DNA of 64,000 bases from Variovorax paradoxus EPS (lineage in GTDB: Bacteria; Pseudomonadota; Gammaproteobacteria; Burkholderiales; Burkholderiaceae_C): contig NC_014931.1 of NCBI RefSeq assembly GCF_000184745.1, positions 2,542,001 through 2,606,000 of the forward strand, written 5' to 3'. The notes under the pieces were generated by a model that made no database searches, was not told the DNA's origin, and was given only the letters and a program-made list of their open reading frames with translations. Below, piece after piece: positions 1-64,000 of the stretch (the stretch's first letter is position 1; every line of letters begins with the position of its first letter). Made by a program: the position numbers and the translations under genes.

Positions 1-1132
1 GGCCGGCCTGCACCGCGTCGAAGGCGGCTTCGGCGCAGAGCATGCCGGTCTTGATGGCGGCGTGGCTGCCCTTGATGCGGCTCACGTTCAGGTAGCCGGC
101 TTCGCAGCCGACCAGCGCACCGCCCGGGAACACCGTCTTGGGCAGCGACTGCAGGCCGCCGGCGGTGATGGCGCGCGCGCCGTAGCCGATGCGCTTGGCC
201 GGCTTGATGCCCTTGGCCTCGTCGCCTTCGAGGTACCAGCGGATGTTGGGGTGCAGCTTCCAGCGCTGCATTTCCTCGAAGGGGCTGAGGTACGGGTTGC
301 TGTAGTCGAGACCCGTGATGAAGCCCATCGTGACCTTGTTGTCCTCCATGTGATAGAGGAACGCGCCGCCGTAGGTGTCGCTCTTCATCGGCCAGCCGGC
401 CGTGTGCAGCACGAAGCCGGGCTGATGGCGCTTGGGGTCGATTTCCCACACTTCCTTCACGCCCAGGCCGTAGGTCTGCGGGTCCTTGCCTTCGTCGAGC
501 TTGAACCTGCTGATGAGCTGGCGGCCCAGGTGGCCGCGCGCGCCTTCGGCGAACACCGTGTACTTGCCCAGGAGCTCCATGCCGAGCTGGAAGTTCTCGG
601 TCGGCTCGCCATCCTTGCCGACACCCATGTTGCCGGTGGCGACGCCGCGCACCGAGCCGTTTTCGTTGTAGAGCACCTCGGCGGCCGGGAAGCCCGGGAA
701 GATTTCGACGCCGAGGTTCTCGGCCTGCTGCGCCAGCCACTTGGTGAAGGCGCCCAGGCTGATGATGTAGTTGCCGTGGTTCTGGAAGCACGCCGGCAGG
801 AACGCATTGGGGGTGCGCAGGCCCGATTTCTCGCCGAGGAACACCATCGCGTCGTCGGTCACGGGCTGGTTCAGCGGTGCGCCCAGTTGCTTCCAGTCGG
901 GCAGCAGTTCGTTGAGCGCACGCGGGTCCATGATCGCGCCCGAGAGGATGTGCGCGCCGGGCTCGGAGCCCTTCTCGAGCACCACGACCGAGATCTCCTT
1001 TTCGTGCTGGGCAGCCAGCTGCTTCAGGCGGATCGCGGTCGAGAGGCCCGCCGGGCCGCCACCGACCACGACCACGTCGTATTCCATGGCTTCGCGAGGG
1101 CCGAACTGGGCAAGGATTTCGTCGTGGGTCAT
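1..1132 (-). CDS. Electron transfer flavoprotein-ubiquinone oxidoreductase (partial, C-terminus outside window)
   Basis: ETF-QO passes electrons from reduced ETF, loaded by acyl-CoA dehydrogenases and amino-acid oxidation, to membrane ubiquinone. The visible N-terminal part of about 377 residues has the FAD dinucleotide-binding motif VVVGGGPAGL close to the start. It continues with family-typical stretches such as EKGSEPGAHILSGA and FPGGALVGCEAGYLN. The family is about 555 residues, so the C-terminal third with the 4Fe-4S cysteines lies before base 1. I chose the ATG at 1132 (MTHDEILAQFGPREAMEYD), which is a common start for homologues; an in-frame ATG at 1186 would add 18 residues. The isobutyryl-CoA dehydrogenase-like gene at 46805 is a plausible upstream electron donor through ETF. 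Confidence 0.93.
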   Translation of the reverse strand, partial: MTHDEILAQFGPREAMEYDVVVVGGGPAGLSTAIRLKQLAAQHEKEISVVVLEKGSEPGAHILSGAIMDPRALNELLPDWKQLGAPLNQPVTDDAMVFLGEKSGLRTPNAFLPACFQNHGNYIISLGAFTKWLAQQAENLGVEIFPGFPAAEVLYNENGSVRGVATGNMGVGKDGEPTENFQLGMELLGKYTVFAEGARGHLGRQLISRFKLDEGKDPQTYGLGVKEVWEIDPKRHQPGFVLHTAGWPMKSDTYGGAFLYHMEDNKVTMGFITGLDYSNPYLSPFEEMQRWKLHPNIRWYLEGDEAKGIKPAKRIGYGARAITAGGLQSLPKTVFPGGALVGCEAGYLNVSRIKGSHAAIKTGMLCAEAAFDAVQAG

Positions 1133-1238
1133 GTGGGTCTGGTCGATAATGTTTTGAGGCTCGGACGCTACGAGGGCGCGAAACATTTTAGGGGGAGCGC
1201 AACCCGTCACCTCCGCGACTCACCAGGACCTGTTTTCC

Positions 1239-2021
1239 ATGGCTTACAGCATCGATCTCTCGGGCCGCGTGGCCTTCGTCACCGGCGCCTCCAGCGGCCT
1301 CGGTGCCCAGTTCGCAAAAACGCTGGCGCGCGCCGGTGCCGCGGTGGTCCTGGCCAGCCGCCGGGTCGAAAAACTCAAGGAACTGCGCGCCCGCATCGAA
1401 GGCGAGGGCGGCGACGCCCACGTGGTCGAACTCGACGTCACCGACCACGGCAGCATCAAGGCCGCCGTCGCGCGCGCCGAGACCGAGGTCGGCCCGATCG
1501 ACATCCTGGTCAACAACTCCGGCGTGAACGTCCGCCAGCGCCTGCAGGACGTGACGCCCGACGACTACGACTTCATCTTCGACACCAACCTGAAGGGCGC
1601 CTTCTTCGTCGCGCAGGAAGTCGGCAAGCGCATGCTGGCGCGCGCCGACGGCTCGGCGCCCGGCACCTACATCGGCGGCCGCATCATCAACATCGCCTCG
1701 GTGTCCGCGCTCAAGTCGGTGGCCAACATCGGCGCCTACGGCATGAGCAAGGCCGCGGTGGTGCAGATGACCAAGGCCATGGCGCTCGAGTGGGGCCGGT
1801 TCGGCATCAACGTGAACGCGCTGTGCCCGGGCTACATCGCGACCGAACTCAACGAAGCGCTCTGGGCCACCGAGGCCGGCGCCAAGCTGGTCGGCATCCT
1901 GCCGCGCAAGCGCGTGGGCAAGGCCGAAGACCTCGACGGCCTGATCGTGCTGCTGGCCAGTGGGCAGAGCCATTTCGTGAACGGCGCCATCATCGCGGCC
2001 GACGACGGGTTCGCGGTCTGA
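1239..2021 (+). CDS. SDR family NAD(P)-dependent oxidoreductase
   Basis: This is a classical short-chain dehydrogenase/reductase of 260 residues, the usual length for the family. It shows the cofactor motif TGASSGLG (residues about 14-21), the NNSG structural motif near residue 91, a catalytic Ser in INIASVSA and the YGMSK active-site motif near residue 167. The C-terminal PGYIATE segment is also typical. It is divergent from ETF-QO and probably forms a short unit with the exporter and thioesterase downstream, whose starts overlap or abut. The substrate cannot be read from sequence; a role in fatty-acid or hydroxyacyl oxidation next to ETF-QO is only an inference. Confidence 0.9.
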   Translation: MAYSIDLSGRVAFVTGASSGLGAQFAKTLARAGAAVVLASRRVEKLKELRARIEGEGGDAHVVELDVTDHGSIKAAVARAETEVGPIDILVNNSGVNVRQRLQDVTPDDYDFIFDTNLKGAFFVAQEVGKRMLARADGSAPGTYIGGRIINIASVSALKSVANIGAYGMSKAAVVQMTKAMALEWGRFGINVNALCPGYIATELNEALWATEAGAKLVGILPRKRVGKAEDLDGLIVLLASGQSHFVNGAIIAADDGFAV

Positions 2022-2923
2022 CTCCGAGGGCTTGGATCGGGATTGCTGCCGGGCTGGGCGCTGGCGCGCTCTGGGGCCTGGTGTTCGTGGTGCCGCGGAT
2101 GGTGGGGCACTTCGGCATGGTCGATATCACGGCCGCGCGCTTCGCGGTGTTTGGTGCTGTGTCGGCGTTGGCAGTGTTCGCGCGACCGGCGGCCGTACGC
2201 TGGCCCAACGGGCGACAGGCGCTCGCGGCGCTCGGGCTCAGCGTGCTGGGCTTCAGCGGCTACTACTTGCTGCTGGCCTTCGGCATCGTGGCGGCCGGCA
2301 CCGAGGTGCCCAGCCTCGTCATCGGCACGATTCCCGTCTGGATGATGCTGCTCGGCCGGCCCGCGGGACTGCGTATGCGTGCGCTGCTGCCAGGCCTCGT
2401 GCTCACGGGTGCGGGCATCGCGCTGATGATCTGGGGTGCTTGGTCGACGCAGCATCGCGAGGGTGGGGTGCGCTTCGGGTGGGGTATTGCGCTGGCCCTC
2501 GGCGCGATGGTGAGCTGGACGATCTACGGCCTCCTCAACGCGAAATGGCTGCAGCGCCACACCGAACTCAACGCGACCGACTGGGCCAACTGGCTCGGCA
2601 TCTCGACAGGCCTCGGTGCCTTGCTGCTGTGGCTGGTGGCGGGAAGCGACATGGCCACGCTGAAGGCGCAGCCCGACGGCATGCTCTTCGTCTGGATCGC
2701 ATTGGCGGGCGGCTTCGGCTCGTCGTGGCTCGCGACCATCCTCTGGAACATCGCCAGCCAGCGCCTCTCGGCGAGCCTGTGCGGCCAACTGATCGTGAGC
2801 GAGACGCTGTTCGCCTTGCTCTATTCCTTCGTCTGGGACGGCCGCTGGCCGCAGGCCACCGAGTGGGTGGCGGCGCTGCTGTTCGTGCTGGGCATCCTCG
2901 CATCCATCAAGGCGCACCGATGA
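2018..2923 (+). CDS. EamA/DMT-family transporter
   Basis: This is an inner-membrane carrier of the drug/metabolite transporter superfamily with about ten hydrophobic segments in two EamA-like halves, roughly 300 residues. The first helix (WIGIAAGLGAGALWGLVFVV) begins before any in-frame ATG: the first ATG, near 2099, would remove that helix. The best candidate start is the CTG at 2018-2020, which overlaps the SDR stop codon TGA (2019-2021) and would allow translational coupling. The 3' end overlaps the next gene by four bases (ATGA). The substrate is unknown; DMT members export amino acids, purines or drugs. The family call is secure and the start is not. Confidence 0.85.
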   Translation: MTPRAWIGIAAGLGAGALWGLVFVVPRMVGHFGMVDITAARFAVFGAVSALAVFARPAAVRWPNGRQALAALGLSVLGFSGYYLLLAFGIVAAGTEVPSLVIGTIPVWMMLLGRPAGLRMRALLPGLVLTGAGIALMIWGAWSTQHREGGVRFGWGIALALGAMVSWTIYGLLNAKWLQRHTELNATDWANWLGISTGLGALLLWLVAGSDMATLKAQPDGMLFVWIALAGGFGSSWLATILWNIASQRLSASLCGQLIVSETLFALLYSFVWDGRWPQATEWVAALLFVLGILASIKAHR

Positions 2924-3342
2924 GAATCGAAATCCCCGAAAAGAAGAAGCTCGTGTATGAAATGTCCATCCCCATCCGCTGGGGCGACATGGACGCCATG
3001 GGCCACCTGAACAACGGCACCTACTTCCGCTATCTAGAAACCGCGCGCATCGACTGGATGCGCTCCATCGGCTTCGAACCCGAGCCCGGCGGCGAGGGCA
3101 TGGTGATCGTCAACGCCTTCTGCAATTTCTACCGGCAGATCGAATACCCGGGCAACGTGCTGCTGAAGATGTACGTGAGCGACCCGGGCCGCACCACCTT
3201 CGAGAGCTGGGGCACGATGGCGCGCGAAGAAGCGCCCGACGTGATCTGCGCGGCGGGCGGGGCGACGACGATCTGGGTGGATTTTCCGAAGCAGAAGGCG
3301 TTGGCGTTGCCGGAGTGGCTGCGCGCGCTGGTGAGCGAGTAG
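2920..3342 (+). CDS. Acyl-CoA thioesterase, 4HBT hotdog fold
   Basis: A 140-residue single-hotdog protein of the 4-hydroxybenzoyl-CoA thioesterase type. The segment RWGDMDAMGHLNNGTYFRYL near residues 20-39 contains the family's DxDxxGHxNN signature, whose Asp is catalytic in characterised members. Such enzymes hydrolyse acyl-CoA thioesters in the cytoplasm. Its ATG overlaps the stop of the EamA gene (ATGA), so the two are probably translationally coupled. The physiological acyl-CoA substrate is not evident. Confidence 0.88.
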   Translation: MRIEIPEKKKLVYEMSIPIRWGDMDAMGHLNNGTYFRYLETARIDWMRSIGFEPEPGGEGMVIVNAFCNFYRQIEYPGNVLLKMYVSDPGRTTFESWGTMAREEAPDVICAAGGATTIWVDFPKQKALALPEWLRALVSE

Positions 3343-3349
3343 GCGCACC

Positions 3350-4042
3350 ATGAAACGCAAGGTACTGGCGCTTGCCGCGTGCGCGCTGCTCGCTACCGCA
3401 AGCCATGCCCAGACACAGGCCGAAAAGAACGCTTGTCCGGCCGATGCGCCGTTCCTGAACGCCGATGCGGTGAAGAAAGCCGGCGTCGAACTGCCGGTTT
3501 TCAAGCGCTATTGCTACACCGACAAATCAGGCAGCTACGCGTTGTTGCTCGCCGAGAAGCAGGATTTGCCTTTCACCAAGGAGACGCTGTCTTCCACCAT
3601 CCAGGCCACGCTCTTCAAGGTGGGAAGCGATGGCGCATTGACGCGGCAATGGTCGATCCGCGACTTCGCGGGCAAGGACGATGCCGGCATCAACTTCAGG
3701 TCGAAGCTCTCCGAGTTCACCGATATCGATGCGGACGGGCTGATCGATCCCATCCTGGTCTATCGCTTCTTCGCGCCGGGCGACAAGGACAACTTCGCCA
3801 GCGACGACTTCTCGGGTGCCATCAAGATCATTGCATTTCACCAAGGCCGCAAGGTGGTGATCCACGCCATCACAGGCAACCTGGACGGCGATCGGAGCAC
3901 GAGGGCCAACGCCGAGTTCTTCGCCTTGCCGAAGTCCGTGCGTGAGCACCTGGTCAAGAAGATGGCGCGCATGTACGAGGCTGGACAGTTCGGCTTCGAC
4001 AACTCCGACGACTTCATGCCAAAGAAGGCGAAAGCGCGCTAG
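3350..4042 (+). CDS. Secreted hypothetical protein
   Basis: A 230-residue protein with a clear Sec signal peptide (MKRKVLALAACALLATASHA, cleavage near residue 20) and therefore probably periplasmic. I do not recognise a functional family with confidence. The segment DIDADGLIDPI near residue 124 resembles an acidic FG-GAP or calcium-binding-like loop (DxDxDGxxD), seen in several surface or periplasmic proteins. Two cysteines in the first half could form a disulphide. It follows the thioesterase by seven bases on the same strand. It meets the convergent histidine kinase tail to tail, and the two stop codons share the palindrome CTAG at 4039-4042. Confidence 0.75.
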   Translation: MKRKVLALAACALLATASHAQTQAEKNACPADAPFLNADAVKKAGVELPVFKRYCYTDKSGSYALLLAEKQDLPFTKETLSSTIQATLFKVGSDGALTRQWSIRDFAGKDDAGINFRSKLSEFTDIDADGLIDPILVYRFFAPGDKDNFASDDFSGAIKIIAFHQGRKVVIHAITGNLDGDRSTRANAEFFALPKSVREHLVKKMARMYEAGQFGFDNSDDFMPKKAKAR

Positions 4043-5394
4043 GCCGGCCGCAACACAATCCGCGCCTCGAACCCTTGCGCAGCCCCCACCGGCGGCGATG
4101 CCAACTCCAGCTTCGCGTTGTGCTTTTCGACGATCGTGCCCACGATCGACAGCCCCAACCCGTAGCCCGCGCGGTCCGAGCCGTGCCGCACGTGGCGTTG
4201 CTGCAGCGTCTTCAACTGCGTTGCATTCACGCCCGCACCGAAGTCCCTCACCACCAGCGTGCACGGTGCTGCCACTTCGATCACCACGCGCCCGTCACCG
4301 CCGTAGCGCAGTGCGTTCTCGACCAGGTTGCGCAGCGCGATCGCGAGTGCATCGACATCGCCGAACGCCACCGGCGCCGCGCTGTCGGGCACCTTGAGCT
4401 TCAGGCGTTCGTTGTTCAGCGGGTCTTGCCAGAACTCCTGCGCCACGGTGCCCGCGAGCTGGACCAGGTCGACCCGCGCGCGCGTGAGCGACGCACCCGA
4501 CTCCGCGCGCGAGAGCTGCAGCAGCTTCTCGGTGCGATGGCTCAACATCTGCAGCGCTTCGAGCGCGCCCTGCACGTCTTCGCGCTTGAGGTCGTGGTCG
4601 AGCGCGGTCTGCAGACGCAGGCGCGCCGCAGCCAGCGGCGTGCGCAGCTCGTGAGCCGCGTTGGCGGCGAGCGCGCGTTCCACGTCGAGCGACTGCGACA
4701 GCCGCTCCAGCAAGCTGTTGACGTGGTCGCCCACCGAACGCAGCTCCTGCGGCAACCCCGGCAGCGTGATCGGCCGGAGGTCGGTGCCGCTGCGCTTTTC
4801 GATCTCGCCCGCGAGCTGCTGCAGCACGCGCAGCTCGGTGCGCGCCACGTTGCGCAGCACCAGCGCGAGCAGCGGCAGCACCGCGCCGAGCGGAATGATC
4901 AGGCCGAACAGCGTGCGGTTGAGCGCGTGGCGGCGCTCGTCGAGCGGGTCCGCCACCTGGAAGTAGAGGCCGAGCGTCGGATGCCGCACGGTATAGATGC
5001 GCCAGGTCGGGTTGTTGGCGAAGCCGGGGGCGAGCGGCACATCGAAGGTGTCGATGGGCGTCTCGGCCGAACGCAGCAGCACGTGCTCGTGGATGTCGAC
5101 CACCTGGTACATCACCGCGTCTTCGGCGAACAGCTGCTTGGGCGCGACCAGCGGCGTGGCCGGCATTGCTTCGCCCCTGTGCTGCAGCTTGTCGAGTTCC
5201 TGCACGGCCATGTCGAACATGCGGTGCGACACCTCGACCAGTTCGTTGTCGAAGTTGTGGTTGATCTCGCGGTCCACATACCAGACCACGGCCAGCACGC
5301 ACAAGAGCCACACGCCGCCGACCCACAGGATGAGGGTGCGCGTGAGGCGCCCCGCCAGCGAGTCGCGACCGCTCATAGGCAGCGCGGCGCTCAT
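4039..5394 (-). CDS. Sensor histidine kinase, PmrB/QseC-like
   Basis: A 451-residue inner-membrane sensor kinase. It has an N-terminal helix (residues about 24-45), a periplasmic sensor stretch of about 130 residues and a second helix around FGLIIPLGAVLPLLALVL. A HAMP-like linker follows, then the H-box AANAAHELRTPLAAAR with phospho-acceptor His near residue 248. The ATP-binding domain shows the N-box NLVENALRYGG and the G-box GYGLGLSIV. Its ATG overlaps the stop of the upstream response-regulator gene (ATGA), so the two are co-translated. The neighbouring lipid A phosphoethanolamine transferase and PAP2 genes suggest a PmrB-like role in sensing cationic peptides or metals; QseC-like signalling is the alternative. 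An in-frame ATG at 5376 is a possible shorter start. Confidence 0.9.
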   Translation of the reverse strand: MSAALPMSGRDSLAGRLTRTLILWVGGVWLLCVLAVVWYVDREINHNFDNELVEVSHRMFDMAVQELDKLQHRGEAMPATPLVAPKQLFAEDAVMYQVVDIHEHVLLRSAETPIDTFDVPLAPGFANNPTWRIYTVRHPTLGLYFQVADPLDERRHALNRTLFGLIIPLGAVLPLLALVLRNVARTELRVLQQLAGEIEKRSGTDLRPITLPGLPQELRSVGDHVNSLLERLSQSLDVERALAANAAHELRTPLAAARLRLQTALDHDLKREDVQGALEALQMLSHRTEKLLQLSRAESGASLTRARVDLVQLAGTVAQEFWQDPLNNERLKLKVPDSAAPVAFGDVDALAIALRNLVENALRYGGDGRVVIEVAAPCTLVVRDFGAGVNATQLKTLQQRHVRHGSDRAGYGLGLSIVGTIVEKHNAKLELASPPVGAAQGFEARIVLRPA

Positions 5395-6065
5395 TCCTCG
5401 TCGTCCGCCGAGAACGACAGCCGGTAGCCGAGGCCCCGCAGCGTCTGGATATGGCTCTTGCCGAGCTTGCGGCGCAGGCGGCTGATGAAGACTTCGAGCG
5501 TGTTGCTGTCGGCCTCGTCGCCGAAGCCGTAGAGTGCGTCGGCGAGGTTCTCGCGCGTGTGGATGCGCTCGGGGCGCGTGGCCATCACGCGCAGCAGGGC
5601 CCATTCCTTTTGCGTGAGCACGACGGGGGTGCCGTCCTTGCGCACGCGGTCGTGGGCCAGGTCGATCTCCAGCGTGCCGAAGTGCAGAACGGGCGATGTG
5701 TTGGCGCTGCGCCGCCGCTCGACCGCGCGCAGCCGCGCCAGCAGTTCGGCGGGGTCGTAAGGCTTGATGAGGTAGTCGTCGGCGCCCGCGTCGAGCCCGC
5801 GGATGCGGTCGGTGACCTGGTCGCGGGCCGTGAGCACGATGACGATGGGGGGCTCGCGCAGCGCGCGCACCTGCGGCAGCAGCGAGAGGCCGTCGCCGTC
5901 GCCCAGGTGCAGGTCGAGCAGCACCGCGGCGTACTGCACCGAGAGCAGGGCGCCGCGTGCCTCGGCGAGGCTGGGCGCCACGTCGACGACGAAAGCCTTG
6001 GCCAGCAGATAGCTGCACACGGCGTCTGCCAAGGAAGTGTCATCTTCGACGAGCAATATGCGCAC
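5391..6065 (-). CDS. OmpR-family response regulator, PmrA/QseB-like
   Basis: A 224-residue two-domain regulator. The receiver domain begins MRILLVEDD with the acidic pocket, the phospho-acceptor Asp lies in LLDLHLGDGDG (near residue 51), the conserved Thr in VLTARD and Lys in LIKPYD. The C-terminal winged-helix DNA-binding domain (residues about 125-220) contains the recognition segment SNTLEVFISRLRRKLG and ends RGLGYRL, typical of the PmrA/QseB subgroup. It is divergent from the PAP2-eptA genes across a 142-base gap holding direct TTCA-type repeats, a good candidate target. It is translationally coupled to the kinase gene. Confidence 0.92.
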   Translation of the reverse strand: MRILLVEDDTSLADAVCSYLLAKAFVVDVAPSLAEARGALLSVQYAAVLLDLHLGDGDGLSLLPQVRALREPPIVIVLTARDQVTDRIRGLDAGADDYLIKPYDPAELLARLRAVERRRSANTSPVLHFGTLEIDLAHDRVRKDGTPVVLTQKEWALLRVMATRPERIHTRENLADALYGFGDEADSNTLEVFISRLRRKLGKSHIQTLRGLGYRLSFSADDEE

Positions 6066-6131
6066 GCGGTGTGTCTCTGAAAAACACGAAGTCTATCGCC
6101 GCAGGGCGGTCGGGGGGCCGCGTCAGCATTC

Positions 6132-6174
6132 GTTCAGGTCGCTTCAGACTGGGTTCATTTCGCGAACGTAGGCT
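6132..6174 (+). promoter_or_regulatory. Putative PmrA/QseB-type operator and -10 box upstream of the PAP2 genes
   Basis: Three half-sites lie in the same direction: GTTCAG at 6132-6137, CTTCAG at 6142-6147 and GTTCAT at 6153-6158. The last ends exactly 10 bases before TAGGCT (6169-6174), a plausible -10 hexamer. The last two half-sites are 11 bases apart, about one helical turn. The same geometry occurs before the phosphoethanolamine transferase gene. PmrA/QseB-type regulators are known to bind direct repeats spaced about one turn apart and to activate from a position overlapping -35. Binding here is inferred. Confidence 0.6.
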
Positions 6175-6207
6175 CGCGCCAGTTTTTGTCGAGGCCTGGT
6201 TTTTTCA

Positions 6208-6912
6208 ATGACACGTACCGCGAATCTCCGTCTCGGAGCCCTGACCTTGCTCGCACTGGCCTTGCTGATGATCTGGGATGCTTCCCATGGCGACTTGGTC
6301 CTGGCGCGCATGGCCGGTACGCCCATGGGCTTTCCGTGGCGCGAGAACCCCTTCCTGGTCCATGTGATGCACGAGGGCGCCAGAAACCTGAGCTGGCTGC
6401 TGGTGATCGGCCTGTTCGTGGCCATCCGCTGGCCTCTGGGCATCCTGCGGAAGCTTCCCACGCGCGACCGGGTGCAGTTGGCGGTGACCGTGCTGGCCTC
6501 GGTGCTGGCCGTCAGTGCCATCAAGCATTTCAGCGACACCAGCTGCCCCTGGGACCTGAACGAGTTCGGCGGCGTCGCGCACTACGTGTCGCACTGGTCG
6601 TGGGGCGTGGGCGACGGCGGTCCCGGCGGGTGCTTCCCGGCCGGGCACGCGTCGGCCGCGTTCGCCTACGTCGGCGGTTATTTCGTGCTGCGCCGGGCGT
6701 CCGCCCGCGCGGCGTTCATCTGGCTGGGCGTGGCGGTGGTGGCCGGCCTGGTGCTGGGCTTCGCGCAGCAGTTGCGCGGCGCCCACTACATGAGCCACAC
6801 GCTCTGGACCGCCTGGGTCTGCTGGGTGGTCGGATTCGCCATCGACGTGGCGGTGACCCGCCGGAACCAGGCTCCGCTCGAACCAGCGGCCTCCCTTCAT
6901 GCAAGCTCTTGA
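6208..6912 (+). CDS. PAP2-family membrane phosphatase (lipid phosphatase-like)
   Basis: A 234-residue integral membrane protein with about six hydrophobic segments. The PAP2 signature appears as KHFSDTSCPWD (residues about 111-121), GCFPAGHASAAF (about 148-159) and RGAHYMSHTLWTAW (about 190-203). The catalytic His residues are in the second and third motifs. Motif 3 has Gln/Arg and His variants seen in the LpxE/LpxT-like branch instead of the textbook SR. Position between the PmrAB-like pair and eptA suggests lipid A or undecaprenyl-phosphate metabolism, which is inference. The 3' end overlaps the next PAP2 gene by 14 bases. Confidence 0.85.
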   Translation: MTRTANLRLGALTLLALALLMIWDASHGDLVLARMAGTPMGFPWRENPFLVHVMHEGARNLSWLLVIGLFVAIRWPLGILRKLPTRDRVQLAVTVLASVLAVSAIKHFSDTSCPWDLNEFGGVAHYVSHWSWGVGDGGPGGCFPAGHASAAFAYVGGYFVLRRASARAAFIWLGVAVVAGLVLGFAQQLRGAHYMSHTLWTAWVCWVVGFAIDVAVTRRNQAPLEPAASLHASS

Positions 6913-7483
6913 TTTCGCCCTGTTCGGCTGGCTCAACGCGGACGCTTCGGCGCCGCTGTGGCTCATCGAATTCGCCCGTTTCGCCTCCGAAGTGCTGCCG
7001 GCCCTGCTGGCCGTGACGATCATCGCGAGCGCGATGTTCGACAAGCGCTGGCGCTACGCGCTTTTCACCGCGCTGGTGAGCGTGATCGCGACGTGGGTCA
7101 TCGTGAACGTGTTCCGCTCGGCGCTGCCGTTCCCGAGACCCGCGTTCTTCGGCTTGGGCATCCAGTGGGAGCCGCAGGGCATGCGGCCGGGCTTTCCGAG
7201 CCTGCATGCGGCCGGCACCTTCGCCGCCGCCTTCTCGCTGTGGTGCCTGCCGCAGCGCGCACCCATGCTGGCGGCGCTCGCGGTGGCGGCGGTGGTGGCC
7301 TGGAGCCGCCTCTACCTGGGGGTGCACTTTCCCTCGGACATTGCGGCGGCCGTGCTCCTTGCGGCGCTGGTGTCGATCATGGTCGAGCGCGGCGTGAGCC
7401 GCCCGCTGAGCCTGGCCCTTGCCAGAATGCCGGCCCGCCGCCGGCTTGCGCGTGCACGGCGGACAAGTCTGAACGCGGACTGA
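6899..7483 (+). CDS. Second PAP2-family phosphatase (BcrC-like)
   Basis: A 194-residue membrane protein carrying canonical PAP2 motifs: RSALPFPRP around residue 76, FPSLHAAG around residue 100 and SRLYLGVHFPSD around residue 137. These hold the catalytic Lys/Arg, His and His-Asp. Size and motif spelling resemble BcrC-type undecaprenyl-pyrophosphate phosphatases acting at the outer face of the inner membrane. It overlaps the preceding PAP2 gene by 14 bases, so both are probably one transcript. Its last codons form part of the half-site array that precedes eptA. Confidence 0.85.
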   Translation: MQALDFALFGWLNADASAPLWLIEFARFASEVLPALLAVTIIASAMFDKRWRYALFTALVSVIATWVIVNVFRSALPFPRPAFFGLGIQWEPQGMRPGFPSLHAAGTFAAAFSLWCLPQRAPMLAALAVAAVVAWSRLYLGVHFPSDIAAAVLLAALVSIMVERGVSRPLSLALARMPARRRLARARRTSLNAD

Positions 7484-7523
7484 ACGCCCGGTTCAGGCTC
7501 CTTTCAGGCAGCGTCCCTACAGT
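7469..7523 (+). promoter_or_regulatory. Four-half-site operator array and -10 box before eptA
   Basis: Four hexamers start exactly 11 bases apart: CTGAAC (7469), CTGAAC (7480), GTTCAG (7491) and TTTCAG (7502). The first two are in reverse orientation, so the array is an extended palindrome. The last hexamer ends 10 bases before TACAGT (7518-7523), a plausible -10 box, which matches the geometry upstream of 6208. A start of transcription about seven bases after the -10 would fall at the eptA ATG (7530), so the message may be leaderless or nearly so. The array overlaps the end of the second PAP2 gene. Confidence 0.6.
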
Positions 7524-7529
7524 CGCTGC

Positions 7530-9281
7530 ATGTCGTTTTCGCGTATCGAGCCTGCACCCGTGCACAGCGCACCTCTTTTCGAGGCTTCTGCGCAACAGCT
7601 TTCCTCGCCCGGTGCACTCTGGCAACGTGTCGACCAGTGGCTCACGCGCCCGCGATCGGCCGCGCTGGTCATGCTCTGGCTCGGCCTGTACCTGGTGCTG
7701 ACCACCAACTGGCCGCTCTGGAACGAGCTGGCCCGCATCGGCGGGGCGCCGAGCACCTACCTGCCGACCGTCATTGCCATGAGCCTGCTCACGCTGTGCG
7801 GCACCGTGGCGATGCTTTCGCTCACCGCCTGGTCGCGATGGCTGAAGCCGCTGTGGTTCCTGGTGGTCGTGCTGGCCGCGGTGACGCAGCACTACATGCT
7901 GGAGTACCGCGTCGTCATGGACCCGACCATGATCGCCAATGCGCTGCAGACCGACCCCAACGAAGCGCGCGACCTGCTGAGCTGGCGCATGGCTTTCAAC
8001 GTGCTGGTCGTCGCCTTGCCCGCGGGTTTGATGCTCTGGCGCATGCGCATCGCGCCGATGGGCTTTCTCTCGAAGCTCTGGCGCAACGCGGCCCTGCTGG
8101 TGCTGGCCGTGGTGGTGGCGCTCGCGACCGGCGTGGCGATGAACCGGCAGCTCGCGCCGCTGATGCGCAACAACATCCACCTGCGCTACATGATGAACCC
8201 GATCGCGAGCCTCTACTCGACGGGCGCCGTGTTCATCAAGCCGCTGTTCAAGCGCAGCGGCAAGCTCATTCCGATCACCGCCGGCACCACGCTCGGCGCG
8301 AGCTACGCAGCGCAGGTACGCCCGCCGATGTTCGTGGTCGTGGTGGGCGAAACGGCGCGTGCCGATCACTTCGCGCTGAACGGCTACGCACGCGACACCA
8401 CGCCCGAGCTGGCCAAGCGCAACGTGCTGAGCTACCGCGACGTGCATTCGTGCGGCACCAACACGCTGGCTTCGGTGCCGTGCATGTTCTCGCCACTGGG
8501 CAAGCAGGGCTACGAATCGCGCAAGGACGACTACGAGAACCTGGTCGACGTGCTGCAGGCCTCGGGCCTGGCCGTGCTCTGGCTCGACAACCAGGCCGGC
8601 TGCAAGGACGTGTGCACGCGCATTCCGAATGCATCGGCTTTCGACGGACTCGATGCGGCCACCAAGAAGGCCCTGTGCGATGGCGACGAGTGCCTGGACG
8701 AGGTGATGCTCAAGAACCTGGACGCGCGCATCGCCGCGCTGCCGGCCGAGCGCCGCGCCAAGGGCGTGGTGCTGGTGATGCACCAGATGGGCAGCCACGG
8801 CCCGGCCTATTACAAGCGCTCGGCGCCCGACGTGAAACGCTTCACGCCCGAATGCAAGACCAATGCGCTGGCCGAGTGCGGGCACAACGAGCTGATGAAC
8901 GTCTACGACAACTCCATCGTGCAGACCGACCGCTTCCTGGCCGACACCATCGACTGGCTCAAGGCGCAATCGAAGCAATACGACCCGGCGATGCTCTACG
9001 TGAGCGACCACGGCGAATCGCTCGGCGAGTACGGCCTCTTCTTGCACGGCGTGCCGTACAGCTTTGCGCCCGAGGCGCAGAAGCACGTGCCGATGGTCAC
9101 CTGGTTCAGCGATGGCATGAGCGAGCGCCGCAAGCTCTCGCGCTCGTGCATGGAGGCCGGGCTCGATGCACCTCTCACGCACGACAACCTCTATCACACG
9201 GTGCTGGGCCTGCTGGACGTGAACACGCCCACCTACAAGCCCGCGCTGGACGCGCTCGCCTCCTGCCGCGCGAAGGCCTGA
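7530..9281 (+). CDS. eptA: Lipid A phosphoethanolamine transferase, EptA/MCR family
   Basis: A 583-residue inner-membrane enzyme that transfers phosphoethanolamine from phosphatidylethanolamine to lipid A, which lowers surface charge and polymyxin binding in characterised members. The N-terminal 220 residues hold about five transmembrane helices. The periplasmic sulfatase-like domain starts with FVVVVGETARADHF (zinc Glu in GETAR). It contains SCGTNTLASVPCMFS with the probable nucleophile Thr312, and later SDHGESLGEYG with zinc ligands. Several Cys pairs match EptA disulphides. No Shine-Dalgarno is obvious, consistent with a leaderless message from the promoter overlapping 7469-7523. Neighbouring PmrAB-like genes support chromosomal regulated lipid A modification rather than mobile mcr. 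Confidence 0.92.
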   Translation: MSFSRIEPAPVHSAPLFEASAQQLSSPGALWQRVDQWLTRPRSAALVMLWLGLYLVLTTNWPLWNELARIGGAPSTYLPTVIAMSLLTLCGTVAMLSLTAWSRWLKPLWFLVVVLAAVTQHYMLEYRVVMDPTMIANALQTDPNEARDLLSWRMAFNVLVVALPAGLMLWRMRIAPMGFLSKLWRNAALLVLAVVVALATGVAMNRQLAPLMRNNIHLRYMMNPIASLYSTGAVFIKPLFKRSGKLIPITAGTTLGASYAAQVRPPMFVVVVGETARADHFALNGYARDTTPELAKRNVLSYRDVHSCGTNTLASVPCMFSPLGKQGYESRKDDYENLVDVLQASGLAVLWLDNQAGCKDVCTRIPNASAFDGLDAATKKALCDGDECLDEVMLKNLDARIAALPAERRAKGVVLVMHQMGSHGPAYYKRSAPDVKRFTPECKTNALAECGHNELMNVYDNSIVQTDRFLADTIDWLKAQSKQYDPAMLYVSDHGESLGEYGLFLHGVPYSFAPEAQKHVPMVTWFSDGMSERRKLSRSCMEAGLDAPLTHDNLYHTVLGLLDVNTPTYKPALDALASCRAKA

Positions 9282-9304
9282 TGCGGACTGCGATCGATCG
9301 AGAA

Positions 9305-9374
9305 CCGTTCGGGCCGAGCTTGTCGAATCCAGGATGTGCAGTGGAAGGCCCTTCGACAAGCTCAGGGCGAACGG
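9305..9374. repeat. REP-like inverted pair 1
   Basis: Two diverged copies of a 26-base element face each other: one at 9305-9330, beginning CCGTTCGGG and containing AGCTTGTCGAA, and its inverted partner at 9349-9374, ending CTCAGGGCGAACGG. The pair would fold into a long hairpin. Very similar intergenic palindromes are scattered through many proteobacterial genomes and behave like REP/BIME elements. It lies directly after eptA and may also stabilise or terminate its message. Confidence 0.75.
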
Positions 9375-9400
9375 TGTTGTGGTGGGCGACGTCTCCCGGA

Positions 9401-9460
9401 CCGTTCGGGCTGAGCTTGTCGAAGCCTTGCGCTGCGCTTCGACAGGCTCAGCGTGAACGG
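9401..9460. repeat. REP-like inverted pair 2
   Basis: A second inverted pair of the same element: 9401-9426 (CCGTTCGGGCTGAGCTTGTC and following bases) and 9436-9460 (CTTCGACAGGCTCAGCGTGA and following bases), separated by only nine bases. Together with the pair at 9305-9374 it makes a four-unit, BIME-like cluster filling the gap between eptA and the convergent peroxidase-like gene. Confidence 0.75.
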
Positions 9461-9516
9461 ATTGTTTTCGACAAGAGCCGAAAAGGAACGGATCGAGCCC
9501 TATCGGACGCAGGCCA

Positions 9517-10095
9517 TCACTTCTTCTCCCGCGGCAGCCGCCCCATCAGGAAAAACTCGTTGTTCGGCTGCATGCCGCTAAAGCTCGCCAGCCGGTTGCT
9601 CAGGCCGAAGAAGGCGGTGATGGCCGCGATGTCCCAGATGTCCTCGTCGTCGAAGCCGTGGGCGTGCAGCGGCGGGAAGTCGCTGTCGTCGATCTCGTGC
9701 GAGCGGTCGCAGACCTTCATTGCAAAGTCGAGCATCGCGCGCTGGCGCGGCGTGATGTCGGCCTTGCGGTAGTTCACCGCTACCTGGTCGGCCACCAGCG
9801 GCTTTTTCTCGTAGATGCGCAACAACGCGCCGTGCGCCACCACGCAGTACAGGCACTGGTTGGCCGCGCTGGTGGCAGTGACGATCATCTCGCGGTCGCC
9901 CTTGGTGAGCGAGCCTTCTTCCTTGAGCATCAACGCGTCGTGGTACGCGAAGAACGCGCGCCACTCGGCCGGGCGGCGTGCAAGGCCGAGGAACACGTTG
10001 GGCACGAAGCCTGCCTTTTCCTGCACGGCGAGGATCGCGGTGCGGATGTCTTCGGGCAGGTCCTTGAGTTCGGCGAGGGGGTAGCGGGCAGCCAT
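9517..10095 (-). CDS. Peroxidase-related, carboxymuconolactone decarboxylase/AhpD-like protein
   Basis: A 192-residue cytoplasmic protein of the AhpD/CMD fold. It has the redox motif NQCLYCVVAHGA (CxxC followed by His) near residue 91, the hallmark of alkylhydroperoxidase D-like thiol peroxidases. Length and the C-terminal FFLMGR segment fit the uncharacterised peroxidase-related subgroup. I chose ATG 10095 because AGGAG sits seven bases upstream; the reading frame extends further upstream without a convincing start. The substrate is unknown. Confidence 0.87.
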   Translation of the reverse strand: MAARYPLAELKDLPEDIRTAILAVQEKAGFVPNVFLGLARRPAEWRAFFAYHDALMLKEEGSLTKGDREMIVTATSAANQCLYCVVAHGALLRIYEKKPLVADQVAVNYRKADITPRQRAMLDFAMKVCDRSHEIDDSDFPPLHAHGFDDEDIWDIAAITAFFGLSNRLASFSGMQPNNEFFLMGRLPREKK

Positions 10096-10132
10096 GGTTT
10101 GTCTCCTGGTGTCGTTCGATGCCAGGATCATA

Positions 10133-10153
10133 GGCAGGTGCCCGCCACCTGCC
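10133..10153 (-). terminator. Hairpin after the HAD-lipoprotein gene
   Basis: GGCAGGTG (10133-10140) and CACCTGCC (10146-10153) form a perfect eight-base stem around a five-base loop. It lies ten bases beyond the stop codon of the minus-strand gene ending at 10163. There is no strong U tract, so it may act with Rho or as a 3' stabiliser. Confidence 0.5.
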
Positions 10154-10162
10154 TGTCTCCGA

Positions 10163-11425
10163 CTACTTGAGCGCCTTCCCCTGCGTGGCGCCCAGCGGCG
10201 TGTGCAGTTGCGAGGCCACCCACTGCCCGGTGTTGTCATCGCGGCCCTGCAGCAGGTAGCGCGTGTCGGGCTTGCCGTAGTTCTGCACCGCCATCGCCGA
10301 GAACTTGCCGATGTCGGTCTTCGGATCGCGCAGGCGGTTGACGATCAGCACCTTCTTCGTGTCGGCGAAGTCGGCCATCATGTTCTGGTCGCCCTCGCTG
10401 TCGCCGGCGATGAAGCTCGGGCCGTAGCCGTATTTGGTGACGAGAAAGCGCTGGATGTTCTTCGTCTTGCCCGGCCCCTGCGTCTGGTCGTAGCCGCGGC
10501 GGAACTCGGGCTGGATCACGCCGTTGGCATCGCGCTCCAGTTCCATTGCGAGCACGCGGTCGGGCGGGTTGTTGTAGCCGAAGGCGGGGTTCGACGAGAT
10601 CTCCTTGATCACGTCGACGAACGACGCCGAGCACACCCACACATCGAAGCCCGCGTTGCGGAATGCGGCGTACAGCTCCTGCATTTCGGGCTGCAGCCGG
10701 AGCCCGTTCTTCCAGCTCACCGAGACCACGCCGGCCTGGCCCGGCAGCGCGGCGGGCGAGATCCACTTCACCTTGACGACCGGCTCCTTCAACTGCCATG
10801 CCACCGTGTCGGCCGTGAGCTTGCGCACCTGCGCCTCGGTCATGCCGACGAATAGGTAGGTGACCCACGGGTAGGCCGTGTCGTGATCGAAGGTGTCGCC
10901 GATGGCTTCGTAGAGATAGCGCACCTTGGTGGTGAAGGCAATGTAGTTCGGATCGAGCTTCACGGCCGCCAGCGGCTTGCTGCCCTTGAGGGTGCTGCTG
11001 TTCTGGTAGAGCCAGGTGTAGCTGGCCACGATGTCGGGCACTACCAAGTCGATGTTGACCGGCTTGCCCGCCGCGTTGTTGTAAGCGGGCAAAAAGTCTT
11101 TCTTCGGAATGTTCTTGCGCAGCGCCACTTCGAGCTGCGCCGGCGTCGCGCCGAAGGCGAGGTTCTCCAATTGGTAGATGAGCGAGGCTTCCTCGATGTC
11201 GAGGAAGACGCTGGTGTTGTCCCAGTCGAACACCACGTAGGGCGACCTGGTGGCGTTGTAGCCCGGGCTGCCCTTGCCGAGGCTGGCGATCAGGCCTTCG
11301 ATCTGCGCGCGGTTGAAGGCGTCCCAGTGGGCAGGAGAGAGGCCCATGGCGGGCGAAAGGCTCGCGCAGCCGGTGGCGACGAGCGCGGCGGCGAGCGGGG
11401 TGAGGAGGGCGAGGCGGCGTTGCAT
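10163..11425 (-). CDS. HAD-superfamily phosphatase-like lipoprotein
   Basis: A 420-residue protein with a lipoprotein signal (lipobox LVATGC, Cys20), so it is probably tethered in the periplasm. HAD motif I is VVFDWDNTSVF with the catalytic DxD (residues about 69-71), motif II is VCSAS, and a Lys precedes motif IV, GDSEGDQNMM. This spelling matches the phosphoserine-phosphatase-like branch with a large cap region between motifs I and II. The start ATG has AGGGAA upstream. A phosphate-scavenging or small-molecule phosphatase role is likely but the substrate is unknown. The 294 bases between this gene and the next at 11720 hold nothing else I can support. Confidence 0.83.
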   Translation of the reverse strand: MQRRLALLTPLAAALVATGCASLSPAMGLSPAHWDAFNRAQIEGLIASLGKGSPGYNATRSPYVVFDWDNTSVFLDIEEASLIYQLENLAFGATPAQLEVALRKNIPKKDFLPAYNNAAGKPVNIDLVVPDIVASYTWLYQNSSTLKGSKPLAAVKLDPNYIAFTTKVRYLYEAIGDTFDHDTAYPWVTYLFVGMTEAQVRKLTADTVAWQLKEPVVKVKWISPAALPGQAGVVSVSWKNGLRLQPEMQELYAAFRNAGFDVWVCSASFVDVIKEISSNPAFGYNNPPDRVLAMELERDANGVIQPEFRRGYDQTQGPGKTKNIQRFLVTKYGYGPSFIAGDSEGDQNMMADFADTKKVLIVNRLRDPKTDIGKFSAMAVQNYGKPDTRYLLQGRDDNTGQWVASQLHTPLGATQGKALK

Positions 11426-11719
11426 GCGTTCCCTGTGGTGGTGCGTTGTCGATGGATGAGAAGCACGAGCGTAGGCAACGCCCATGACACTTCAGCATCG
11501 ACCTACGCATCAGCCGTGCCAGCTGTTTGCTGTGCGCGGCTGGCACATGCCTTCGTCGCCGGGGCGTTGTTTGAGTTGAGCGAGAAAGCGCGGCGCGAGG
11601 CGCCAGTGACCGGCCCGTAGCGGCCACGCAGCCAGCCGCAAGGCAGAATCCGCCCGACCGGACAGCAGTCATGCAAGGCGACGCATCGGGCGGCGCCCAG
11701 TTCACAAGGAGCAGCACTG

Positions 11720-12130
11720 ATGGCAGTGGGAGTGACAGTCGGATCCAGCACGAACGAACTCGGCGCGCCGTCGTTCGTGCACTCGTTCTTCTCGACCATC
11801 AGCGCGCACTGTGAACCCGATGGTTGGGGAAGCCGCTTTCCGCATCTGATGAACGAGCTTTATCAGGGGCGCCTGCCTCACGGGAATGCGCTGCTCGCGC
11901 TCGATGAACTGTGGCTGGCCAAAGCCGCGTTGGACAAGTTGCCGCCCTCGGCTGTAGTCTGGGATATCGAAAACCGCCAGGCGAGGCCGCCGTGGGGGAG
12001 CAACATCGCATCGCACATCACGAGCTTGGGCGACTACTACGTGACGAGTGCAGGGCGTGGTGTGTTCGATGTTCTGGAGCGGGCGTTGGTCGCTTCTGCC
12101 GAGGAGCGGCGGGATGCGGTTTTGCAGTGA
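11720..12130 (+). CDS. Imm70-type immunity protein
   Basis: A 136-residue cytoplasmic protein. The combination SFFSTISAH, GWGSRFPHLMNELYQG, VVWDIENR, PPWGSNIASHITSLGDYYVTS and FDVLERAL matches the Immunity protein 70 family as I recall it. Imm70 proteins neutralise toxin domains delivered by polymorphic-toxin, CDI or type VI systems. AAGGAG lies at a good distance before the ATG. No cognate toxin, Rhs/VgrG or CdiA gene is in this window, so it appears to be an orphan. It opens a run of four small genes with visibly lower GC than their surroundings. Confidence 0.75.
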   Translation: MAVGVTVGSSTNELGAPSFVHSFFSTISAHCEPDGWGSRFPHLMNELYQGRLPHGNALLALDELWLAKAALDKLPPSAVVWDIENRQARPPWGSNIASHITSLGDYYVTSAGRGVFDVLERALVASAEERRDAVLQ

Positions 12131-12179
12131 TGGTGGCAATCGGCGGAGCAACTAATCAACAAGCTTTGGGAGGAGTGTC

Positions 12180-12464
12180 ATGAAGCGTGGGAGCGCCTAT
12201 GCAGTACTTGCAAGGGAGTTGGAGGCGTTCCGCCTGTTGCCCTGGTCGACGCTTGCGGCGCATGCCAGCGCTGGACCCACTTCAAAAACAGTCGAGGTGG
12301 AAGGCGAGGAACTTCAGATTGAGATTCAGGTGATCGAAGCGGCGACGCGCCAGCAAGCGGTGACGGTAATTGCGGTTGCGTTTGGCCCGAGCCACTTGCA
12401 GATGGAGCGCCTCGAGGAGCGCGTCACGATTGCGAAGCACGATACGATCCACGCGCCTCGGTAG
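12180..12464 (+). CDS. Small hypothetical protein, possible immunity-type protein
   Basis: A 94-residue acidic cytoplasmic protein that I cannot assign to a named family. GGGAGGAG just upstream of the ATG makes it a convincing gene. The pattern of an N-terminal helix (SAYAVLARELEAFRLLPW) followed by beta-rich EVEGEELQIEIQVIEA and a C-terminal LEERVTI is common in small proteins next to immunity genes. It follows the Imm70-type gene by 49 bases in the same direction and shares its lower GC. Confidence 0.65.
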   Translation: MKRGSAYAVLARELEAFRLLPWSTLAAHASAGPTSKTVEVEGEELQIEIQVIEAATRQQAVTVIAVAFGPSHLQMERLEERVTIAKHDTIHAPR

Positions 12465-12525
12465 CTTCTGAAGTAAGCCAGTCGCCGACATCTCCGCGGA
12501 ACTACTGAGATTCAGCAGGCCCTGG

Positions 12526-12774
12526 ATGCCTCTTCAAGATGGATGCCGAATTTCCTGGTCAACCTATGAGCAAGGGTCCACTGTGCCGTTGAACGAGCAG
12601 CCTGTTTCCGAAGCCCAAGAACGCCTCGATGTTTGGGTCGATGGATCCACTGCCTGCCTCATCGCAGTCGGCTCGCATGGTGATCCGCTTGAGCTGGGGG
12701 AACAAGAAGTGGAGACCCTCATCCAGCGCCTGCAAGATTGCCTCCGAATAGCCAAGTGCGAAGCACAAGGGTAG
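12526..12774 (+). CDS. Small hypothetical protein in the immunity-like cluster
   Basis: An open frame of up to 82 residues. The GTG at 12583, with AAGGG six bases upstream, is a better-supported start than the ATG at 12526 and would give 63 residues. The protein is acidic with a C-terminal helix (EVETLIQRLQDCLRIAK). I do not recognise the family. Membership of the cluster rests on position, direction and the same lower-GC composition. Confidence 0.5.
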   Translation: MPLQDGCRISWSTYEQGSTVPLNEQPVSEAQERLDVWVDGSTACLIAVGSHGDPLELGEQEVETLIQRLQDCLRIAKCEAQG

Positions 12775-12844
12775 TGGGAACGTCATGAGGAAATGGCCAG
12801 GGGCGGATTTTCGAGGGCCTCAGTTCCTGACAGATTGAAGATAG

Positions 12845-13090
12845 ATGGATGTCATCACGGCCCACACTTTCAGCAGCAATCACAGATGCCAAATCGAGGC
12901 GAGCGAGATCTGCGGCTGCTTCTATTGCATGGCTTCATTTCCACCGGCGACTATCGTTGAGTGGGTCGATGTAGGTCGGACTGCCATATGTCCAAAATGC
13001 GGCATTGACTCTGTCGTAGGCTCCGCCGCTGGAGTTCCTATCACTCACGAATTTCTGAGCAGCATGCGCGCTCATTGGTTTGATGCATGA
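12845..13090 (+). CDS. Small zinc-binding-like cytoplasmic protein
   Basis: An 81-residue protein with CGCFYC and CPKCGIDSVVG, i.e. a Cys-rich pair of motifs that probably binds one zinc ion. The pattern NHRCQIEASEICGCFYC, IVEWVD, AICPKCGIDSVVG and a terminal MRAHWF is a conserved small-protein family that I have seen annotated only as 'cytoplasmic protein', often in toxin/immunity neighbourhoods. Function is unknown. It ends the lower-GC cluster; a convergent gene follows 38 bases later. Confidence 0.65.
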   Translation: MDVITAHTFSSNHRCQIEASEICGCFYCMASFPPATIVEWVDVGRTAICPKCGIDSVVGSAAGVPITHEFLSSMRAHWFDA

Positions 13091-13128
13091 CGTTTGCCGG
13101 ACAAAGGCGATTTTTCAACAACGCTTGG

Positions 13129-13470
13129 TCAGGCCGCCGTCGTGGCTTGCGTCATGACGGTGACCCACGCACCGTCCATGCGCTTCCAGACTTCCATTAC
13201 CCATAGTCCGCCGCTGAAGAAGCGAGTGACCACAAGGTCGCCTTGCTGCTCGTGTTGCTCGCGTTCGCGCAGCACATAGGGCCGCTGCTTCTGCGTCTGA
13301 AGATTGCCGATCCGTTCGGCCCGAGACATGAACTGGCCGTTCTGCTGGACAGTCGTGAAGTCGCTCGCGGTGTACTTGCCCCACTGCGCCGAATCGACGG
13401 CGTAGAAGGCGTCGTCACGTGCGCGCATGGCGGCTTGAAGGTCGGAAGGGAGCAGGGTTGTGCTGGTCAT
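13129..13470 (-). CDS. DUF4440/SnoaL-like NTF2-fold protein
   Basis: A 113-residue cytoplasmic protein with the NTF2-like pattern: an N-terminal helix with MRARDDAFYAVDSAQWGKY, then ASDFTTVQQNG and a beta-rich C-terminal half ending EVWKRMDGAWVTVMTQ. DUF4440/SnoaL-like domains bind small hydrophobic ligands or act as minor enzymes. No catalytic residues are evident and the role is unknown. Confidence 0.75.
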   Translation of the reverse strand: MTSTTLLPSDLQAAMRARDDAFYAVDSAQWGKYTASDFTTVQQNGQFMSRAERIGNLQTQKQRPYVLREREQHEQQGDLVVTRFFSGGLWVMEVWKRMDGAWVTVMTQATTAA

Positions 13471-13608
13471 GGGGGCACTGTAGGGCCAGTAGCCGAGATT
13501 GGCTGTGGGCCCCGCGAAGACAACGCGGTGCGCATCGCATCAAGTCCAGTCAGCAGCTGGAGTGCGAGGCTCAGCCCAACCTCGAACTCATGTTGCTTGC
13601 CGGCCGCC

Positions 13609-14268
13609 TCACTCCCGACCCGCTGGCAGGGGCGCAGCGTTGATCGCCAACTGCGCAGCAAACGCCCGCTGGTAGGCCGGCCGCGCTTCCCCGCGAGCGA
13701 CAAAAGCGGCCAGGCTGGGAAACTCGTCCAGCAGGCCGGACGGTCTCGCCCGCAGCAGCACCGACACCATCAGCAGGTCGCCCGCGCTGAAGTCGCCGTC
13801 CAGCCAGTCGGCATCGCCCAGGCGAGCGGCAAGCTGGGCGAGCCGGGCGCGCACGCGGTCGTGCACGAGGGGCATGCGCTCGTCTTTCCAGGGCTTGTCG
13901 CCTTCCACGAACTTGACGGTGACGAGTTCGAGGATGGGAGGCTCGACCGTGTTGAGCGCCGCGAACATCCACGTGATGGCGCGCGCCCTTGCGTTGGCAT
14001 CGACCGGAAGCAGGCCGGGGCGGCGCTCGGCGATGTGCAGCACGATGGCGCCGGTCTCGAACAGCGCGAGGTCGCCTTCCTCGTAGGTGGGAATCTGGCC
14101 GAAGGGATGCAGCGCCAGATGCGCTGCCTCCTTCATTGCGCGCATGGACACCAGGCGCACCTCGTAGGGCAGGCCGGCTTCCTCCAGCGCCCAGCGCACG
14201 CGCGTGTCGCGCGCCAGGCCCTTGCCGCCGTCGGGCGACCGTTCAAAGGCGGTGATGGTGATGGTCAT
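13609..14268 (-). CDS. Glutathione S-transferase family protein
   Basis: A 219-residue protein with an N-terminal thioredoxin-like domain containing HPFGQIPTYEEGDLALFETGAI (GSH-binding cis-Pro and Glu-Thr motif) at about residues 53-74. An all-helical C-terminal domain with WLDGDFSAGDLLMVSVL, the conserved N-capping/hydrophobic-staple region, follows. It detoxifies electrophiles or acts as a lyase in family members. It is 46 bases upstream of, and possibly co-transcribed with, the DUF1330 gene order on the minus strand (DUF1330 first, then GST). Confidence 0.88.
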   Translation of the reverse strand: MTITITAFERSPDGGKGLARDTRVRWALEEAGLPYEVRLVSMRAMKEAAHLALHPFGQIPTYEEGDLALFETGAIVLHIAERRPGLLPVDANARARAITWMFAALNTVEPPILELVTVKFVEGDKPWKDERMPLVHDRVRARLAQLAARLGDADWLDGDFSAGDLLMVSVLLRARPSGLLDEFPSLAAFVARGEARPAYQRAFAAQLAINAAPLPAGRE

Positions 14269-14314
14269 CGTGAATGTCCTTCGGCCTTGCGAGCGCGAAC
14301 GCGCCCCGGGTTGC

Positions 14315-14605
14315 TCAAACCCCTTCGACGATGCGCAGGTCCCGTTCGGCGCCGTCGCCCAGCGCGGCGAGCGCGGCCTGGTAGTCGGGGCTGTCGTGCA
14401 CGGCCGTCGCTTGCTCGACGCTGTCGAACTCGATCAGCACGGTGCGTTCGGCCAAGCCGTACTCGTAGACCTTGGCGGGCAGGCCGCGCGCGAGAAAACG
14501 TCCGCCGCCGGCCGCGATCGCCGGGCCGGCCAGTTTCGCGTAGGCCGCGAGTTTGTCGGTGTCCTTGACGGCTCGGTATGCGCTGACCCAATAGGCTTTT
14601 GCCAT
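14315..14605 (-). CDS. DUF1330 domain protein
   Basis: A 96-residue protein of the dimeric ferredoxin-like DUF1330 family, recognisable from MAKAYWVSAYRAVKD at the start, then AAGGGRFLARG, TVLIEFDSVEQATAVHDSPDYQAA. Biochemical function is unknown. A perfect 14-base palindrome, CGATCCGCGGATCG, lies at 14662-14675, 57 bases upstream of its start, and could be an operator. Confidence 0.85.
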   Translation of the reverse strand: MAKAYWVSAYRAVKDTDKLAAYAKLAGPAIAAGGGRFLARGLPAKVYEYGLAERTVLIEFDSVEQATAVHDSPDYQAALAALGDGAERDLRIVEGV

Positions 14606-14770
14606 GGCGATCTCTTTCTGTCTTGTTGCTGAATGAATAAGTAATTCGCGTCGCTGAAAAACGATCCGCGGATCGGATCTTCGGCGCCTGCGTTCGACCT
14701 GTCCGGGGCAGGGGAATCAAAGTCTATCTGTGCTGCCCTTTGGCAGTCGAGTGCAGTCGAGCGCGGGTGC

Positions 14771-16027
14771 CTAGGCGGCGATGCGCCCGGCCTGCTGCTC
14801 GATGAAGGCCGCCACGCGCCGCACGAGCGCCTGATCGCCGCCGGCAGACGCCACGCTGGCTGCCGCATGAACGGCGACCGTCTCGCCAATGGCAAGGATG
14901 ATTTCGTCGGCCGCCGCAGCCGCCAAGCCGAAGTGGGGCGCCGCCTCGCGTACCAGCGCGAGGCTCGATGCGTGCTGCCCCGGAAGAATGGCCAGCTCCT
15001 GATAACCCGTGTGCCCGCCGAGCTGCATCACGAGGTCGAAGGCGGGGGCGAGGCGCCACAGCCCGTCTTCGCCACGCAGCGCGCCATGATTCTTGACGTG
15101 ATCGTCGCTGTTGCCCACCGCCAGGTTGAACACCAGCCGGCGGAACAGTTCGGACAGGTCTTCCTGCGGCCGCCGCGAGATGCGGCGCAGCAGTTGCGCC
15201 AGCTCGACGTAGCTGCCGCGGCTGGATTCATAGGGCACATCGAGCAACGCCGAGGCCGAGAGGTAGTGAAAGCGCCGCTCGTCGGTCACCGGGCCCGCCC
15301 GGTCGAAGCGTTCGACCAGCAATGCACGCCCCAGCGCGAGGGGCTGCAGCAGGAAGGGCGGAACGTCGATGCCGCAGGCGTCGGCCAGCCAAAGCGTGGC
15401 GGCTTCGATCACTTCCACGTCGTGGTCGTCGCCGCGCGATGCGAACTTGGCGATGAAGCGCCGGCCTTCATGCACGAAGGCGGCCTTGGGGCGCGCGCCG
15501 CCCAGGCTGCCACCGCGCAGGAGCCGGTGCATGTCGGGCCCGATCTCCATGCCGGCTTCGACGCGCCCGGACGCTTCGGCAAGCTCTTCCAGCGACAGGA
15601 GCGCCGAGGGCGGCTCCTCGCTCTCGATGGGCAGGGCTTCGGCGAACACCATCGCGCCGATGCGGTCCTCGTTGGTGAGCAGCAATGCATCGATGTCGGA
15701 CAGGGGCTTGCCCTGGCGTATTTCGAGCACCTTGCGGCCCCAGCTATCGGGCAGCGCATCGCGCAGCGTGAGCGGCATGGCGCCGCCTTCGCGCAGGCGG
15801 CGCTCGGGCAGCACGAAGGCCGCATCGCGCAGCGGCAGGTGCTCGGGGTTGAGCGGTGCGGCGACCGGGTCTTCGAGATAGCGCCTGCCGTAGGCGAATT
15901 CGCCGGACTCCACCACGCCGCGCCGAACGAGCTTCATCAGGCCGGCCGGCTGCACCCGCTCGCCGGTGTGGTGCGCGAGGCCGACGTAGATGCGCCGCTC
16001 GGCATCGATGCCGTCGTCAGAAATCAC
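14771..16027 (-). CDS. HipA-like serine/threonine kinase toxin
   Basis: A 418-residue HipA-family kinase. It has the N-terminal HipA subdomain, the glycine-rich GGSLGGARPKAAF loop, the ATP-anchoring Lys in FIAKFAS, the catalytic loop AVGNSDDHVKNHG and the metal-binding LAPAFDL. HipA kinases phosphorylate glutamyl-tRNA synthetase or other targets and slow growth unless bound by HipB. Translation starts at GTG 16027 and overlaps the upstream HTH gene by 11 bases, the usual antitoxin-first hipBA order. Confidence 0.9.
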   Translation of the reverse strand: MISDDGIDAERRIYVGLAHHTGERVQPAGLMKLVRRGVVESGEFAYGRRYLEDPVAAPLNPEHLPLRDAAFVLPERRLREGGAMPLTLRDALPDSWGRKVLEIRQGKPLSDIDALLLTNEDRIGAMVFAEALPIESEEPPSALLSLEELAEASGRVEAGMEIGPDMHRLLRGGSLGGARPKAAFVHEGRRFIAKFASRGDDHDVEVIEAATLWLADACGIDVPPFLLQPLALGRALLVERFDRAGPVTDERRFHYLSASALLDVPYESSRGSYVELAQLLRRISRRPQEDLSELFRRLVFNLAVGNSDDHVKNHGALRGEDGLWRLAPAFDLVMQLGGHTGYQELAILPGQHASSLALVREAAPHFGLAAAAADEIILAIGETVAVHAAASVASAGGDQALVRRVAAFIEQQAGRIAA

Positions 16028-16364
16028 GTTCGTTCTCCGCGATCACGCCTGCCGTGCCTTGTTGAGCAGCCGACCTGCGGACGCGGCGCTTTGCCGCCAG
16101 GCCGGTGGGTGCCGGGGCCACACCGTCGAGCGAATCGATCTCGCCGAAGAGCCACAGCGCATGGGCCAGCAGGCCGATGCTGGTGCCTGGCTTTCCGGAT
16201 TCGAGCGCGCGCAGCGTGTTGGGCGAGCAGAGCAGGCGCTCGGCCATTTCGGCAATCGTCCATTCGCGCTGGACCCTGTGCGCGCGCAGGCGCAGGCCCA
16301 GCCTTTCAAGAGGCGCGATGGTCTGCGGGGGCAGGGCTGAGAGGCTGTGGCTGCTTCTTGACAT
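16017..16364 (-). CDS. HipB-like helix-turn-helix antitoxin
   Basis: A 115-residue protein with an XRE-type HTH around residues 25-60 (EWTIAEMAERLLCSPNTLRA). It is longer than the classical HipB of about 88 residues, with a basic C-terminal tail (AAKRRVRRSAAQQ). It would bind and neutralise the downstream HipA kinase and repress its own promoter. The ATG at 16364 directly abuts a perfect inverted repeat (16365-16405), which implies that the operator overlaps the transcription and translation start. Confidence 0.85.
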   Translation of the reverse strand: MSRSSHSLSALPPQTIAPLERLGLRLRAHRVQREWTIAEMAERLLCSPNTLRALESGKPGTSIGLLAHALWLFGEIDSLDGVAPAPTGLAAKRRVRRSAAQQGTAGVIAENERDF

Positions 16365-16405
16365 CAATAAAATGACTATTAAACGGCTTAAGAGTCATTT
16401 TATTG
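16365..16405. promoter_or_regulatory. hipBA operator: perfect 13-bp inverted repeat
   Basis: CAATAAAATGACT (16365-16377) and AGTCATTTTATTG (16393-16405) are exact reverse complements, separated by 15 bases that contain a near-palindromic TTAAACGGCTTAA. The block is AT-rich in an otherwise GC-rich region and touches the hipB start codon. HipB proteins are known to autoregulate by binding inverted repeats in their promoter; binding here is inferred from position and symmetry. Confidence 0.75.
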
Positions 16406-16432
16406 CGTATTCGTAGATAAAGGAAGGGCGCC

Positions 16433-17218
16433 TTATCCGGGCAGGCGTGGTCGTCGCCCATCGCGCTGCTCCAGCGATGCAAGAACGCTCTCATCCTTGA
16501 GCGCCACGCCGGTCAGCCCCCGTCGCAGGGACTCTCGCATCAGCCACGCCAGCTTGAACGCCGCGGCTTCGTAGGGCAGGCCTTCGGGCCGCACGTTGGA
16601 GATGCAGTTGCGCGCCGCATCGTTCAGCCCGCGCTTGGGCGAATGGGTCAGGTAGATGCCCAGGCTGTCGGGCGAGCTCAGGCCTGGCCGCTCGCCAATC
16701 AGCATCACCGAAAGCATCGCGCCGAACAGCTCGCCCACCTCGTCGGCCAGCGCCACGCGCGCCTGCGTGGCGATGACCACGGGCGAGAAGCGGGTGTCGG
16801 CCGGCAACTGCGAGCGCAACGCGGCGAGCAGCGGTGCGGCATGGCGCGCGACCGCGAGCGACGAAAGCCCATCGCCGATGACGACGCACACATCGCAGCC
16901 GTAGCGCCCGATGGCGCGCAGGCGGCCGTCGTCCTCCTCATCGAGCTGGCGGCCGAGGTCGGGGCGGCGGAGGTACGTGGTGCGGTCCGCCGCACGGCTG
17001 CGGGCGCGGGCGACTTCCCAATGTTGTGCGCCGAGCGTGGCTTCGAGCGCATCGACATCGAGCGCCGCATGGATCGCGTCGCGCGCCATCGCGTGCGCCC
17101 AGCCGAAGCGCAGCGTCTCGTCAGTGGGCATGCCGGCGCCGGCGCGGCCGAGTGCGAGGCGTGCCGGTGTGGCCGAGCGCCATTGCGCCCAGGGGTTCGG
17201 AGTGACGGCATCGCTCAT
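16433..17218 (-). CDS. eutC: Ethanolamine ammonia-lyase small subunit
   Basis: A 261-residue light chain of the adenosylcobalamin-dependent enzyme that splits ethanolamine into acetaldehyde and ammonia. It is recognisable from RAGAGMPTDETLRF, the cobalamin-pocket segment VIGDGLSSLA, VVIATQARVALADEVG, and ERPGLSSPDSLGIYLT followed by RNCISNVRPEGL. Its ATG overlaps the eutB stop (ATGA). No microcompartment shell genes are present, so ethanolamine is probably used as a simple nitrogen or carbon source, with acetaldehyde handled elsewhere. Confidence 0.95.
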   Translation of the reverse strand: MSDAVTPNPWAQWRSATPARLALGRAGAGMPTDETLRFGWAHAMARDAIHAALDVDALEATLGAQHWEVARARSRAADRTTYLRRPDLGRQLDEEDDGRLRAIGRYGCDVCVVIGDGLSSLAVARHAAPLLAALRSQLPADTRFSPVVIATQARVALADEVGELFGAMLSVMLIGERPGLSSPDSLGIYLTHSPKRGLNDAARNCISNVRPEGLPYEAAAFKLAWLMRESLRRGLTGVALKDESVLASLEQRDGRRPRLPG

Positions 17219-18609
17219 GATTCAAGGGCCTTGAGCCCGCTCATGTCAGCCAGCAGGCGGTTGGAAGAGGGCGGCGCGAGTTGCCCCGCTGCGTTGGTGA
17301 TCTGCATGCGCTGCAGCCACGCCTCGAACTCGGGTGCGCGCTTGAGACCCAGCGTCTGGCGCAGGAACAGGGCGTCGTGGAACGAGGTGCTCTGGTAGTT
17401 GAGCATCACGTCGTCCGCCCCCGGAATGCCCATGATGAAGTTGATGCCCGCGGTGCCCAGCAGCACGAGCAGCGTGTCCATGTCGTCCTGGTCGGCTTCG
17501 GCGTGGTTCGTGTAGCAGATGTCGCAGCCAATCGGCAGGCCGAGCAGCTTGCCGCTGAAGTGATCTTCCAGGCCCGCGCGGATGATCTGCTTGCCGTCGT
17601 ACAGGTACTCCGGCCCGATGAAGCCGACCACCGTGTTGATGAGAAAGGGCTTGTAGCGCCGCGCCAGCGCATAGGCGCGCACCTCGCAGGTCTGCTGGTC
17701 GACGCCGAAGTTGGCGTTGGCCGAGAGCGCGCTGCCTTGGCCCGTCTCGAAGTACATGACGTTGTCGCCGACGGTGCCGCGCTTCAATGCGAGCGCTGCG
17801 GCATAGGCCTCGTCGAGCAACTCGGGCGTCACGCCGAACGACAGGTTCGCCTTTTCGGTGCCGGCGATCGACTGGAACACTAGGTCCACCGGCGCGCCGG
17901 CCTCCGCGAGCTTGAGCGTGTTGGTCACATGGGTGAGCACGCAGCTCTGGGTAGGAATCTCGAAGCGCTGGATCACCTCGTCCAGCATGTGCAGCAGCTG
18001 GCCCAGCACCGGCATGCTGTCGGAGGCCGGGTTGAGGCCGATCACCGCATCGCCCGCGCCGTAGAGCAGGCCGTCGAGCGTGGACGCGGCCACGCCGCGC
18101 AGGTCGTCGGTCGGGTGGTTGGGCTGCAGGCGCACCGACAGATGCCCCGGCAGGCCGATGGTGTTGCGAAAGCGCGTGACCACGCTGCACTTCTTCGCGA
18201 CCGACACGAGGTCCTGGTTGCGCATGAGCTTGGACACGGCCGCGACCATCTCGGGCGTGAGGCCGGGCGCGAGTGCGGTGAGCGTGGCGGTCGTGGCTTC
18301 GTCCGACAGCAGCCAGTTGCGGAAGTCGCCGACCGTGAGGTGCGACACCGGCGCGAAGGCCTCCGCATCATGGCTGTCGATGATGAGCCGCGTGATGTTG
18401 TCGCTCTCGTAGGGAATGAGCGCTTCGGTCAGGAATTGCTTGAGCGGCGTCTCGGCCAGCACATGGCGCGCGGCCATGCGCTGCTGCGCGGTGGCGGCGC
18501 CGACGCCGGCGAGGTAGTCGCCGGAGCGCGCGGGGCTGGCAAAGGCCATGACCTGCTTCAGGTCGTCGAAGCTGAAGACCTGTTCTGCGATGGTGGTGCG
18601 GTAGCGCAT
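17215..18609 (-). CDS. eutB: Ethanolamine ammonia-lyase large subunit
   Basis: A 464-residue catalytic heavy chain, the normal length for EutB. Characteristic stretches include the start FDDLKQVMAFASP, GLNPASDSMPVLGQLLH, FGVTPELLDEAY, YFETGQGSALSANANFG, and the C-terminal FIMGIPGADDVMLNYQSTSFHD. With EutC it forms the B12-dependent radical enzyme. It is the middle gene of permease-eutB-eutC, 18 bases after the permease. Confidence 0.95.
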   Translation of the reverse strand: MRYRTTIAEQVFSFDDLKQVMAFASPARSGDYLAGVGAATAQQRMAARHVLAETPLKQFLTEALIPYESDNITRLIIDSHDAEAFAPVSHLTVGDFRNWLLSDEATTATLTALAPGLTPEMVAAVSKLMRNQDLVSVAKKCSVVTRFRNTIGLPGHLSVRLQPNHPTDDLRGVAASTLDGLLYGAGDAVIGLNPASDSMPVLGQLLHMLDEVIQRFEIPTQSCVLTHVTNTLKLAEAGAPVDLVFQSIAGTEKANLSFGVTPELLDEAYAAALALKRGTVGDNVMYFETGQGSALSANANFGVDQQTCEVRAYALARRYKPFLINTVVGFIGPEYLYDGKQIIRAGLEDHFSGKLLGLPIGCDICYTNHAEADQDDMDTLLVLLGTAGINFIMGIPGADDVMLNYQSTSFHDALFLRQTLGLKRAPEFEAWLQRMQITNAAGQLAPPSSNRLLADMSGLKALES

Positions 18610-18627
18610 CGTCTTTCAGGCGTTGGT

Positions 18628-20049
18628 TCAGGCGTTGGTGGCGGTGGAGGAAAGCATCTCGTCGGGCGCCGCCGCCTTGCGCTGCGAAGAGGTCAACAGG
18701 AAGTAGCCGTAGGCCGCCGCCATCAGCACCAGGAACAGCACCGTCAGCATGAAGTTGAACCACACCATCGCACCGAGGCACACCACGCCAAGGCCGAGCG
18801 CGATCGCCGGGAACACGGGGTAGAAGGGCGCGCGGTAGGTGCGCAGCAGGTTCGGTTCGTTCCTTCGCAGCTTGAAGAGCGCTGCCATGGAGATGAGGTA
18901 CATCACGATCGCGCCGAGCACCGCCATGGTCACGATGTTGGCGGTGAGCGTTTGCCCGCCGAACTGCACCCACTCGTCGCTGAAGATCGCGATCACGCCG
19001 ATGACGCCACCTGCCAGCAGCGCGCGGTGCGGCGTGTCGAAGCGCGGGCTCAGGCCCGCGAAATAGGCCGGCAGATAACCGGCGCGCGCCAGCGCGAAGA
19101 TCTGGCGCGAGTAGCCCATGATGATTCCGTGGAATGACGCGATCAGCCCGAAGAGCCCGATCCACACCAGCATGTGCAGCCAGCCGCTGTTGTCGCCCAC
19201 CACCGCCTTCATGGCCTGCGGCAGCGGGTCGTTGATGTTGGCAAGCTTGCGCCAGTCGCCCACGCCGCCCGCGAAGATCATCACGCCGAAGGCCAGCACC
19301 ACCAGCGTGACGATGCCGGTGGTGTAGGCGATGGGAATGGTGCGGTGCGGATCGCGCGCCTCTTCGGCCGCCATGGCCGCGCCCTCGATGGCGAGGAAGA
19401 ACCAGATCGCGAACGGAATCGACGCGAAGATGCCCGAGATCGCCGCGCCGTTGAGCACGCTGCCGCCGGCCCAGCCGTTCGCAACGAAGTTGGCCATCGT
19501 CCAGCCCGGCGTGACCACGCCCATGAACACCAGCAACTCGACGATGGCGAGCACAGTCACGAACAACTCGAAAGCCGCGGCGATGCCCACGCCGACCCAG
19601 TTGAGCGCGATGAAGATCACATACGCCCCGAGCGCAAACCACTTCGGGTTGATGCCCGGGAACTGCACATTGAGGTAGGCGCCGATGGCCAGCGCGATGG
19701 CCGGCGGCGCGAAGACGAATTCGATCAGCGTGGCAAAGCCCGCGACGAACCCACCGTTGGGACCGAACGCGCGCCGTGCATACGCAAAGGGCCCGCCCGC
19801 GTGTGGAATGGCCGTGGAGAGCTCGGTGAAGCTGAAGATGAAGGTGGTGTACATCGTGGCCACCAGCACCGTGGCGACCAGGAAGCCGAGCGTGCCGGCG
19901 GTGTTCCAGCCGTAGCTCCAACCAAAGTACTCACCGGAGATGACGAGGCCTACCGCGATGCCCCACAGCTGGATGGGACCGAGTACCTTTTTCAGATGAC
20001 CCGTGCCCTGGGCAGTCGATGCGACCGGGGCGGCTTCGGTGGAGTGCAT
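18628..20049 (-). CDS. eat: Ethanolamine permease (APC superfamily)
   Basis: A 473-residue inner-membrane transporter with about twelve hydrophobic helices. SGEYFGWSYGWNTAGTLGFL near the start, PFAYARRAFGP and FHGIIMGYSRQIFALARAGYLP are the signatures of the ethanolamine permease subgroup. Gene order with eutBC confirms the substrate. I chose ATG 20049 because AGAGGAAG sits just upstream; a further ATG at 20094 has no such signal. It is divergent from the FKBP gene. No eutR-like activator is present in the window. Confidence 0.92.
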   Translation of the reverse strand: MHSTEAAPVASTAQGTGHLKKVLGPIQLWGIAVGLVISGEYFGWSYGWNTAGTLGFLVATVLVATMYTTFIFSFTELSTAIPHAGGPFAYARRAFGPNGGFVAGFATLIEFVFAPPAIALAIGAYLNVQFPGINPKWFALGAYVIFIALNWVGVGIAAAFELFVTVLAIVELLVFMGVVTPGWTMANFVANGWAGGSVLNGAAISGIFASIPFAIWFFLAIEGAAMAAEEARDPHRTIPIAYTTGIVTLVVLAFGVMIFAGGVGDWRKLANINDPLPQAMKAVVGDNSGWLHMLVWIGLFGLIASFHGIIMGYSRQIFALARAGYLPAYFAGLSPRFDTPHRALLAGGVIGVIAIFSDEWVQFGGQTLTANIVTMAVLGAIVMYLISMAALFKLRRNEPNLLRTYRAPFYPVFPAIALGLGVVCLGAMVWFNFMLTVLFLVLMAAAYGYFLLTSSQRKAAAPDEMLSSTATNA

Positions 20050-20194
20050 GGAGGCTTCCTCTCTTCGTGAATGTTGACAGTGCGCATTCAGCAAAGCAAG
20101 GGTCGTTCCACTACGTACATCGCGCTACATCGACGGAGGCCAGCAGGACATGGCGCTGGCCATAATCAGGGCCTTTCAATCCCCGAGGTGTTTC

Positions 20195-20605
20195 GTGAAG
20201 TCTTATTTCTGTGCCGCTCTCGTGTCCGTCTTCGCCATTCCCGCAGCATTCGCGCAATCCGCGCCCGTGACCACGCCCAGCGGCCTCATCTACCAGTCGC
20301 TCAAGGAAGGCACCGGCGCATCGCCCGCGGCCACCGACACGGTCAAGGTGCACTACCGCGGCACCTTCCCCGACACCGGCAAGGAATTCGACAGTTCCTA
20401 CAAGCGCGGCGAGCCGACCGAGTTCCCGCTCAACGGCGTGATCCCGTGCTGGACCGAAGGCGTGCAGAAGATGAAGCCGGGCGGCAAGGCCAAGCTGACC
20501 TGCCCGCCGTCGATTGCCTACGGTTCGCGCGGCGCGGGCGGCGTGATTCCGCCGAACGCCACGCTGAATTTCGAAGTGGAACTGGTGTCGGTCACCAAGC
20601 GCTGA
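20195..20605 (+). CDS. Periplasmic FKBP-type peptidyl-prolyl isomerase
   Basis: A 136-residue secreted prolyl isomerase. The start is GTG at 20195, with GAGGTG just upstream, which gives a clean signal peptide (KSYFCAALVSVFAIPAAFA); the longer frame from 20150 hides it. The single FKBP domain is complete: VKVHYRGTFPDTGKEFDSSY, GVIPCWTEGVQKMKPGG, the IAYGSRGAGGVIPPNATL active-site wall and the terminal FEVELVSV. It assists folding of envelope proteins. Confidence 0.9.
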   Translation: MKSYFCAALVSVFAIPAAFAQSAPVTTPSGLIYQSLKEGTGASPAATDTVKVHYRGTFPDTGKEFDSSYKRGEPTEFPLNGVIPCWTEGVQKMKPGGKAKLTCPPSIAYGSRGAGGVIPPNATLNFEVELVSVTKR

Positions 20606-20609
20606 TCGA

Positions 20610-21365
20610 TTAGATCTGCGCCATGCCGCCGTCGACAAACAGTTCCGTGCCGTTCACGAAGCTGCTGTCGTCGGAGGCGAGGAACACCACCGCCTTGGCG
20701 ATTTCGTCGGGCGTGCCGACCCGGCCCAGTGGAATGTTCTGTGCCTGCCCTTCGATGAAGCCCTTCACCTGTTCCGGCGTGAGGCCCAGCAGCTCATAGG
20801 CCGGGGTCGGCACCACGCCGGGGCTGACAGCGTTGACGCGGATGCCGGCATCCTTCAGGTCCACCGCCCAGCCGCGCGCGAAGCTGCGCACCGCCGCCTT
20901 GGTCGCGCTGTAGACGCTGAAGGCCGGGTTGCCCTTGATGCTGGTGATCGATGCGTTGAGAACGATCGATGAACCCTTGGCCATCAGCGGCAGTGCCTTC
21001 TGCACCGTGAAGAGCAGGCCGCGCACGTTGGTGCCGAAGGTCTTGTCGAAGTGTTCTTCGGTGATCTGGCCCAGCGGCAAGAGGCTGCCACCACCGGCGT
21101 TGGCGAACAGCACGTCGAGCCGGCCCTTCTGTTCCTTGATGGTGGCGTAGAGCTTGTCGAGGTCGGCAAGCTTGGAGACATCGCCGAGCACGCCGGTCAC
21201 GTTGCGGCCGATGGTTTTCACGGCCGCGTCGAGTTCCGCCTGGCGGCGGCCCGTGATGAATACGTGGGCGCCTTCGGCCACGAAGCGCTGCGCGGTGGCC
21301 AGGCCGATGCCGCTGGTGCCGCCGGTGACGAGGGCGATCTTGTCGTTGAGCTTGAGTTGGGACAT
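20610..21365 (-). CDS. SDR family oxidoreductase
   Basis: A 251-residue classical SDR with TGGTSGIG (residues 15-22), [11 protein letters not shown], a catalytic Ser in LNASITS, YSATKAA and the C-terminal VDGGMAQ. It is convergent with the FKBP gene, only four bases apart. The overall look is of the broad-specificity reductases annotated as glucose or 3-oxoacyl dehydrogenases. The substrate is not readable from sequence. Confidence 0.9.
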
Positions 21366-21516
21366 GGCTTCTTCCTTGGGGTTGCTGTGATGCAGCGTTG
21401 ACGAGGGAAGGAAGTTTGGGTGCGGGCCCCTCGCAGACCAAGATGCCGTGGGGGACTTGTCAGTTTCCGAATCACCAACAATCCGGCGATGGCCCCGCGC
21501 GACGCGGGCTGAAGAC

Positions 21517-23115
21517 TCAACCCGGCTGGTACTGGTACAGCCAGGTCTCGGTCAAGGTCTGGTCGCCGTTCTTCAGATAAAGCCGCATGTCGATCGGCTC
21601 GTTGCCTTCGGGCGTGAAGTCGAACTGCGCGCGCCAGTGGCCGGGCACGCCATTGGGCACGGCTTCTGCAAACACGTACGAGAACTTGCCGCGCGGCGCC
21701 GTCAGCACCAGCTCGGGCTTCACGCCGAAGGGCACGGTGGTGAGCGGCTGGCCGATGAACTCGACCATGAACTTGCGCACGCCCTGCGGCCGCGGCTGGC
21801 CCGGCTGGCCGCCACGTCCGATGCGCGTGGCCACGCAGCGCGCGAGCGGCGAGGGAAAGGGCTCCTGGTCGGTCCAGTGCAGCCGGTATTGCAGGCTGTA
21901 GCTCGCGCCGGCCTTGGCATCGGCCTTGGGTACCCAGAAGGCGACGACGTTGTCGTGGATCTCGTCGTCGGTCGGAATCTCGATGAGCTGCACCGAGCCT
22001 TCGCCCCAGTCGCCCAGCGGCTCGATCCAGAGGCTCGGGCGCTTCTCGTAGCCGACGCCGTCCTGGTAATGGTCGAACGAACGGTCGCGCTGCAAGAGGC
22101 CGAAGCCGCGCGGCTTGGTGTCGGCGAATGCGGAGGCGCGGGTCTGCGTCGGGTTGTTGAGCGGGCGCCAGATGCGCTCGCCCGCGCCGTTCCAGATCGC
22201 AAGGCCGTCGGAGTCGTGCACCTCGGGGCGCCAGTCGATGGCGGTGGGCTTGATGGTCTCGGAGTACCAGTACATCGAGGTGAGCGGCACGAGGCCCAGG
22301 CGCGCCACGTCACGGCGAAGGAACAGGCGCGAATCGATGTCCATGATCACCGCCTTGCCGCGCTGCATCACGAACTTGAAGACGCCCGTGACGCTCGGCC
22401 CTTCGAGGAGGGCGTAGACCGTCATTGAGGTGGTGTTGTTCGCGGCGGGCGTCTCGAAATAGAAGCGCGTGAAGGTGGGGAATTCCTCGGGCTTGCCGGG
22501 CACCGCCACGTCGAGCGCGAGGCCGCGCGCCGACAAGCCGTACTGGTACAGCTCGCCGATCGCGCGGAAGTACGAAGCGCCGAGAAAGGCGACCCAGTCG
22601 TTCTTCTGCCAGTCGAGCTTGCCCTGGTCGCCCAGGCGGCTTTCCTGCAGGCGAAAGCCCGCGAAGCCCGCCCCGGCCGGCAGCGCGCGCGCGGGGCTGT
22701 CGGGCGGCATCGAGAAGTAGTCGGGACTGTAGAGCACCTCGCGTGCGAAGGCATCGCCGTCGGAGTTCTCCAGCACGTGCATGCGCACCGGTGTCTGGAA
22801 GAAGCGGCCGAGGTGAAAGAAGGTGACGGGGAATGCCCCAGGGCCTTCGCGGAAGAGGGAGTTGGCGGGGTCGAACTTGATCTTGCCGTGGGCGTCGTAG
22901 TCGATCTTCTCGAGCACGTCGGGTGCGAGCGGCGCCGCGGCGACGTAGGGCTGCGCGGCGAGGCGCTTGGCCTGTGCGACGAGCCGGTCGAACGAGAAGG
23001 GCGACGGCTGGCTCAGTTGCAGGCCGTTGGCGGCCAGCGCCTCTTCGGGCAGTCCAAGGGCGGCGAGTGCGGCGGCGGCACCACCTGCGGCAAGGAAGGA
23101 TCGGCGATCAAGCAT
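21517..23115 (-). CDS. opgD: Periplasmic glucan biosynthesis protein OpgD/MdoD
   Basis: A 532-residue MdoG/MdoD-family protein that shapes osmoregulated periplasmic glucans. It has a Tat-type signal ([19 protein letters not shown]), which is the property that separates OpgD from the Sec-exported OpgG. Family stretches include [69 protein letters not shown] and ENDPTQT-like [14 protein letters not shown] chose ATG 23115 next to the twin-arginine motif; the frame is open further upstream. No opgH is adjacent. Confidence 0.92.
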
Positions 23116-23283
23116 GTGTTTCTTGAGGGTTTCGAATCTTTGGGAAGGGGGAGGCGGAGCGATGCGCAAAGGATTTTGCGCGATGAAGACAGCCAGTAGC
23201 TTGCCGCATGGCGCTGGACGACCGCGTCAGCCAATCCGCGCAATGCAGGCCGGACAAAGCCGGCGATTGGGAAAATTGTGCGT

Positions 23284-24135
23284 TTATGTATCGGCCACTT
23301 CGATCGGGTCCATGGCGCTCAACGCATACACCGCATAGAGCGGCACGCCGAAGACCATCCTGAACATCGGGCCGAGTACCGTGTAGGCGAGGCCGAGGCC
23401 TTCCATCACGCGGTAGGTGCCGTCCAGACGCAGGCGCGGATGCGGTTCGGTCAGGTCGGCGGGGCGGCGAAGGCCCCAGAGAAATTCGGCGCCCGTCGGC
23501 CGCACCGAGGGATGGTTGCGGGCGCGGCCGGTGGCGATCCAGCACATTGCATCGAAGGCCAGCACCGAGCCAGGCGGCGCCCGCTCGCCGAAAGTGGCGA
23601 GCACCGCCTGCACCGTTTCGGGCTTCAGGTACATGAGCACACCTTCGGTGAAGAGGAAGACGGGCTGTGCTTTTCGCTTTTTCGGCAGGCCGAGTTGGTC
23701 CCACCAGTTAGGCGAGGTCAGGTCGAGTTCGCGCACGTCGTGGCGCGGATGGGTTTCGGGAATCAGCTCGCGGCGCAGCGCGAGCACCTCGGGCAGGTCG
23801 GCATCGGTCATGTGCGACTTGTCGTCGTCCAGCCACTGGAAGTAATGGCTGAGGCCGCAGCCCATGTTCACCACGCGGGCGCCGGGATGCCGTTTGAGGA
23901 AATCCTGCGCGAGGCTGCGAAAGCGCCGGGTGCGCGCGAGGATGCCGTAGATGGTCGCCCGGTCCTCCGGCAGGGCATGGCCGTCGTCGCGGATCTTCTC
24001 GAGGATGTCCGCGGCGTAGGCGTCCCGCACGGCCACCTGCGGAAAGATGGCATCGCCGGATGCGCGCGCGGCCAGGGGAATGCGCAAGGTGGAAGGTACG
24101 GCCGACAGACGCTGTGCGAGCTTGCTGGTCGTCAT
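23284..24135 (-). CDS. Class I SAM-dependent methyltransferase, leucine carboxyl methyltransferase-like
   Basis: A 283-residue cytoplasmic methyltransferase of the LCM/TcmP-type family. It shows the SAM-binding segment GARVVNMGCGLSHYF near residue 86, DADLPEVLALRREL, and the later FLFTEGVLMYL motif characteristic of this family. These enzymes methylate small carboxylates, hydroxyls or polyketides. No biosynthetic partner is next to it, so the substrate is open. Confidence 0.8.
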   Translation of the reverse strand: MTTSKLAQRLSAVPSTLRIPLAARASGDAIFPQVAVRDAYAADILEKIRDDGHALPEDRATIYGILARTRRFRSLAQDFLKRHPGARVVNMGCGLSHYFQWLDDDKSHMTDADLPEVLALRRELIPETHPRHDVRELDLTSPNWWDQLGLPKKRKAQPVFLFTEGVLMYLKPETVQAVLATFGERAPPGSVLAFDAMCWIATGRARNHPSVRPTGAEFLWGLRRPADLTEPHPRLRLDGTYRVMEGLGLAYTVLGPMFRMVFGVPLYAVYALSAMDPIEVADT

Positions 24136-24227
24136 GGATGCAGGAGCGAGGTCATGCGCAAAGTCTGGCGGCTCCCGCACGCCTGGGCAAGTCAGTCTTT
24201 CGTTCAGCCTGCCGGGCCGGCGCGGCC

Positions 24228-24659
24228 TCAGAGCTTCTTCTTCATCGAGGCGAGATAGAAGCCTTTGACATAGTCGTCGATGCGCCCGTATTCCTCGTAG
24301 CCTTGCTTCACGTAGAAGCCTCGCGCCTGCCATTCGAAGGTTTCTAGCGCGGCGCTGTGGGCGCCCAGGGTCCTGGCACGCGCTTCGGCTTCGGCGAGCA
24401 GTCGCGTGCCCAATCTCTGGCCGCGTGCGGACTCCGCGACCCAGAGCGAGTCGATGCGCAGCCAATACAGGAAGACGTAGGCACGCAATCCACCGACCAG
24501 TTCTCCATTCGCGTTCTTGGCGTTGAGCCATACCGGCTGCGACTCGGGGTACTCGCCGACGAAGCCGTAATTGAACTGCCGCAGGTGCCGGCCGAGCACG
24601 CCGCTTCGGACTTCTTCTTGCGTGGCGGTCGAGATGACGGGCGATGTCGGGGTGCGCAT
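24228..24659 (-). CDS. GNAT-family N-acetyltransferase
   Basis: A 143-residue GNAT acyltransferase. The acetyl-CoA binding motif A is SLWVAESARGQRLGTRLLAE (R/QxxGxG/A pattern) near residues 71-90, followed by ALETFEWQARGFYVKQGYEE, the usual motif B. The acyl acceptor is unknown. It is divergent from the large operon that begins at 24800, with a strong promoter in between. Confidence 0.87.
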   Translation of the reverse strand: MRTPTSPVISTATQEEVRSGVLGRHLRQFNYGFVGEYPESQPVWLNAKNANGELVGGLRAYVFLYWLRIDSLWVAESARGQRLGTRLLAEAEARARTLGAHSAALETFEWQARGFYVKQGYEEYGRIDDYVKGFYLASMKKKL

Positions 24660-24718
24660 CGGCGGATTCTATGAAGCACGCCAGTGCCGAAAGTCATGGG
24701 ATGGTGAAAAGAAAATTT

Positions 24719-24747
24719 TTGACATGTTATGTCGACGCACCTATAGT
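24719..24747 (+). promoter_or_regulatory. Near-consensus sigma-70 promoter of the yjfI-pspA-flotillin operon
   Basis: TTGACA at 24719-24724 and TATAGT at 24742-24747 are separated by exactly 17 bases. An A/T-rich tract (GAAAAGAAAATTTTT, 24706-24720) precedes the -35 and could act as an UP element. It is the only promoter of this quality I saw in the window, and it sits 52 bases before the first gene of the operon. No sigma-54 or heat-shock-like element is apparent. Confidence 0.75.
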
Positions 24748-24799
24748 GAATCCATCGAAGCCCCGCTCGCTTCCAACGGTTTCAACCACAAGGAGAGGT

Positions 24800-25216
24800 A
24801 TGCAATCACTGCTCGATCAACTCAGGGGCCTCGATGCGCTGGCCGGCGCCGCAATGGGAGGGCTGCCGGTGCAGCTGCAACCCATTCCGGGCAGCACGCC
24901 CGTGGTCCAGGTGAGCATCGAGGGGCGCGATGAGCTGCCTATCTTTATTACCAGTTCCGACATGCAGATCATCTGCATCTGCTATCTCTGGACCGAAGAT
25001 GAAGTGAAGCCCGAGCGCCGCACCGAGCTGCTCGAATCGCTGCTCGACCTCAACCCCTCCGTGCCCCTGTCGTCCTTCGGTCGCGTCGATGGCCGCTACG
25101 TGCTCACCGGTGCGCTGGGGCGCAATGCGCGCGTGGAAGACGTTGCACGCGAAGTGGCAGTGCTCAGCGACAACGCGATCGATGCCCTGGACGCCCTGTC
25201 CGAATTCCTGAATTAA
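24800..25216 (+). CDS. YjfI-like protein (DUF2170)
   Basis: A 138-residue cytoplasmic protein similar to E. coli YjfI. The segments ELPIFITSSDMQIICICYLW and LSSFGRVDGRYVLTGALG are characteristic as I know the family, whose function is not settled. AGGAGAGG directly precedes the ATG. It is the first gene of a nine-gene run and is followed 13 bases later by the PspA homologue, the same pairing as yjfI-yjfJ in E. coli, which supports a joint role in envelope stress. Confidence 0.82.
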   Translation: MQSLLDQLRGLDALAGAAMGGLPVQLQPIPGSTPVVQVSIEGRDELPIFITSSDMQIICICYLWTEDEVKPERRTELLESLLDLNPSVPLSSFGRVDGRYVLTGALGRNARVEDVAREVAVLSDNAIDALDALSEFLN

Positions 25217-25229
25217 GCGAAAGATCCAC

Positions 25230-25943
25230 ATGACCGTCATCAAGAAGCTTGTCACCCTGCTGCGCGGCAGCGCGCGCGAGATCGGCGAGAGCGTGGTCGA
25301 CAGCAACGCCACGCGCATCTACGAGCAGGAAATCATCGATGCCAAGCACAGCATCGAGAAGGCCAAGGGCGACCTCACCGGCGTGATGGCCAAGGAGATG
25401 CAGTCGGCCCGCGAGATCGAGCGCCTGAAGAAGGAGATCACGCGCTACGAAGGCCTCGCGATCGAAGCGCTCAACAAGACGCAGGAAGGCCTCGCGCTCG
25501 ACGTGGCGGCCAAGGTCGGCACCATCGAGCAGGAGCTCGAGGAGCAGGCCAAGGCCCATGCGTCCTACGCGCTGCAGGTCTCCAAGCTCAAGGAACTGAT
25601 CAAGTCGGCCGAGGCGCGCATCCGCGAGCACGAGCGCGAGATCGGCATCGCCAAGACCACCGAGAGCGTCTACCGCGCCACGCAGTCGATCTCCGAGAAC
25701 ATCGGCAGCGGCGGTTCACGGCTGGCGAATGCGCGCGAATCGCTCGAACGCATCCGCGCCCGGCACGAAGACCTGGCCGATCGCATGACGGCCAGCCAGG
25801 CGCTCGAGAACGAACTGGGCCACCAGGCGCTCGAGAAGAAGCTGGCCGCCGCGGGCATCGGCAGCGACGCCGACCGCACCGGCAAGGTGATGGAACGCAT
25901 CCGCGCCCGCCAGGCCAACCCGGGCGGGACCGCTTCCGAATGA
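25230..25943 (+). CDS. PspA/IM30-family membrane-stress protein (YjfJ-like)
   Basis: A 237-residue almost fully helical, coiled-coil protein. It starts MTVIKKLVTLLRGSAREIGE, which should form the amphipathic membrane-binding helix, followed by long heptad-rich helices (EREIGIAKTTESVYRATQSI and similar). PspA/IM30 proteins are ESCRT-III-like and polymerise on damaged membranes to limit proton leakage. Its last codons overlap the start of the next gene (ATGA). No PspF-type enhancer-binding protein is adjacent, so regulation differs from the classic psp operon. Confidence 0.88.
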   Translation: MTVIKKLVTLLRGSAREIGESVVDSNATRIYEQEIIDAKHSIEKAKGDLTGVMAKEMQSAREIERLKKEITRYEGLAIEALNKTQEGLALDVAAKVGTIEQELEEQAKAHASYALQVSKLKELIKSAEARIREHEREIGIAKTTESVYRATQSISENIGSGGSRLANARESLERIRARHEDLADRMTASQALENELGHQALEKKLAAAGIGSDADRTGKVMERIRARQANPGGTASE

Positions 25944-26299
25944 ACGTGCGGGTCAAGCCGGTTCGCTGGCAAGGCTCGGACGAGGCGATACGCGCCGTCC
26001 AGGTGGCGTTCGACGTGGAGGAGGCCGTGCTGGAGGCGGTGCGCAAGGCGGCTTTCGAGCAGCATGTGTCCACCTCCGACCAGATCCGCCAGGTGCTGGG
26101 CCTGGCGACCACGTCCAGGCCCAAGCGCCCGCGCCTGACGGTGTCGCTCAGTGGGGCAGACTATGAATTCCTGGCGAAGCGCTACGGGCTCGCCGCCGAC
26201 GACCGCCTGGCCATCAAGGAGAGGGCCACGCGCGACCTGATCGCGTTTGCAAGCAGTGGGAAGAAGAGCACCGGCGCAGGGAGGCCGGGCCGCAAGTAG
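25940..26299 (+). CDS. Small basic protein with two ribbon-helix-helix-like segments
   Basis: A 119-residue basic protein without a family name I can give. Two parts have the strand-helix-helix pattern of ribbon-helix-helix DNA-binding domains: AVQVAFDVEEAVLEAVRKAA with VSTSDQIRQVLGL (residues about 19-55), and RLTVSLSGADYEFLAKRYGL with a following helix (about 65-104). The RHH reading is my inference. It could be an operon autoregulator or an adaptor. It is translationally coupled to the PspA gene, and the equivalent position in related clusters also holds small proteins. Confidence 0.7.
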   Translation: MNVRVKPVRWQGSDEAIRAVQVAFDVEEAVLEAVRKAAFEQHVSTSDQIRQVLGLATTSRPKRPRLTVSLSGADYEFLAKRYGLAADDRLAIKERATRDLIAFASSGKKSTGAGRPGRK

Positions 26300-26333
26300 A
26301 ACAACGAACAACAACCCGCAAGCGGGAGGATCA

Positions 26334-26978
26334 ATGGGCAATTTCATGGATGCGGTGGTGGGCTACCCCACCGCGATCTACACGGTGCTGCTGGGCGTCG
26401 TGGTGATCTATTGGGTGCTCGCGGTGCTCGGCATGGTCGACATCGAAGGCAGCGGCATCGATGTCGACGTGCAGACGCATGCCGATGGCGACACGAGCGA
26501 TGTCGGCCAGCTCGCGAGCTACGTCGTCGCCTTCGGCCTGAACGGCGTGCCGTTCTCGGTGGCCGTGAGCCTGCTGGTGCTCGTTGCATGGACCGTCTCG
26601 TGCCTGGGCGGCGAGTGGCTGCTGCCGCTGGTGCCGACGATGCTGCTCAAGCTCGTGGCCGGCACGGCGCTGCTGGTGGTCAGTGCGGCCATCGCCATTC
26701 CCGTCACCGCCGTCGCGATCCGGCCGCTGCGCGGGCTCTTCGTGAGCCACACGGCCGTGAGCAACGCGGCGCTGGTCGGCCAGGCCTGCCGCGTCGTCAC
26801 CGGCGTGGTGAACGAGAAGGACGGCCGCGCCGAGATTTCCCGTCGTGGCGCCAGCCTGAACATCCGCGTCTGGGCGCCGACGCCCAACACCCTCAAGCGC
26901 GGCTCGCACGCGCTGATCCTCGAATACGACGAGGTGGCCGGCCGCTACCTCATCGCGGCGCACGAAGACATCGTCTGA
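26334..26978 (+). CDS. YqiJ-like membrane protein with OB-fold domain
   Basis: A 214-residue protein with an N-terminal membrane helix (TAIYTVLLGVVVIYWVLAVLG), two or three further hydrophobic segments around residues 62-125, and a C-terminal cytoplasmic OB-like beta domain (ALVGQACRVVTGVVNEKDGR). This is the NfeD-related YqiJ type that is almost always encoded next to a YqiK flotillin, as it is here 52 bases later. It probably anchors or modulates the flotillin assembly. GGGAGGA precedes the ATG. Confidence 0.83.
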   Translation: MGNFMDAVVGYPTAIYTVLLGVVVIYWVLAVLGMVDIEGSGIDVDVQTHADGDTSDVGQLASYVVAFGLNGVPFSVAVSLLVLVAWTVSCLGGEWLLPLVPTMLLKLVAGTALLVVSAAIAIPVTAVAIRPLRGLFVSHTAVSNAALVGQACRVVTGVVNEKDGRAEISRRGASLNIRVWAPTPNTLKRGSHALILEYDEVAGRYLIAAHEDIV

Positions 26979-27030
26979 TCACGCGCATCCCTTACTGTTC
27001 GTCCGCTCTCAAAGCAATTCTGGAGAAAAA

Positions 27031-29217
27031 ATGGAGCCCATCATCTTTGCCGTGGTCATTCTGGCCGTGGTCATCCTCGGCCTGTTCGCGATGTTCGCCA
27101 AGTTCTATCGAAAGATCGAACAGGGCCACGCACTCATCGTGAACACGCTGCGCGCCGAGCCCGAGGTGACCTTCACCGGGCGGATGGTCTACCCGATCAT
27201 CCACAAGGCCGAGCTGATGGACATCTCGGTCAAGACCATCGAGATCGACCGCTCCGGCAACGAGGGCCTCATCTGCCGCGACAACATCCGCGCGGACATC
27301 AAGGTGAAGTTCTTCGTGCGCGTCAACAAGACCGCCGACGACGTGCTGAAGGTGGCGCAGGGCATCGGCTGCGCGCGGGCCTCCAACCACGAGACGCTCG
27401 AAGAATTGTTCTCTGCCAAGTTCTCCGAAGCGCTCAAGACGGTCGGCAAGTCGATGGATTTCGTCGACCTCTACCAGGCGCGCGACGGCTTCCGCGACCA
27501 GATCATCAGCCAGATCGGCAACGACCTTTCGGGCTACGTGCTCGAAGACGCGGCGATCGACTACCTCGAGCAGACGCCGCTGTCGGAGCTGGACGCCAAC
27601 AACATCCTCGATGCGCAGGGCATCAAGAAGATCACCGAACTCACGGCGGTCGAGCATGTGCGCACCAACGAGCTGCGCCGCAACGAGGAAATGCAGATCA
27701 AGAAGAAGAACGTCGAGACGCAGGAAGCGCTGCTCGAACTCGAGCGCCAGCAGGCCGACGCCACCTCGCGCCAGCACCGCGAGATCGCCAGCGTGCGCGC
27801 CCGCGAGGAGGCTGAAACTTCCAAGATCCAGTCCGAAGAGCGCACCAAGTCCGAAACCGCGCGCCTGCTCTCGGAGCAGACCGTGGCCGTGCAGCAGGAG
27901 AACGTGCAGCGCGAAAAGGAAGTGGCCGAGAACAACCGCAAGCGCGCGGTCGCCATCGAGGAAGAAAAGGTCACGCGCGCCCGCGACCTGGAAATCGTCG
28001 ACCGCGAGAAGGAAGTGACGCTGCAGCGCATCGAGAAGGACAAGGCCGTCGAAGTGCAGAAGAAGGCGATTGCCGACGTGATCCGCGAGCGCATCGTGGT
28101 CGAGCGCACGGTGGCCGAGCAGGAAGAAGCGATCAAGGAACTGCGCGTGGTCGCGGAGGCCGAGCGCACCAAGAAGTCGGTCGTGATCATGGCCGAGGGC
28201 CAGGCCGACGAGAAGATGGTGATCGACGTGAAGGCCGCCGAAACCCAGGAAAAACGCGCACGCCACAAGGCGGCCGAAGAACTGACGCTGGCCGATGCCA
28301 AGCTCAAGGTGGCCGAGCGCGATGCCGAATCGAAGAAGCGCGAAGCCGAGGGCATGGAAGCGCTCTCCGCCGCGCCGGGCCTGGCGGCTGCCAAGGTAGA
28401 GATCGCCACCGCGCAGGCACGCCTGGCCACGTTCGAGGCCGAAGCTTCGGGCAAGGAAAAGCTCGGCCTCGCCGACGTGCATGTGCGCCAGGCCGATGCC
28501 GACGCCATCCTCAAGGCTGGCCAGGCCGACGCGCAGGTGATCGAGGCGCGCTCGCAGGCCGAAGCCGCCGGCATGCGTGCCAAGTTCGACGCAGAAGCCT
28601 CGGGCAAGGAAAAGCTCGGCCTTGCCGATGTGAGCGTGCGCACGGCCGATGCCGAAGCCACGCTCAAGTCCGGCCAGGCCGATGCGCAGGTGATCGAAGC
28701 CCGCTTCAACGCCGAGGCCAAGGGCCTGCACGAGAAGTTCGAGGCCATGAAGTCGATGAGCCCGGAAACCCGCGACCACGAAGAGTTCCGCATGCGCCTG
28801 GAAAAGTCGCACATCGAGACCATGAAGGGCATCGACGCGCAAACCTCCATCGCCAAGGAGCAGGCCGATGTGCTGGGCACCGCGCTCGCCAACGCCAAGA
28901 TCGACATCGTGGGCGGCTCGGGCGACTACTTCGACAGCTTCGTGCGTTCGCTCTCGGTGGGCAAGGGCATCGACGGCGTCATCTCCAAGAGCCAGGCGGT
29001 GCAGGTGGCCTTCAAGGACCAGCTCTCGGGCGAACGCGACGTGGTGAAAGACCTGCGCGACATCGTCGGCGCCTTGGGCAATTCGTCGGGCGAGATCCAG
29101 AACCTCAGCGTTGCCTCGCTGATGAGCCGCATTGCCGCCGACGGCACCGATACCCAGAAGTCGGCGCTGCAGAACCTGATCTCCACCTTCCGTCCATTGA
29201 ACGGGAACGTGCAATGA
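27031..29217 (+). CDS. Flotillin-family protein, YqiK-like
   Basis: A 728-residue SPFH/flotillin protein. One N-terminal helix (IIFAVVILAVVILGLFAMFA) is followed by the SPFH/PHB domain (residues about 30-200) and a very long coiled coil rich in E, K, R and A (about 210-580). The C-terminal flotillin tail is beyond that. Residues about 471-572 contain a 51-residue unit repeated twice, beginning EASGKEKLGLADV. At 728 residues it is clearly longer than E. coli YqiK (about 550). Flotillins organise membrane microdomains. Four-base overlap with the next gene supports one transcript. Confidence 0.92.
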   Translation: MEPIIFAVVILAVVILGLFAMFAKFYRKIEQGHALIVNTLRAEPEVTFTGRMVYPIIHKAELMDISVKTIEIDRSGNEGLICRDNIRADIKVKFFVRVNKTADDVLKVAQGIGCARASNHETLEELFSAKFSEALKTVGKSMDFVDLYQARDGFRDQIISQIGNDLSGYVLEDAAIDYLEQTPLSELDANNILDAQGIKKITELTAVEHVRTNELRRNEEMQIKKKNVETQEALLELERQQADATSRQHREIASVRAREEAETSKIQSEERTKSETARLLSEQTVAVQQENVQREKEVAENNRKRAVAIEEEKVTRARDLEIVDREKEVTLQRIEKDKAVEVQKKAIADVIRERIVVERTVAEQEEAIKELRVVAEAERTKKSVVIMAEGQADEKMVIDVKAAETQEKRARHKAAEELTLADAKLKVAERDAESKKREAEGMEALSAAPGLAAAKVEIATAQARLATFEAEASGKEKLGLADVHVRQADADAILKAGQADAQVIEARSQAEAAGMRAKFDAEASGKEKLGLADVSVRTADAEATLKSGQADAQVIEARFNAEAKGLHEKFEAMKSMSPETRDHEEFRMRLEKSHIETMKGIDAQTSIAKEQADVLGTALANAKIDIVGGSGDYFDSFVRSLSVGKGIDGVISKSQAVQVAFKDQLSGERDVVKDLRDIVGALGNSSGEIQNLSVASLMSRIAADGTDTQKSALQNLISTFRPLNGNVQ
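28441..28746 (+). repeat. Tandem 153-bp in-frame duplication inside the flotillin gene
   Basis: Two consecutive units start at 28441 and 28594, 153 bases apart, each encoding a 51-residue segment opening with EASGKEKLGLADV and containing GQADAQVIEAR. The encoded copies remain very similar while the wobble positions differ, so this is an old or conversion-maintained duplication. It lengthens the coiled-coil stalk by about 7.5 nm if fully helical. Confidence 0.75.
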
Positions 29218-29759
29218 ATCCGAACCTGAAGTGCAGCTGCGCTGGCCGCGCGGCGATGCAGCCCGTGGCGCTGGCCGAAGCGCTGCTGGGCGTGCAATGC
29301 GGCGATTGCCACGGCATGGTGATGGCCATGGACGACTGGCGCGCCTGGAAGTCCGCCGACCCTGAGCGCGTGCCGCATGCGGTCGACGACGAAGTCATCG
29401 AGGTGTTCGACATCGCCGCGGTGCGGCACTGCCCCGAATGCGACCGGTTGATGCAGCGCCTGCGTGTGAGCGCCGGCCCCGATTTCCGCATCGACCGCTG
29501 CGTGGCCTGCCAGAACCTGTGGTTCGATGCGGGCGAGTGGCGCGCCATCGTGAGCCGCGGCCTCGCGGGCCGGCTCGACGAATTGCTGTCCGATGGCTAC
29601 CAGCGTCGGCTGCAGACCGAAGAGGTACGTGAAGCCCGCCTCGTCGCGCTGCGCCGCCGCTACGGCGACGACTGCATCGACGAGCTGGACCGCATCCGCG
29701 CCTGGCTCGACACCCAGCCTCACCGCGACGAACTGCTCGCACTGCTGCGCGCGGACTGA
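29214..29759 (+). CDS. Zinc-ribbon (zf-TFIIB-like) protein
   Basis: A 181-residue cytoplasmic protein with two Cys-rich pairs. The N-terminal one is CSCAGRAA with CGDC (residues about 8-34). The second, HCPECDRLM with RCVACQNLWFDAGEW (residues about 73-105), is a textbook zf-TFIIB/zinc-ribbon with the WFDAGE tail. The C-terminal third is helical and charged. Its start overlaps the flotillin stop. It may be an adaptor between the flotillin platform and the ATPase downstream; this is inference. Confidence 0.8.
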   Translation: MNPNLKCSCAGRAAMQPVALAEALLGVQCGDCHGMVMAMDDWRAWKSADPERVPHAVDDEVIEVFDIAAVRHCPECDRLMQRLRVSAGPDFRIDRCVACQNLWFDAGEWRAIVSRGLAGRLDELLSDGYQRRLQTEEVREARLVALRRRYGDDCIDELDRIRAWLDTQPHRDELLALLRAD

Positions 29760-29771
29760 CCGCGCCGATCC

Positions 29772-32700
29772 ATGCAACCCACCGACGAAACGGGAGCGCC
29801 GCCCGGCGCCCAGGCGCCGACCGACCAGACCGAAGCCCTGGTCTCCGGCAGCGGCAGCTACGACCTGCTGAAGAAGCGGCTGGAAACCCAGGGCGAAGGC
29901 CTGCTCAAGAAGACGCAGGCGCTCAACGAGCAGCGCCTGGCCGAATTTGGCCGCTCCGACCAGACGCTGATCCTGCGCACCCGCGCGCGCACCGAGAACA
30001 ACGCCGTGGCGCGCGACATCGTGCGCATCGGCGACCTGCTGCTGTTCGGCTACAACGTCTTCATCGGCCTTCGCAAGGAAACGGCCGTGGGCGACGTGTT
30101 CGGCCTTTACCGGCTCGCAGCGCCCGGCGAAGCCGCCACCGAGAACGACGAGCTGCAGCCGGTGCCGCTGGCTGGCACCTTCCTCGAAGACACGCGCTTC
30201 GCCTCCGACTTCCGCGAGCTCTACGCCTACTACAAGCAAGCCACGCTGCTGCAACTGCGCGTGACGCAGGACAAGCTGCTCGCCTCGTTCCAGATCGGCC
30301 AGCAACTGCACGACGTGCGCGTGTTCCGCTGGGCCATCGAGCGCGACGGCAGCATCCACTACATCGACAACCGAGGCGAGCGCGACATCGCGCTGCCCGC
30401 GAGCCACGATTTCGAATGGACCGTCGCCACGCGCGAAGACCACGTCGGCGGCAAGCACCCGCATGTGAACGTGCTGGACACCGTGTTCGTCGAAACGCTG
30501 GGCGGCGACCTCACGATCAAGATCGAGAACAACACCGAAACGGGCCTCGGTATCTACAGCGAGCCGGTGGAGGACAAGAGCCAGTCGCTCACCGACGCCG
30601 AAATCGCCTGGGCCAAGCTCGGCATGCTGATCTTGCTGCGCGTGAAGCCCTACCGCGAGCAGGTCACGCGCTACCTGGTGTTCAACATTCGGAAGCAGCA
30701 GGTCGAGCGCATCGACGCCATCGGCGGCTCCTGCGTGCAGCTGCCCGAAGACCACGGCATCATTTTTCCGGGCGGCTACTACCTGCAGTCGGGCGAGTAC
30801 AAGCGCTTCGATCTGCCGGCCGACGTGGTCGAGCACCTTCGCTTCAAGCGCATGCTGCGCTCGCCCAACGGCGAGGACGTGGCCTATGTCTTCTACGACC
30901 CGAAGCCCGGGCGCTATGCGCTCTTCAACTACAACCTGATCGAAAAGAAGCTCGCCACGCCGATCATCGCCAACGGCTACGCGCGCTTTGCGGACGGCCG
31001 CATCCTGGTGTTCAACGGCGACGACGGCGAACCGACGCGCGTCCACCCGATGCAGCTGTGGCAGACGCCGTTCGCCAGCGAAGAACATGTGAGCGCGCAG
31101 CCGCCCGCCACCGGCTTCTTTGGCAAGATCGGCAACGCCGAATTGGTGCGCGGCGTGAGCGACCTCATGGGCATCGCGCGCGCGGTGCGCGAGCAGGCAC
31201 CCACGCGCGCTGCCTACGAAGACCTGATCCGCCAGTGCACCCGGGTGAGCGACGCCTACTTCTGGCTCGACGCGCCCGAAGCCACCGGCCTCATGGCCGA
31301 GCTGCGCAGCATTGCCGACGTGGCGCGCAGCACGCTGGCCGAGTTCGAGAAGGTCGACACCATCCGGCGCGAAACCGCGCGCGCATTGGCGCGGGCCGAA
31401 GACGCGCAGCATGCGCTGCTGGTCGACATCGCCAGCACCATCTGGCGCGCGCCCGACGATTTCGTGAAGGCGCTCGGTCGCCTGCGCGAACGGCGCGGCG
31501 CGCTGCAGATGCTCAAGGAGTTGCGCTACGCCGACCTGCCGCGCATCGCCGCGATGGATGCTGCGCTCGAGGTCGAGCAGCAGCGCATCGGCGAACGCGC
31601 GATGCAGTTCCTCGCGGCCGACACGGCCTTCAACGGCCAGCGCCAGGCACTCGACAAGCTCGCGCTCGACCTGCCCAACCTGGCGACATCGCCTGCGCTC
31701 GGGCAGATGCTCGCTACGCTCGACGAGCAGGCGGCGGGCCTCGATCTGCTGACCGAGCAGTTGGGCAGCCTGCCGGGCGGTGACGCGGTGATCCGCACGT
31801 CCATCCTCGACCGCATCTCGCTGATCTACGCCGACATCAACCGCATGCGCGCCGATGCGCGTGTGCGGCGCAAGTCGCTGGGCGCGACCGAGGCGCGCGC
31901 GGAGTTCGGCGCGCAGTTCAAGCTCTTCAGCCAGGCGGTCGAGAACGCGCTGGAGTTCGCCGACACACCCGAAAAGTGCGACGACGCGCTCACGCGCCTG
32001 CTGGCCCAGCTCGAAGAGATCGAGGGCCGCTTCGCCGAGCAGGAAGATTTCCTGGCCGACATCGCCGAGAAGCGCGAGACCGTGTACGAGGCGCTCTCCG
32101 CGCGCCGGCAGAGCCTGGTGGAAGCTCGGCAGCGCCGCGCGCAAGGCGTGGTCGATGCGGCGGGCCGCATCCTCGACGGCATTCCGCGCCGCATCGCGCA
32201 GTTGGCCGACCTGACGCAGGTGCACAGCTACTTCGCGGCCGATCCGATGATCGGCAAGCTGCGCACGCTGATCGCCGACCTGCGCACGCTGGGCGCCGCG
32301 GTGCCGGCCGACGAGCTCGACACACGCTTGAAGACCGCGCGCGACCAGGCGCTGCGTTCCATTCGCGACAAGCGCGAGCTGGTGAGCGAGGGCGGCGACA
32401 CGCTGCGCCTGGGCCGCCACGCCTTCACTGTGCACCGCCAGCCGGTGGACCTGACGCTGGTGGCCCGCGACGAAGGCATGGCCTACCAGGTGACGGGCAC
32501 CGACTACCAGAGCCCCGTGGACGAGCCGCGGCTGCTGCCGCTGCAGCGCTACTGGAACCAAGCGCTGGTATCGGAGACGCCCGAGCTGTCGCGTGCCGAA
32601 TACCTCGCCGGTCGGTTGCTGGAGGCATTGCTCGACGGCAAGGCCGAGCGCAACTGGGCTGACGTGCTCACGCTGCTGGCCGAAGACCCGCTGCATCCGC

Positions 32701-35027
32701 AGCTGCTCGACATGGTCCGCCGCTTCGCTGCCGCGCGGTATCAGGAGGGCTACCAGAAGGGCATCCACGATGACGACGCACTGCGCCTTTTGGGCGCGCT
32801 CGTCGCGATGCAAGACCAGGCCGGCCTGCTCGCCTGGGGCCCGACCGAGCGCGCGCTGGCCTTGCTCTATTGGCAGCACGGACACCTGATCGCCCATCGC
32901 GAATCGATGCTGCGCCGCGCGCGCGCCGCGATGCAGATGCAGACCCTGTTCGGCCGGCGCGATGCGCTGGAGCAGCTCGAAGCGGACACGGCGCGTGCGC
33001 TGAAGCACTTCGCGCACGACGTGGTGCCCGACATGCTGCCGCTGGCCGAGACCGCGAGCGAAGAAGAGCGCGAGGCGCACCAAGGCCGCGTGTCCACGCT
33101 GTGCGACCAGGCCGCCGCGTACCTCGTGCGCGAGTTGGCCGGCGAGCGCGGCGGCGAAGCCTGGGCCGTCTCGGGTGCGGGCGAAGACTTGGCGGCCGCG
33201 CTGCTGCGCGAGCTGGAACGCGGCGGCCGGCGCGATGCCTGGCAGCACGACCTCGACGCCGCACCGCCCGCGGAGCGCTGGCGCCTCGCGCGTGACTGGG
33301 TGCGTGCCTACGCCGTGCACCAGGCGCCGCAGTCGATCGACTGGGTCGACGACGCGGCCAGCGTGCTGGCCATTCCGTTGTCGCGCACCCGCGTCAACGC
33401 GGCGCTCGACCGCACGGTCGAAGGCCTGCGCGGCGAGCATCCGCGCGTGGCCGATGGGCGACTGACGCTGAACCTCAACGACTTCTGGCGCCGCTTCCTG
33501 TTCCACACCATGCACGCGGTGCCGGGCTACGAGGCGCTGCAGAGCCTCCGCCACGAACTGCTCGAGCGCGAGAAGGCGCGGCTCAAGCTCGGCCAGTTCC
33601 AGGCCAAGCCGCTCTCGACGTTCGTGCGCAACCAACTGATCGACGAGCTCTACCTGCCCATCATTGGCGACAACCTTGCCAAGCAGATCGGTTCGGCGGG
33701 CGAGGGCAGCCGCACCGACCGCATGGGCCTCCTGCTGCTGATCTCGCCGCCGGGCTACGGCAAGACGACGCTGATGGAGTACGTGGCGGACCGCCTCGGC
33801 CTCATCTTCGTGCGCATCAACTGCCCGGCGCTCGGCCACGGCGTGACAGCGATCGACCCGGCCAACGCGCCCAACAGCGCGGCAAGGCAGGAGCTGGAAA
33901 AGCTCAACCTCGGCCTCGCGATGGGCAGCAACGTGATGCTGTACCTGGACGACATCCAGCACACGAGCCCCGAGTTCCTGCAGAAGTTCATTGCGCTGGC
34001 CGACGGCACGCGCCGCATCGAGGGCGTGTGGAACGGCGAGCCGCGCAGCTATGACATGCGCGGCAAACGCTTCGCGATCGTGATGGCCGGCAACCCGTAC
34101 ACCGAGTCGGGCGACGTGTTCAAGATCCCGGACATGCTGGCCAATCGCGCCGACATCTACAACCTGGGCGACGTGCTCTCGGGCCGCGAGGCGGCGTTCG
34201 CGCTCTCGTACATCGAGAACAGTCTGACCTCCAACCCCACGCTGATGCCGCTGGCCTCGCGTGACCCGAAGGACGTGCAGTTGCTGGTGAAGATGGCGCA
34301 GGGCCACGACGTGCCGAGCAGCGCGCTTTCGCACGCGTACAGCGCGGTCGAGCTGGAAGAAATCAAGGCGCTGCTGCAACGGCTGTTCCGGGCGCGCGAC
34401 CTGCTGCTGAAGGTCAACCTCGCGTACATCGAATCGGCCGCGCAGCAGGAGAGCTACCGCGTCGCGCCGCCCTTCAAGCTGCAGGGCAGCTACCGCAACA
34501 TGACCAAGCTCGCGGGCAAGATCACGCCGCTGATGCGCGACGACGAGCTCGATGCGCTGCTTCGTGACCACTATCGCGGCGAAGCGCAGACGCTGACCAC
34601 CGGCGCGGAAGAGAACCTGCTGCGCCTCGCGCAACTGCTCGGCAGCCCGACGCCGGAAGAAAGCGCTCGCTGGAAAGCCATCTGCGAGGAGTTCGTGCGC
34701 CAGCGCAAGCTCGGCGGCGCCGACGTGGACGGCAGCCAGCGTATCGCGAGCAGCATGCTCGACGTGGCGCGTGCGGTCGAAGCGCTCAAGCCAGAACCCA
34801 AGCCTGTCGCAGAAGGCCCGAGCGAAGGCCAGCGCCTGGCCGACGCCATGCTCCAGATCGCAGTGACCTACCGCGAGCTGATCCTGCCGTTGGTGACCGC
34901 CACGGAGCGCCGGCTCGAGCTCGACCGGTCGATCAAGCAGGACATGGAACGCCTCGCGGCCGAGGTGCAGGCGAGCCGCGCGGCACCCAAGCGCACGCCC
35001 CCGCCCAAACCAGACAAGGATCACTGA
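29772..35027 (+). CDS. Giant AAA+ 'DNA repair ATPase' (DUF3686 type)
   Basis: A 1751-residue cytoplasmic protein, the largest gene here. The N-terminal half matches the DUF3686 architecture of proteins annotated as DNA repair ATPase: a beta-rich region (about 60-450, e.g. FFGKIGNAELVRGVSDLMG at its end) followed by long helical coils (about 470-1000). The C-terminal AAA+ module has Walker A PPGYGKT (about 1326-1332), Walker B VMLYLDDIQ (near 1392), sensor-1 VMAGNPYT and an Arg-finger-like NRADI. The DNA-repair name is historical and I see no nuclease or helicase motif. Gene order links it to the flotillin and PspA genes. Its stop overlaps the PLD start by one base. Confidence 0.88.
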   Translation: MQPTDETGAPPGAQAPTDQTEALVSGSGSYDLLKKRLETQGEGLLKKTQALNEQRLAEFGRSDQTLILRTRARTENNAVARDIVRIGDLLLFGYNVFIGLRKETAVGDVFGLYRLAAPGEAATENDELQPVPLAGTFLEDTRFASDFRELYAYYKQATLLQLRVTQDKLLASFQIGQQLHDVRVFRWAIERDGSIHYIDNRGERDIALPASHDFEWTVATREDHVGGKHPHVNVLDTVFVETLGGDLTIKIENNTETGLGIYSEPVEDKSQSLTDAEIAWAKLGMLILLRVKPYREQVTRYLVFNIRKQQVERIDAIGGSCVQLPEDHGIIFPGGYYLQSGEYKRFDLPADVVEHLRFKRMLRSPNGEDVAYVFYDPKPGRYALFNYNLIEKKLATPIIANGYARFADGRILVFNGDDGEPTRVHPMQLWQTPFASEEHVSAQPPATGFFGKIGNAELVRGVSDLMGIARAVREQAPTRAAYEDLIRQCTRVSDAYFWLDAPEATGLMAELRSIADVARSTLAEFEKVDTIRRETARALARAEDAQHALLVDIASTIWRAPDDFVKALGRLRERRGALQMLKELRYADLPRIAAMDAALEVEQQRIGERAMQFLAADTAFNGQRQALDKLALDLPNLATSPALGQMLATLDEQAAGLDLLTEQLGSLPGGDAVIRTSILDRISLIYADINRMRADARVRRKSLGATEARAEFGAQFKLFSQAVENALEFADTPEKCDDALTRLLAQLEEIEGRFAEQEDFLADIAEKRETVYEALSARRQSLVEARQRRAQGVVDAAGRILDGIPRRIAQLADLTQVHSYFAADPMIGKLRTLIADLRTLGAAVPADELDTRLKTARDQALRSIRDKRELVSEGGDTLRLGRHAFTVHRQPVDLTLVARDEGMAYQVTGTDYQSPVDEPRLLPLQRYWNQALVSETPELSRAEYLAGRLLEALLDGKAERNWADVLTLLAEDPLHPQLLDMVRRFAAARYQEGYQKGIHDDDALRLLGALVAMQDQAGLLAWGPTERALALLYWQHGHLIAHRESMLRRARAAMQMQTLFGRRDALEQLEADTARALKHFAHDVVPDMLPLAETASEEEREAHQGRVSTLCDQAAAYLVRELAGERGGEAWAVSGAGEDLAAALLRELERGGRRDAWQHDLDAAPPAERWRLARDWVRAYAVHQAPQSIDWVDDAASVLAIPLSRTRVNAALDRTVEGLRGEHPRVADGRLTLNLNDFWRRFLFHTMHAVPGYEALQSLRHELLEREKARLKLGQFQAKPLSTFVRNQLIDELYLPIIGDNLAKQIGSAGEGSRTDRMGLLLLISPPGYGKTTLMEYVADRLGLIFVRINCPALGHGVTAIDPANAPNSAARQELEKLNLGLAMGSNVMLYLDDIQHTSPEFLQKFIALADGTRRIEGVWNGEPRSYDMRGKRFAIVMAGNPYTESGDVFKIPDMLANRADIYNLGDVLSGREAAFALSYIENSLTSNPTLMPLASRDPKDVQLLVKMAQGHDVPSSALSHAYSAVELEEIKALLQRLFRARDLLLKVNLAYIESAAQQESYRVAPPFKLQGSYRNMTKLAGKITPLMRDDELDALLRDHYRGEAQTLTTGAEENLLRLAQLLGSPTPEESARWKAICEEFVRQRKLGGADVDGSQRIASSMLDVARAVEALKPEPKPVAEGPSEGQRLADAMLQIAVTYRELILPLVTATERRLELDRSIKQDMERLAAEVQASRAAPKRTPPPKPDKDH

Positions 35028-35725
35028 TGTCCGCACTGCCCGAACTGCTCGCCCAGCTCGACGCCACCATGGCCGACGCGCGCCTGAGCGACGACGAGCG
35101 CCGCGTGCTGGTCCATACGTTGCGCGAAGCCTCGCCGCCCGAGGACGGCCTGCGTCAACTGCGCAACCGTGCCTTCGACCTGGTGCGCGCGCGCACCGCC
35201 GACCCCGAGCAGCTGTCGCTGCTCAAGTGGCTCGAAGGTGTGGTCCGCTCGATCGACACGGGCCGCTCGCCCGATGCGATCGCGGTGCACTCGCAGGCCT
35301 TCTTCAGCCCTGGCACGGCTTGCCTGCAGGCAATCAATCAGCAATTGAAGGCGGCGAAGCGCTCGATCGACCTGTGCGTCTTCACGCTGTCGGACGACCG
35401 CATCACCGCCGAGGTGCTGGCCGCGCAGCGGCGCGGCGTGGCGGTGCGGTTCATCACCGACAACGACAAGGAGTTCGACCGCGGCAGCGACGTCGGGCAA
35501 CTGCGCGCGGCCGGCATCCCGGTCGCGGTGGACCGCACCGAGGCGCACATGCACCACAAGTTCGCCATCTTCGACGGCGCGCGGCTCATCAACGGCAGCT
35601 ACAACTGGACGCGCAGCGCCTGCGAATACAACGAGGAGAACGTGATCCTCAGCAACGACCCTTCGCTCGTTCGCCGCTTCGCGGACGAATTCGACACCTT
35701 GTGGAAAGAACTGCAGGCCGACTGA
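35027..35725 (+). CDS. Phospholipase D-like protein with a single HKD motif
   Basis: A 232-residue protein with one PLD catalytic motif, HHKFAIFD (His176, Lys178, Asp183), followed by GSYNWT. Single-HKD members dimerise to build an active site and act as phospholipases, nucleases (Nuc/Zucchini type) or cardiolipin hydrolases. The N-terminal 90 residues are helical and unrelated to known PLDs. No signal peptide or membrane helix is present, so it is probably cytoplasmic or peripheral. It overlaps the ATPase stop and the next start by one base each, which indicates tight co-expression. Confidence 0.85.
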   Translation: MSALPELLAQLDATMADARLSDDERRVLVHTLREASPPEDGLRQLRNRAFDLVRARTADPEQLSLLKWLEGVVRSIDTGRSPDAIAVHSQAFFSPGTACLQAINQQLKAAKRSIDLCVFTLSDDRITAEVLAAQRRGVAVRFITDNDKEFDRGSDVGQLRAAGIPVAVDRTEAHMHHKFAIFDGARLINGSYNWTRSACEYNEENVILSNDPSLVRRFADEFDTLWKELQAD

Positions 35726-36498
35726 TGGCGAGACGAATCGACTACGACTGGGAGCTGCCTCCCGAGATGCAGCAGCGCCTGGGCGGCACCACCTACGGGG
35801 CGCAGCGCGTCATTCACGAGCAGGGCCACCTGATGGTGATCCTGCACGAGCCGCCCACCGGCTCCGGCGCCGAGCGCAAGCCCGCGGTGTTCCTGCGCAA
35901 GCCCGATGGGGCGTGGCTGCACAAGGGCAACAACCCCGGAGAACGGGCGCTCGCCAAGCTGCTCGAGAGCTATCGCGCGGCGTTCAGCACCTTCGAGATC
36001 CGGCACCAGTCCGCGGAAACGGCGGAGGAGCTGTTTCAGATCCTCGGCCCGCTGATCCCGCTCACGCGCGCCGCGATGAACATGCAGGCGACGCTGCAGG
36101 CGGCGCGCGAAGCGGCCAAGGACGACCTGATGCTCATCGATCTGCGCGACCTGGCGGTCGAGATCACGCGCGGCATGGAGTTGCTGCTGGCGGACACCCG
36201 TATGTCGCTGGACTACCGCCTCGCGCACGCGGCCGAAGAACAGGCGCGTGCGGGCATCGAGGTGAGCCGCGCGCAGCACAAGCTCAACACCATCGCCGCG
36301 CTGACTTTTCCGCTGATGGCCATCGGCGCCGCCTTCGGCATGAACCTGCACAGCGGCGCGGAGAACCTGCCGGCCTGGGTGTACTGGGTGATCTTCGCGG
36401 CCGGCATCTGCCTGGGCGTGATGCTGCGCGGCTGGGTCAAGGCGCCAGCGGCGCCGCCGGTCGTTGCAAAGCCGGCATCCACGCTGAAGAAGAAATAG
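35725..36498 (+). CDS. CorA-like two-helix membrane protein with GMN motif
   Basis: A 257-residue protein. It has a soluble helical N-terminal part and a long helix rich in EEQARAGIEVSRAQHKLNT. Two C-terminal transmembrane segments (TFPLMAIGAAFGMNLH and WVYWVIFAAGICLGVMLRGW) follow. The first ends in the GMN triad (Gly205-Asn207), the selectivity signature of CorA Mg2+ channels, located at the same point relative to the helix. It is shorter than CorA (about 316) and lacks the usual N-terminal alpha/beta domain. It ends the nine-gene operon. A pore-forming effector is a reasonable hypothesis. Confidence 0.8.
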   Translation: MARRIDYDWELPPEMQQRLGGTTYGAQRVIHEQGHLMVILHEPPTGSGAERKPAVFLRKPDGAWLHKGNNPGERALAKLLESYRAAFSTFEIRHQSAETAEELFQILGPLIPLTRAAMNMQATLQAAREAAKDDLMLIDLRDLAVEITRGMELLLADTRMSLDYRLAHAAEEQARAGIEVSRAQHKLNTIAALTFPLMAIGAAFGMNLHSGAENLPAWVYWVIFAAGICLGVMLRGWVKAPAAPPVVAKPASTLKKK

Positions 36499-36613
36499 GG
36501 CGAACAGAGGGCGGGCCTTCGTGATTCGCGAGGTCCCGCTGCTGAATGGGCACTTCTCTTCATCGCGATCTGCTTCTAGAGTCGCCTGCTTTCGCACAAG
36601 CAGAAAGACTTCC

Positions 36614-36994
36614 ATGATCGACCACCTGGATCACCTGGTGCTCACGACCGCCAACGAAGAAGCCTGCGTGCGCTTCTACGTCGACGCGCTGGGCATGACG
36701 CTGGAGACCTTCGGCGCCGGACGCAAGGCCTTCCGTTTCGGCAACCAGAAGATCAACCTGCATGTGAAGGGGCACGAGTTCGAGCCGAAGGCCGATGTAC
36801 CCACGCCCGGTTCGTTGGACCTGTGCTTCATCGCCAGCGTGCCGCTCGAAGCGGTCATCGAGCGCCTGGGCGAGAAGGGCGTGGCGATCATCGAAGGCCC
36901 CGTGATGCGCACGGGCGCGACCTCGCGCATCCGCTCGGTCTATGTGCGCGACCCCGACCTGAACCTCATCGAGATTTCAGAGCTCGCGCCCTGA
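36614..36994 (+). CDS. VOC-family (glyoxalase-like) protein
   Basis: A 126-residue vicinal-oxygen-chelate protein with the two beta-alpha-beta-beta-beta halves (MIDHLDHLVLTTANEEACVR start; SVYVRDPDLNLIEISE end). Metal ligands may be His near residue 7, His near residue 50 and the terminal Glu. Members act as dioxygenases, lyases or antibiotic-binding proteins. The last Glu in NLIEIS is typical of metal-binding VOC proteins. The real start is the ATG at 36614; the frame extends upstream without a ribosome-binding site. Confidence 0.85.
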   Translation: MIDHLDHLVLTTANEEACVRFYVDALGMTLETFGAGRKAFRFGNQKINLHVKGHEFEPKADVPTPGSLDLCFIASVPLEAVIERLGEKGVAIIEGPVMRTGATSRIRSVYVRDPDLNLIEISELAP

Positions 36995-37023
36995 AATCCG
37001 CACCCGACGGCGCCGTGCCGCGC

Positions 37024-37170
37024 CTATGCCTTGACGCCGAGCACCGACAGGATGATCGCCGCCAGCGTCAGGGTCACCGGCAGGCGGTGCGCGGCAATGG
37101 CGTGGACCTGGGCGGCCGACAGCTTCGTTTGCTGAAGGAGGTTCTTTTTGGAATGAAGTGCTGTGGACAT
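37024..37170 (-). CDS. Small single-helix membrane protein (48 aa)
   Basis: A 48-residue protein beginning MSTALHSKKNLLQQ and ending with one hydrophobic helix (RLPVTLTLAAIILSVLGVKA). CAGGAG lies eight bases before the ATG at 37170, so it is probably translated. Family and function are unknown to me. A basic N-terminal half with an in-membrane C-terminus resembles small regulatory membrane proteins. Confidence 0.6.
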   Translation of the reverse strand: MSTALHSKKNLLQQTKLSAAQVHAIAAHRLPVTLTLAAIILSVLGVKA

Positions 37171-37293
37171 ATCAAATACTCCTGAGTGACTGCGAACGGC
37201 TTGTTCGCATGGGTTCAAAGATAGACCTCCGGGTGGGGCGCGGCACGGGGCTTTTGTCGACGCGGCGTTTCCGTTTTCGCAACGATCCGCGGG

Positions 37294-38067
37294 TCACGGC
37301 CTGGAACTTCCCGCTGCCTCCAGGATCAGGTTGGCGATCCGGTCGGGGTGCGAAATCAGCGAGAGATGGCTGGATTCGATCTCGATCGTCTTCGCCTTCA
37401 TCCGCTTGGCGAGAAAGCGCTCCAGCTCGGGCGAAGTGGTGCGGTCCTGGGTCGACACGGCGTACCACGACGGCTTGGTGCGCCACGCGGCCTGCGTGGT
37501 GCGCGAGGCGAACAGCGTGTCGGAGATGCGGCCCTGCACGGCGTACAGCACACGTGCCTTGGCCGGGTCGAGATCGCCCGCGAAGTCGCGCAGGAACGCC
37601 TCTTCGCCCAGTTGCGCAAAGCCGTTCGCCTTGACCAGGCCGGCAGTGGCGGGCGGCGTGGGGAACTTCGCGGCGAGCGCGCCGTAGTCCTCGCCTGCAT
37701 CGGGGGCACGCGCGGCCACGTAGACCAGCGCCGACACCTTGGGGTCGACACCGGCTTCGCTGATCACCGTGCCGGCCCACGAGTGGCCGACCAGCACGGT
37801 CGGGCCGTCCTGCAAGGCCAGGATGCGCCGCGTGGCCTCCACGTCGTCGGCCAGCGAGGTCAGCGGGTTCTGCACCGCGGTGGCCTTCAGGCCCGCTCGC
37901 TGCAGCCGCCCGATCACGTCGGACCAGCAGGAGCCGTCGGCGTAGGCGCCATGCACCAGCACCACGTTGCGCACGCCCGGCGCCAGCGTCTGCGCGAGGC
38001 CGCGGGTGGAAAGGGTGGATGCGGCAACGCCTGCGACGATGGCGGCGGAGAAAGAGCGGCGGTTCAT
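37294..38067 (-). CDS. Exported alpha/beta hydrolase
   Basis: A 257-residue esterase-like hydrolase. It has a Tat-type signal (NRRSFSAAIVAGVAASTL) and the mature fold begins VVLVHGAYADGSCWSDVI (oxyanion-hole segment). The nucleophile elbow is GHSWAG (Ser near residue 104) and a late His lies in IESSHLSLIS. The family resembles salicylate-esterase-like (SABP2/MES-type) hydrolases. AAGGA precedes ATG 38067. Substrate unknown. Confidence 0.87.
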   Translation of the reverse strand: MNRRSFSAAIVAGVAASTLSTRGLAQTLAPGVRNVVLVHGAYADGSCWSDVIGRLQRAGLKATAVQNPLTSLADDVEATRRILALQDGPTVLVGHSWAGTVISEAGVDPKVSALVYVAARAPDAGEDYGALAAKFPTPPATAGLVKANGFAQLGEEAFLRDFAGDLDPAKARVLYAVQGRISDTLFASRTTQAAWRTKPSWYAVSTQDRTTSPELERFLAKRMKAKTIEIESSHLSLISHPDRIANLILEAAGSSRP

Positions 38068-38204
38068 GGGGCTGGGTCCTTGTGCAGGGAGTGGGGTAGG
38101 GGAACTGATGTCCCGTACTTTCGGAGCCGCACGTTCCGCGCGAATTGCGTCCGCCCGCACTTCGATGCAGATGAAGCGGGCGCGGATTACAGACGAAACA
38201 TGAG

Positions 38205-38224
38205 GCCGGCCCCGCGGGGCCGGC
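38205..38224 (-). terminator. 20-bp perfect palindrome after the PAS-LuxR gene
   Basis: GCCGGCCCCGCGGGGCCGGC at 38205-38224 is fully self-complementary and lies 15 bases beyond the stop of the minus-strand regulator gene. It has no U tract, so the role as terminator is probable but not certain. Confidence 0.5.
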
Positions 38225-38238
38225 TTGCTGCGCAGGAG

Positions 38239-38805
38239 TCAGCCCGCGATGAGCTTCTGAACCAGCTCCGCGGTCGTCGCCGCCGCGTACTTGCGCATCA
38301 GCCGCGCCCGGTGCAGCTCGACCGTGCGGTGGCTGATGCCCAGCGCCTTGCCGATTTCCTTGGAGGTCAGCCCCTGCATCACCTGCGCCGCCACCTCGCG
38401 CTCGCGCGGCGTGAGCTCGGCCTTCACGGCGCGGCGCGAGCCCAGGTCCTCGAAGGTCCAGATGCCGGCTTCGTGCGGCGCCGCGCGGTTCATCGCGTGG
38501 CCGGTGACGTGGCACCAGAAGGTCTCGCCGGCGATGGCGCCGTGCAGGCCGCCCAGGCGCTTCATCATCCGGTTGTCGGCGTAGTGCCCGCTGGCGTTCA
38601 GAAAGGGTTCCATGCGCTTGCCGATGCGCTCGAACTCGGCCACGCTGGGGTAGAGGATGCTGAACGAATGCCCCACCAAGGCGGAGGGCGTTGCGCCGAA
38701 GATCTCGCACACGCGCAGGTTGCACGCCACGATGGTGCGGTTGCTCGAAACCACCATGCCGACGGGTGCATGTTCAAAAGCCAGCCGGTAATCGATCTCG
38801 GGCAT
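38239..38805 (-). CDS. PAS-LuxR transcriptional regulator
   Basis: A 188-residue regulator with an N-terminal PAS domain (FEHAPVGMVVSSNRTIVACN, near residues 9-28) and a C-terminal LuxR/NarL HTH (LTPREREVAAQVMQGLTSKE, with the recognition helix in GISHRTVELHRARLMRKY). No phospho-acceptor domain is present, so the PAS part probably senses a ligand directly. It is divergent from scoAB across a perfect palindrome and is the likely regulator of that operon. Confidence 0.87.
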   Translation of the reverse strand: MPEIDYRLAFEHAPVGMVVSSNRTIVACNLRVCEIFGATPSALVGHSFSILYPSVAEFERIGKRMEPFLNASGHYADNRMMKRLGGLHGAIAGETFWCHVTGHAMNRAAPHEAGIWTFEDLGSRRAVKAELTPREREVAAQVMQGLTSKEIGKALGISHRTVELHRARLMRKYAAATTAELVQKLIAG

Positions 38806-38824
38806 CGGGGGTCACCATTACGAA

Positions 38825-38850
38825 ATACTACGTATACGGGTACGTAGTAT
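38825..38850. promoter_or_regulatory. Palindromic operator between the LuxR regulator and scoA
   Basis: ATACTACGTA (38825-38834) and TACGTAGTAT (38841-38850) are exact reverse complements with a six-base spacer. The element is centred 33 bases upstream of the regulator ATG and 73 bases before the scoA start, in the only AT-rich part of the gap. LuxR-type regulators bind dyads of this size as dimers; assignment to the adjacent regulator is inference. Confidence 0.7.
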
Positions 38851-38909
38851 CGTTGACGGCTTCCCACCCAATCACCCACCCACTCTCACCATTCCATCAA
38901 GGAGCCCGA

Positions 38910-39722
38910 GTGAACAAGATTTATCCCTCCGCAGACGCGGCACTCAAGGGGGTCGTGGCCGACGGGCAGATGCTCGCGGTCGGCGGCTTCGGCCTGTGCG
39001 GCATTCCCGAAGCGCTGATCGAGGCGCTGAAGGACTCCGGCGCGCAGAACCTCACCGTCATCTCCAACAACGCGGGCGTCGACGGCTTCGGCCTCGGCAA
39101 GCTGCTCGAGACCCGCCAGATCAAGAAGATGATCGCGTCGTACGTGGGCGAGAACAAGGAGTTCGAGCGCCAGTACCTCGCGGGCGAACTGGCCCTCGAA
39201 TTCACGCCGCAGGGCACGCTGGCCGAAAAGCTGCGCGCGGGCGGCGCCGGCATTCCGGCCTTCTTCACCAAGACGGGCGTGGGCACGCAAGTGGCCGAAG
39301 GCAAGGAACTGCGCGAGTTCGACGGCGAGACCTACGTGATGGAACGTTCGCTGGTGCCCGACGTGGCGCTGGTGAAGGCCGACGTGGCCGACAAGTCGGG
39401 CAACCTGCGCTTCCGTCTCACGGCACGCAACTTCAACCCGGCCGCCGCGATGGCCGGCAAGATCTGCATCGTCGAGGTCGAGAAGATCGTCGAAGTGGGC
39501 GAGCTGGCCCCCGACGACATCCACCTGCCGGGCATCTATGTGCACCGCATCGTGCTCAACAGCAATCCCGAGAAGCGCATCGAGAAGCGCACCGTGAGCG
39601 CCGCGGCGCCGGTCGATGCCGCCGCCGCGAAGGTCGAGGCGCAGGCCGCGATCGCGCAGGCCGCGGCCGGCAGCGAGCAGCCCGTGCCCACCGTGCCCGT
39701 CAACAAGAAAGAAGGAGCCTGA
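38910..39722 (+). CDS. scoA: 3-oxoacid CoA-transferase subunit A
   Basis: A 270-residue alpha subunit of succinyl-CoA:3-ketoacid CoA-transferase, which activates acetoacetate. [17 protein letters not shown] is the CoA-binding segment, and [15 protein letters not shown] and [29 protein letters not shown] are family hallmarks. Start is GTG 38910 with AAGGAG five bases upstream. ScoA proteins are usually about 235 residues; here a low-complexity Ala-rich tail (about residues 230-270) is added. It is one base upstream of scoB's start region and divergent from a PAS-LuxR gene. Confidence 0.93.
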
Positions 39723-39723
39723 G

Positions 39724-40362
<639 letters not shown>

Positions 40363-40385
40363 AGGCGCTCGCATCCGACACCGAC

Positions 40386-40407
40386 AAGGGCCGCTTTCGC
40401 GGCCCTT
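40386..40407 (+). terminator. Hairpin after scoAB
   Basis: AAGGGCCGC (40386-40394) and GCGGCCCTT (40399-40407) form a nine-base perfect stem with a four-base loop (TTTC), 24 bases after the scoB stop. Only a short T-rich stretch follows. Confidence 0.6.
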
Positions 40408-40435
40408 CGTCATGGCGGGATGAGAAACTGCGCGC

Positions 40436-41491
40436 ATGGCCTACCTCGACATCGACAACCTCCGCACCATCTTTCTCGACGACGAGGCACTGCGCGCCGT
40501 GCATCTGCAGCGTCAGCCTTGCGGCGCCGTGAACATCACGAGCGGCCGCGTCGTGGCCTGCGATCCGTTGGTGCAGCCCGAGCGCCAGCCCTTCGCGCGC
40601 GAGCTGCAGGCGCGCGGCGCGTTCCCCGTCGAAATACTGCACGACAAGGGACAGCATGCACTGGCCGTGCTGTGGCTGCGTGACCGCGGCAGCCTGCGCG
40701 CCGCCGACCTGAACTGGCAAATGGCGTTGATGGAAGGGGAGTCGCTCGACGCGCTGGGCGACGACGAGTTCTACGGTTACCCGGTCGACGCCGGCCTCGG
40801 CTGTTTCATGGACCCCGACGCCGCCATCGCCATGGCCGAGCGCGACAAGCGCGAAGCCGGCAATCCCGACTACAGCAACTACTACGACGACGTGCTCGCC
40901 GGCGAGATGGGCGATGCCGACGTCGTCGACCACTATCCGCTCGGGCCGGGTTCGGCAAGCAACACGGTGATCTTTCGCTCCGGCTGGGGCGACGGCAGCT
41001 ACCCGAGCTTCTGGGCACTCGACGCGTCCGGCGAACCCGTGGCGCTCGTGACCGACTTCATGACGATGACCGGCGGCGACGCGCGCGACGAAGACGACAA
41101 GCGCAGCGATGCCTACCAGGCCAGCCTTTCGCCGGAAAAGCTCGCGGCGCTCGAAGCGCTGGGTGCGGCCGCGGTCGAAGGCGATGCCGCGGCGATCAAG
41201 ACGCTGCTGGACGCCGGACTCGCGAAGCCCAACGAGATCATTCCTTCGTTCGGCGAAACCGCGATCACGAGCGCCATCCGCATGAACCAGATCGACGCGC
41301 TGCGCGTGCTGCTCACGGGCGTGCAAGGCCTGCCGATGCCGCCGCAGTTCTACCGCATGGACAAGGAAGAGAGCTACATCGACTACGCGCGGATGCTCAA
41401 GAAGCCGCGCGTCGAAGGGCTGATCGACCTGCTGGAAAAAGCCGCGGCGCCGGTGCCCAAGCCGGGGTTCCTGAAGCGCCTTGTCTCCTGA
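40436..41491 (+). CDS. DUF4241-type protein with C-terminal ankyrin-like segment
   Basis: A 351-residue cytoplasmic protein. The N-terminal part (to about residue 220) fits the DUF4241 family: YPVDAGLGCFMDPDAA, SNTVIFRSGWGDGSYPSFWA and TDFMTM are its signature. The C-terminal part (about 235-330) has GDAAAIKTLLDAGLAKPNEI and AITSAIRMNQIDALRVLLT, which resemble ankyrin-type repeats. DUF4241 proteins are often encoded beside polymorphic toxins and have been proposed to act as immunity proteins. No toxin is visible here, so the role is uncertain. Confidence 0.72.
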   Translation: MAYLDIDNLRTIFLDDEALRAVHLQRQPCGAVNITSGRVVACDPLVQPERQPFARELQARGAFPVEILHDKGQHALAVLWLRDRGSLRAADLNWQMALMEGESLDALGDDEFYGYPVDAGLGCFMDPDAAIAMAERDKREAGNPDYSNYYDDVLAGEMGDADVVDHYPLGPGSASNTVIFRSGWGDGSYPSFWALDASGEPVALVTDFMTMTGGDARDEDDKRSDAYQASLSPEKLAALEALGAAAVEGDAAAIKTLLDAGLAKPNEIIPSFGETAITSAIRMNQIDALRVLLTGVQGLPMPPQFYRMDKEESYIDYARMLKKPRVEGLIDLLEKAAAPVPKPGFLKRLVS

Positions 41492-41503
41492 GCGATCAAG
41501 CGT

Positions 41504-42670
41504 TCAGGCGCCCAGCGCGGCCCGCACCTTGTCGCCGAGGCCGCGCAGCCGCTCGACCGGTTCGTTGGAGAACACGAAGCGCAGATACTGCGCGCCATGT
41601 GTCTCGCCCCAGCCGCGCATCGCCGTCGCGCAGACGCGCGCTTTCAACAGGCGTTCTGACAGCGTCTGCCCATCGATCCCGAAGTCGCTCGTGCGCAGGA
41701 GCAGTGACCAGCCGCCGCCCGGAATGCCGACCGGCAGGCCCTTGAGTTCATCCAGCACCGTGTCGCGCCTGCGCTCAAGCTCGGCCACATAGGGCGCGAG
41801 CGTGCGTGCCGACTGCTCCAGCGCCGTTGCCACTGCGTCCTGCGCGATGCCCACCGGCACGACGACGTTGGCGAGCGACACGGCCACGAGATCGGGCATG
41901 TAGCTTTCGGGCGCGACGGTCCAGCCCACGCGCCAGCCGATCATGCGCAGCTCCTTGGCCGACGAACCCACCGTGATCGTGCGCTCGGCCATGCCGGGGA
42001 GGCCGGCCGGGTGAATCACCTTGCGGCTGTCGTAGAGCAGGCGCTCCATGGCCGTGTCGAGGATCAGGGTCAGGTCGTGCTGCACGCACAGCGCGGCGAT
42101 GGCGCGCCAGTCGTCGTTGTCGAAGCAGCCGCCGGACGGCATCGACGGCGACATCAGCAGCATCACGCGCACACGAGGGCCGATGGCGGCTTGCAGCGCC
42201 GCGCGATCGAGCTTCCATTCGCCGCCCGGCGTGAAGACGAAGGGCACGTACTTCGGCGTTCCACCCGCCAGCCGGATGCGATTGAGCAGGCCCGCATAGG
42301 TCGGATCGGTCACCAGCACCTCGTCGCCCACCTCGACCGTCGCGAGCAGCGCATTGAGGATGCCCGAGAGCCCGCCTGCGGAGATCACGCAATTGCGTGC
42401 GTTGTAGCCAACGCCCGAGAGCGCCGACACATGCCGCGCGGCAACCTCGCGCAATCGCGATTGACCGACGAAGGGCAGGTAGCTGTTGTCCGAATCTTCC
42501 GAAGCCGCGCGCACGGTTCGTGCAACGGCTTCGGGGTCGGGCGGAATGTCGACGTCGAGGTTTTCGAGCCTGAGAAAGGGCGGGCCGTCCGCATCGTCGG
42601 CGATGGCGCCCATGCGGTCGACGCCGATGCCTGCGATGTGTTCGAGCCGTGCGGGACGGTGACGGGGCAT
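41504..42670 (-). CDS. PLP-dependent aminotransferase, class I/II
   Basis: A 388-residue fold-type I aminotransferase. The N-terminal NYLPFVGQSRLREVAA-like segment, ISAGGLSGILNALLA for cofactor binding, LILDTAMERLLYD and the PLP-lysine segment SSAKELRMIGWRVGW (Lys near residue 235) are diagnostic. The C-terminal RFVFSNEPVERLR carries the substrate-carboxylate Arg. It belongs to the broad aspartate/aromatic group, and the amino donor is not readable. It lies upstream of nothing in an obvious operon; RhuM begins 51 bases away on the same strand. Confidence 0.88.
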   Translation of the reverse strand: MPRHRPARLEHIAGIGVDRMGAIADDADGPPFLRLENLDVDIPPDPEAVARTVRAASEDSDNSYLPFVGQSRLREVAARHVSALSGVGYNARNCVISAGGLSGILNALLATVEVGDEVLVTDPTYAGLLNRIRLAGGTPKYVPFVFTPGGEWKLDRAALQAAIGPRVRVMLLMSPSMPSGGCFDNDDWRAIAALCVQHDLTLILDTAMERLLYDSRKVIHPAGLPGMAERTITVGSSAKELRMIGWRVGWTVAPESYMPDLVAVSLANVVVPVGIAQDAVATALEQSARTLAPYVAELERRRDTVLDELKGLPVGIPGGGWSLLLRTSDFGIDGQTLSERLLKARVCATAMRGWGETHGAQYLRFVFSNEPVERLRGLGDKVRAALGA

Positions 42671-42721
42671 GGGGTCTCCTTGGTCTCGGATGGATGCGAG
42701 GTCTGCCTGATCAGCAATCCA

Positions 42722-43732
42722 TCATGATTTTCGGCCTTGCTTCGCCTGCGCTTCAAGGGCTTCCAGCGCTTTCAAATCCTCGGAATCCGAGTCGGCAGCT
42801 TCTGCATTGCGCCGTTGAATGTCGAAGGTGTCGTAGCGGTCTTGAACAATGCTCCTCATCTGGTCGGTGCTGATACTTCCGTTGTTCTTGAGCACGGGAC
42901 GATCATTGAAATCGAGCAGTCGATCTATATTGCCGCGCCAATAGTGCAAGGTCAGTTCCTTGCGTTCCTTGACCCTCAGTTCGGCCTGCTCCAGAAAAAT
43001 GATGACCAAGCGGTTGAGTGTGTCCACCTCGTCCGCGTTGAGGTAGTTCTTGGCGACGATCACATCGTGCCTTCGCACGCGCGAGCCGCTCCATGTGGAG
43101 AGCGCCATGTTGGGTGAGTTGGCGTCGGCCCGGGAAACCACGATTTCCGCGGCGGTTTTGCGTGTCACTGCGTAGAGCAGCTTGTTCTGCACTTCGGCAA
43201 AGAAGAGCTGTGCATTGCTGTCATCGACGCGATAGTCCGCGCTCAATGCAAATAGGTCGCGCACCTTTTGGTAGAAGCGCTTTTCCGACGCCCGGATCTC
43301 GCGAATGCGTGCGAGAAGCTCGTCGAAATAATCCCAGCCGCCAGGGTTCTTCAGGCGTTCGTCGTCCATGACGAAGCCCTTGACAAGATACTCGCCAAGG
43401 TGCGCCGTCGCCCACTGCCGGAACTGGGTGCCACGTGGGGACCGCACGCGATAGCCGATCGCGAGAATCATCGGGAGGCTATATAGCAAGGTGCTTCGGC
43501 GGACCTTCCGGGCGCCTTCGCTTTGAACTGTCAAGGATTCCTTGACGGTTGCCTCCACCTTTAACTCCTGCTCCGCAAATATGTTCTTCGCGTGAAGGCT
43601 GACGTTTTGCTTGGTGGTGGCGAAAAGTTCGGCAATTTCGATCTGCGAAAGCCAGACATTGCCATCGAGCGCACGTAGTTGAATTCGAGCCAATCCGTCG
43701 TCGGTTTGATAGAGGATCAATTCACTGCGCAT
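42722..43732 (-). CDS. RhuM-family protein
   Basis: A 336-residue protein of the RhuM virulence-protein family, recognisable from LDGNVWLSQIEIAELFATTK, SLHAKNIFAEQELK, SLPMILAIGYRVRSPRGTQF and QWATAHLGEYLVKGFVMDD. The HTH-like first part and the KilA-N/Bro-like middle are known in phage and mobile-element proteins; biochemical activity is not established. GC content is visibly lower than the flanking genes, consistent with horizontal acquisition. No integrase or phage gene is adjacent. Confidence 0.85.
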   Translation of the reverse strand: MRSELILYQTDDGLARIQLRALDGNVWLSQIEIAELFATTKQNVSLHAKNIFAEQELKVEATVKESLTVQSEGARKVRRSTLLYSLPMILAIGYRVRSPRGTQFRQWATAHLGEYLVKGFVMDDERLKNPGGWDYFDELLARIREIRASEKRFYQKVRDLFALSADYRVDDSNAQLFFAEVQNKLLYAVTRKTAAEIVVSRADANSPNMALSTWSGSRVRRHDVIVAKNYLNADEVDTLNRLVIIFLEQAELRVKERKELTLHYWRGNIDRLLDFNDRPVLKNNGSISTDQMRSIVQDRYDTFDIQRRNAEAADSDSEDLKALEALEAQAKQGRKS

Positions 43733-43805
43733 GCCGTGAGTTCTTTCTGCACGATGTATTCGGTCTTGATGGATGCACAGCGGATATGGCCGGGGCGCGA
43801 GTTGG

Positions 43806-44714
43806 TCATTTTGTGTCCACCGCGCTGTCGGGCAAGAGGAGTTGCCGTTGTGCCGCAGCCGTTTCGCGCAGGAATTCCCATACGGTCTGCATGCGTGCCA
43901 GGTGCTTGGTTTCTGCCGGCATCGACATCCAGAAAGTTCGCGTGAAATTCGCTTGCGCGGGCAGCACTGTGCGCAACCCTTTGTCGCCATCGGCCACGAA
44001 GGCCGGCAATACCGCGATCCCCGCCCCGGCCACCACCGCGCTGTGCTGCGCCAGCACGCTCGTGCTGCGAAGCGCAAACGCATCGGGACGATGCAACTCA
44101 TCGAGGTACTGCAGCTCCTTGCTGAACAGCAGATCGTCCACGTAGCTGATGAAGGTGTGGCCCCGCAGGTCCTCGCGCGTCTTGATCGGCTTGTGCGCCG
44201 CGAGGTACTGCTTGGACGCATAGAGCCGCAGCGTGTAGTCCGTGAGCTTGGTGACCACCACCGGCCCGCGCGCCGGGCGTTCCAGCGAGATCACGATGTC
44301 GGCCTCGCGCCGCGACAGATGCACCAGCCGAGGCATCGCGAGCAGGTCGATGGTGAGCTTGGGGTGCTGCGCCGCGAAGAGCGCGAGCTGCGGCGCCAGC
44401 ACCACCGTGCCGAAGCCTTCGGTTGCGCCGATGCGCACCAAGCCCGACAGGCCTTCCTGCGAGGCCGGCGCGGTGCTCTCCACGGCCTGAAAGGCGCTTT
44501 CCATCGCCTCGACCTGCGGCTGCAGCCGCCGGCCCGCCTCGGTGAGCCGGTGGCCGCCCGCTTCGCGCGAAAAGAGCGGGGCGCCGACTTCCTTTTCGAG
44601 CGACTGGATGCGCCGCGCGACCGTGGTGTGGTCCACCTCGAGCCGGCGCGCGGCGCTCATCAGCGTGCCGGAACGGGCCAGTTCCAGGAAGTAGCGCAGG
44701 TTGTCCCAATCCAT
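43806..44714 (-). CDS. LysR-family transcriptional regulator, divergent from mmsA
   Basis: A 302-residue LysR regulator with the N-terminal winged HTH (LRYFLELARSGTLMSAARRL, VDHTTVARRIQSLEKEVGAP) and a substrate-binding domain. I chose ATG 44714 at the canonical MDWDNL start; the frame is open further upstream. Its position opposite the valine-catabolism operon across a 181-base gap with dyad motifs suggests that it regulates mmsA. This is inference. Confidence 0.9.
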   Translation of the reverse strand: MDWDNLRYFLELARSGTLMSAARRLEVDHTTVARRIQSLEKEVGAPLFSREAGGHRLTEAGRRLQPQVEAMESAFQAVESTAPASQEGLSGLVRIGATEGFGTVVLAPQLALFAAQHPKLTIDLLAMPRLVHLSRREADIVISLERPARGPVVVTKLTDYTLRLYASKQYLAAHKPIKTREDLRGHTFISYVDDLLFSKELQYLDELHRPDAFALRSTSVLAQHSAVVAGAGIAVLPAFVADGDKGLRTVLPAQANFTRTFWMSMPAETKHLARMQTVWEFLRETAAAQRQLLLPDSAVDTK

Positions 44715-44761
44715 GTGCGTGCTTGTCCTCGTATTTGCGTGCGTCCGCTTGCATGGAGGAT

Positions 44762-44821
44762 CTGCATTTTTGCAAAGCCGTGGCGCATATTTGTCTATTG
44801 TCATGGCAAATCTGCAAAGCT
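44762..44821 (+). promoter_or_regulatory. Candidate LysR operator region before mmsA
   Basis: The sequence ATCTGCA occurs at 44762-44768 and 44812-44818, and TTGCAAAG-like boxes accompany both. ATTTG (44791-44795) and CAAAT (44809-44813) make a dyad with 13 intervening bases, a T-N11-A-like architecture typical of LysR sites. It lies in the divergent gap, 75-134 bases before mmsA. No clean -35/-10 pair is certain. Confidence 0.45.
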
Positions 44822-44895
44822 AGGATGCGGGCTGCACCGGCTTGCCCGGCATCGCCTTTTTCAGATTTCGCAGAGATTCACAGGAGACAAAACCC

Positions 44896-46415
<1,520 letters not shown>

Positions 46416-46419
<4 letters not shown>

Positions 46420-46808
46420 GGAAAACGCTTCGCGTCGCGGCCTGGGGCGTGGTCGCTGTGCTCGCTTTGCTCGCCGGCAGTGCGCAGGCGGCCGCCGATG
46501 CGGACGACTGCAATCCGAATGGCAATCAGCAGCAGATGAACGCCTGCGCGGCGCGCGATTTTCGTGCAGCCGATGCCGAGCTCAACATCCGCTATGGCGA
46601 TGTGATGAAGACGCTCTCGCCGCAGATGCGCGTTGCGCTGCGGAACGACCAGCGCGCATGGCTCAAGGGCCGCGACCCTGCGTGCAAGCGGGCTTCGAAA
46701 GCGAACGAAGGCGGCTCCATCTGGCCGCTGGTGTTCAGCACATGCCTGGAGAAATCGACCCGGAAACGGACCGCCGAACTGGATCGCTGGAAGGGCCGCG
46801 AACAATGA
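46416..46808 (+). CDS. LprI-like secreted protein inside the valine operon
   Basis: A 130-residue protein with a signal peptide ([20 protein letters not shown]) and an LprI/DUF1311-type core. [26 protein letters not shown] includes the conserved Cys and the QQxMN-like motif, followed by [12 protein letters not shown]. LprI-domain proteins inhibit lysozyme in Mycobacterium; in Proteobacteria the role is little known. The start is GTG 46416, overlapping the mmsA stop (GTGA), and the stop overlaps the next ATG. It has no evident metabolic link to valine degradation. Confidence 0.8.
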
Positions 46809-47959
46809 ACTTCGAACTGTCCGAAGAGCAAAACGCCTTTGCGCAGACCGCGCGCGACTTTGCGCAGGCTGAATTCGCGCCGCATGCGGCGCAGTGGGAC
46901 GCCGAGGCCATCTTCCCGAAGGAGGCCATCGCCAAGGCCGGCGAGCTGGGCTTCTGCGGGCTCTATGCGCCCGAGCGCGTCGGTGGCCTTGGCCTGCCGC
47001 GGCTCGATTCGGCGCTGGTGTTCGAGGAGATGGCCGCGGTCGATCCGTCGACCACGGCCTTCATCACGATCCACAACATGGCGACCTGGATGCTCGGCAC
47101 CTGGGCGACCGATGCGGTGGCCGCGCAGTGGGGCGAAGACCTCACGAGCGGGCGCAAGCTGGCTTCGTACTGCCTCACCGAGCCGGGTGCCGGGTCGGAT
47201 GCGGGCTCGCTGAAGACCCGTGCAGAGTTGCAGGGCGCCGAGTACGTCATCAACGGCGGCAAGGCGTTTATCTCCGGTGCCGGTTCCACCGACGTGCTGG
47301 TGCTGATGGCACGCACCGGCGGTGCGGGTGCAAGCGGCATCTCCGCCTTCGCGGTGCCGGCCGATGCACCTGGCGTGAGCTACGGCAAGAAGGAACACAA
47401 GATGGGCTGGAACAGCCAGCCCACGCGCACCATCAACTTCGACAATGTGCGTATCCCGGCCGAAAACCTGCTGGGCAAGGAAGGCGAGGGCTTTCGCATC
47501 GCGATGAAGGGGCTCGACGGCGGGCGCATCAACATCGCGACCTGCTCGGTAGGCGCAGCGCAGGGCGCGCTCGATGCCGCGCGCCGCTACCTGCATGAAC
47601 GCCAGCAGTTCGGCAAGCCGATCGCGAGCTTCCAGGCATTGCAGTTCAAGCTGGCCGACATGGCGACCGAACTGGTTGCCGCGCGCCAGATGGTGCGGCT
47701 CGCCGCATCGAAGCTCGACGCGGGCCATGCCGACGCCAGCACCTACTGCGCGATGGCCAAGCGTTTCGCGACCGATGCGGGCTTCAACGTCTGCAACGAC
47801 GCGCTGCAGTTGCACGGCGGCTACGGCTACCTCAGCGAGTTTCCGCTGGAGCGCCTGGTGCGCGACACTCGCGTGCACCAGATCCTGGAAGGCACCAACG
47901 AAATCATGCGCGTGATCGTTGCGCGAAAATTGCTCGAAGGCGACAGCGACATCCGCTGA
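46805..47959 (+). CDS. Acyl-CoA dehydrogenase, isobutyryl-CoA dehydrogenase-like
   Basis: A 384-residue flavoprotein. CLTEPGAGSDAGSLKTRA is the FAD-contact signature, HKMGWNSQPTRTINFDNVRIP the middle domain, and ILEGTNEIMRVIVARKLL carries the catalytic Glu. In this operon it would oxidise isobutyryl-CoA to methacrylyl-CoA. Electrons go to ETF and then to ETF-QO, whose gene starts this window. It overlaps the LprI-like gene by four bases. Confidence 0.93.
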   Translation: MNFELSEEQNAFAQTARDFAQAEFAPHAAQWDAEAIFPKEAIAKAGELGFCGLYAPERVGGLGLPRLDSALVFEEMAAVDPSTTAFITIHNMATWMLGTWATDAVAAQWGEDLTSGRKLASYCLTEPGAGSDAGSLKTRAELQGAEYVINGGKAFISGAGSTDVLVLMARTGGAGASGISAFAVPADAPGVSYGKKEHKMGWNSQPTRTINFDNVRIPAENLLGKEGEGFRIAMKGLDGGRINIATCSVGAAQGALDAARRYLHERQQFGKPIASFQALQFKLADMATELVAARQMVRLAASKLDAGHADASTYCAMAKRFATDAGFNVCNDALQLHGGYGYLSEFPLERLVRDTRVHQILEGTNEIMRVIVARKLLEGDSDIR

Positions 47960-47988
47960 CCGCCCCGCAGCCAGAACCCCTCAAGACA

Positions 47989-49104
47989 ATGACCGACTCC
48001 GTAGTTCTCTTCGACGAAATCAAGACCGCCGGCGGCAAGCGCTTCGCCACCGCCACGCTCAACGCCCCCGCATCGCTCAACGCGCTCTCGGTGGACATGG
48101 TGCGCCTGCTCACGCCCAAGCTGCGCGAATGGGCGAAAGACGACGGCATCGTCGGCGTGCTGCTGCAGGCCGCCGGCGAGAAGGCCTTCTGCGCGGGCGG
48201 CGACCTGCGCCAGCTCTATCAGACGCTGCTGGAATGCGGCCCCGCGCGCAACACCTACGCCGAAGACTTCTTCCGCGAAGAGTACGAGCTCGACTACCTG
48301 ATCCACACCTTTCCCAAGCCGTTCCTGTGCTGGGGCCATGGCATCGTGATGGGCGGCGGCGTGGGCCTGATGTCGGGCTGCTCGCACCGCGTGGTGACGA
48401 CGCAGAGCCGCATCGCGATGCCCGAGATCGCCATCGGCCTGTACCCCGATGTGGGCGGAAGCTGGTTCCTTCGCCGCACGCCGGGCCGCACAGGACTGTT
48501 CCTGGCGCTGACAGCCGCGAATCTCAACGCGTCCGATGCGATCTTCTGTGGGCTGGCCGATGTTCTGGTGCCGCAGGAGCGCAAGAGCGAGGTGCTCGAC
48601 GCAATCACTGCCGCATCGTGGGCAGGCGAGAGCAAGGCCGACCGCGCCACGCTGTCGCGCATCCTCGCGAAGGCCGGTGAAGGCGCCGAGCTGCCGGCTT
48701 CGAAGGTGCGCGAGCACTACGACACCATCAACGCGCTGATGGCCGGCGACGATCTGCTCGACATCGCCAACCGCCTGCGCAATCTGCAGAGCGACGACCC
48801 GTGGCTGCAGTCCGCCTCCAAGACCTTCGTGAAGGGCGCGCCGAGCTCGGCCGCGCTGAGCTTCGAGCTATGGCAGCGCGTGCACCGCATGTCGCTGGCC
48901 GAGGTGTTCCGGCTCGAATACTGGGCGTCGCTCGGCTTCTGTGCGCACAAGGATTTCGCCGAAGGCATCCGCGCAGTGCTGATCGACAAGGACCGCAATC
49001 CCAAGTGGTCGCCCGCCACCATCGAAGAGATCACGCCTGCCTTCATCGAAGACCACCTGCGGCCGCGCGGCGAAATGCCCGCGGAGCTCGCCTCATTGGT
49101 CTGA
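47989..49104 (+). CDS. 3-hydroxyisobutyryl-CoA hydrolase / enoyl-CoA hydratase-like
   Basis: A 371-residue crotonase-fold enzyme; the length points to a 3-hydroxyisobutyryl-CoA hydrolase rather than the 260-residue enoyl-CoA hydratases. The oxyanion-hole motifs are AFCAGGDLRQLY (near residue 66) and GIVMGGGVGLMSGCSHRV; GLYPDVGGSWFLRR carries the catalytic Glu/Asp region. It would release 3-hydroxyisobutyrate for MmsB. The operon thus contains all steps from isobutyryl-CoA except a separate enoyl-CoA hydratase. Confidence 0.9.
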   Translation: MTDSVVLFDEIKTAGGKRFATATLNAPASLNALSVDMVRLLTPKLREWAKDDGIVGVLLQAAGEKAFCAGGDLRQLYQTLLECGPARNTYAEDFFREEYELDYLIHTFPKPFLCWGHGIVMGGGVGLMSGCSHRVVTTQSRIAMPEIAIGLYPDVGGSWFLRRTPGRTGLFLALTAANLNASDAIFCGLADVLVPQERKSEVLDAITAASWAGESKADRATLSRILAKAGEGAELPASKVREHYDTINALMAGDDLLDIANRLRNLQSDDPWLQSASKTFVKGAPSSAALSFELWQRVHRMSLAEVFRLEYWASLGFCAHKDFAEGIRAVLIDKDRNPKWSPATIEEITPAFIEDHLRPRGEMPAELASLV

Positions 49105-49141
49105 CGCCTCATTCATAAAAGACAACGGAGACAAACACATC

Positions 49142-50038
49142 ATGAAGATCGCATTCATCGGCCTCGGCAACATGGGCGGCCCGATGGCCCTGAACCTGCT
49201 CAAGGCCGGCCACACGCTCAGCGCATTCGACCTTTCGGCCGAGGCCTGCAAGAAGTTCGGTGCCGAGGGCTTGCCCATCGCTAAGTCGGCTGCCGAAACC
49301 GTGGCCGATGCCGAAGTCGTCATCAGCATGCTGCCCGCCAGCGCGCACGTCGAGGGCCTGTTCCTCGGCGGCGCGGGCAAGCCTGGCCTGCTGGAAAGCA
49401 TCGAGGCCGGCACGCTCGTGATCGACAGCAGCACCATCGCCGCCGCCACGTCGCGCAAGGTGGCCGAAGCTGCGGCTGCCAAGGGCGTGGCGATGATCGA
49501 TGCGCCTGTGTCGGGCGGCACCGGCGGTGCGATCGCCGGAACGCTGACCTTCATGGTCGGCGGCGAAACCAAGGACCTGGAGCGCGCGCGACCGGTGCTG
49601 GAGAAGATGGGCGCCAACATCTTCCACGCCGGCGCAGCGGGTGCGGGGCAGACCGCGAAGATCTGCAACAACATGCTGCTCGGCATTCTGATGATCGGCA
49701 CCTCCGAGGCGCTGGCGCTGGGCGTGGCGAATGGACTCGACCCGAAGGTGCTCTCCGAAATCATGCGCCGCAGCTCGGGCGGCAACTGGGCGCTCGAGAA
49801 GTACAACCCGATGCCGGGCGTGATGGAGACGTCGCCCGCCTCGAAGAACTACGCGGGCGGCTTCGGCACCGACCTGATGCTCAAGGACCTGGGCCTCGCC
49901 CAGGAGAACGCGGCGGCAGTTCGTGCTGCCACGCCGCTCGGTGGTCTCGCACGCAGCCTGTATGCGGCGCACAGCCTCGCGGGCCACGGCGCGCTGGATT
50001 TCTCCAGCGTGCTGAAGCTGGTGCAGAAGGCTTCCTGA
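49142..50038 (+). CDS. mmsB: 3-hydroxyisobutyrate dehydrogenase
   Basis: A 298-residue NAD-dependent dehydrogenase. The N-terminal AFIGLGNMGGPMALNLLKAG is the nucleotide-binding motif, PVSGGTGGAIAGTLTFMVGG the substrate segment, and AAGAGQTAKICNNMLLG carries the catalytic Lys. It converts 3-hydroxyisobutyrate to methylmalonate semialdehyde, the substrate of MmsA, closing the pathway encoded in this operon. Confidence 0.95.
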   Translation: MKIAFIGLGNMGGPMALNLLKAGHTLSAFDLSAEACKKFGAEGLPIAKSAAETVADAEVVISMLPASAHVEGLFLGGAGKPGLLESIEAGTLVIDSSTIAAATSRKVAEAAAAKGVAMIDAPVSGGTGGAIAGTLTFMVGGETKDLERARPVLEKMGANIFHAGAAGAGQTAKICNNMLLGILMIGTSEALALGVANGLDPKVLSEIMRRSSGGNWALEKYNPMPGVMETSPASKNYAGGFGTDLMLKDLGLAQENAAAVRAATPLGGLARSLYAAHSLAGHGALDFSSVLKLVQKAS

Positions 50039-50059
50039 AGGCTGCCTGTTTTCCGGCGC

Positions 50060-50218
50060 TCAGCCGAAATGGACCTTCACGGCCCACAGCACGCCGAGCA
50101 CCACCGCGACCAATACGACAAAGACCATCCAGGCACGCGTGAACGCCTGGGCTTCGGTCACGACTTCGGGGGCAGCCGCGGGAGCGGGGCTAGGGGCGGC
50201 GGGCGGTTGTGGGTTCAT
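50060..50218 (-). CDS. 52-residue proline/alanine-rich single-helix membrane protein
   Basis: The minus strand encodes a 52-residue protein: a Pro/Ala-rich start (MNPQPPAAPSPAPAAAPE) followed by one transmembrane helix (AWMVFVVLVAVVLGVLW) and a short tail. Its start lies inside the last codons of the MFS gene (overlap 50190-50218), so it is probably translated from the same message. Composition fits small inner-membrane proteins. I do not recognise a family. Confidence 0.6.
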   Translation of the reverse strand: MNPQPPAAPSPAPAAAPEVVTEAQAFTRAWMVFVVLVAVVLGVLWAVKVHFG

Positions 50219-51506
50219 TCCCGACTGTACCCCGCGCTGCGCCGGCCGCGGCCGGTTTTACCGAAGCATCGCGCCGGGCCATCGCCAGCAGGATGCCGGC
50301 CGCGACGAGGTTCGCGCCGATGCTGGCGACGATCGGCAGCAGGTAGCTGCGGCTGATGTCGAACGCAAAACCCGCCGCGCTCGGCCCGACCAGCGTGCCC
50401 ACGGCCACGCTGGTGTAGAGCACGCCGATGATCGCGCTGATGTTGCGCCCGCCGAAGTAGTCCATCACCAGCGCCGGCAGCAGCGCGACGAAGCCGCCGT
50501 AGAACACGCCGTAGGCGAACGCGAACACGGCCAGCCCCCAGAACCCACCGGACACCGCCCAGACCACGAGTGACAGCGCCATGCCCGCCGACATCAGCGG
50601 CAGCGCGAGCTGGCGGCCGATGCGGTCGGCCAGCCCGCCGAGGAAGAACCGGCCCGCCGTGCTGCCGACGCCGATGGCGCCGAGCAGCAGCACTGCGGAA
50701 GTCGACGGCACACCATGGTCGAGCGCGTACGGCACGAGGTGGACGAAGGGCACGAAAAGGCCGAACGAACTGATGAGACAAGCCGCGAAGAGGCCGGCGA
50801 AGCGCCGCGATGTGACCGCTTCCCGCACCGTTGCGCCTGCGGGCTTGGCCGATGACGCCTGCGGCTGCGGCGGATCGCCGTCGGGCCCGAGTCCGCGCTC
50901 GCGCGGGTCGTTCTCGATGAAGAGCGCCATGCCCACGCCCACCACCACGGCGAGCGCGCCGAGCGCCAGATAGGCGTGGCGCCACCCGATGCCTTCGATG
51001 AGGAACGACGCCAGCGGCGGCATCACCAGCGTGCCCACGCCGATGCCGCTGACCGCCAGCCCCGACGCGAATCCGCGCCGCTTGACGAACCAGCGCTGCA
51101 CCGCGCCGAGCACCGGCACATACGACGCGCCGACGCCCAGGCCCACGCCGAGCCCGTAGGCAAGGTAGATCTGCGTCAGGCTCTGCGCCTGCCCCGCGAG
51201 GGCGAGGCCCAGCCCGACCAGCACCATGCCCGCGACCGCGAGCCGCCGCGAACCCCATCGATCGGCAAGCGGTCCGCTGATGACGCCCAGCCCGAAGTAG
51301 AGAAAGCCCGCGAGCGAGAACACCAGCGACACCGAGCCGCGCGAGGCGCCGAAGTCGCGCTGCAGCGATTCGAGAAAGGCGCTGAAGGTGTAGGCGCTGC
51401 CGAAGCCCACGAGGGTCACGGCGAAGGCGCCCGCGACCACGAGCCAGCCGCGGAAGATGCGCGCGCGCTGCGATGTGGATGCATGGGTCAAGGGAGAGGT
51501 CTCCAT
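50190..51506 (-). CDS. MFS transporter, monocarboxylate-type
   Basis: A 438-residue major-facilitator protein with twelve predicted helices. Early motif GLGVISGPLADRWGSRRLAV (A-like loop 2-3) and the centre RFFLGGLADRIGRQLALPL are typical. The overall pattern resembles the oxalate/monocarboxylate group. It lies eight bases downstream of the amidase gene, and the same-strand arrangement suggests uptake or release of the amidase substrate or product. The substrate is inferred only. Confidence 0.87.
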   Translation of the reverse strand: METSPLTHASTSQRARIFRGWLVVAGAFAVTLVGFGSAYTFSAFLESLQRDFGASRGSVSLVFSLAGFLYFGLGVISGPLADRWGSRRLAVAGMVLVGLGLALAGQAQSLTQIYLAYGLGVGLGVGASYVPVLGAVQRWFVKRRGFASGLAVSGIGVGTLVMPPLASFLIEGIGWRHAYLALGALAVVVGVGMALFIENDPRERGLGPDGDPPQPQASSAKPAGATVREAVTSRRFAGLFAACLISSFGLFVPFVHLVPYALDHGVPSTSAVLLLGAIGVGSTAGRFFLGGLADRIGRQLALPLMSAGMALSLVVWAVSGGFWGLAVFAFAYGVFYGGFVALLPALVMDYFGGRNISAIIGVLYTSVAVGTLVGPSAAGFAFDISRSYLLPIVASIGANLVAAGILLAMARRDASVKPAAAGAARGTVGNEPTTARRP

Positions 51507-51514
51507 GTTCTTCT

Positions 51515-53014
51515 TCAGTCCAGCGGATGGCGCCGATGCCATGTGGTCACGGCCTGGAACGCGGCACCGGCGCGGACCAGCGTGGCTTCGTCCATGTGCG
51601 CCGCGACGAGTTGGAATGCGAGCGGCATGCCGGCTTCGGTGAAGCCGCCGGGCAGTGTGATCGTGGGATGGCCGGTCATGTCGAAGGGCGCGGTATAGCG
51701 CAGCAGAGCGGACACCAGTGCCGGCGTTTCGCCCAGTGTCTGCATCGCCGCGACGGTTGGCGACGCGAAAGGGTGCACCGGGATCAGCAGCAGGTCGATG
51801 TCGGCGAACAGCGCCGAGACGCGGCCGCGCAAGGCCATGCTGCGCAGACGGATTTTCTGAAGTGCTGTTCCGTTCACCGACATGCCGTCCTCGATGACCG
51901 AAGCGAGGACAGGGCCATATGCATCCTTGCGCGACGGGTAGGTCGCTTCGTGCGCCACGGCCGCTTCCACCGCGCAGAGCGGAAACCAGTCCGCCACCGC
52001 CTCCGTCACGTCGGGAAAGCGCAGGTCGACGGGGCGGGCGCCGAGTGCGCGCAAGGTCTCGGCCGCGTCTTTCAGCATGGCCTGCGTCGCGGGGTCCACG
52101 CCGTCGTTGTTCCATGCGGCGTCGATGCCGATGCGGAGGCCTCGCACGCCGTGGTCCGCCGTCGCGAGATAGTCGGGCACTGGGTCGAGGGCTGCGGTCG
52201 GATCGTTCTCGTCGCTGCCCGCGATCACACCGAGCAGCACGCCGGCATCGAGCGCGCTGCGTGCCATCGGGCCGATGTGGTCCAGCGAGGCGGCAAGTTC
52301 GAACACGCCGTGCCGGCTCACGCGGCCCCAACTCGGCTTGATGCCGGTGAGGCCGTTGGCCGCACAGGGAAAGCGGATCGATCCGCCCGTGTCGGAACCC
52401 AGCGAGCCGTAGCAGAGGCCCGCCGCCGTCGCCACGCCCGAGCCGCTGGACGACATGCCGGGCCAATGGTCCGCATGCCACGGATTGCGCGGCGGCGTGA
52501 TGGACGGGTGGTGGTCGGAATACGCGCCCTCGGTGAGCTGCAGCTTGCCGAGCAGCACCGCGCCGGCTTCCTTCAGGCGACGCACCACGGTCGCATCTTC
52601 GAAGGGAATGTGGTGCTTGTGGATCGCCATGCCGCCCGCGGTGGCGAAGCCTGCGGTGAAGCACAGGTCCTTCACCGCGATGGGCACGCCGTGCAGCGGT
52701 CCGCGGTACTGGCCCGCGGCGATCTCCGCCTGCGCCGCTTCGGCCTGCGCCATCGCGGCGTCGGGCATCACCAGCGCGTAGCTGTGGAGCGCTCCGTCCA
52801 GTGCGGAGATGCGGTGGAGTTGGGCGCGAAGTACCGTGACCGGAGAGACTTGGCGCGTGCGGATGCGCGCGGCCAGTTCGGTGAGTTCCAGGTAGTGGAG
52901 TGCGCCCGAGTGATCAGAATATCTAAGGCTCGGGAGATCGGAGGCATGCAACAAGACGGTTTCTCTTTTGAGTTTCGTTGTGCCAATATTCCTCCTTGAA
53001 ACATCGACTCGCAA
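51515..53014 (-). CDS. Amidase signature family protein
   Basis: An amidase of about 480-500 residues. The Ser-cisSer-Lys triad is visible: VAVKD-like PIAVKDLCF (Lys near residue 115), MSSSGSGVATAAGLCYGSLG (cis-Ser) and SDTGGSIRFPCAANG (nucleophile Ser). The start is unclear: no ATG precedes the conserved region. A strong AAGGAGG (52991-52997) lies inside the frame and would serve ATT 52987, or TTG 52954 less well; TTG 53014 would be upstream of it. It forms a pair with the downstream MFS gene and is divergent from a LysR gene. Confidence 0.85.
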   Translation of the reverse strand: MRVDVSRRNIGTTKLKRETVLLHASDLPSLRYSDHSGALHYLELTELAARIRTRQVSPVTVLRAQLHRISALDGALHSYALVMPDAAMAQAEAAQAEIAAGQYRGPLHGVPIAVKDLCFTAGFATAGGMAIHKHHIPFEDATVVRRLKEAGAVLLGKLQLTEGAYSDHHPSITPPRNPWHADHWPGMSSSGSGVATAAGLCYGSLGSDTGGSIRFPCAANGLTGIKPSWGRVSRHGVFELAASLDHIGPMARSALDAGVLLGVIAGSDENDPTAALDPVPDYLATADHGVRGLRIGIDAAWNNDGVDPATQAMLKDAAETLRALGARPVDLRFPDVTEAVADWFPLCAVEAAVAHEATYPSRKDAYGPVLASVIEDGMSVNGTALQKIRLRSMALRGRVSALFADIDLLLIPVHPFASPTVAAMQTLGETPALVSALLRYTAPFDMTGHPTITLPGGFTEAGMPLAFQLVAAHMDEATLVRAGAAFQAVTTWHRRHPLD

Positions 53015-53051
53015 ACCAGATTTTCTGAGGCTTTCGAATCAGATTAACTAA

Positions 53052-53999
53052 ATGACAGAGCATCAACTCCCACCGCTCAATGCGCTGCGTGCCTTCGAGG
53101 CCTCGGCCCGCCATCTCTCCGTCAAGAATGCGGCGGATGAGTTGTGCGTGACGCCCGGCGCGGTAAGCCAATTGATCAAGACGCTGGAGGTGCACCTGGG
53201 CGTTCCGCTCTTTCGCCGTGTGAACCGCGGCATCTTCCTCACGGACGCCGGCCAGGCCTATCTGCCGCCGGTGCGCAACGCGTTCCGGCAGATCAGCGAC
53301 GCCACGCGCCGTGTCGTGGTGCCAGAGGACACGGGCATCCTCACCGTGAGCGTCACGCCGTTCTTCGCTTCCGCCTGGCTGGTGCCGCGGCTCAAGGGCT
53401 TCCAGGATGCGCATCCGGATATCGACCTTCAGGTGGTGAGCAGCAGTGCGCTGGCCGACTTCTCGCGCGATGGCGTGGATGTCGCGATCCGCCACGGGCT
53501 GGGGCGCTACCCCGGTTTGAGCAGCCAGCGCGTGTTGACGGTGGAGATCGTTCCCGTCGCTGCGCCTGCATTGGTGAAACGCCTCGGCATGCCCGAGACG
53601 CCGGCCGGCCTCGTGCGCTGGCCGCGTGTGAACGATGCCGAACGCAAGGCGTGGGCGCTGTGGTTGCAAGCGCAGGGCATCGAGAGCACGGGGCCCACGC
53701 GCGGTCCGTCGTTCGACGACTCAGGCTTGCTGTTGAAGGCCGTGCTCGCAGGGCAGGGCGCGGCATTGCTGCCCGCCGCAGTAGTGGCCGACGACCTGGC
53801 GCAAGGCCGACTCGTGCAGCTGTCGGACGTGACTTGGCTTGAAGACTTCGCCTACTACCTCGTGTACCCGGAAAACAGCCACGACCGCCCGAAAGTCGCG
53901 GCCTTTCGCGGATGGATCCTGGGCGAGGCCAGCAAGAAGGTCACCCGCCCGCGCAAGAAGGCACCCGTCAAAGCAGCTCGATCCCGGGCAGGCTCTTGA
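53052..53999 (+). CDS. LysR-family regulator, GcvA-like
   Basis: A 315-residue LysR regulator. The HTH is LNALRAFEASARHLSVKNAA with VTPGAVSQLIKTLEVHLGVP, the GcvA-type spelling, followed by a full effector domain and a basic C-terminal tail (ASKKVTRPRKKAPVKAARSR). It is divergent from the amidase-MFS pair, its likely target. Its 3' end overlaps that of metR by 32 bases. Confidence 0.9.
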   Translation: MTEHQLPPLNALRAFEASARHLSVKNAADELCVTPGAVSQLIKTLEVHLGVPLFRRVNRGIFLTDAGQAYLPPVRNAFRQISDATRRVVVPEDTGILTVSVTPFFASAWLVPRLKGFQDAHPDIDLQVVSSSALADFSRDGVDVAIRHGLGRYPGLSSQRVLTVEIVPVAAPALVKRLGMPETPAGLVRWPRVNDAERKAWALWLQAQGIESTGPTRGPSFDDSGLLLKAVLAGQGAALLPAAVVADDLAQGRLVQLSDVTWLEDFAYYLVYPENSHDRPKVAAFRGWILGEASKKVTRPRKKAPVKAARSRAGS

Positions 54000-54894
54000 A
54001 GCAGCTCTCGCGCGTGATGCGCACGAAATCGGCGAGCCACGGCTGGTCGGACGTGCCCTGCGTGCAAGCCATGTAGAGCCGCCCCGTCAGCCCCTTGCTG
54101 CCCACGCGGCGCGCGGTGACGTAGCCGCGGTCCAGGTAGTTCTGCACCGCCCACAGCGGCAGGGTCGCGACGCCGCGCCCGCTCGCCACCAGCTGCAGCA
54201 TCGCCACCGTGAGCTCGGTCGTGCGCCGGTGTGCGGGCTCCACGCCGGCGGGCGCGAGCACCTGCCGAACGATGTCGAGCATCTCGTCGGGCACGGGGTA
54301 GGTGATCAGTGTCTGGTCGGCGAAGTGCCTGGCCGTGAGGTGCGTCTTGGCAGTGAGCGCATGGTCGTTGGCGAGCAGCGCGACGATCTCGAAGCGGAAG
54401 AGCGCGTGGTAGTCGACCGTTTCGGCGGGGTCTTCCTCGGAAACGATGGCCACCTCGGCTCGGTTCTGCATCACCAGCGCGATCGGGTCGGGGTGGAAGC
54501 CCGAGACGATGTCCAGTTCGATCTCGGGCCAGCGCTGGCGGAAGGCGTCCATGGCGGGCATCAGCCAGTCGAAGCAGGTGTGGCACTCGACCACGATGCG
54601 CAACTGACCGCTGCGTCCGAGCGCGAGGCGCGCCACGTCGCGCTCCGCTTCTTCGATCAGCGGCAGCGCGGTGTCCGCCAGTTGCAGCAGCCGCAGGCCC
54701 GTGGTGCTGAACTGCGGCGGCACCGACTTGCGCTCGAAGAGCTGCGCGCCGTAGCGGTCTTCGAGCAGCTTGATCTGGTGCGACAACGCCGACTGCGTGA
54801 GGTTGAGCAACTGCGCTGCGCGCACCAGGCTGCCGGTGTCGCGCAACGCGATGAGCGTGCGCAGGTGGCGTATCTCCAGAATCGATTGCAACAT
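53968..54894 (-). CDS. metR: LysR-family activator of methionine genes
   Basis: A 308-residue LysR protein. The start MLQSILEIRHLRTLIALRDT and the recognition helix in LTQSALSHQIKLLEDRYG, together with QFSTTGLRLLQLADTALP and VECHTCFDWLMPAMD, are MetR signatures. MetR activates metE with homocysteine as co-effector. It is divergent from metE with a perfect MetR box between them. Confidence 0.93.
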   Translation of the reverse strand: MLQSILEIRHLRTLIALRDTGSLVRAAQLLNLTQSALSHQIKLLEDRYGAQLFERKSVPPQFSTTGLRLLQLADTALPLIEEAERDVARLALGRSGQLRIVVECHTCFDWLMPAMDAFRQRWPEIELDIVSGFHPDPIALVMQNRAEVAIVSEEDPAETVDYHALFRFEIVALLANDHALTAKTHLTARHFADQTLITYPVPDEMLDIVRQVLAPAGVEPAHRRTTELTVAMLQLVASGRGVATLPLWAVQNYLDRGYVTARRVGSKGLTGRLYMACTQGTSDQPWLADFVRITRESCFKSLPGIELL

Positions 54895-54906
54895 GAATGA
54901 GATTCA
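54894..54906. promoter_or_regulatory. MetR binding box
   Basis: TGAATGAGATTCA at 54894-54906 matches the MetR consensus TGAA-N5-TTCA exactly. It begins in the metR start codon and lies about 90 bases before metE. A partial half-site (TGAATGGG) follows at 54911-54918. Confidence 0.8.
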
Positions 54907-54996
54907 GGTGAATGGGCAAAAGGTTTCGTTTGAATCATAGACCCCAAACACCGACCATTGCGGATTCTCAAGATTCAAGCGACCGGATTACCTGCA

Positions 54997-57351
54997 ATGA
55001 CCACCCGTACCCACACCCTCGGCTTTCCGCGCATGGGCGCCAACCGCGAACTGAAGTTCGCACTCGAAAAGCACTGGCGCGGCGAAATCGACCGCACCGC
55101 GCTCGAGGCTGTCGGCGAGGAACTGCGTGCGCGCCACTGGCAGGCCCAGCGCGATGCGGGGCTCGACTTCGTGACGGTCGGCGACTTCGCCTACTACGAC
55201 CACGTGGCCAACCACATCCAGCTGCTCGGCTGCGAGCCGGCGCGCTTCAACTTCTTCGGCGACGAGCCCGAGCTGTCGCGCTACTTCAAGATGGCGCGCG
55301 GCGTGGAGGATGAAATTCCCGACGCGGGTCATGTGCACGACGAAAGCTGCAAGCACGGCACCGAAGGCACCTTCGCGCTGGAGATGACCAAGTGGTTCGA
55401 CACCAACTACCACTACCTCGTGCCCGAGTTCAACGCGGCCACGCAGTTCAAGCTGGCCTCGACGCGGCTCTTCGACGAAGTGGCGCAGGCGCAGCAGGCC
55501 GGGCATGCGGTCAAGGCCGTGCTGCTCGGGCCGCTGAGCTTCCTGTACCTGGGCAAGGAGAAAGAGGCCGGCTTCGACCGCTTCTCGCTGCTCGATGCGC
55601 TGCTGCCCGTGTACGAACAGGTGCTCACGCGCCTGAAGCAGCAGGGCGTGGAGTGGGTGCAGATCGACGAGCCCATCCTCGGCCTGGACCTGCCCGATGC
55701 CTGGCGCAACGCCTTCGAGCGCGCCTACTGGCAGCTCGCGCGCAGCGCGCCCAAGCTGATGCTGGCGACGTATTTCTCGCCGCTCTCCGATAACCTGCGC
55801 CTGGCCTGCCAGCTGCCGGTCGCCGGGCTGCATGTGGACGCGGTGCGTTCGCCGCAGGAGCTGACCGGCGTGGCCGACTGGCTTGCGGCGCACAAGGTGC
55901 TGTCGGTCGGCATCGTCGATGGCCGCAACATCTGGCGCACTGACCCCGATGCCGCGCTCGGCACGCTGCGCCCGGTGGTCGAAAAGAACCGCGGCGAGCT
56001 GTGGATCGCGCCGTCGTGCTCGCTGCTGCATGTGCCGTTCAGCCTCGCAGCCGAGACCAAGCTCGATGCCGAACTCAAGTCGTGGCTCGCCTTCGCCGTC
56101 GAGAAGCTCGATGAGCTGCGCATGCTGCGCGCCGTGCTCGATGGCGGTGAAGCATCGGTCGAGAACGAACTCAAGACCGCCCGCGCCGCCGTCGCCGCCC
56201 GCCGCAGCAGCCCGCGCGTGCACCGCGCCGACGTGGCGTTGCGCCTGGCGCGCAGCGTGGCCGGCGACGACGCCCGCAGTTCGGTCTTTCCGCAACGCCA
56301 GTCGGTGCAGCGCACGCGCTTCGCCTTGCCCGCGCTGCCGACCACCACCATCGGTTCGTTCCCGCAGACCTCCGACATCCGCGCCGCGCGCGCCTCATTC
56401 AAACGCGGCGAACTCGATGCGGCCGGCTATCGCGAGAAGATGCGCGCTGAGATTGCGCTCGCCGTTCGCAAGCAGGAAGAACTAGGCATCGACGTGCTGG
56501 TGCATGGCGAGGCCGAGCGCAACGACATGGTCGAGTACTTCGGCGAGCAACTCGACGGCTTCGCCTTCACCGCCAACGGCTGGGTGCAGTCGTACGGTTC
56601 GCGCTGCGTGAAGCCGCCGGTGATCTTCGGCGACGTGGCGCGCCCTGCCGCGATGACGGTCGAATGGACCGCCTACGCGCAGAGCCTCACCAAGCTGCCG
56701 ATGAAGGGCATGCTCACCGGCCCGGTCACGATCCTGCAGTGGTCCTTCGTGCGCGACGACCAGCCGCGCGCCACCACCTGCGAGCAGATCGCCTGGGCGA
56801 TCCGCGACGAGGTGGTGGACCTCGAGGGCGCGGGCATCGGCATCATCCAGATCGACGAGCCCGCGATCCGCGAAGGCCTGCCGCTGCGCCGCGCCGGCTG
56901 GCCCGCGTACCTGAAGTCGGCCACGCGCGCCTTCCGCATCAGCGCCTCGGGCGTGCGCGACGAGACGCAGATCCACACGCACATGTGCTATTCGGAATTC
57001 AACGACATCCTGCCGGAGATCGCGGCGATGGACGCCGACGTGATCACCATCGAGACCAGCCGCTCCGACATGGAATTGCTGCGCGGCTTCGGTGGCGAGA
57101 ACAACGCTGGCGGCTTTCGCTATCCGAACGAGATCGGCCCGGGCGTGTACGACATCCACTCGCCGCGCGTGCCCTCGGTGGACGAGATCGTGCGCCTCAT
57201 GCGCAAGGCCGCAGTCGTGGTGCCGCACGAGAACCTCTGGATCAACCCGGACTGCGGCCTGAAGACCCGCGGCTGGCCGGAGACGGAGGCGGCGCTGTCG
57301 AACATGGTCACTGCCGCGAAGCTGCTGCGCAAGGAACTGGCGGCGGCCTGA
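54997..57351 (+). CDS. metE: Cobalamin-independent methionine synthase
   Basis: A 784-residue two-domain enzyme that methylates homocysteine with 5-methyltetrahydropteroyltriglutamate. The N-terminal domain begins [20 protein letters not shown]; the C-terminal zinc site is spread over [17 protein letters not shown] (Cys, His), the Glu near [10 protein letters not shown] and the [13 protein letters not shown]ys. The last Cys ligand is in NPDCGL. I chose ATG 54997, which gives the canonical N-terminus. The preceding gap holds the MetR box; no SAM or cobalamin riboswitch is visible. Confidence 0.95.
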
Positions 57352-57388
57352 AGCAGGGAAGGTCGTGACGCGCGCCAATAATGGCGGC

Positions 57389-58240
57389 ATGACTGTCTCT
57401 TCCCTCGTAGCCAAACGCTTTACCCTCATTCTTTCGCTGCTGCTCGCGCCAGCCATGGCCTGGGCGCAAGACCGTGCGCAGGCACTGCTGCAGTTCGAAG
57501 GTGTGCAGGCGCGCTACCAGGCCGCGTATGCGCCCGGCGCCGTGTCGCGCGATGCGCGCCAGTTGCTGGACCCGCCGGACCAGGCCATCGCCGACAAGGC
57601 GCTCGCGGCGCTGGACACGGCCGCATCGCGGTCGTTCGATGTCAAGGCTTCCGTGGCCGCGATCCAGCAGGAGGTGGCTGCTGCGGGCAAGGGCGGTGCC
57701 GCGCCGAGCCCGCAGGTGCTGGAGGCGGTGGCTCGACTCGCGAAGCTGCGCGCCGACTACGCCGCGATGGACGACACGGCCAAGGTCGAGTTCTTCAACC
57801 GCGAGCGCGCGAAGCCGGCCGACCCGGTGCGCACCGAGCTGCTCGAGCGCATGGCCGTGGCCGACACGCGCGAAGTCGATTTCTCCAGCCAGTTGCTGCT
57901 GAGTTCGGTCGTGAAGCAGTTGGCCCGCGGCAATGCCGGCCAGTTCACCTCGCTGCCCGATCGCACGCTCGACATGGCCGTCGACACGCTGTGGTCGCGT
58001 GGCATCACCTCGCCGCGTCCGCGCAACCTGCTGACGGTGGCGCGGGAGTTCGAGAAGCAGGTCACGCAGGCGCTGCTCGCGGCATTGCCCGATGCGGACG
58101 TGGCAGCCTTGCTCGCCTGGCGCAACGATCCGCAGGCCGCGGCCGAGCGCGAAGCGCTGGTGGGCGCCTACCGCGCCGAGGTCAAGGGGAGCGGCGCCGT
58201 GGCGATCCGGACGCTGGTGCGCGGCTGGCCCCGCTCTTGA
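57389..58240 (+). CDS. Secreted helical hypothetical protein
   Basis: A 283-residue protein with a Sec signal ([19 protein letters not shown]) and a helix-rich mature part ([40 protein letters not shown]). I do not recognise the family; Pro-rich loops and a lack of Cys suggest a periplasmic helical bundle. It follows metE by 37 bases. Its last 59 bases overlap, on the opposite strand, the 3' end of the regulator gene at 58182. Confidence 0.72.
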
Positions 58241-59693
58241 GTGCAGTGCGCGCGGCGCCGTACTTGTCGGGCGCCGCCGCATAGGGCATGAAGCGGCTCT
58301 GGTTCTCGTCCACATCGAGCGGCCGGCCGACGAACGGAAACGCGCGCTGCGGGCAGGTCTCGCGCTCGCACACCTTGCAACCCGCGCCGATCGGCGTGGG
58401 CACCTCGGGGTCACGCAGGTCCATGCCCTTGGAATAGACGAGTCGCGTGGCGTGGCTGATGTCGCAGCCCAGGCCAATCGAAAAGGTCTTGTTGGGCGAG
58501 CCGTAGCCGCGAAAGCCGTGTGACACGGTGCGCGCGATCCAGAGGTAGGCGCGGCCATCGGGCATGCGCGCGAGCTGCGTCAACACGCGGCCCGGTTGGG
58601 CGAAAGCCTCGTACACGTTCCATAGCGGGCAGGTGCCGCCGGTCTTCGAGAAATGGAAGTGCGTGGCCGACTGGCGCTTGGAGATGTTGCCGGCGCGGTC
58701 GACGCGAATGAGGAAGAAGGGCACGCCGCGCGCCTCGGGCCGCTGCAGCGAACTCAGGCGGTGGCAGATCGTCTCGAAGCCGACGCCGAAGCGGCGCGCG
58801 AGCTGGTCGATGTCGTAGCGCAGTTGCTCGGCCGCTTCGAGGAACACGCCATAGGGCAGCAGCAATGCAGCGGCGAAGTAGTTCGCGAGGCCGATGCGGG
58901 CGAGCGAACGCGCGGTGTCGCTCGACAGCGGCGCTTCGGTGACCAGCTTGTCGATCAAGTCGCCGACTTCGAGAAAGGCGAGTTGCGTCGCGAGCTGGAA
59001 GGCGTGCTGGCCCGGCTCCAGGTAGCGCGAGAGCCGGAGCACGCGCGTGGCCGGATCGAAGCGGCGTTGCGCGCCGCCTTCGTCGTCTTCGGCCGGGATC
59101 ACCTGTACGCCGTGTGTTTCGAGCAGGCGCTGCGCGAGCCGGTCGCCGGGGTTGCCCTCGCGCAATCGCCACTGCACGGAGAAGGCTTCGGCGGCGTTGT
59201 CGAGCGGGGCGATGTGGTTCTGGTGCGCGAAGAAGAAGTCGCGCACTTCCTCGAAGGGCATCGGTCGCGCCTGCGGCATGCGCGCGAGATCGCCGCGGCC
59301 ATCGCCGAGTTCGCCGGCCAATGCTTCGAGGCGTTCCATCGCATCGCGGTGCCGCTGGTGCAGCGCGACCAGCGCACGGCCCACCGCGGGCATCTGCGTG
59401 GCGACTTCGCGCAGTTCGGCGAGCGCGACCGCATCGCCGCCCGGGTTGTCGGCCAGCGCCTCGCGCAGGCTCGCAACCAGGCGCGCTTCCTCGTCTTCCG
59501 AGAAGGCCTGGATGTCGACGCCCAGCGTGGCATGCAGGCGCAGCAGCACCGGCACGGTGAGGGGGCGCTGGTTCTGCTCGATCTGATTGAGGTAGCTGGG
59601 CGACAGGCCCAGTTGCTGCGCAAGCGCGAGCTGGCTCAGGCCGCGTTCTTCTCGGAGGCTGCGCAGCCGCACGCCCATGAAGGTCTTCTTCAT
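58182..59693 (-). CDS. XRE-family short-chain fatty-acyl regulator, ScfR/RamB-like
   Basis: A 503-residue regulator: XRE HTH (GVRLRSLREERGLSQLALAQ, QLGLSPSYLNQIEQNQRPLT), a degenerate IrrE/ImmA-like domain around residues 160-330 (PGQHAFQLATQLAFLEVGDL, lacking an intact HExxH), and a C-terminal domain with GCKVCERETCPQRAFPF whose Cys residues may bind a metal. This architecture belongs to regulators of propionate, methylcitrate and glyoxylate metabolism. The 3' end extends past the usual length and overlaps the convergent gene. Its upstream region carries ATTCGCAA repeats, a plausible autoregulatory site. Confidence 0.88.
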   Translation of the reverse strand: MKKTFMGVRLRSLREERGLSQLALAQQLGLSPSYLNQIEQNQRPLTVPVLLRLHATLGVDIQAFSEDEEARLVASLREALADNPGGDAVALAELREVATQMPAVGRALVALHQRHRDAMERLEALAGELGDGRGDLARMPQARPMPFEEVRDFFFAHQNHIAPLDNAAEAFSVQWRLREGNPGDRLAQRLLETHGVQVIPAEDDEGGAQRRFDPATRVLRLSRYLEPGQHAFQLATQLAFLEVGDLIDKLVTEAPLSSDTARSLARIGLANYFAAALLLPYGVFLEAAEQLRYDIDQLARRFGVGFETICHRLSSLQRPEARGVPFFLIRVDRAGNISKRQSATHFHFSKTGGTCPLWNVYEAFAQPGRVLTQLARMPDGRAYLWIARTVSHGFRGYGSPNKTFSIGLGCDISHATRLVYSKGMDLRDPEVPTPIGAGCKVCERETCPQRAFPFVGRPLDVDENQSRFMPYAAAPDKYGAARTALKSGASRAPASGSPRRRSP

Positions 59694-59724
59694 CGTTCGA
59701 TCCGTTGTTCGAAAGGACTACCTG

Positions 59725-59772
59725 ATTCGCAATATTCGCAAATCTGGCGTGGTGAGTTTGCAATCATTCGCC
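59725..59772. promoter_or_regulatory. ATTCGCAA repeats upstream of the ScfR-like gene
   Basis: ATTCGCAA occurs at 59725-59732 and 59734-59741, nine bases apart, followed by related TTTGCAATCATTCGCCAA at 59757-59774. ScfR/RamB-type regulators bind TTTGCAAA-like sites, so this is a plausible operator. It is centred about 40-70 bases upstream of the gene's ATG. Another related box (TGCGAATTTG) is at 59811-59820. Confidence 0.55.
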
Positions 59773-59909
59773 AATTGGGAAATCCATTATGGGCGCGATC
59801 TTGCGTAAGTTGCGAATTTGTCGCGTGCTGCCGCGGCCGCGACCGCAGCTACGGCAAGTCGGGACATCGTCGATGCGTCTCGAAAAGAGGGACGTGGCCC
59901 GCCCATGCC

Positions 59910-60155
59910 ATGCTGGACAAGATGGCGGTCGCCATCATTGCCGTCATGAAGACGCCGTCCGCGGCCGAACACTTGAATGGCATGGGCATCGAAACCATCG
60001 GCGGTACGTGCACGCCTCGGCGGCGTGGCCAGGGCGACGGGCACGAAGGAAGACCGGCGCTTGGAGCTGGCATGCAACGTGCGTCGGCCTATAAGGCATG
60101 GCACCTTGGCGGCATGCCCTTGCTTGACGAACTAGAGGAAAAGTACGCAAACTAG
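59910..60155 (+). pseudogene. Decayed fragment, possible Bug-receptor C-terminus
   Basis: The 626 bases from 59694 to 60319 hold no convincing intact gene. An open stretch from ATG 59910 encodes MLDKMAVAIIAVMKTPSAAE followed by HLNGMGIETIGGT, which resembles the C-terminal region of Bug-type tripartite tricarboxylate receptors (a conserved helix, then GxExxGGTPxxF). After GGT the similarity stops and the frame degenerates into Arg/Gly-rich sequence ending at 60155. There is no signal peptide or complete domain, so I read it as a remnant. The Bug assignment is tentative. Confidence 0.35.
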
Positions 60156-60319
60156 CCGGGTTTTCAGAGACAGAACGGGCACTTGACTTAGCCTCGTCAC
60201 AAAGTTCCCGGTCATTGTTTCAGTTTCATGAACACTGCGATTCGATTGAGTAGGGTTTTCCCTTGGAATCGTGGTGCAAACTTCAGGGCATCCAAAGCCC
60301 AATCAAGAAGGAAATTGAA

Positions 60320-60670
60320 ATGAAGACCTCGAACATCCTCGCCGCCGCCGCTCTCTCCCTGCTCGCCGCCGCTGGCGCCCATGCAGAAACCTACGAAGGC
60401 GTGCAACCCCTGACCTCCGGCTACAGCCGCGCCGATGTGGCGCCCCAAGCTGCTGCTGCCGCCCGCGCCGGCAACGAATACAGCGATGCTGCTTCGTCCA
60501 CCGCCGCTCCGACGCTGACCGCTTCGACCACCGACCGCGCCACCGTTCGCGCCCAAGCTGTTGCCGCTGCACACGCACCGGGCCAGAACCTGCGTCCCGA
60601 AACCTTCGCCGGCAGCGTGATTCCCGCGCAAGCGAAGGGCCTGACCTTCACGCGTCAAGCCGGCCTGTAA
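60320..60670 (+). CDS. DUF4148-like small secreted protein
   Basis: A 116-residue protein with a strong signal peptide (MKTSNILAAAALSLLAAAGA) and an Ala/Thr-rich mature part with YSRADVAPQAAAAARAGNEY. This pattern matches the DUF4148 small periplasmic proteins that are numerous in Burkholderiales. Function is unknown. AAGGAA precedes the ATG and a good terminator follows, so it is probably a single-gene transcript. Confidence 0.8.
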   Translation: MKTSNILAAAALSLLAAAGAHAETYEGVQPLTSGYSRADVAPQAAAAARAGNEYSDAASSTAAPTLTASTTDRATVRAQAVAAAHAPGQNLRPETFAGSVIPAQAKGLTFTRQAGL

Positions 60671-60711
60671 TCCGTTGCGGCGAAAGCCGCTTCAGGTCAC
60701 AAGCCAAAAAG

Positions 60712-60747
60712 AAAACCGGACCGTGCGAAAGCGCGATCCGGTTTTTT
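60712..60747. terminator. Bidirectional-looking terminator between the DUF4148 gene and tag
   Basis: AAAACCGGA (60712-60720) pairs with TCCGGTTTT at 60737-60745, enclosing a second small stem, and is followed by TT at 60746-60747. The T run after the stem makes it a good intrinsic terminator for the plus strand; the A run on the other side would serve the convergent tag gene. Confidence 0.7.
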
Positions 60748-60765
60748 CATTGGGCGTCTGTTTGT

Positions 60766-61341
60766 TTATTTCTTCTTCGACCCGTGCCGGTGGCAGTCCG
60801 GCGCATGGTCGTCCACGATGCCGGTCGCCTGCATCCACGCATAGACGATCACCGGCCCGACAAACTTGAAGCCGCGCTTCTTGAGCGCCTTCGAGATCTC
60901 TTCCGACAGCGGCGTCTGCGTCGGCACCTTGCCGGTCTTGTTGACGATCGGCTTGCCGCCGGCCATGCCCCAGATGAACGCCGAGAAATCCTCGCCCGCC
61001 GCCTGCATCGCAAGGTAGGCGCGTGCGTTGCCGATGGTGGCCTCGATCTTGGCCCGCGCGCGCACGATGCCCGCATCCTGCATCAGCCGCTCGACATCGT
61101 CGGCGGTGAACTTGGCGACCTTCTCGGGCACGAAGCCCTCGAAGGCCTTGCGGAACGCATCGCGCTTGCGCAGGATGGTGATCCACGCAAGGCCGGCCTG
61201 AAAGCCGTCGAGCATCAGCTTTTCCCACAGCGCGCGGCTGTCGTATTCGGGCACGCCCCATTCGGCGTCGTGGTAGTCGCCCAAGAGCGGGTCGGTCTGG
61301 GCCCAGGCGCAACGGGTTTTTGGGGTCGTGGTGCTGTTCAT
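60766..61341 (-). CDS. tag: DNA-3-methyladenine glycosylase I
   Basis: A 191-residue glycosylase that removes 3-methyladenine from alkylated DNA. The N-terminal Cys of TRCAWAQTDPLLGDYHDAEW and the C-terminal His and Cys in VDDHAPDCHRH form the zinc site; FQAGLAWITILRKRDAFRKA contains the helix-hairpin-helix and catalytic Glu region. I chose ATG 61341, which gives the conserved N-terminus. The frame extends upstream through 61410 without a start signal. Confidence 0.93.
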   Translation of the reverse strand: MNSTTTPKTRCAWAQTDPLLGDYHDAEWGVPEYDSRALWEKLMLDGFQAGLAWITILRKRDAFRKAFEGFVPEKVAKFTADDVERLMQDAGIVRARAKIEATIGNARAYLAMQAAGEDFSAFIWGMAGGKPIVNKTGKVPTQTPLSEEISKALKKRGFKFVGPVIVYAWMQATGIVDDHAPDCHRHGSKKK

Positions 61342-61401
61342 TGTTCGATGTGTCGCTCGGCTATCGTCGGGAGATGTTTTCAGAATGAGGGAGTCACCCT
61401 G

Positions 61402-63149
61402 ATGCAGCAATTTCGATTTTCATTGTCGGCCCTTTCATTGGGCATCGCGCTCGGTCTCGGTGCACCGGCCTTTGCCGACACGCTCCAGAAACCGGCGCTC
61501 GACCAACTGGCCGCGGCATGGAAAAGCAGCGGCAAGGCGCCCGCCGATTTCAATGCCTTCCTCACCTAGGCCGAGAGGGCCCATCCGGAGTTGAAACCCG
61601 CCGTGGCCGCCTACAGAAAGAAGGCGATGCTGGCTGGCGACGATCTCACCAACACCGCCCGTCTGCTCGGCCTCTACAACCGCCTGCAGAACCAGGAGGC
61701 CGTGATCGCGAGCATCGGCACGATGGTGGCGATTCCCACGGTGCGCAACGTGCAGGTGCCGCCGCACGAGAGCCCGCAGATCATCGAGTTCGGCAAGCTC
61801 GTGGAGAAGATGGCGAAGGACTTCGGCCTGGCCTTCCGCAACGTCGACAACCGCATCTTCGAGGTCAGCCTCAAGGGCAGGGGCACTGAGGAGTTCGGCA
61901 TCCTCACGCATGCCGACGTGGTGCCCGCGGTGCTCTCCGAATGGGTGCTCGACGACGGCACGAAGCTCGATCCCTTCACGATGACCCGCGTGGGCGACTT
62001 CCTCTACGGCCGCGGCACCATCGACGACAAGGGCTCCATCGCCGCCGTGCTCTATGCGATGAAGGCGGTGAAGGACAGTGGCCTGCCCATCGACCGCAGC
62101 ATCCGCCTGATGATCGAGACCACCGAGGAAACGGGCGGCGATGCGATGGTGTACTACCGCAGCAAGACCCAGCTGCCGGCCTACAACATCGTGCTCGACA
62201 GCAAGTACCCCGCGGTCGTCGCGGAGAAGGGCTCGGGCGCGCTCAAGGTGTTCTTCCCCGCGGAGAACACGGACGCCGCATCGACCGCGATCACCGCGAT
62301 GAGCGGCGCGGCATCCGCCAATGCGATCTCGCAGACCGCGACCGCAACGTTGAAGGGCGGCGATCTCGCCGCGGCAGCCGCGAAGCTCGAAGCGGCGAAG
62401 GCCGCCTTCCTCCAGAAGTACGAGCCGCAGGGCGGCAAGTTCGCCATCGACATCGCGCGCAAGAGCGACAACGGCGACAGCATCGACATCAAGGTCACCG
62501 GCACGTCGGCCCATGGCTCGCGGCCTGAAGAGGGCGTGAACCCGCTGCCACGCCTCGCGCTCTTCCTGCAGGAATCGGGCGCGCCACTCGCCGCCAACCA
62601 CTACCTGAAGGCCGTGAAGTACATCGATGCGCTCTACGGCACCGGCTACCTCGGCGAGAAGATAGGCCTTGGCTACAAGGACGACTTCATGGGCCCGCTG
62701 ACCTTCTCGCCCAACCTCATCCGCATGGGCAACGACGGCAAGCTCGAGGTGACGACCAACGTGCGCATGCCGCGCGGCCGCACGCCCGACGAGTTGAAGT
62801 CGCAGGTAACGGCCAAGGTCAACGCATGGGCCGCGGCGAACCAGGTAAAGCTCGACGTCAACTACGACCAGGGCAACTGGATGGCCCGCGACCCAAGGGC
62901 GCGTGGCTCTCGACGCTGCTCGACATCTACGGCAGCACCACCGGCCTCGAAGCCAAGCCCGTGCCCACGGCAGGCAGCACGACCGCCAAGCTGATGCCCA
63001 ACGCGATCAACTTCGGCCCCGCGATGCCGGGCAAGAAATACACCGCGCACAACGCCAAGGAATACAAGGAAGTGCCGGACCTCGATGCCGACATGCAGAT
63101 GTTCACCGAGATGCTGGTGCGCATCGGCAACCTGCAGCAGATGCAGTGA
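61402..63149 (+). pseudogene. M20-family peptidase pseudogene (amber stop and frameshift)
   Basis: A former secreted M20 zinc peptidase (signal peptide MQQFRFSLSALSLGIALGLG) with two disabling lesions. A TAG at 61567-61569 replaces the CAG found at the same point in the next gene (FNAFLT-stop-AER against FNAFLSQAEK), and a one-base loss near 62892-62894 (CCC for CCCC in the Asp-Pro-Lys codons) shifts the frame so that the C-terminal part continues in another frame to 63149. Between the lesions the domain is still recognisable: GILTHADVVPAVLSEW, GRGTIDDKGSIAAVLYAM, TTEETGGDAMVYYR. A tandem paralogue follows. Confidence 0.85.
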
Positions 63150-63287
63150 CCTGGCGCAGTTTGCAAACCTAAAGCTGCACCTTGCGCCTCATCCGCTACG
63201 TTTCTTCGTAGCGCGATGCGGCATGCCGAAAGCATGGCGCGGGTTATCGTTGAAGGCTCCATTTTTCGTGAACAGGGAGTCACCTTC

Positions 63288-64000
63288 ATGCAGCAATTTC
63301 GCGTCTCGTTGTCGGTCCTTACCATGGGCTTGATGGCAGCAGGCCTCACCGCACCGGCCTTTGCAGAAACGCTCAAGAAACCCGCGCTCGATGAGCTGGC
63401 AACGGCCTGGCAAGGCGGCAAGACCGCATCCAGTTTCAACGCCTTCCTCAGCCAGGCCGAGAAGGCCAACCCCGCGTTGAAACCCGCCGTGGCCGCCTAC
63501 CGCAAGAAGGCGACGCTGACAGGCGACGACCTCACCAACATCGGGCGCCTGCTCGGCCTCTACAACCGCCTGCACAACCAGAAGGCGGTGATCGCGAGCC
63601 TAGGCGCCATGGTGGCGCTGCCGACCGCGCGCAATGTCCAGATTCCGCCGCACGAGAACCCCGCCATCATCGATTTCGGCAAGCTGGTCGAGAAGACCGC
63701 AAAGAGCTTCGGGCTCGCTTACCGCAACGTCGACAACCGCATCTTCGAAGTCAGCCTGAAGGGCAAGGGCACCGAAGAGTTCGGCATCCTCACGCATTCG
63801 GACGTGGTGCCTGCGGTGCTCTCCGAGTGGGTGCTCGACGACGGCACCAAGCTCGATCCCTTCACGATGCAGCGCGTGGGCGACCGCCTCTACGGCCGCG
63901 GCACCATCGACGACAAGGGCTCCATCGCGGCCGTGCTCTACGCGATGAAGACGGTGAAGGAAAGCGGCATCCCGATCCAGCGCACCATGCGCCTGATGAT
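63288..64000 (+). CDS. M20-family peptidase, intact as far as visible (partial)
   Basis: The second copy of the tandem pair, open from ATG 63288 to the window end (at least 237 residues). Signal peptide (MQQFRVSLSVLTMGLMAAGL), then the M20 catalytic core: LTHSDVVPAVLSEW (zinc His and adjacent Asp), GRGTIDDKGS and the onward region. It is strongly similar to the pseudogene over the whole visible length, including the upstream CAGGGAGTCACC ribosome-binding region. Secreted M20 dipeptidases act on peptides in the periplasm. Its C-terminus lies beyond base 64000. Confidence 0.88.
   Translation, partial: MQQFRVSLSVLTMGLMAAGLTAPAFAETLKKPALDELATAWQGGKTASSFNAFLSQAEKANPALKPAVAAYRKKATLTGDDLTNIGRLLGLYNRLHNQKAVIASLGAMVALPTARNVQIPPHENPAIIDFGKLVEKTAKSFGLAYRNVDNRIFEVSLKGKGTEEFGILTHSDVVPAVLSEWVLDDGTKLDPFTMQRVGDRLYGRGTIDDKGSIAAVLYAMKTVKESGIPIQRTMRLM

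Follow-up and report, generated by a model that had tools for sequence, protein, structure and literature searches.

It appears that a nine-gene operon of Variovorax paradoxus EPS carries its own switch. The operon is a membrane-stress operon of an already described type (Ravi et al. 2024); the new part appears to be its third gene, a putative dedicated switch of the operon, paired with a palindrome that overlaps the promoter. We consider it likely that this is an envelope-repair operon of the CesT/Tir-PspA, flotillin and AAA+ type, with the third gene as its own switch. The window, that is, the whole stretch of DNA analysed, spans 64,000 nucleotides (contig NC_014931.1), and coordinates refer to it. 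The features are as follows.

24719..24747, + strand: sigma-70-like promoter; -35 TTGACA at 24719-24724, N17, -10 TATAGT at 24742-24747 (11/12 match).
24721..24733, no strand: predicted operator GACAT-GTT-ATGTC, overlapping the -35; the 6.55 Mb genome has no other exact GACATN3ATGTC.
24800..25216, + strand: gene 1, YjfI/BacA-like CesT/Tir-type protein (DUF2170), 138 aa; Pfam PF09938 E 4.7e-29, PDB 8q8o (DUF2170 protein) E 3.1e-6.
25230..25943, + strand: gene 2, PspA/IM30 (YjfJ-type), membrane protein of the ESCRT-III superfamily, 237 aa; Pfam PF04012 E 1e-31.
25940..26299, + strand: gene 3, RHH-like protein and predicted DNA-binding autorepressor, 119 aa; weak RHH Pfam matches, co-occurrence with the predicted operator.
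26334..26978, + strand: gene 4, YqiJ/NfeD2-type membrane partner of flotillin, 214 aa; 29% identity to an annotated DUF1449 protein, 33% to the homologue at locus L168, synteny.
27031..29217, + strand: gene 5, YqiK-type flotillin (SPFH2), 728 aa; 50% identity to an annotated Streptomyces flotillin, Pfam Flot E 0.005 (under cut-off).
29214..29759, + strand: gene 6, zinc-ribbon protein, 181 aa; Pfam PF13453 Zn_ribbon_TFIIB E 8.8e-6.
29772..35027, + strand: gene 7, DUF3686 giant AAA+ ATPase, 1751 aa; DUF3686 E 6.6e-195, Walker A GYGKTT at residues 1328-1333.
35027..35725, + strand: gene 8, single-HKD PLD-like protein, 232 aa; Pfam PLDc_2 E 2.3e-30.
35725..36498, + strand: gene 9, short, lineage-restricted CorA-like protein (TM1-GMN-TM2), 257 aa; Pfam CorA E 2e-4 (under Pfam's cut-off).

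The first-pass annotation described nine co-directional genes behind one strong promoter, with mostly overlapping or very short junctions. Both points are borne out: nine intact + strand frames run from 24800 to 36498 behind a single strong promoter, and the junctions from gene 1 to gene 9 measure +13, -4, +34, +52, -4, +12, -1 and -1 nt. A scan of 23500-37500 returned the promoter as the sole sigma-70-like site, with 1.1 expected by chance. Fourteen further Variovorax operons all retain the -35, and 13 share the same -10, the remaining one (L033) reading TACAGT. A sigma-54 promoter, as proposed for P. aeruginosa, was not found: a search for -24/-12 elements (up to 3 mismatches) placed + strand sites at 24374 and 25387 with none in between, hence none upstream of YjfI; the window as a whole held 280 sites against 295 by chance.

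The family calls made for YjfI, PspA, YqiJ, YqiK and the zinc ribbon agree with the Pfam and identity matches. The YjfI/CesT-type gene adjoins PspA at 13 nt (profile matches PF09938 and PF04012), and flotillin, YqiJ and the large AAA+ ATPase share one operon. The group 1 CesT/Tir-PspA operons, to which a membrane role is assigned, share this set: YjfI, PspA, YqiJ/YuaF, a band-7 flotillin, an AAA+ ATPase (described there as bearing a beta-propeller and a coiled coil N-terminal to the AAA+ module) and, in some Proteobacteria, PLD (PMC11237479). On this point the first-pass annotation, which saw a stress-related unit of membrane scaffold, PspA and large ATPase, is supported. In its main text, to which the comparison was confined, PMC11237479 has no 'CorA', 'rhomboid' or 'operator'; RHH appears there in two contexts only, group 2 (spermine synthase) and an actinobacterial operon.

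Three further systems bear comparison. The bacA-F genes of P. aeruginosa likewise comprise DUF2170 and PspA, co-transcribed (PMC10948618), an SPFH gene with short NfeD after PspA (PMC13086221) and an ATPase, PA14_16190, named as 'involved in DNA repair' (PMC8855297). They differ in their proposed sigma-54 promoter (PMC10948618), and the Pseudomonas loci surveyed here lack RHH and palindrome, and most have rhomboid and TerB-like genes. The E. coli pspF-pspABC system is also a PspA-based envelope stress response; there, however, control is by PspF (PMC11237479) and sigma-54 (PMC10948618), whereas here a sigma-70-like promoter carries a palindrome. None of the nine proteins matches a PspB or PspC profile. 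The plasmid pQBR103 (NC_009444) has YjfI, PspA, SPFH and DNA repair ATPase in one run, but with additional rhomboid, DUF2491, DUF350, DUF1190 and glutathionylspermidine synthase genes. A search of the open PMC literature found no paper naming DUF3686.

The DUF3686 operon is accessory, being present in 25/101 genomes of the genus, 9/200 of the family sample and 8/398 of the phylum sample. Gene order is conserved across loci, and the YqiJ-YqiK-ATPase core is near-invariant (YqiK in 87/89 and YqiJ in 85/87 informative loci). Among the 80 loci with full coverage, by contrast, only 15 (12 from Variovorax) have all nine genes, so the notion of nine genes forming one unit holds for order and core but not for the whole set. 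Independence of the genes from one another, named in the first-pass annotation as the finding that would count against it, is not seen for the core and is partly seen for the CorA-like, zinc-ribbon and PLD genes. Two dedicated effectors are not supported: PLD is found in 48/85 loci, and the CorA-like gene, with 17/83, is a rare addition. Of 13 genomes tested for this gene, 2 have it at a distance from the ATPase gene; no copy was found in the remaining 11.

The composition of the loci bears on the idea of an anti-phage system, with PspA and flotillin as sensor, the ATPase as core, and PLD and CorA-like effectors killing the infected cell. This reading is unlikely, although the patchy distribution favours it, as do a weak resemblance of PLD to DISARM DrmC, relatives in the plasmid collection (12 records, some chromosome-sized) and the induction of PA3728-PA3732 in all phage-infected P. 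aeruginosa samples (PMC12041424). Against it, the presumed effectors go undetected in 37/85 (PLD) and 66/83 (CorA-like) loci, a search of 50,697 phage records gave no match, and in one genome (G206) the same operator precedes ordinary SPFH/PspA operons. The nine proteins gave no strong PADLOC match; the best, of PLD with DrmC (E 3e-9), rests on the PLD fold, and weaker ones resemble generic PLD, coiled-coil or P-loop similarity (RHH-like with PycC, E 0.013). Placement in a defence island was rejected for the Variovorax loci, whose flanks alone were scanned: 12/13 lie at the same chromosomal site among metabolic genes. The exception is a metagenome-assembled genome named Variovorax (L044, 9.4 kb of right flank) without those metabolic neighbours. 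Empty sites are syntenic in 16/18 cases.

A role in divalent-metal or iron homeostasis, in which the CorA-like transporter, zinc ribbon and flotillin would control ion leakage, is quite improbable. Knock-out of the YqiK-family gene SO1377 in Shewanella changes iron metabolism and peroxide sensitivity (PMC1468410), and the CorA-type GMN signature is kept in 18/18. However, the CorA-like gene lies outside the core, and its profile matches solved CorA (PDB; E 4e-4, 62 positions) only over the C-terminal TM1-GMN-TM2 end.

Gene 3 is very probably the dedicated repressor of the operon. The 'double RHH-like' label given to its product is plausible, yet profile support is weak. FitA-like_RHH matches the window protein at E 0.089; among 41 relatives, FitA-like_RHH matches 7 and RHH_1 matches 2, the best at E 0.016-0.019, under cut-off. 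The single-chain model contains helices only, a PDB sequence search gave no match, and a structural search with the model gave none at E <0.1. The protein has 1,569 homologues at E <=1e-3. In the family sample its gene is confined to DUF3686 carriers (3/200, against 9/200 for the operon).

What points to a regulatory role is the predicted operator, a palindrome that goes unmentioned in the first-pass annotation. In the 66 YjfI-led operons examined (loci without YjfI were left out), gene 3 and the palindrome co-occur without exception: GACATN3ATGTC lies over the -35, which is embedded in it, in 43/43 loci with the RHH-like gene and in 0/23 without it, these being related loci and not 66 independent events. 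A de novo search for gapped palindromes ranked the same motif top, in 29/29 non-Variovorax upstream regions with the RHH-like gene and 0/22 without (one locus without it had too little upstream DNA); the runner-up reached only 10/29. The first count, on 95 loci less 8 dropped for short contigs and 5 for want of upstream genes, had given 42/44 against 1/38. The two misses proved to be mis-set ORF starts, and the single match among loci without the gene (L028, in G206) belongs to a genome with an unlinked RHH gene elsewhere. Outside these positions the locus DNA (2.0 Mb) yielded just 2 more sites, and both turned out to precede YjfI. The single site in the EPS genome is weak evidence alone because chance occurrences are frequent, 72/101 genomes of the genus having at least one; in at least 18 of the 25 operon genomes (EPS included; one contig was too short) a site lies some 5 kb ahead of the DUF3686 match. 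Not every relative has this switch, since those in Pseudomonas have neither RHH nor palindrome, and sigma-54 control is reported there (PMC10948618). In the open PMC literature the motif strings occur only in papers judged unrelated.

Because the RHH identity depends on weak profile matches, the palindrome might belong to another regulator, the RHH-like gene merely travelling with the promoter. We regard this as highly improbable given the 43/43 against 0/23 split and the situation in G206, a genome with a split system, where the gene and some of the sites are on separate contigs. There the RHH gene belongs to an operon (YjfI-PspA-DUF4178-RHH) that has two sites, and the same palindrome marks six PspA, SPFH or aminopropyltransferase operons. 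All seven GACATATTATGTC sites precede PspA, SPFH/NfeD, YqiJ-YqiK-ATPase or spermine-synthase operons, and all three sites with another core fall inside ORFs. The state of the G206 ATPase is uncertain because its reading frame contains one in-frame TGA. Two other split genomes, G337 and G392, have an RHH operon with sites and a YqiJ-YqiK-ATPase operon without one. As a separate observation from a single case, a second site in G392 precedes the gene of an RpoH-like sigma factor by 64 bp (a sigma-70-family match, which we take to be RpoH).

The calls of a DUF3686 ATPase, a single-HKD PLD and a two-helix GMN protein were upheld by profile and motif. The AAA+ module of the ATPase (residues 866-1665 modelled) is nearest in fold to the MoxR ATPases CbbQ/NorQ. 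A VWA-domain partner gene nearby is a common feature of MoxR-type AAA+ ATPases; none of the nine proteins matches a VWA profile. The ATPase is likened to NorQ/NorD in its working and is not classed with them. A Vps4-like role, suggested by PspA being an ESCRT-III relative, was not adopted since the fold ranks nearest to MoxR members; the ATPase may nevertheless have a role in disassembling PspA. The PLD-like protein has mitochondrial cardiolipin hydrolase PLD6/Zucchini as its nearest solved relative (PLD6, E 1.3e-29), with one HxK(x)4D(x)6GSxN per chain in 49/49 relatives (at least 50 bits; one weaker match was left out). A DNA-repair system with PLD as the nuclease, suggested by DUF3686's public name 'DNA repair ATPase', by Nuc/NucT-type relatives of PLD and by RuvB among the structural matches of the ATPase, is barely credible.

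For the envelope-repair operon we infer binding, repression and the role of the ATPase from sequence, and propose the following course. Gene 3, as an RHH dimer or pseudo-dimer on the palindrome, would block RNA polymerase until membrane damage, through some signal, lifts repression. PspA would then polymerise on the inner leaflet, while YqiJ and YqiK would form an SPFH cage or microdomain round the lesion. Docked via its presumed beta-propeller and coiled coil, the MoxR-like ATPase would remodel or disassemble protein complexes at the lesion, and PLD would trim anionic phospholipid. The CorA-like protein, or a rhomboid protease in most Pseudomonas loci, would be a lineage-specific membrane accessory. 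YjfI might feed back negatively in the manner of BacA from P. aeruginosa, where the bac operon is co-transcribed and the partners rise 6.1- to 13.5-fold in a bacA mutant (PMC10948618).

In the studies considered, the flotillin of this cluster has slight phenotypes only (PMC13086221, PMC2636767), probably for want of the inducing condition; biofilm in the P. aeruginosa mutant was only about 20% lower (PMC13086221). A specific operator and regulator would offer a handle here: removal or titration of gene 3 to switch the system on, and an operator reporter to identify the triggering stress.

In the G206 regulon PspA, three SPFH operons and aminopropyltransferase-type genes have one DNA site in common, independently of gene order; gene 3 thereby seems to bring ESCRT-III-like PspA and SPFH scaffolds under joint control. 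On balance we favour the view that gene 3 founds a family of dedicated membrane-stress repressors whose single regulon takes in PspA, the giant ATPase, aminopropyltransferase genes and the SPFH operons (flotillin/prohibitin/stomatin). This would be another form of Psp control in addition to PspF, LiaRS and ClgR, and would provide genetic evidence for a joint ESCRT-III-like/SPFH programme.

The nine genes that the first-pass annotation joined into one unit are all real, intact and tightly packed behind one promoter, the sole sigma-70-like site found across 14 kb. The features discussed here are:

24719..24747, + strand: promoter, TTGACA-N17-TATAGT
24721..24733: predicted operator, GACAT-N3-ATGTC, overlapping the -35 element
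24800-36498, + strand: nine-gene operon
25940-26299, + strand: gene 3, RHH-like, predicted repressor

Pfam-type assignments cover DUF2170/YjfI, PspA/IM30, a TFIIB-type zinc ribbon, the DUF3686 AAA+ ATPase and PLDc_2. The remaining proteins are RHH-like, YqiJ, the YqiK flotillin and CorA-like; YqiJ and YqiK were assigned via likeness to annotated relatives because they had no Pfam match above the cut-off. The genome has a single DUF3686 gene and a single DUF2170 gene, both within this operon.

The full set had been proposed to form a machine with PLD-like and CorA-like effectors. Relatives of each protein were sought by iterated profiles at 95 ATPase-centred loci, comprising the 80 best of 206 relatives and 15 more from family and phylum samples; a locus entered a count only if its contig extended far enough. 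YqiK (87/89 loci) and YqiJ (85/87) are core members, followed by YjfI (66/84), PspA (65/84), PLD (48/85), RHH (44/86), the zinc ribbon (39/91) and the CorA-like protein (17/83). Of the 80 loci with full coverage, 15 have the complete set, and 12 of these are from Variovorax, a genus that is over-represented. The CorA-like family comprises just 72 proteins; among 13 genomes tested, its gene lies apart from the ATPase in two and was not found in 11. These counts therefore reduce the proposed machine to a flotillin, an NfeD-like protein and the ATPase, usually with YjfI-PspA, the accessories changing between loci.

Two further members recur. One is a rhomboid protease at 18 loci, encoded 3' of the ATPase in most loci from Pseudomonas and in a few from elsewhere; one member matches Pfam at E 1.7e-19, and GxSG plus a late His are present in 18/18. 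The other, 79 residues long and weakly similar to TerB/EF-hand proteins, occurs at 18/89 loci, betaproteobacterial ones among them. One or both are found at L082, L085-L098, L100-L102 and L025, between YqiK and the ATPase and after the ATPase. Plasmid pQBR103 (NC_009444 83446-106356) carries a hybrid operon of YjfI, PspA, rhomboid, DUF2491, DUF350, DUF1190, glutathionylspermidine synthase, SPFH and DNA repair ATPase genes.

The operon core is ordinary and already published; the composition is a new variant. Ravi et al. 2024 (PMC11237479) describe exactly this core, with PLD in some Proteobacteria, and propose a membrane-linked assembly; the rhomboid and TerB/EF-hand-like members go unnamed in that description. 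The P. aeruginosa bac cluster resembles the present operon in published descriptions. It is one six-gene operon by RT-PCR, mutation of bacA raises its partners 6.1- to 13.5-fold, and sigma-54 control has been proposed (PMC10948618, Wallart et al. 2024). The fifth bac gene, PA14_16190, is named as an ATPase involved in DNA repair (PMC8855297), PA3728-PA3732 are up in all phage-infected samples (PMC12041424), and deletion of the cluster's flotillin, which is patchy across Pseudomonas, causes about 20% biofilm loss (PMC13086221).

DUF3686 is sporadic (9/200 family, 8/398 phylum and 25/101 genus genomes, the present one counted), and the ATPases of named Variovorax loci are 85-98% identical to that studied here, which places the window in Variovorax or close beside it. 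Among named Variovorax loci whose right flank spans 9 kb or more, 12 of 13 have the operon in front of the same LuxR-type and scoAB genes, the exception being L044, a MAG locus with 85% identity. In 18 stretches fetched from Variovorax genomes without the operon, its genes are absent from all; opgD and the LuxR/scoAB genes are kept in 16 and the VOC gene in 11. Of 11 gaps examined at empty sites, a CoA-transferase-like gene is present in 10, and a LysR-type regulator and an aldehyde dehydrogenase-like gene in most (names read from sequence). In Variovorax the operon is accessory and occupies a fixed site beside the LuxR-type/scoAB genes, with no defence island visible there.

Alignment of the promoter with those of 14 named Variovorax operons revealed a palindrome, GACATgttATGTC, covering the -35 element; at locus L041 its middle bases are gat. 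When the fixed pattern GACAT-N3-ATGTC was applied to other loci, with ORF starts set by profile alignment, the tie between gene 3 and site proved exact in the loci examined: the pattern lies just upstream in 43/43 YjfI-led loci with the RHH-like gene and in 0/23 without it. A Fisher value of 3e-18 is not readable as a probability because the loci are related. In a pattern-free search of all 5-bp palindromes with gaps of 0-8, GACAT-N3-ATGTC ranked first (29/29 non-Variovorax regions with the gene, 0/22 regions without; runner-up 10/29), its three middle bases being variable among the 29. Carriers of gene 3 in such operons, from record titles, include Variovorax, Hydrogenophaga, Rhizobacter, Massilia, Duganella, Dechloromonas, Denitromonas, Uliginosibacterium, Chitinimonas and Thiodiazotropha; in the family sample gene 3 occurs in 3/200 genomes, every one a DUF3686 carrier. 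There is thus strong evidence, drawn from sequence comparison, that gene 3 recognises the palindrome.

TTGACA is embedded in the site at all 43 loci, and 32 have a -10 element with at least 4/6 matches 16-18 nt beyond it. Double sites are spaced by 15 bp (9 cases), 29 bp (5), 31 and 32 bp. Since the site overlaps the -35 element, repression is the likely action of gene 3. Two operons of the same family that lack gene 3 (L017, L026) have different, imperfect repeats, CACATTACATGTA and GACATCACATGTA, upstream of YjfI near its start, possibly the site of another regulator.

In three genomes the system is split. G337 and G392 each have sites at the YjfI-PspA operon that includes the RHH gene and none at the YqiJ operon. 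A second G392 site, GACATATTATGTC (L167:3001, G392:C90:9529), precedes an RpoH-like sigma-70-family gene (L167:2116-2937) by 64 bp, and the regulator might also reach this heat-shock sigma factor.

The third, G206 (another family, same class), offers a natural test: its locus L028 lacks gene 3 yet has a site before YqiJ-YqiK-ATPase. On a separate contig, the RHH gene belongs to a two-site YjfI-PspA-DUF4178-RHH operon, which adjoins a lipoprotein-like, DUF350, spermine-synthase operon with its own. The 4.1-Mb genome holds ten sites vs four for a reversed control pattern; three are inside ORFs, and the seven with an ATT core are all upstream of operons or genes.

ATT-core sites in G206
One site: upstream of the lipoprotein/DUF350/spermine-synthase operon
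Two sites: upstream of YjfI-PspA-RHH
One site: upstream of a small ORF, then a second PspA
One site: upstream of a Band_7 gene; dehydratase-like gene divergent
One site: upstream of an NfeD-Band_7-Band_7 operon, at 350 bp
One site: upstream of YqiJ-YqiK-ATPase; zinc-ribbon gene divergent

The site between the SPFH and dehydratase-like genes (L165:3001) lies within a longer palindrome (13-bp arms, 3-nt centre). The G206 ATPase frame (L028/L168, contig C42) has one in-frame TGA.

Palindrome binding, repression, an inducing signal and the biochemical roles of the proteins are what we infer from these patterns, and the predicted control by gene 3 through the palindrome is new as far as literature searches show. 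In G206 the DNA site groups PspA, SPFH and aminopropyltransferase operons independently of gene order.
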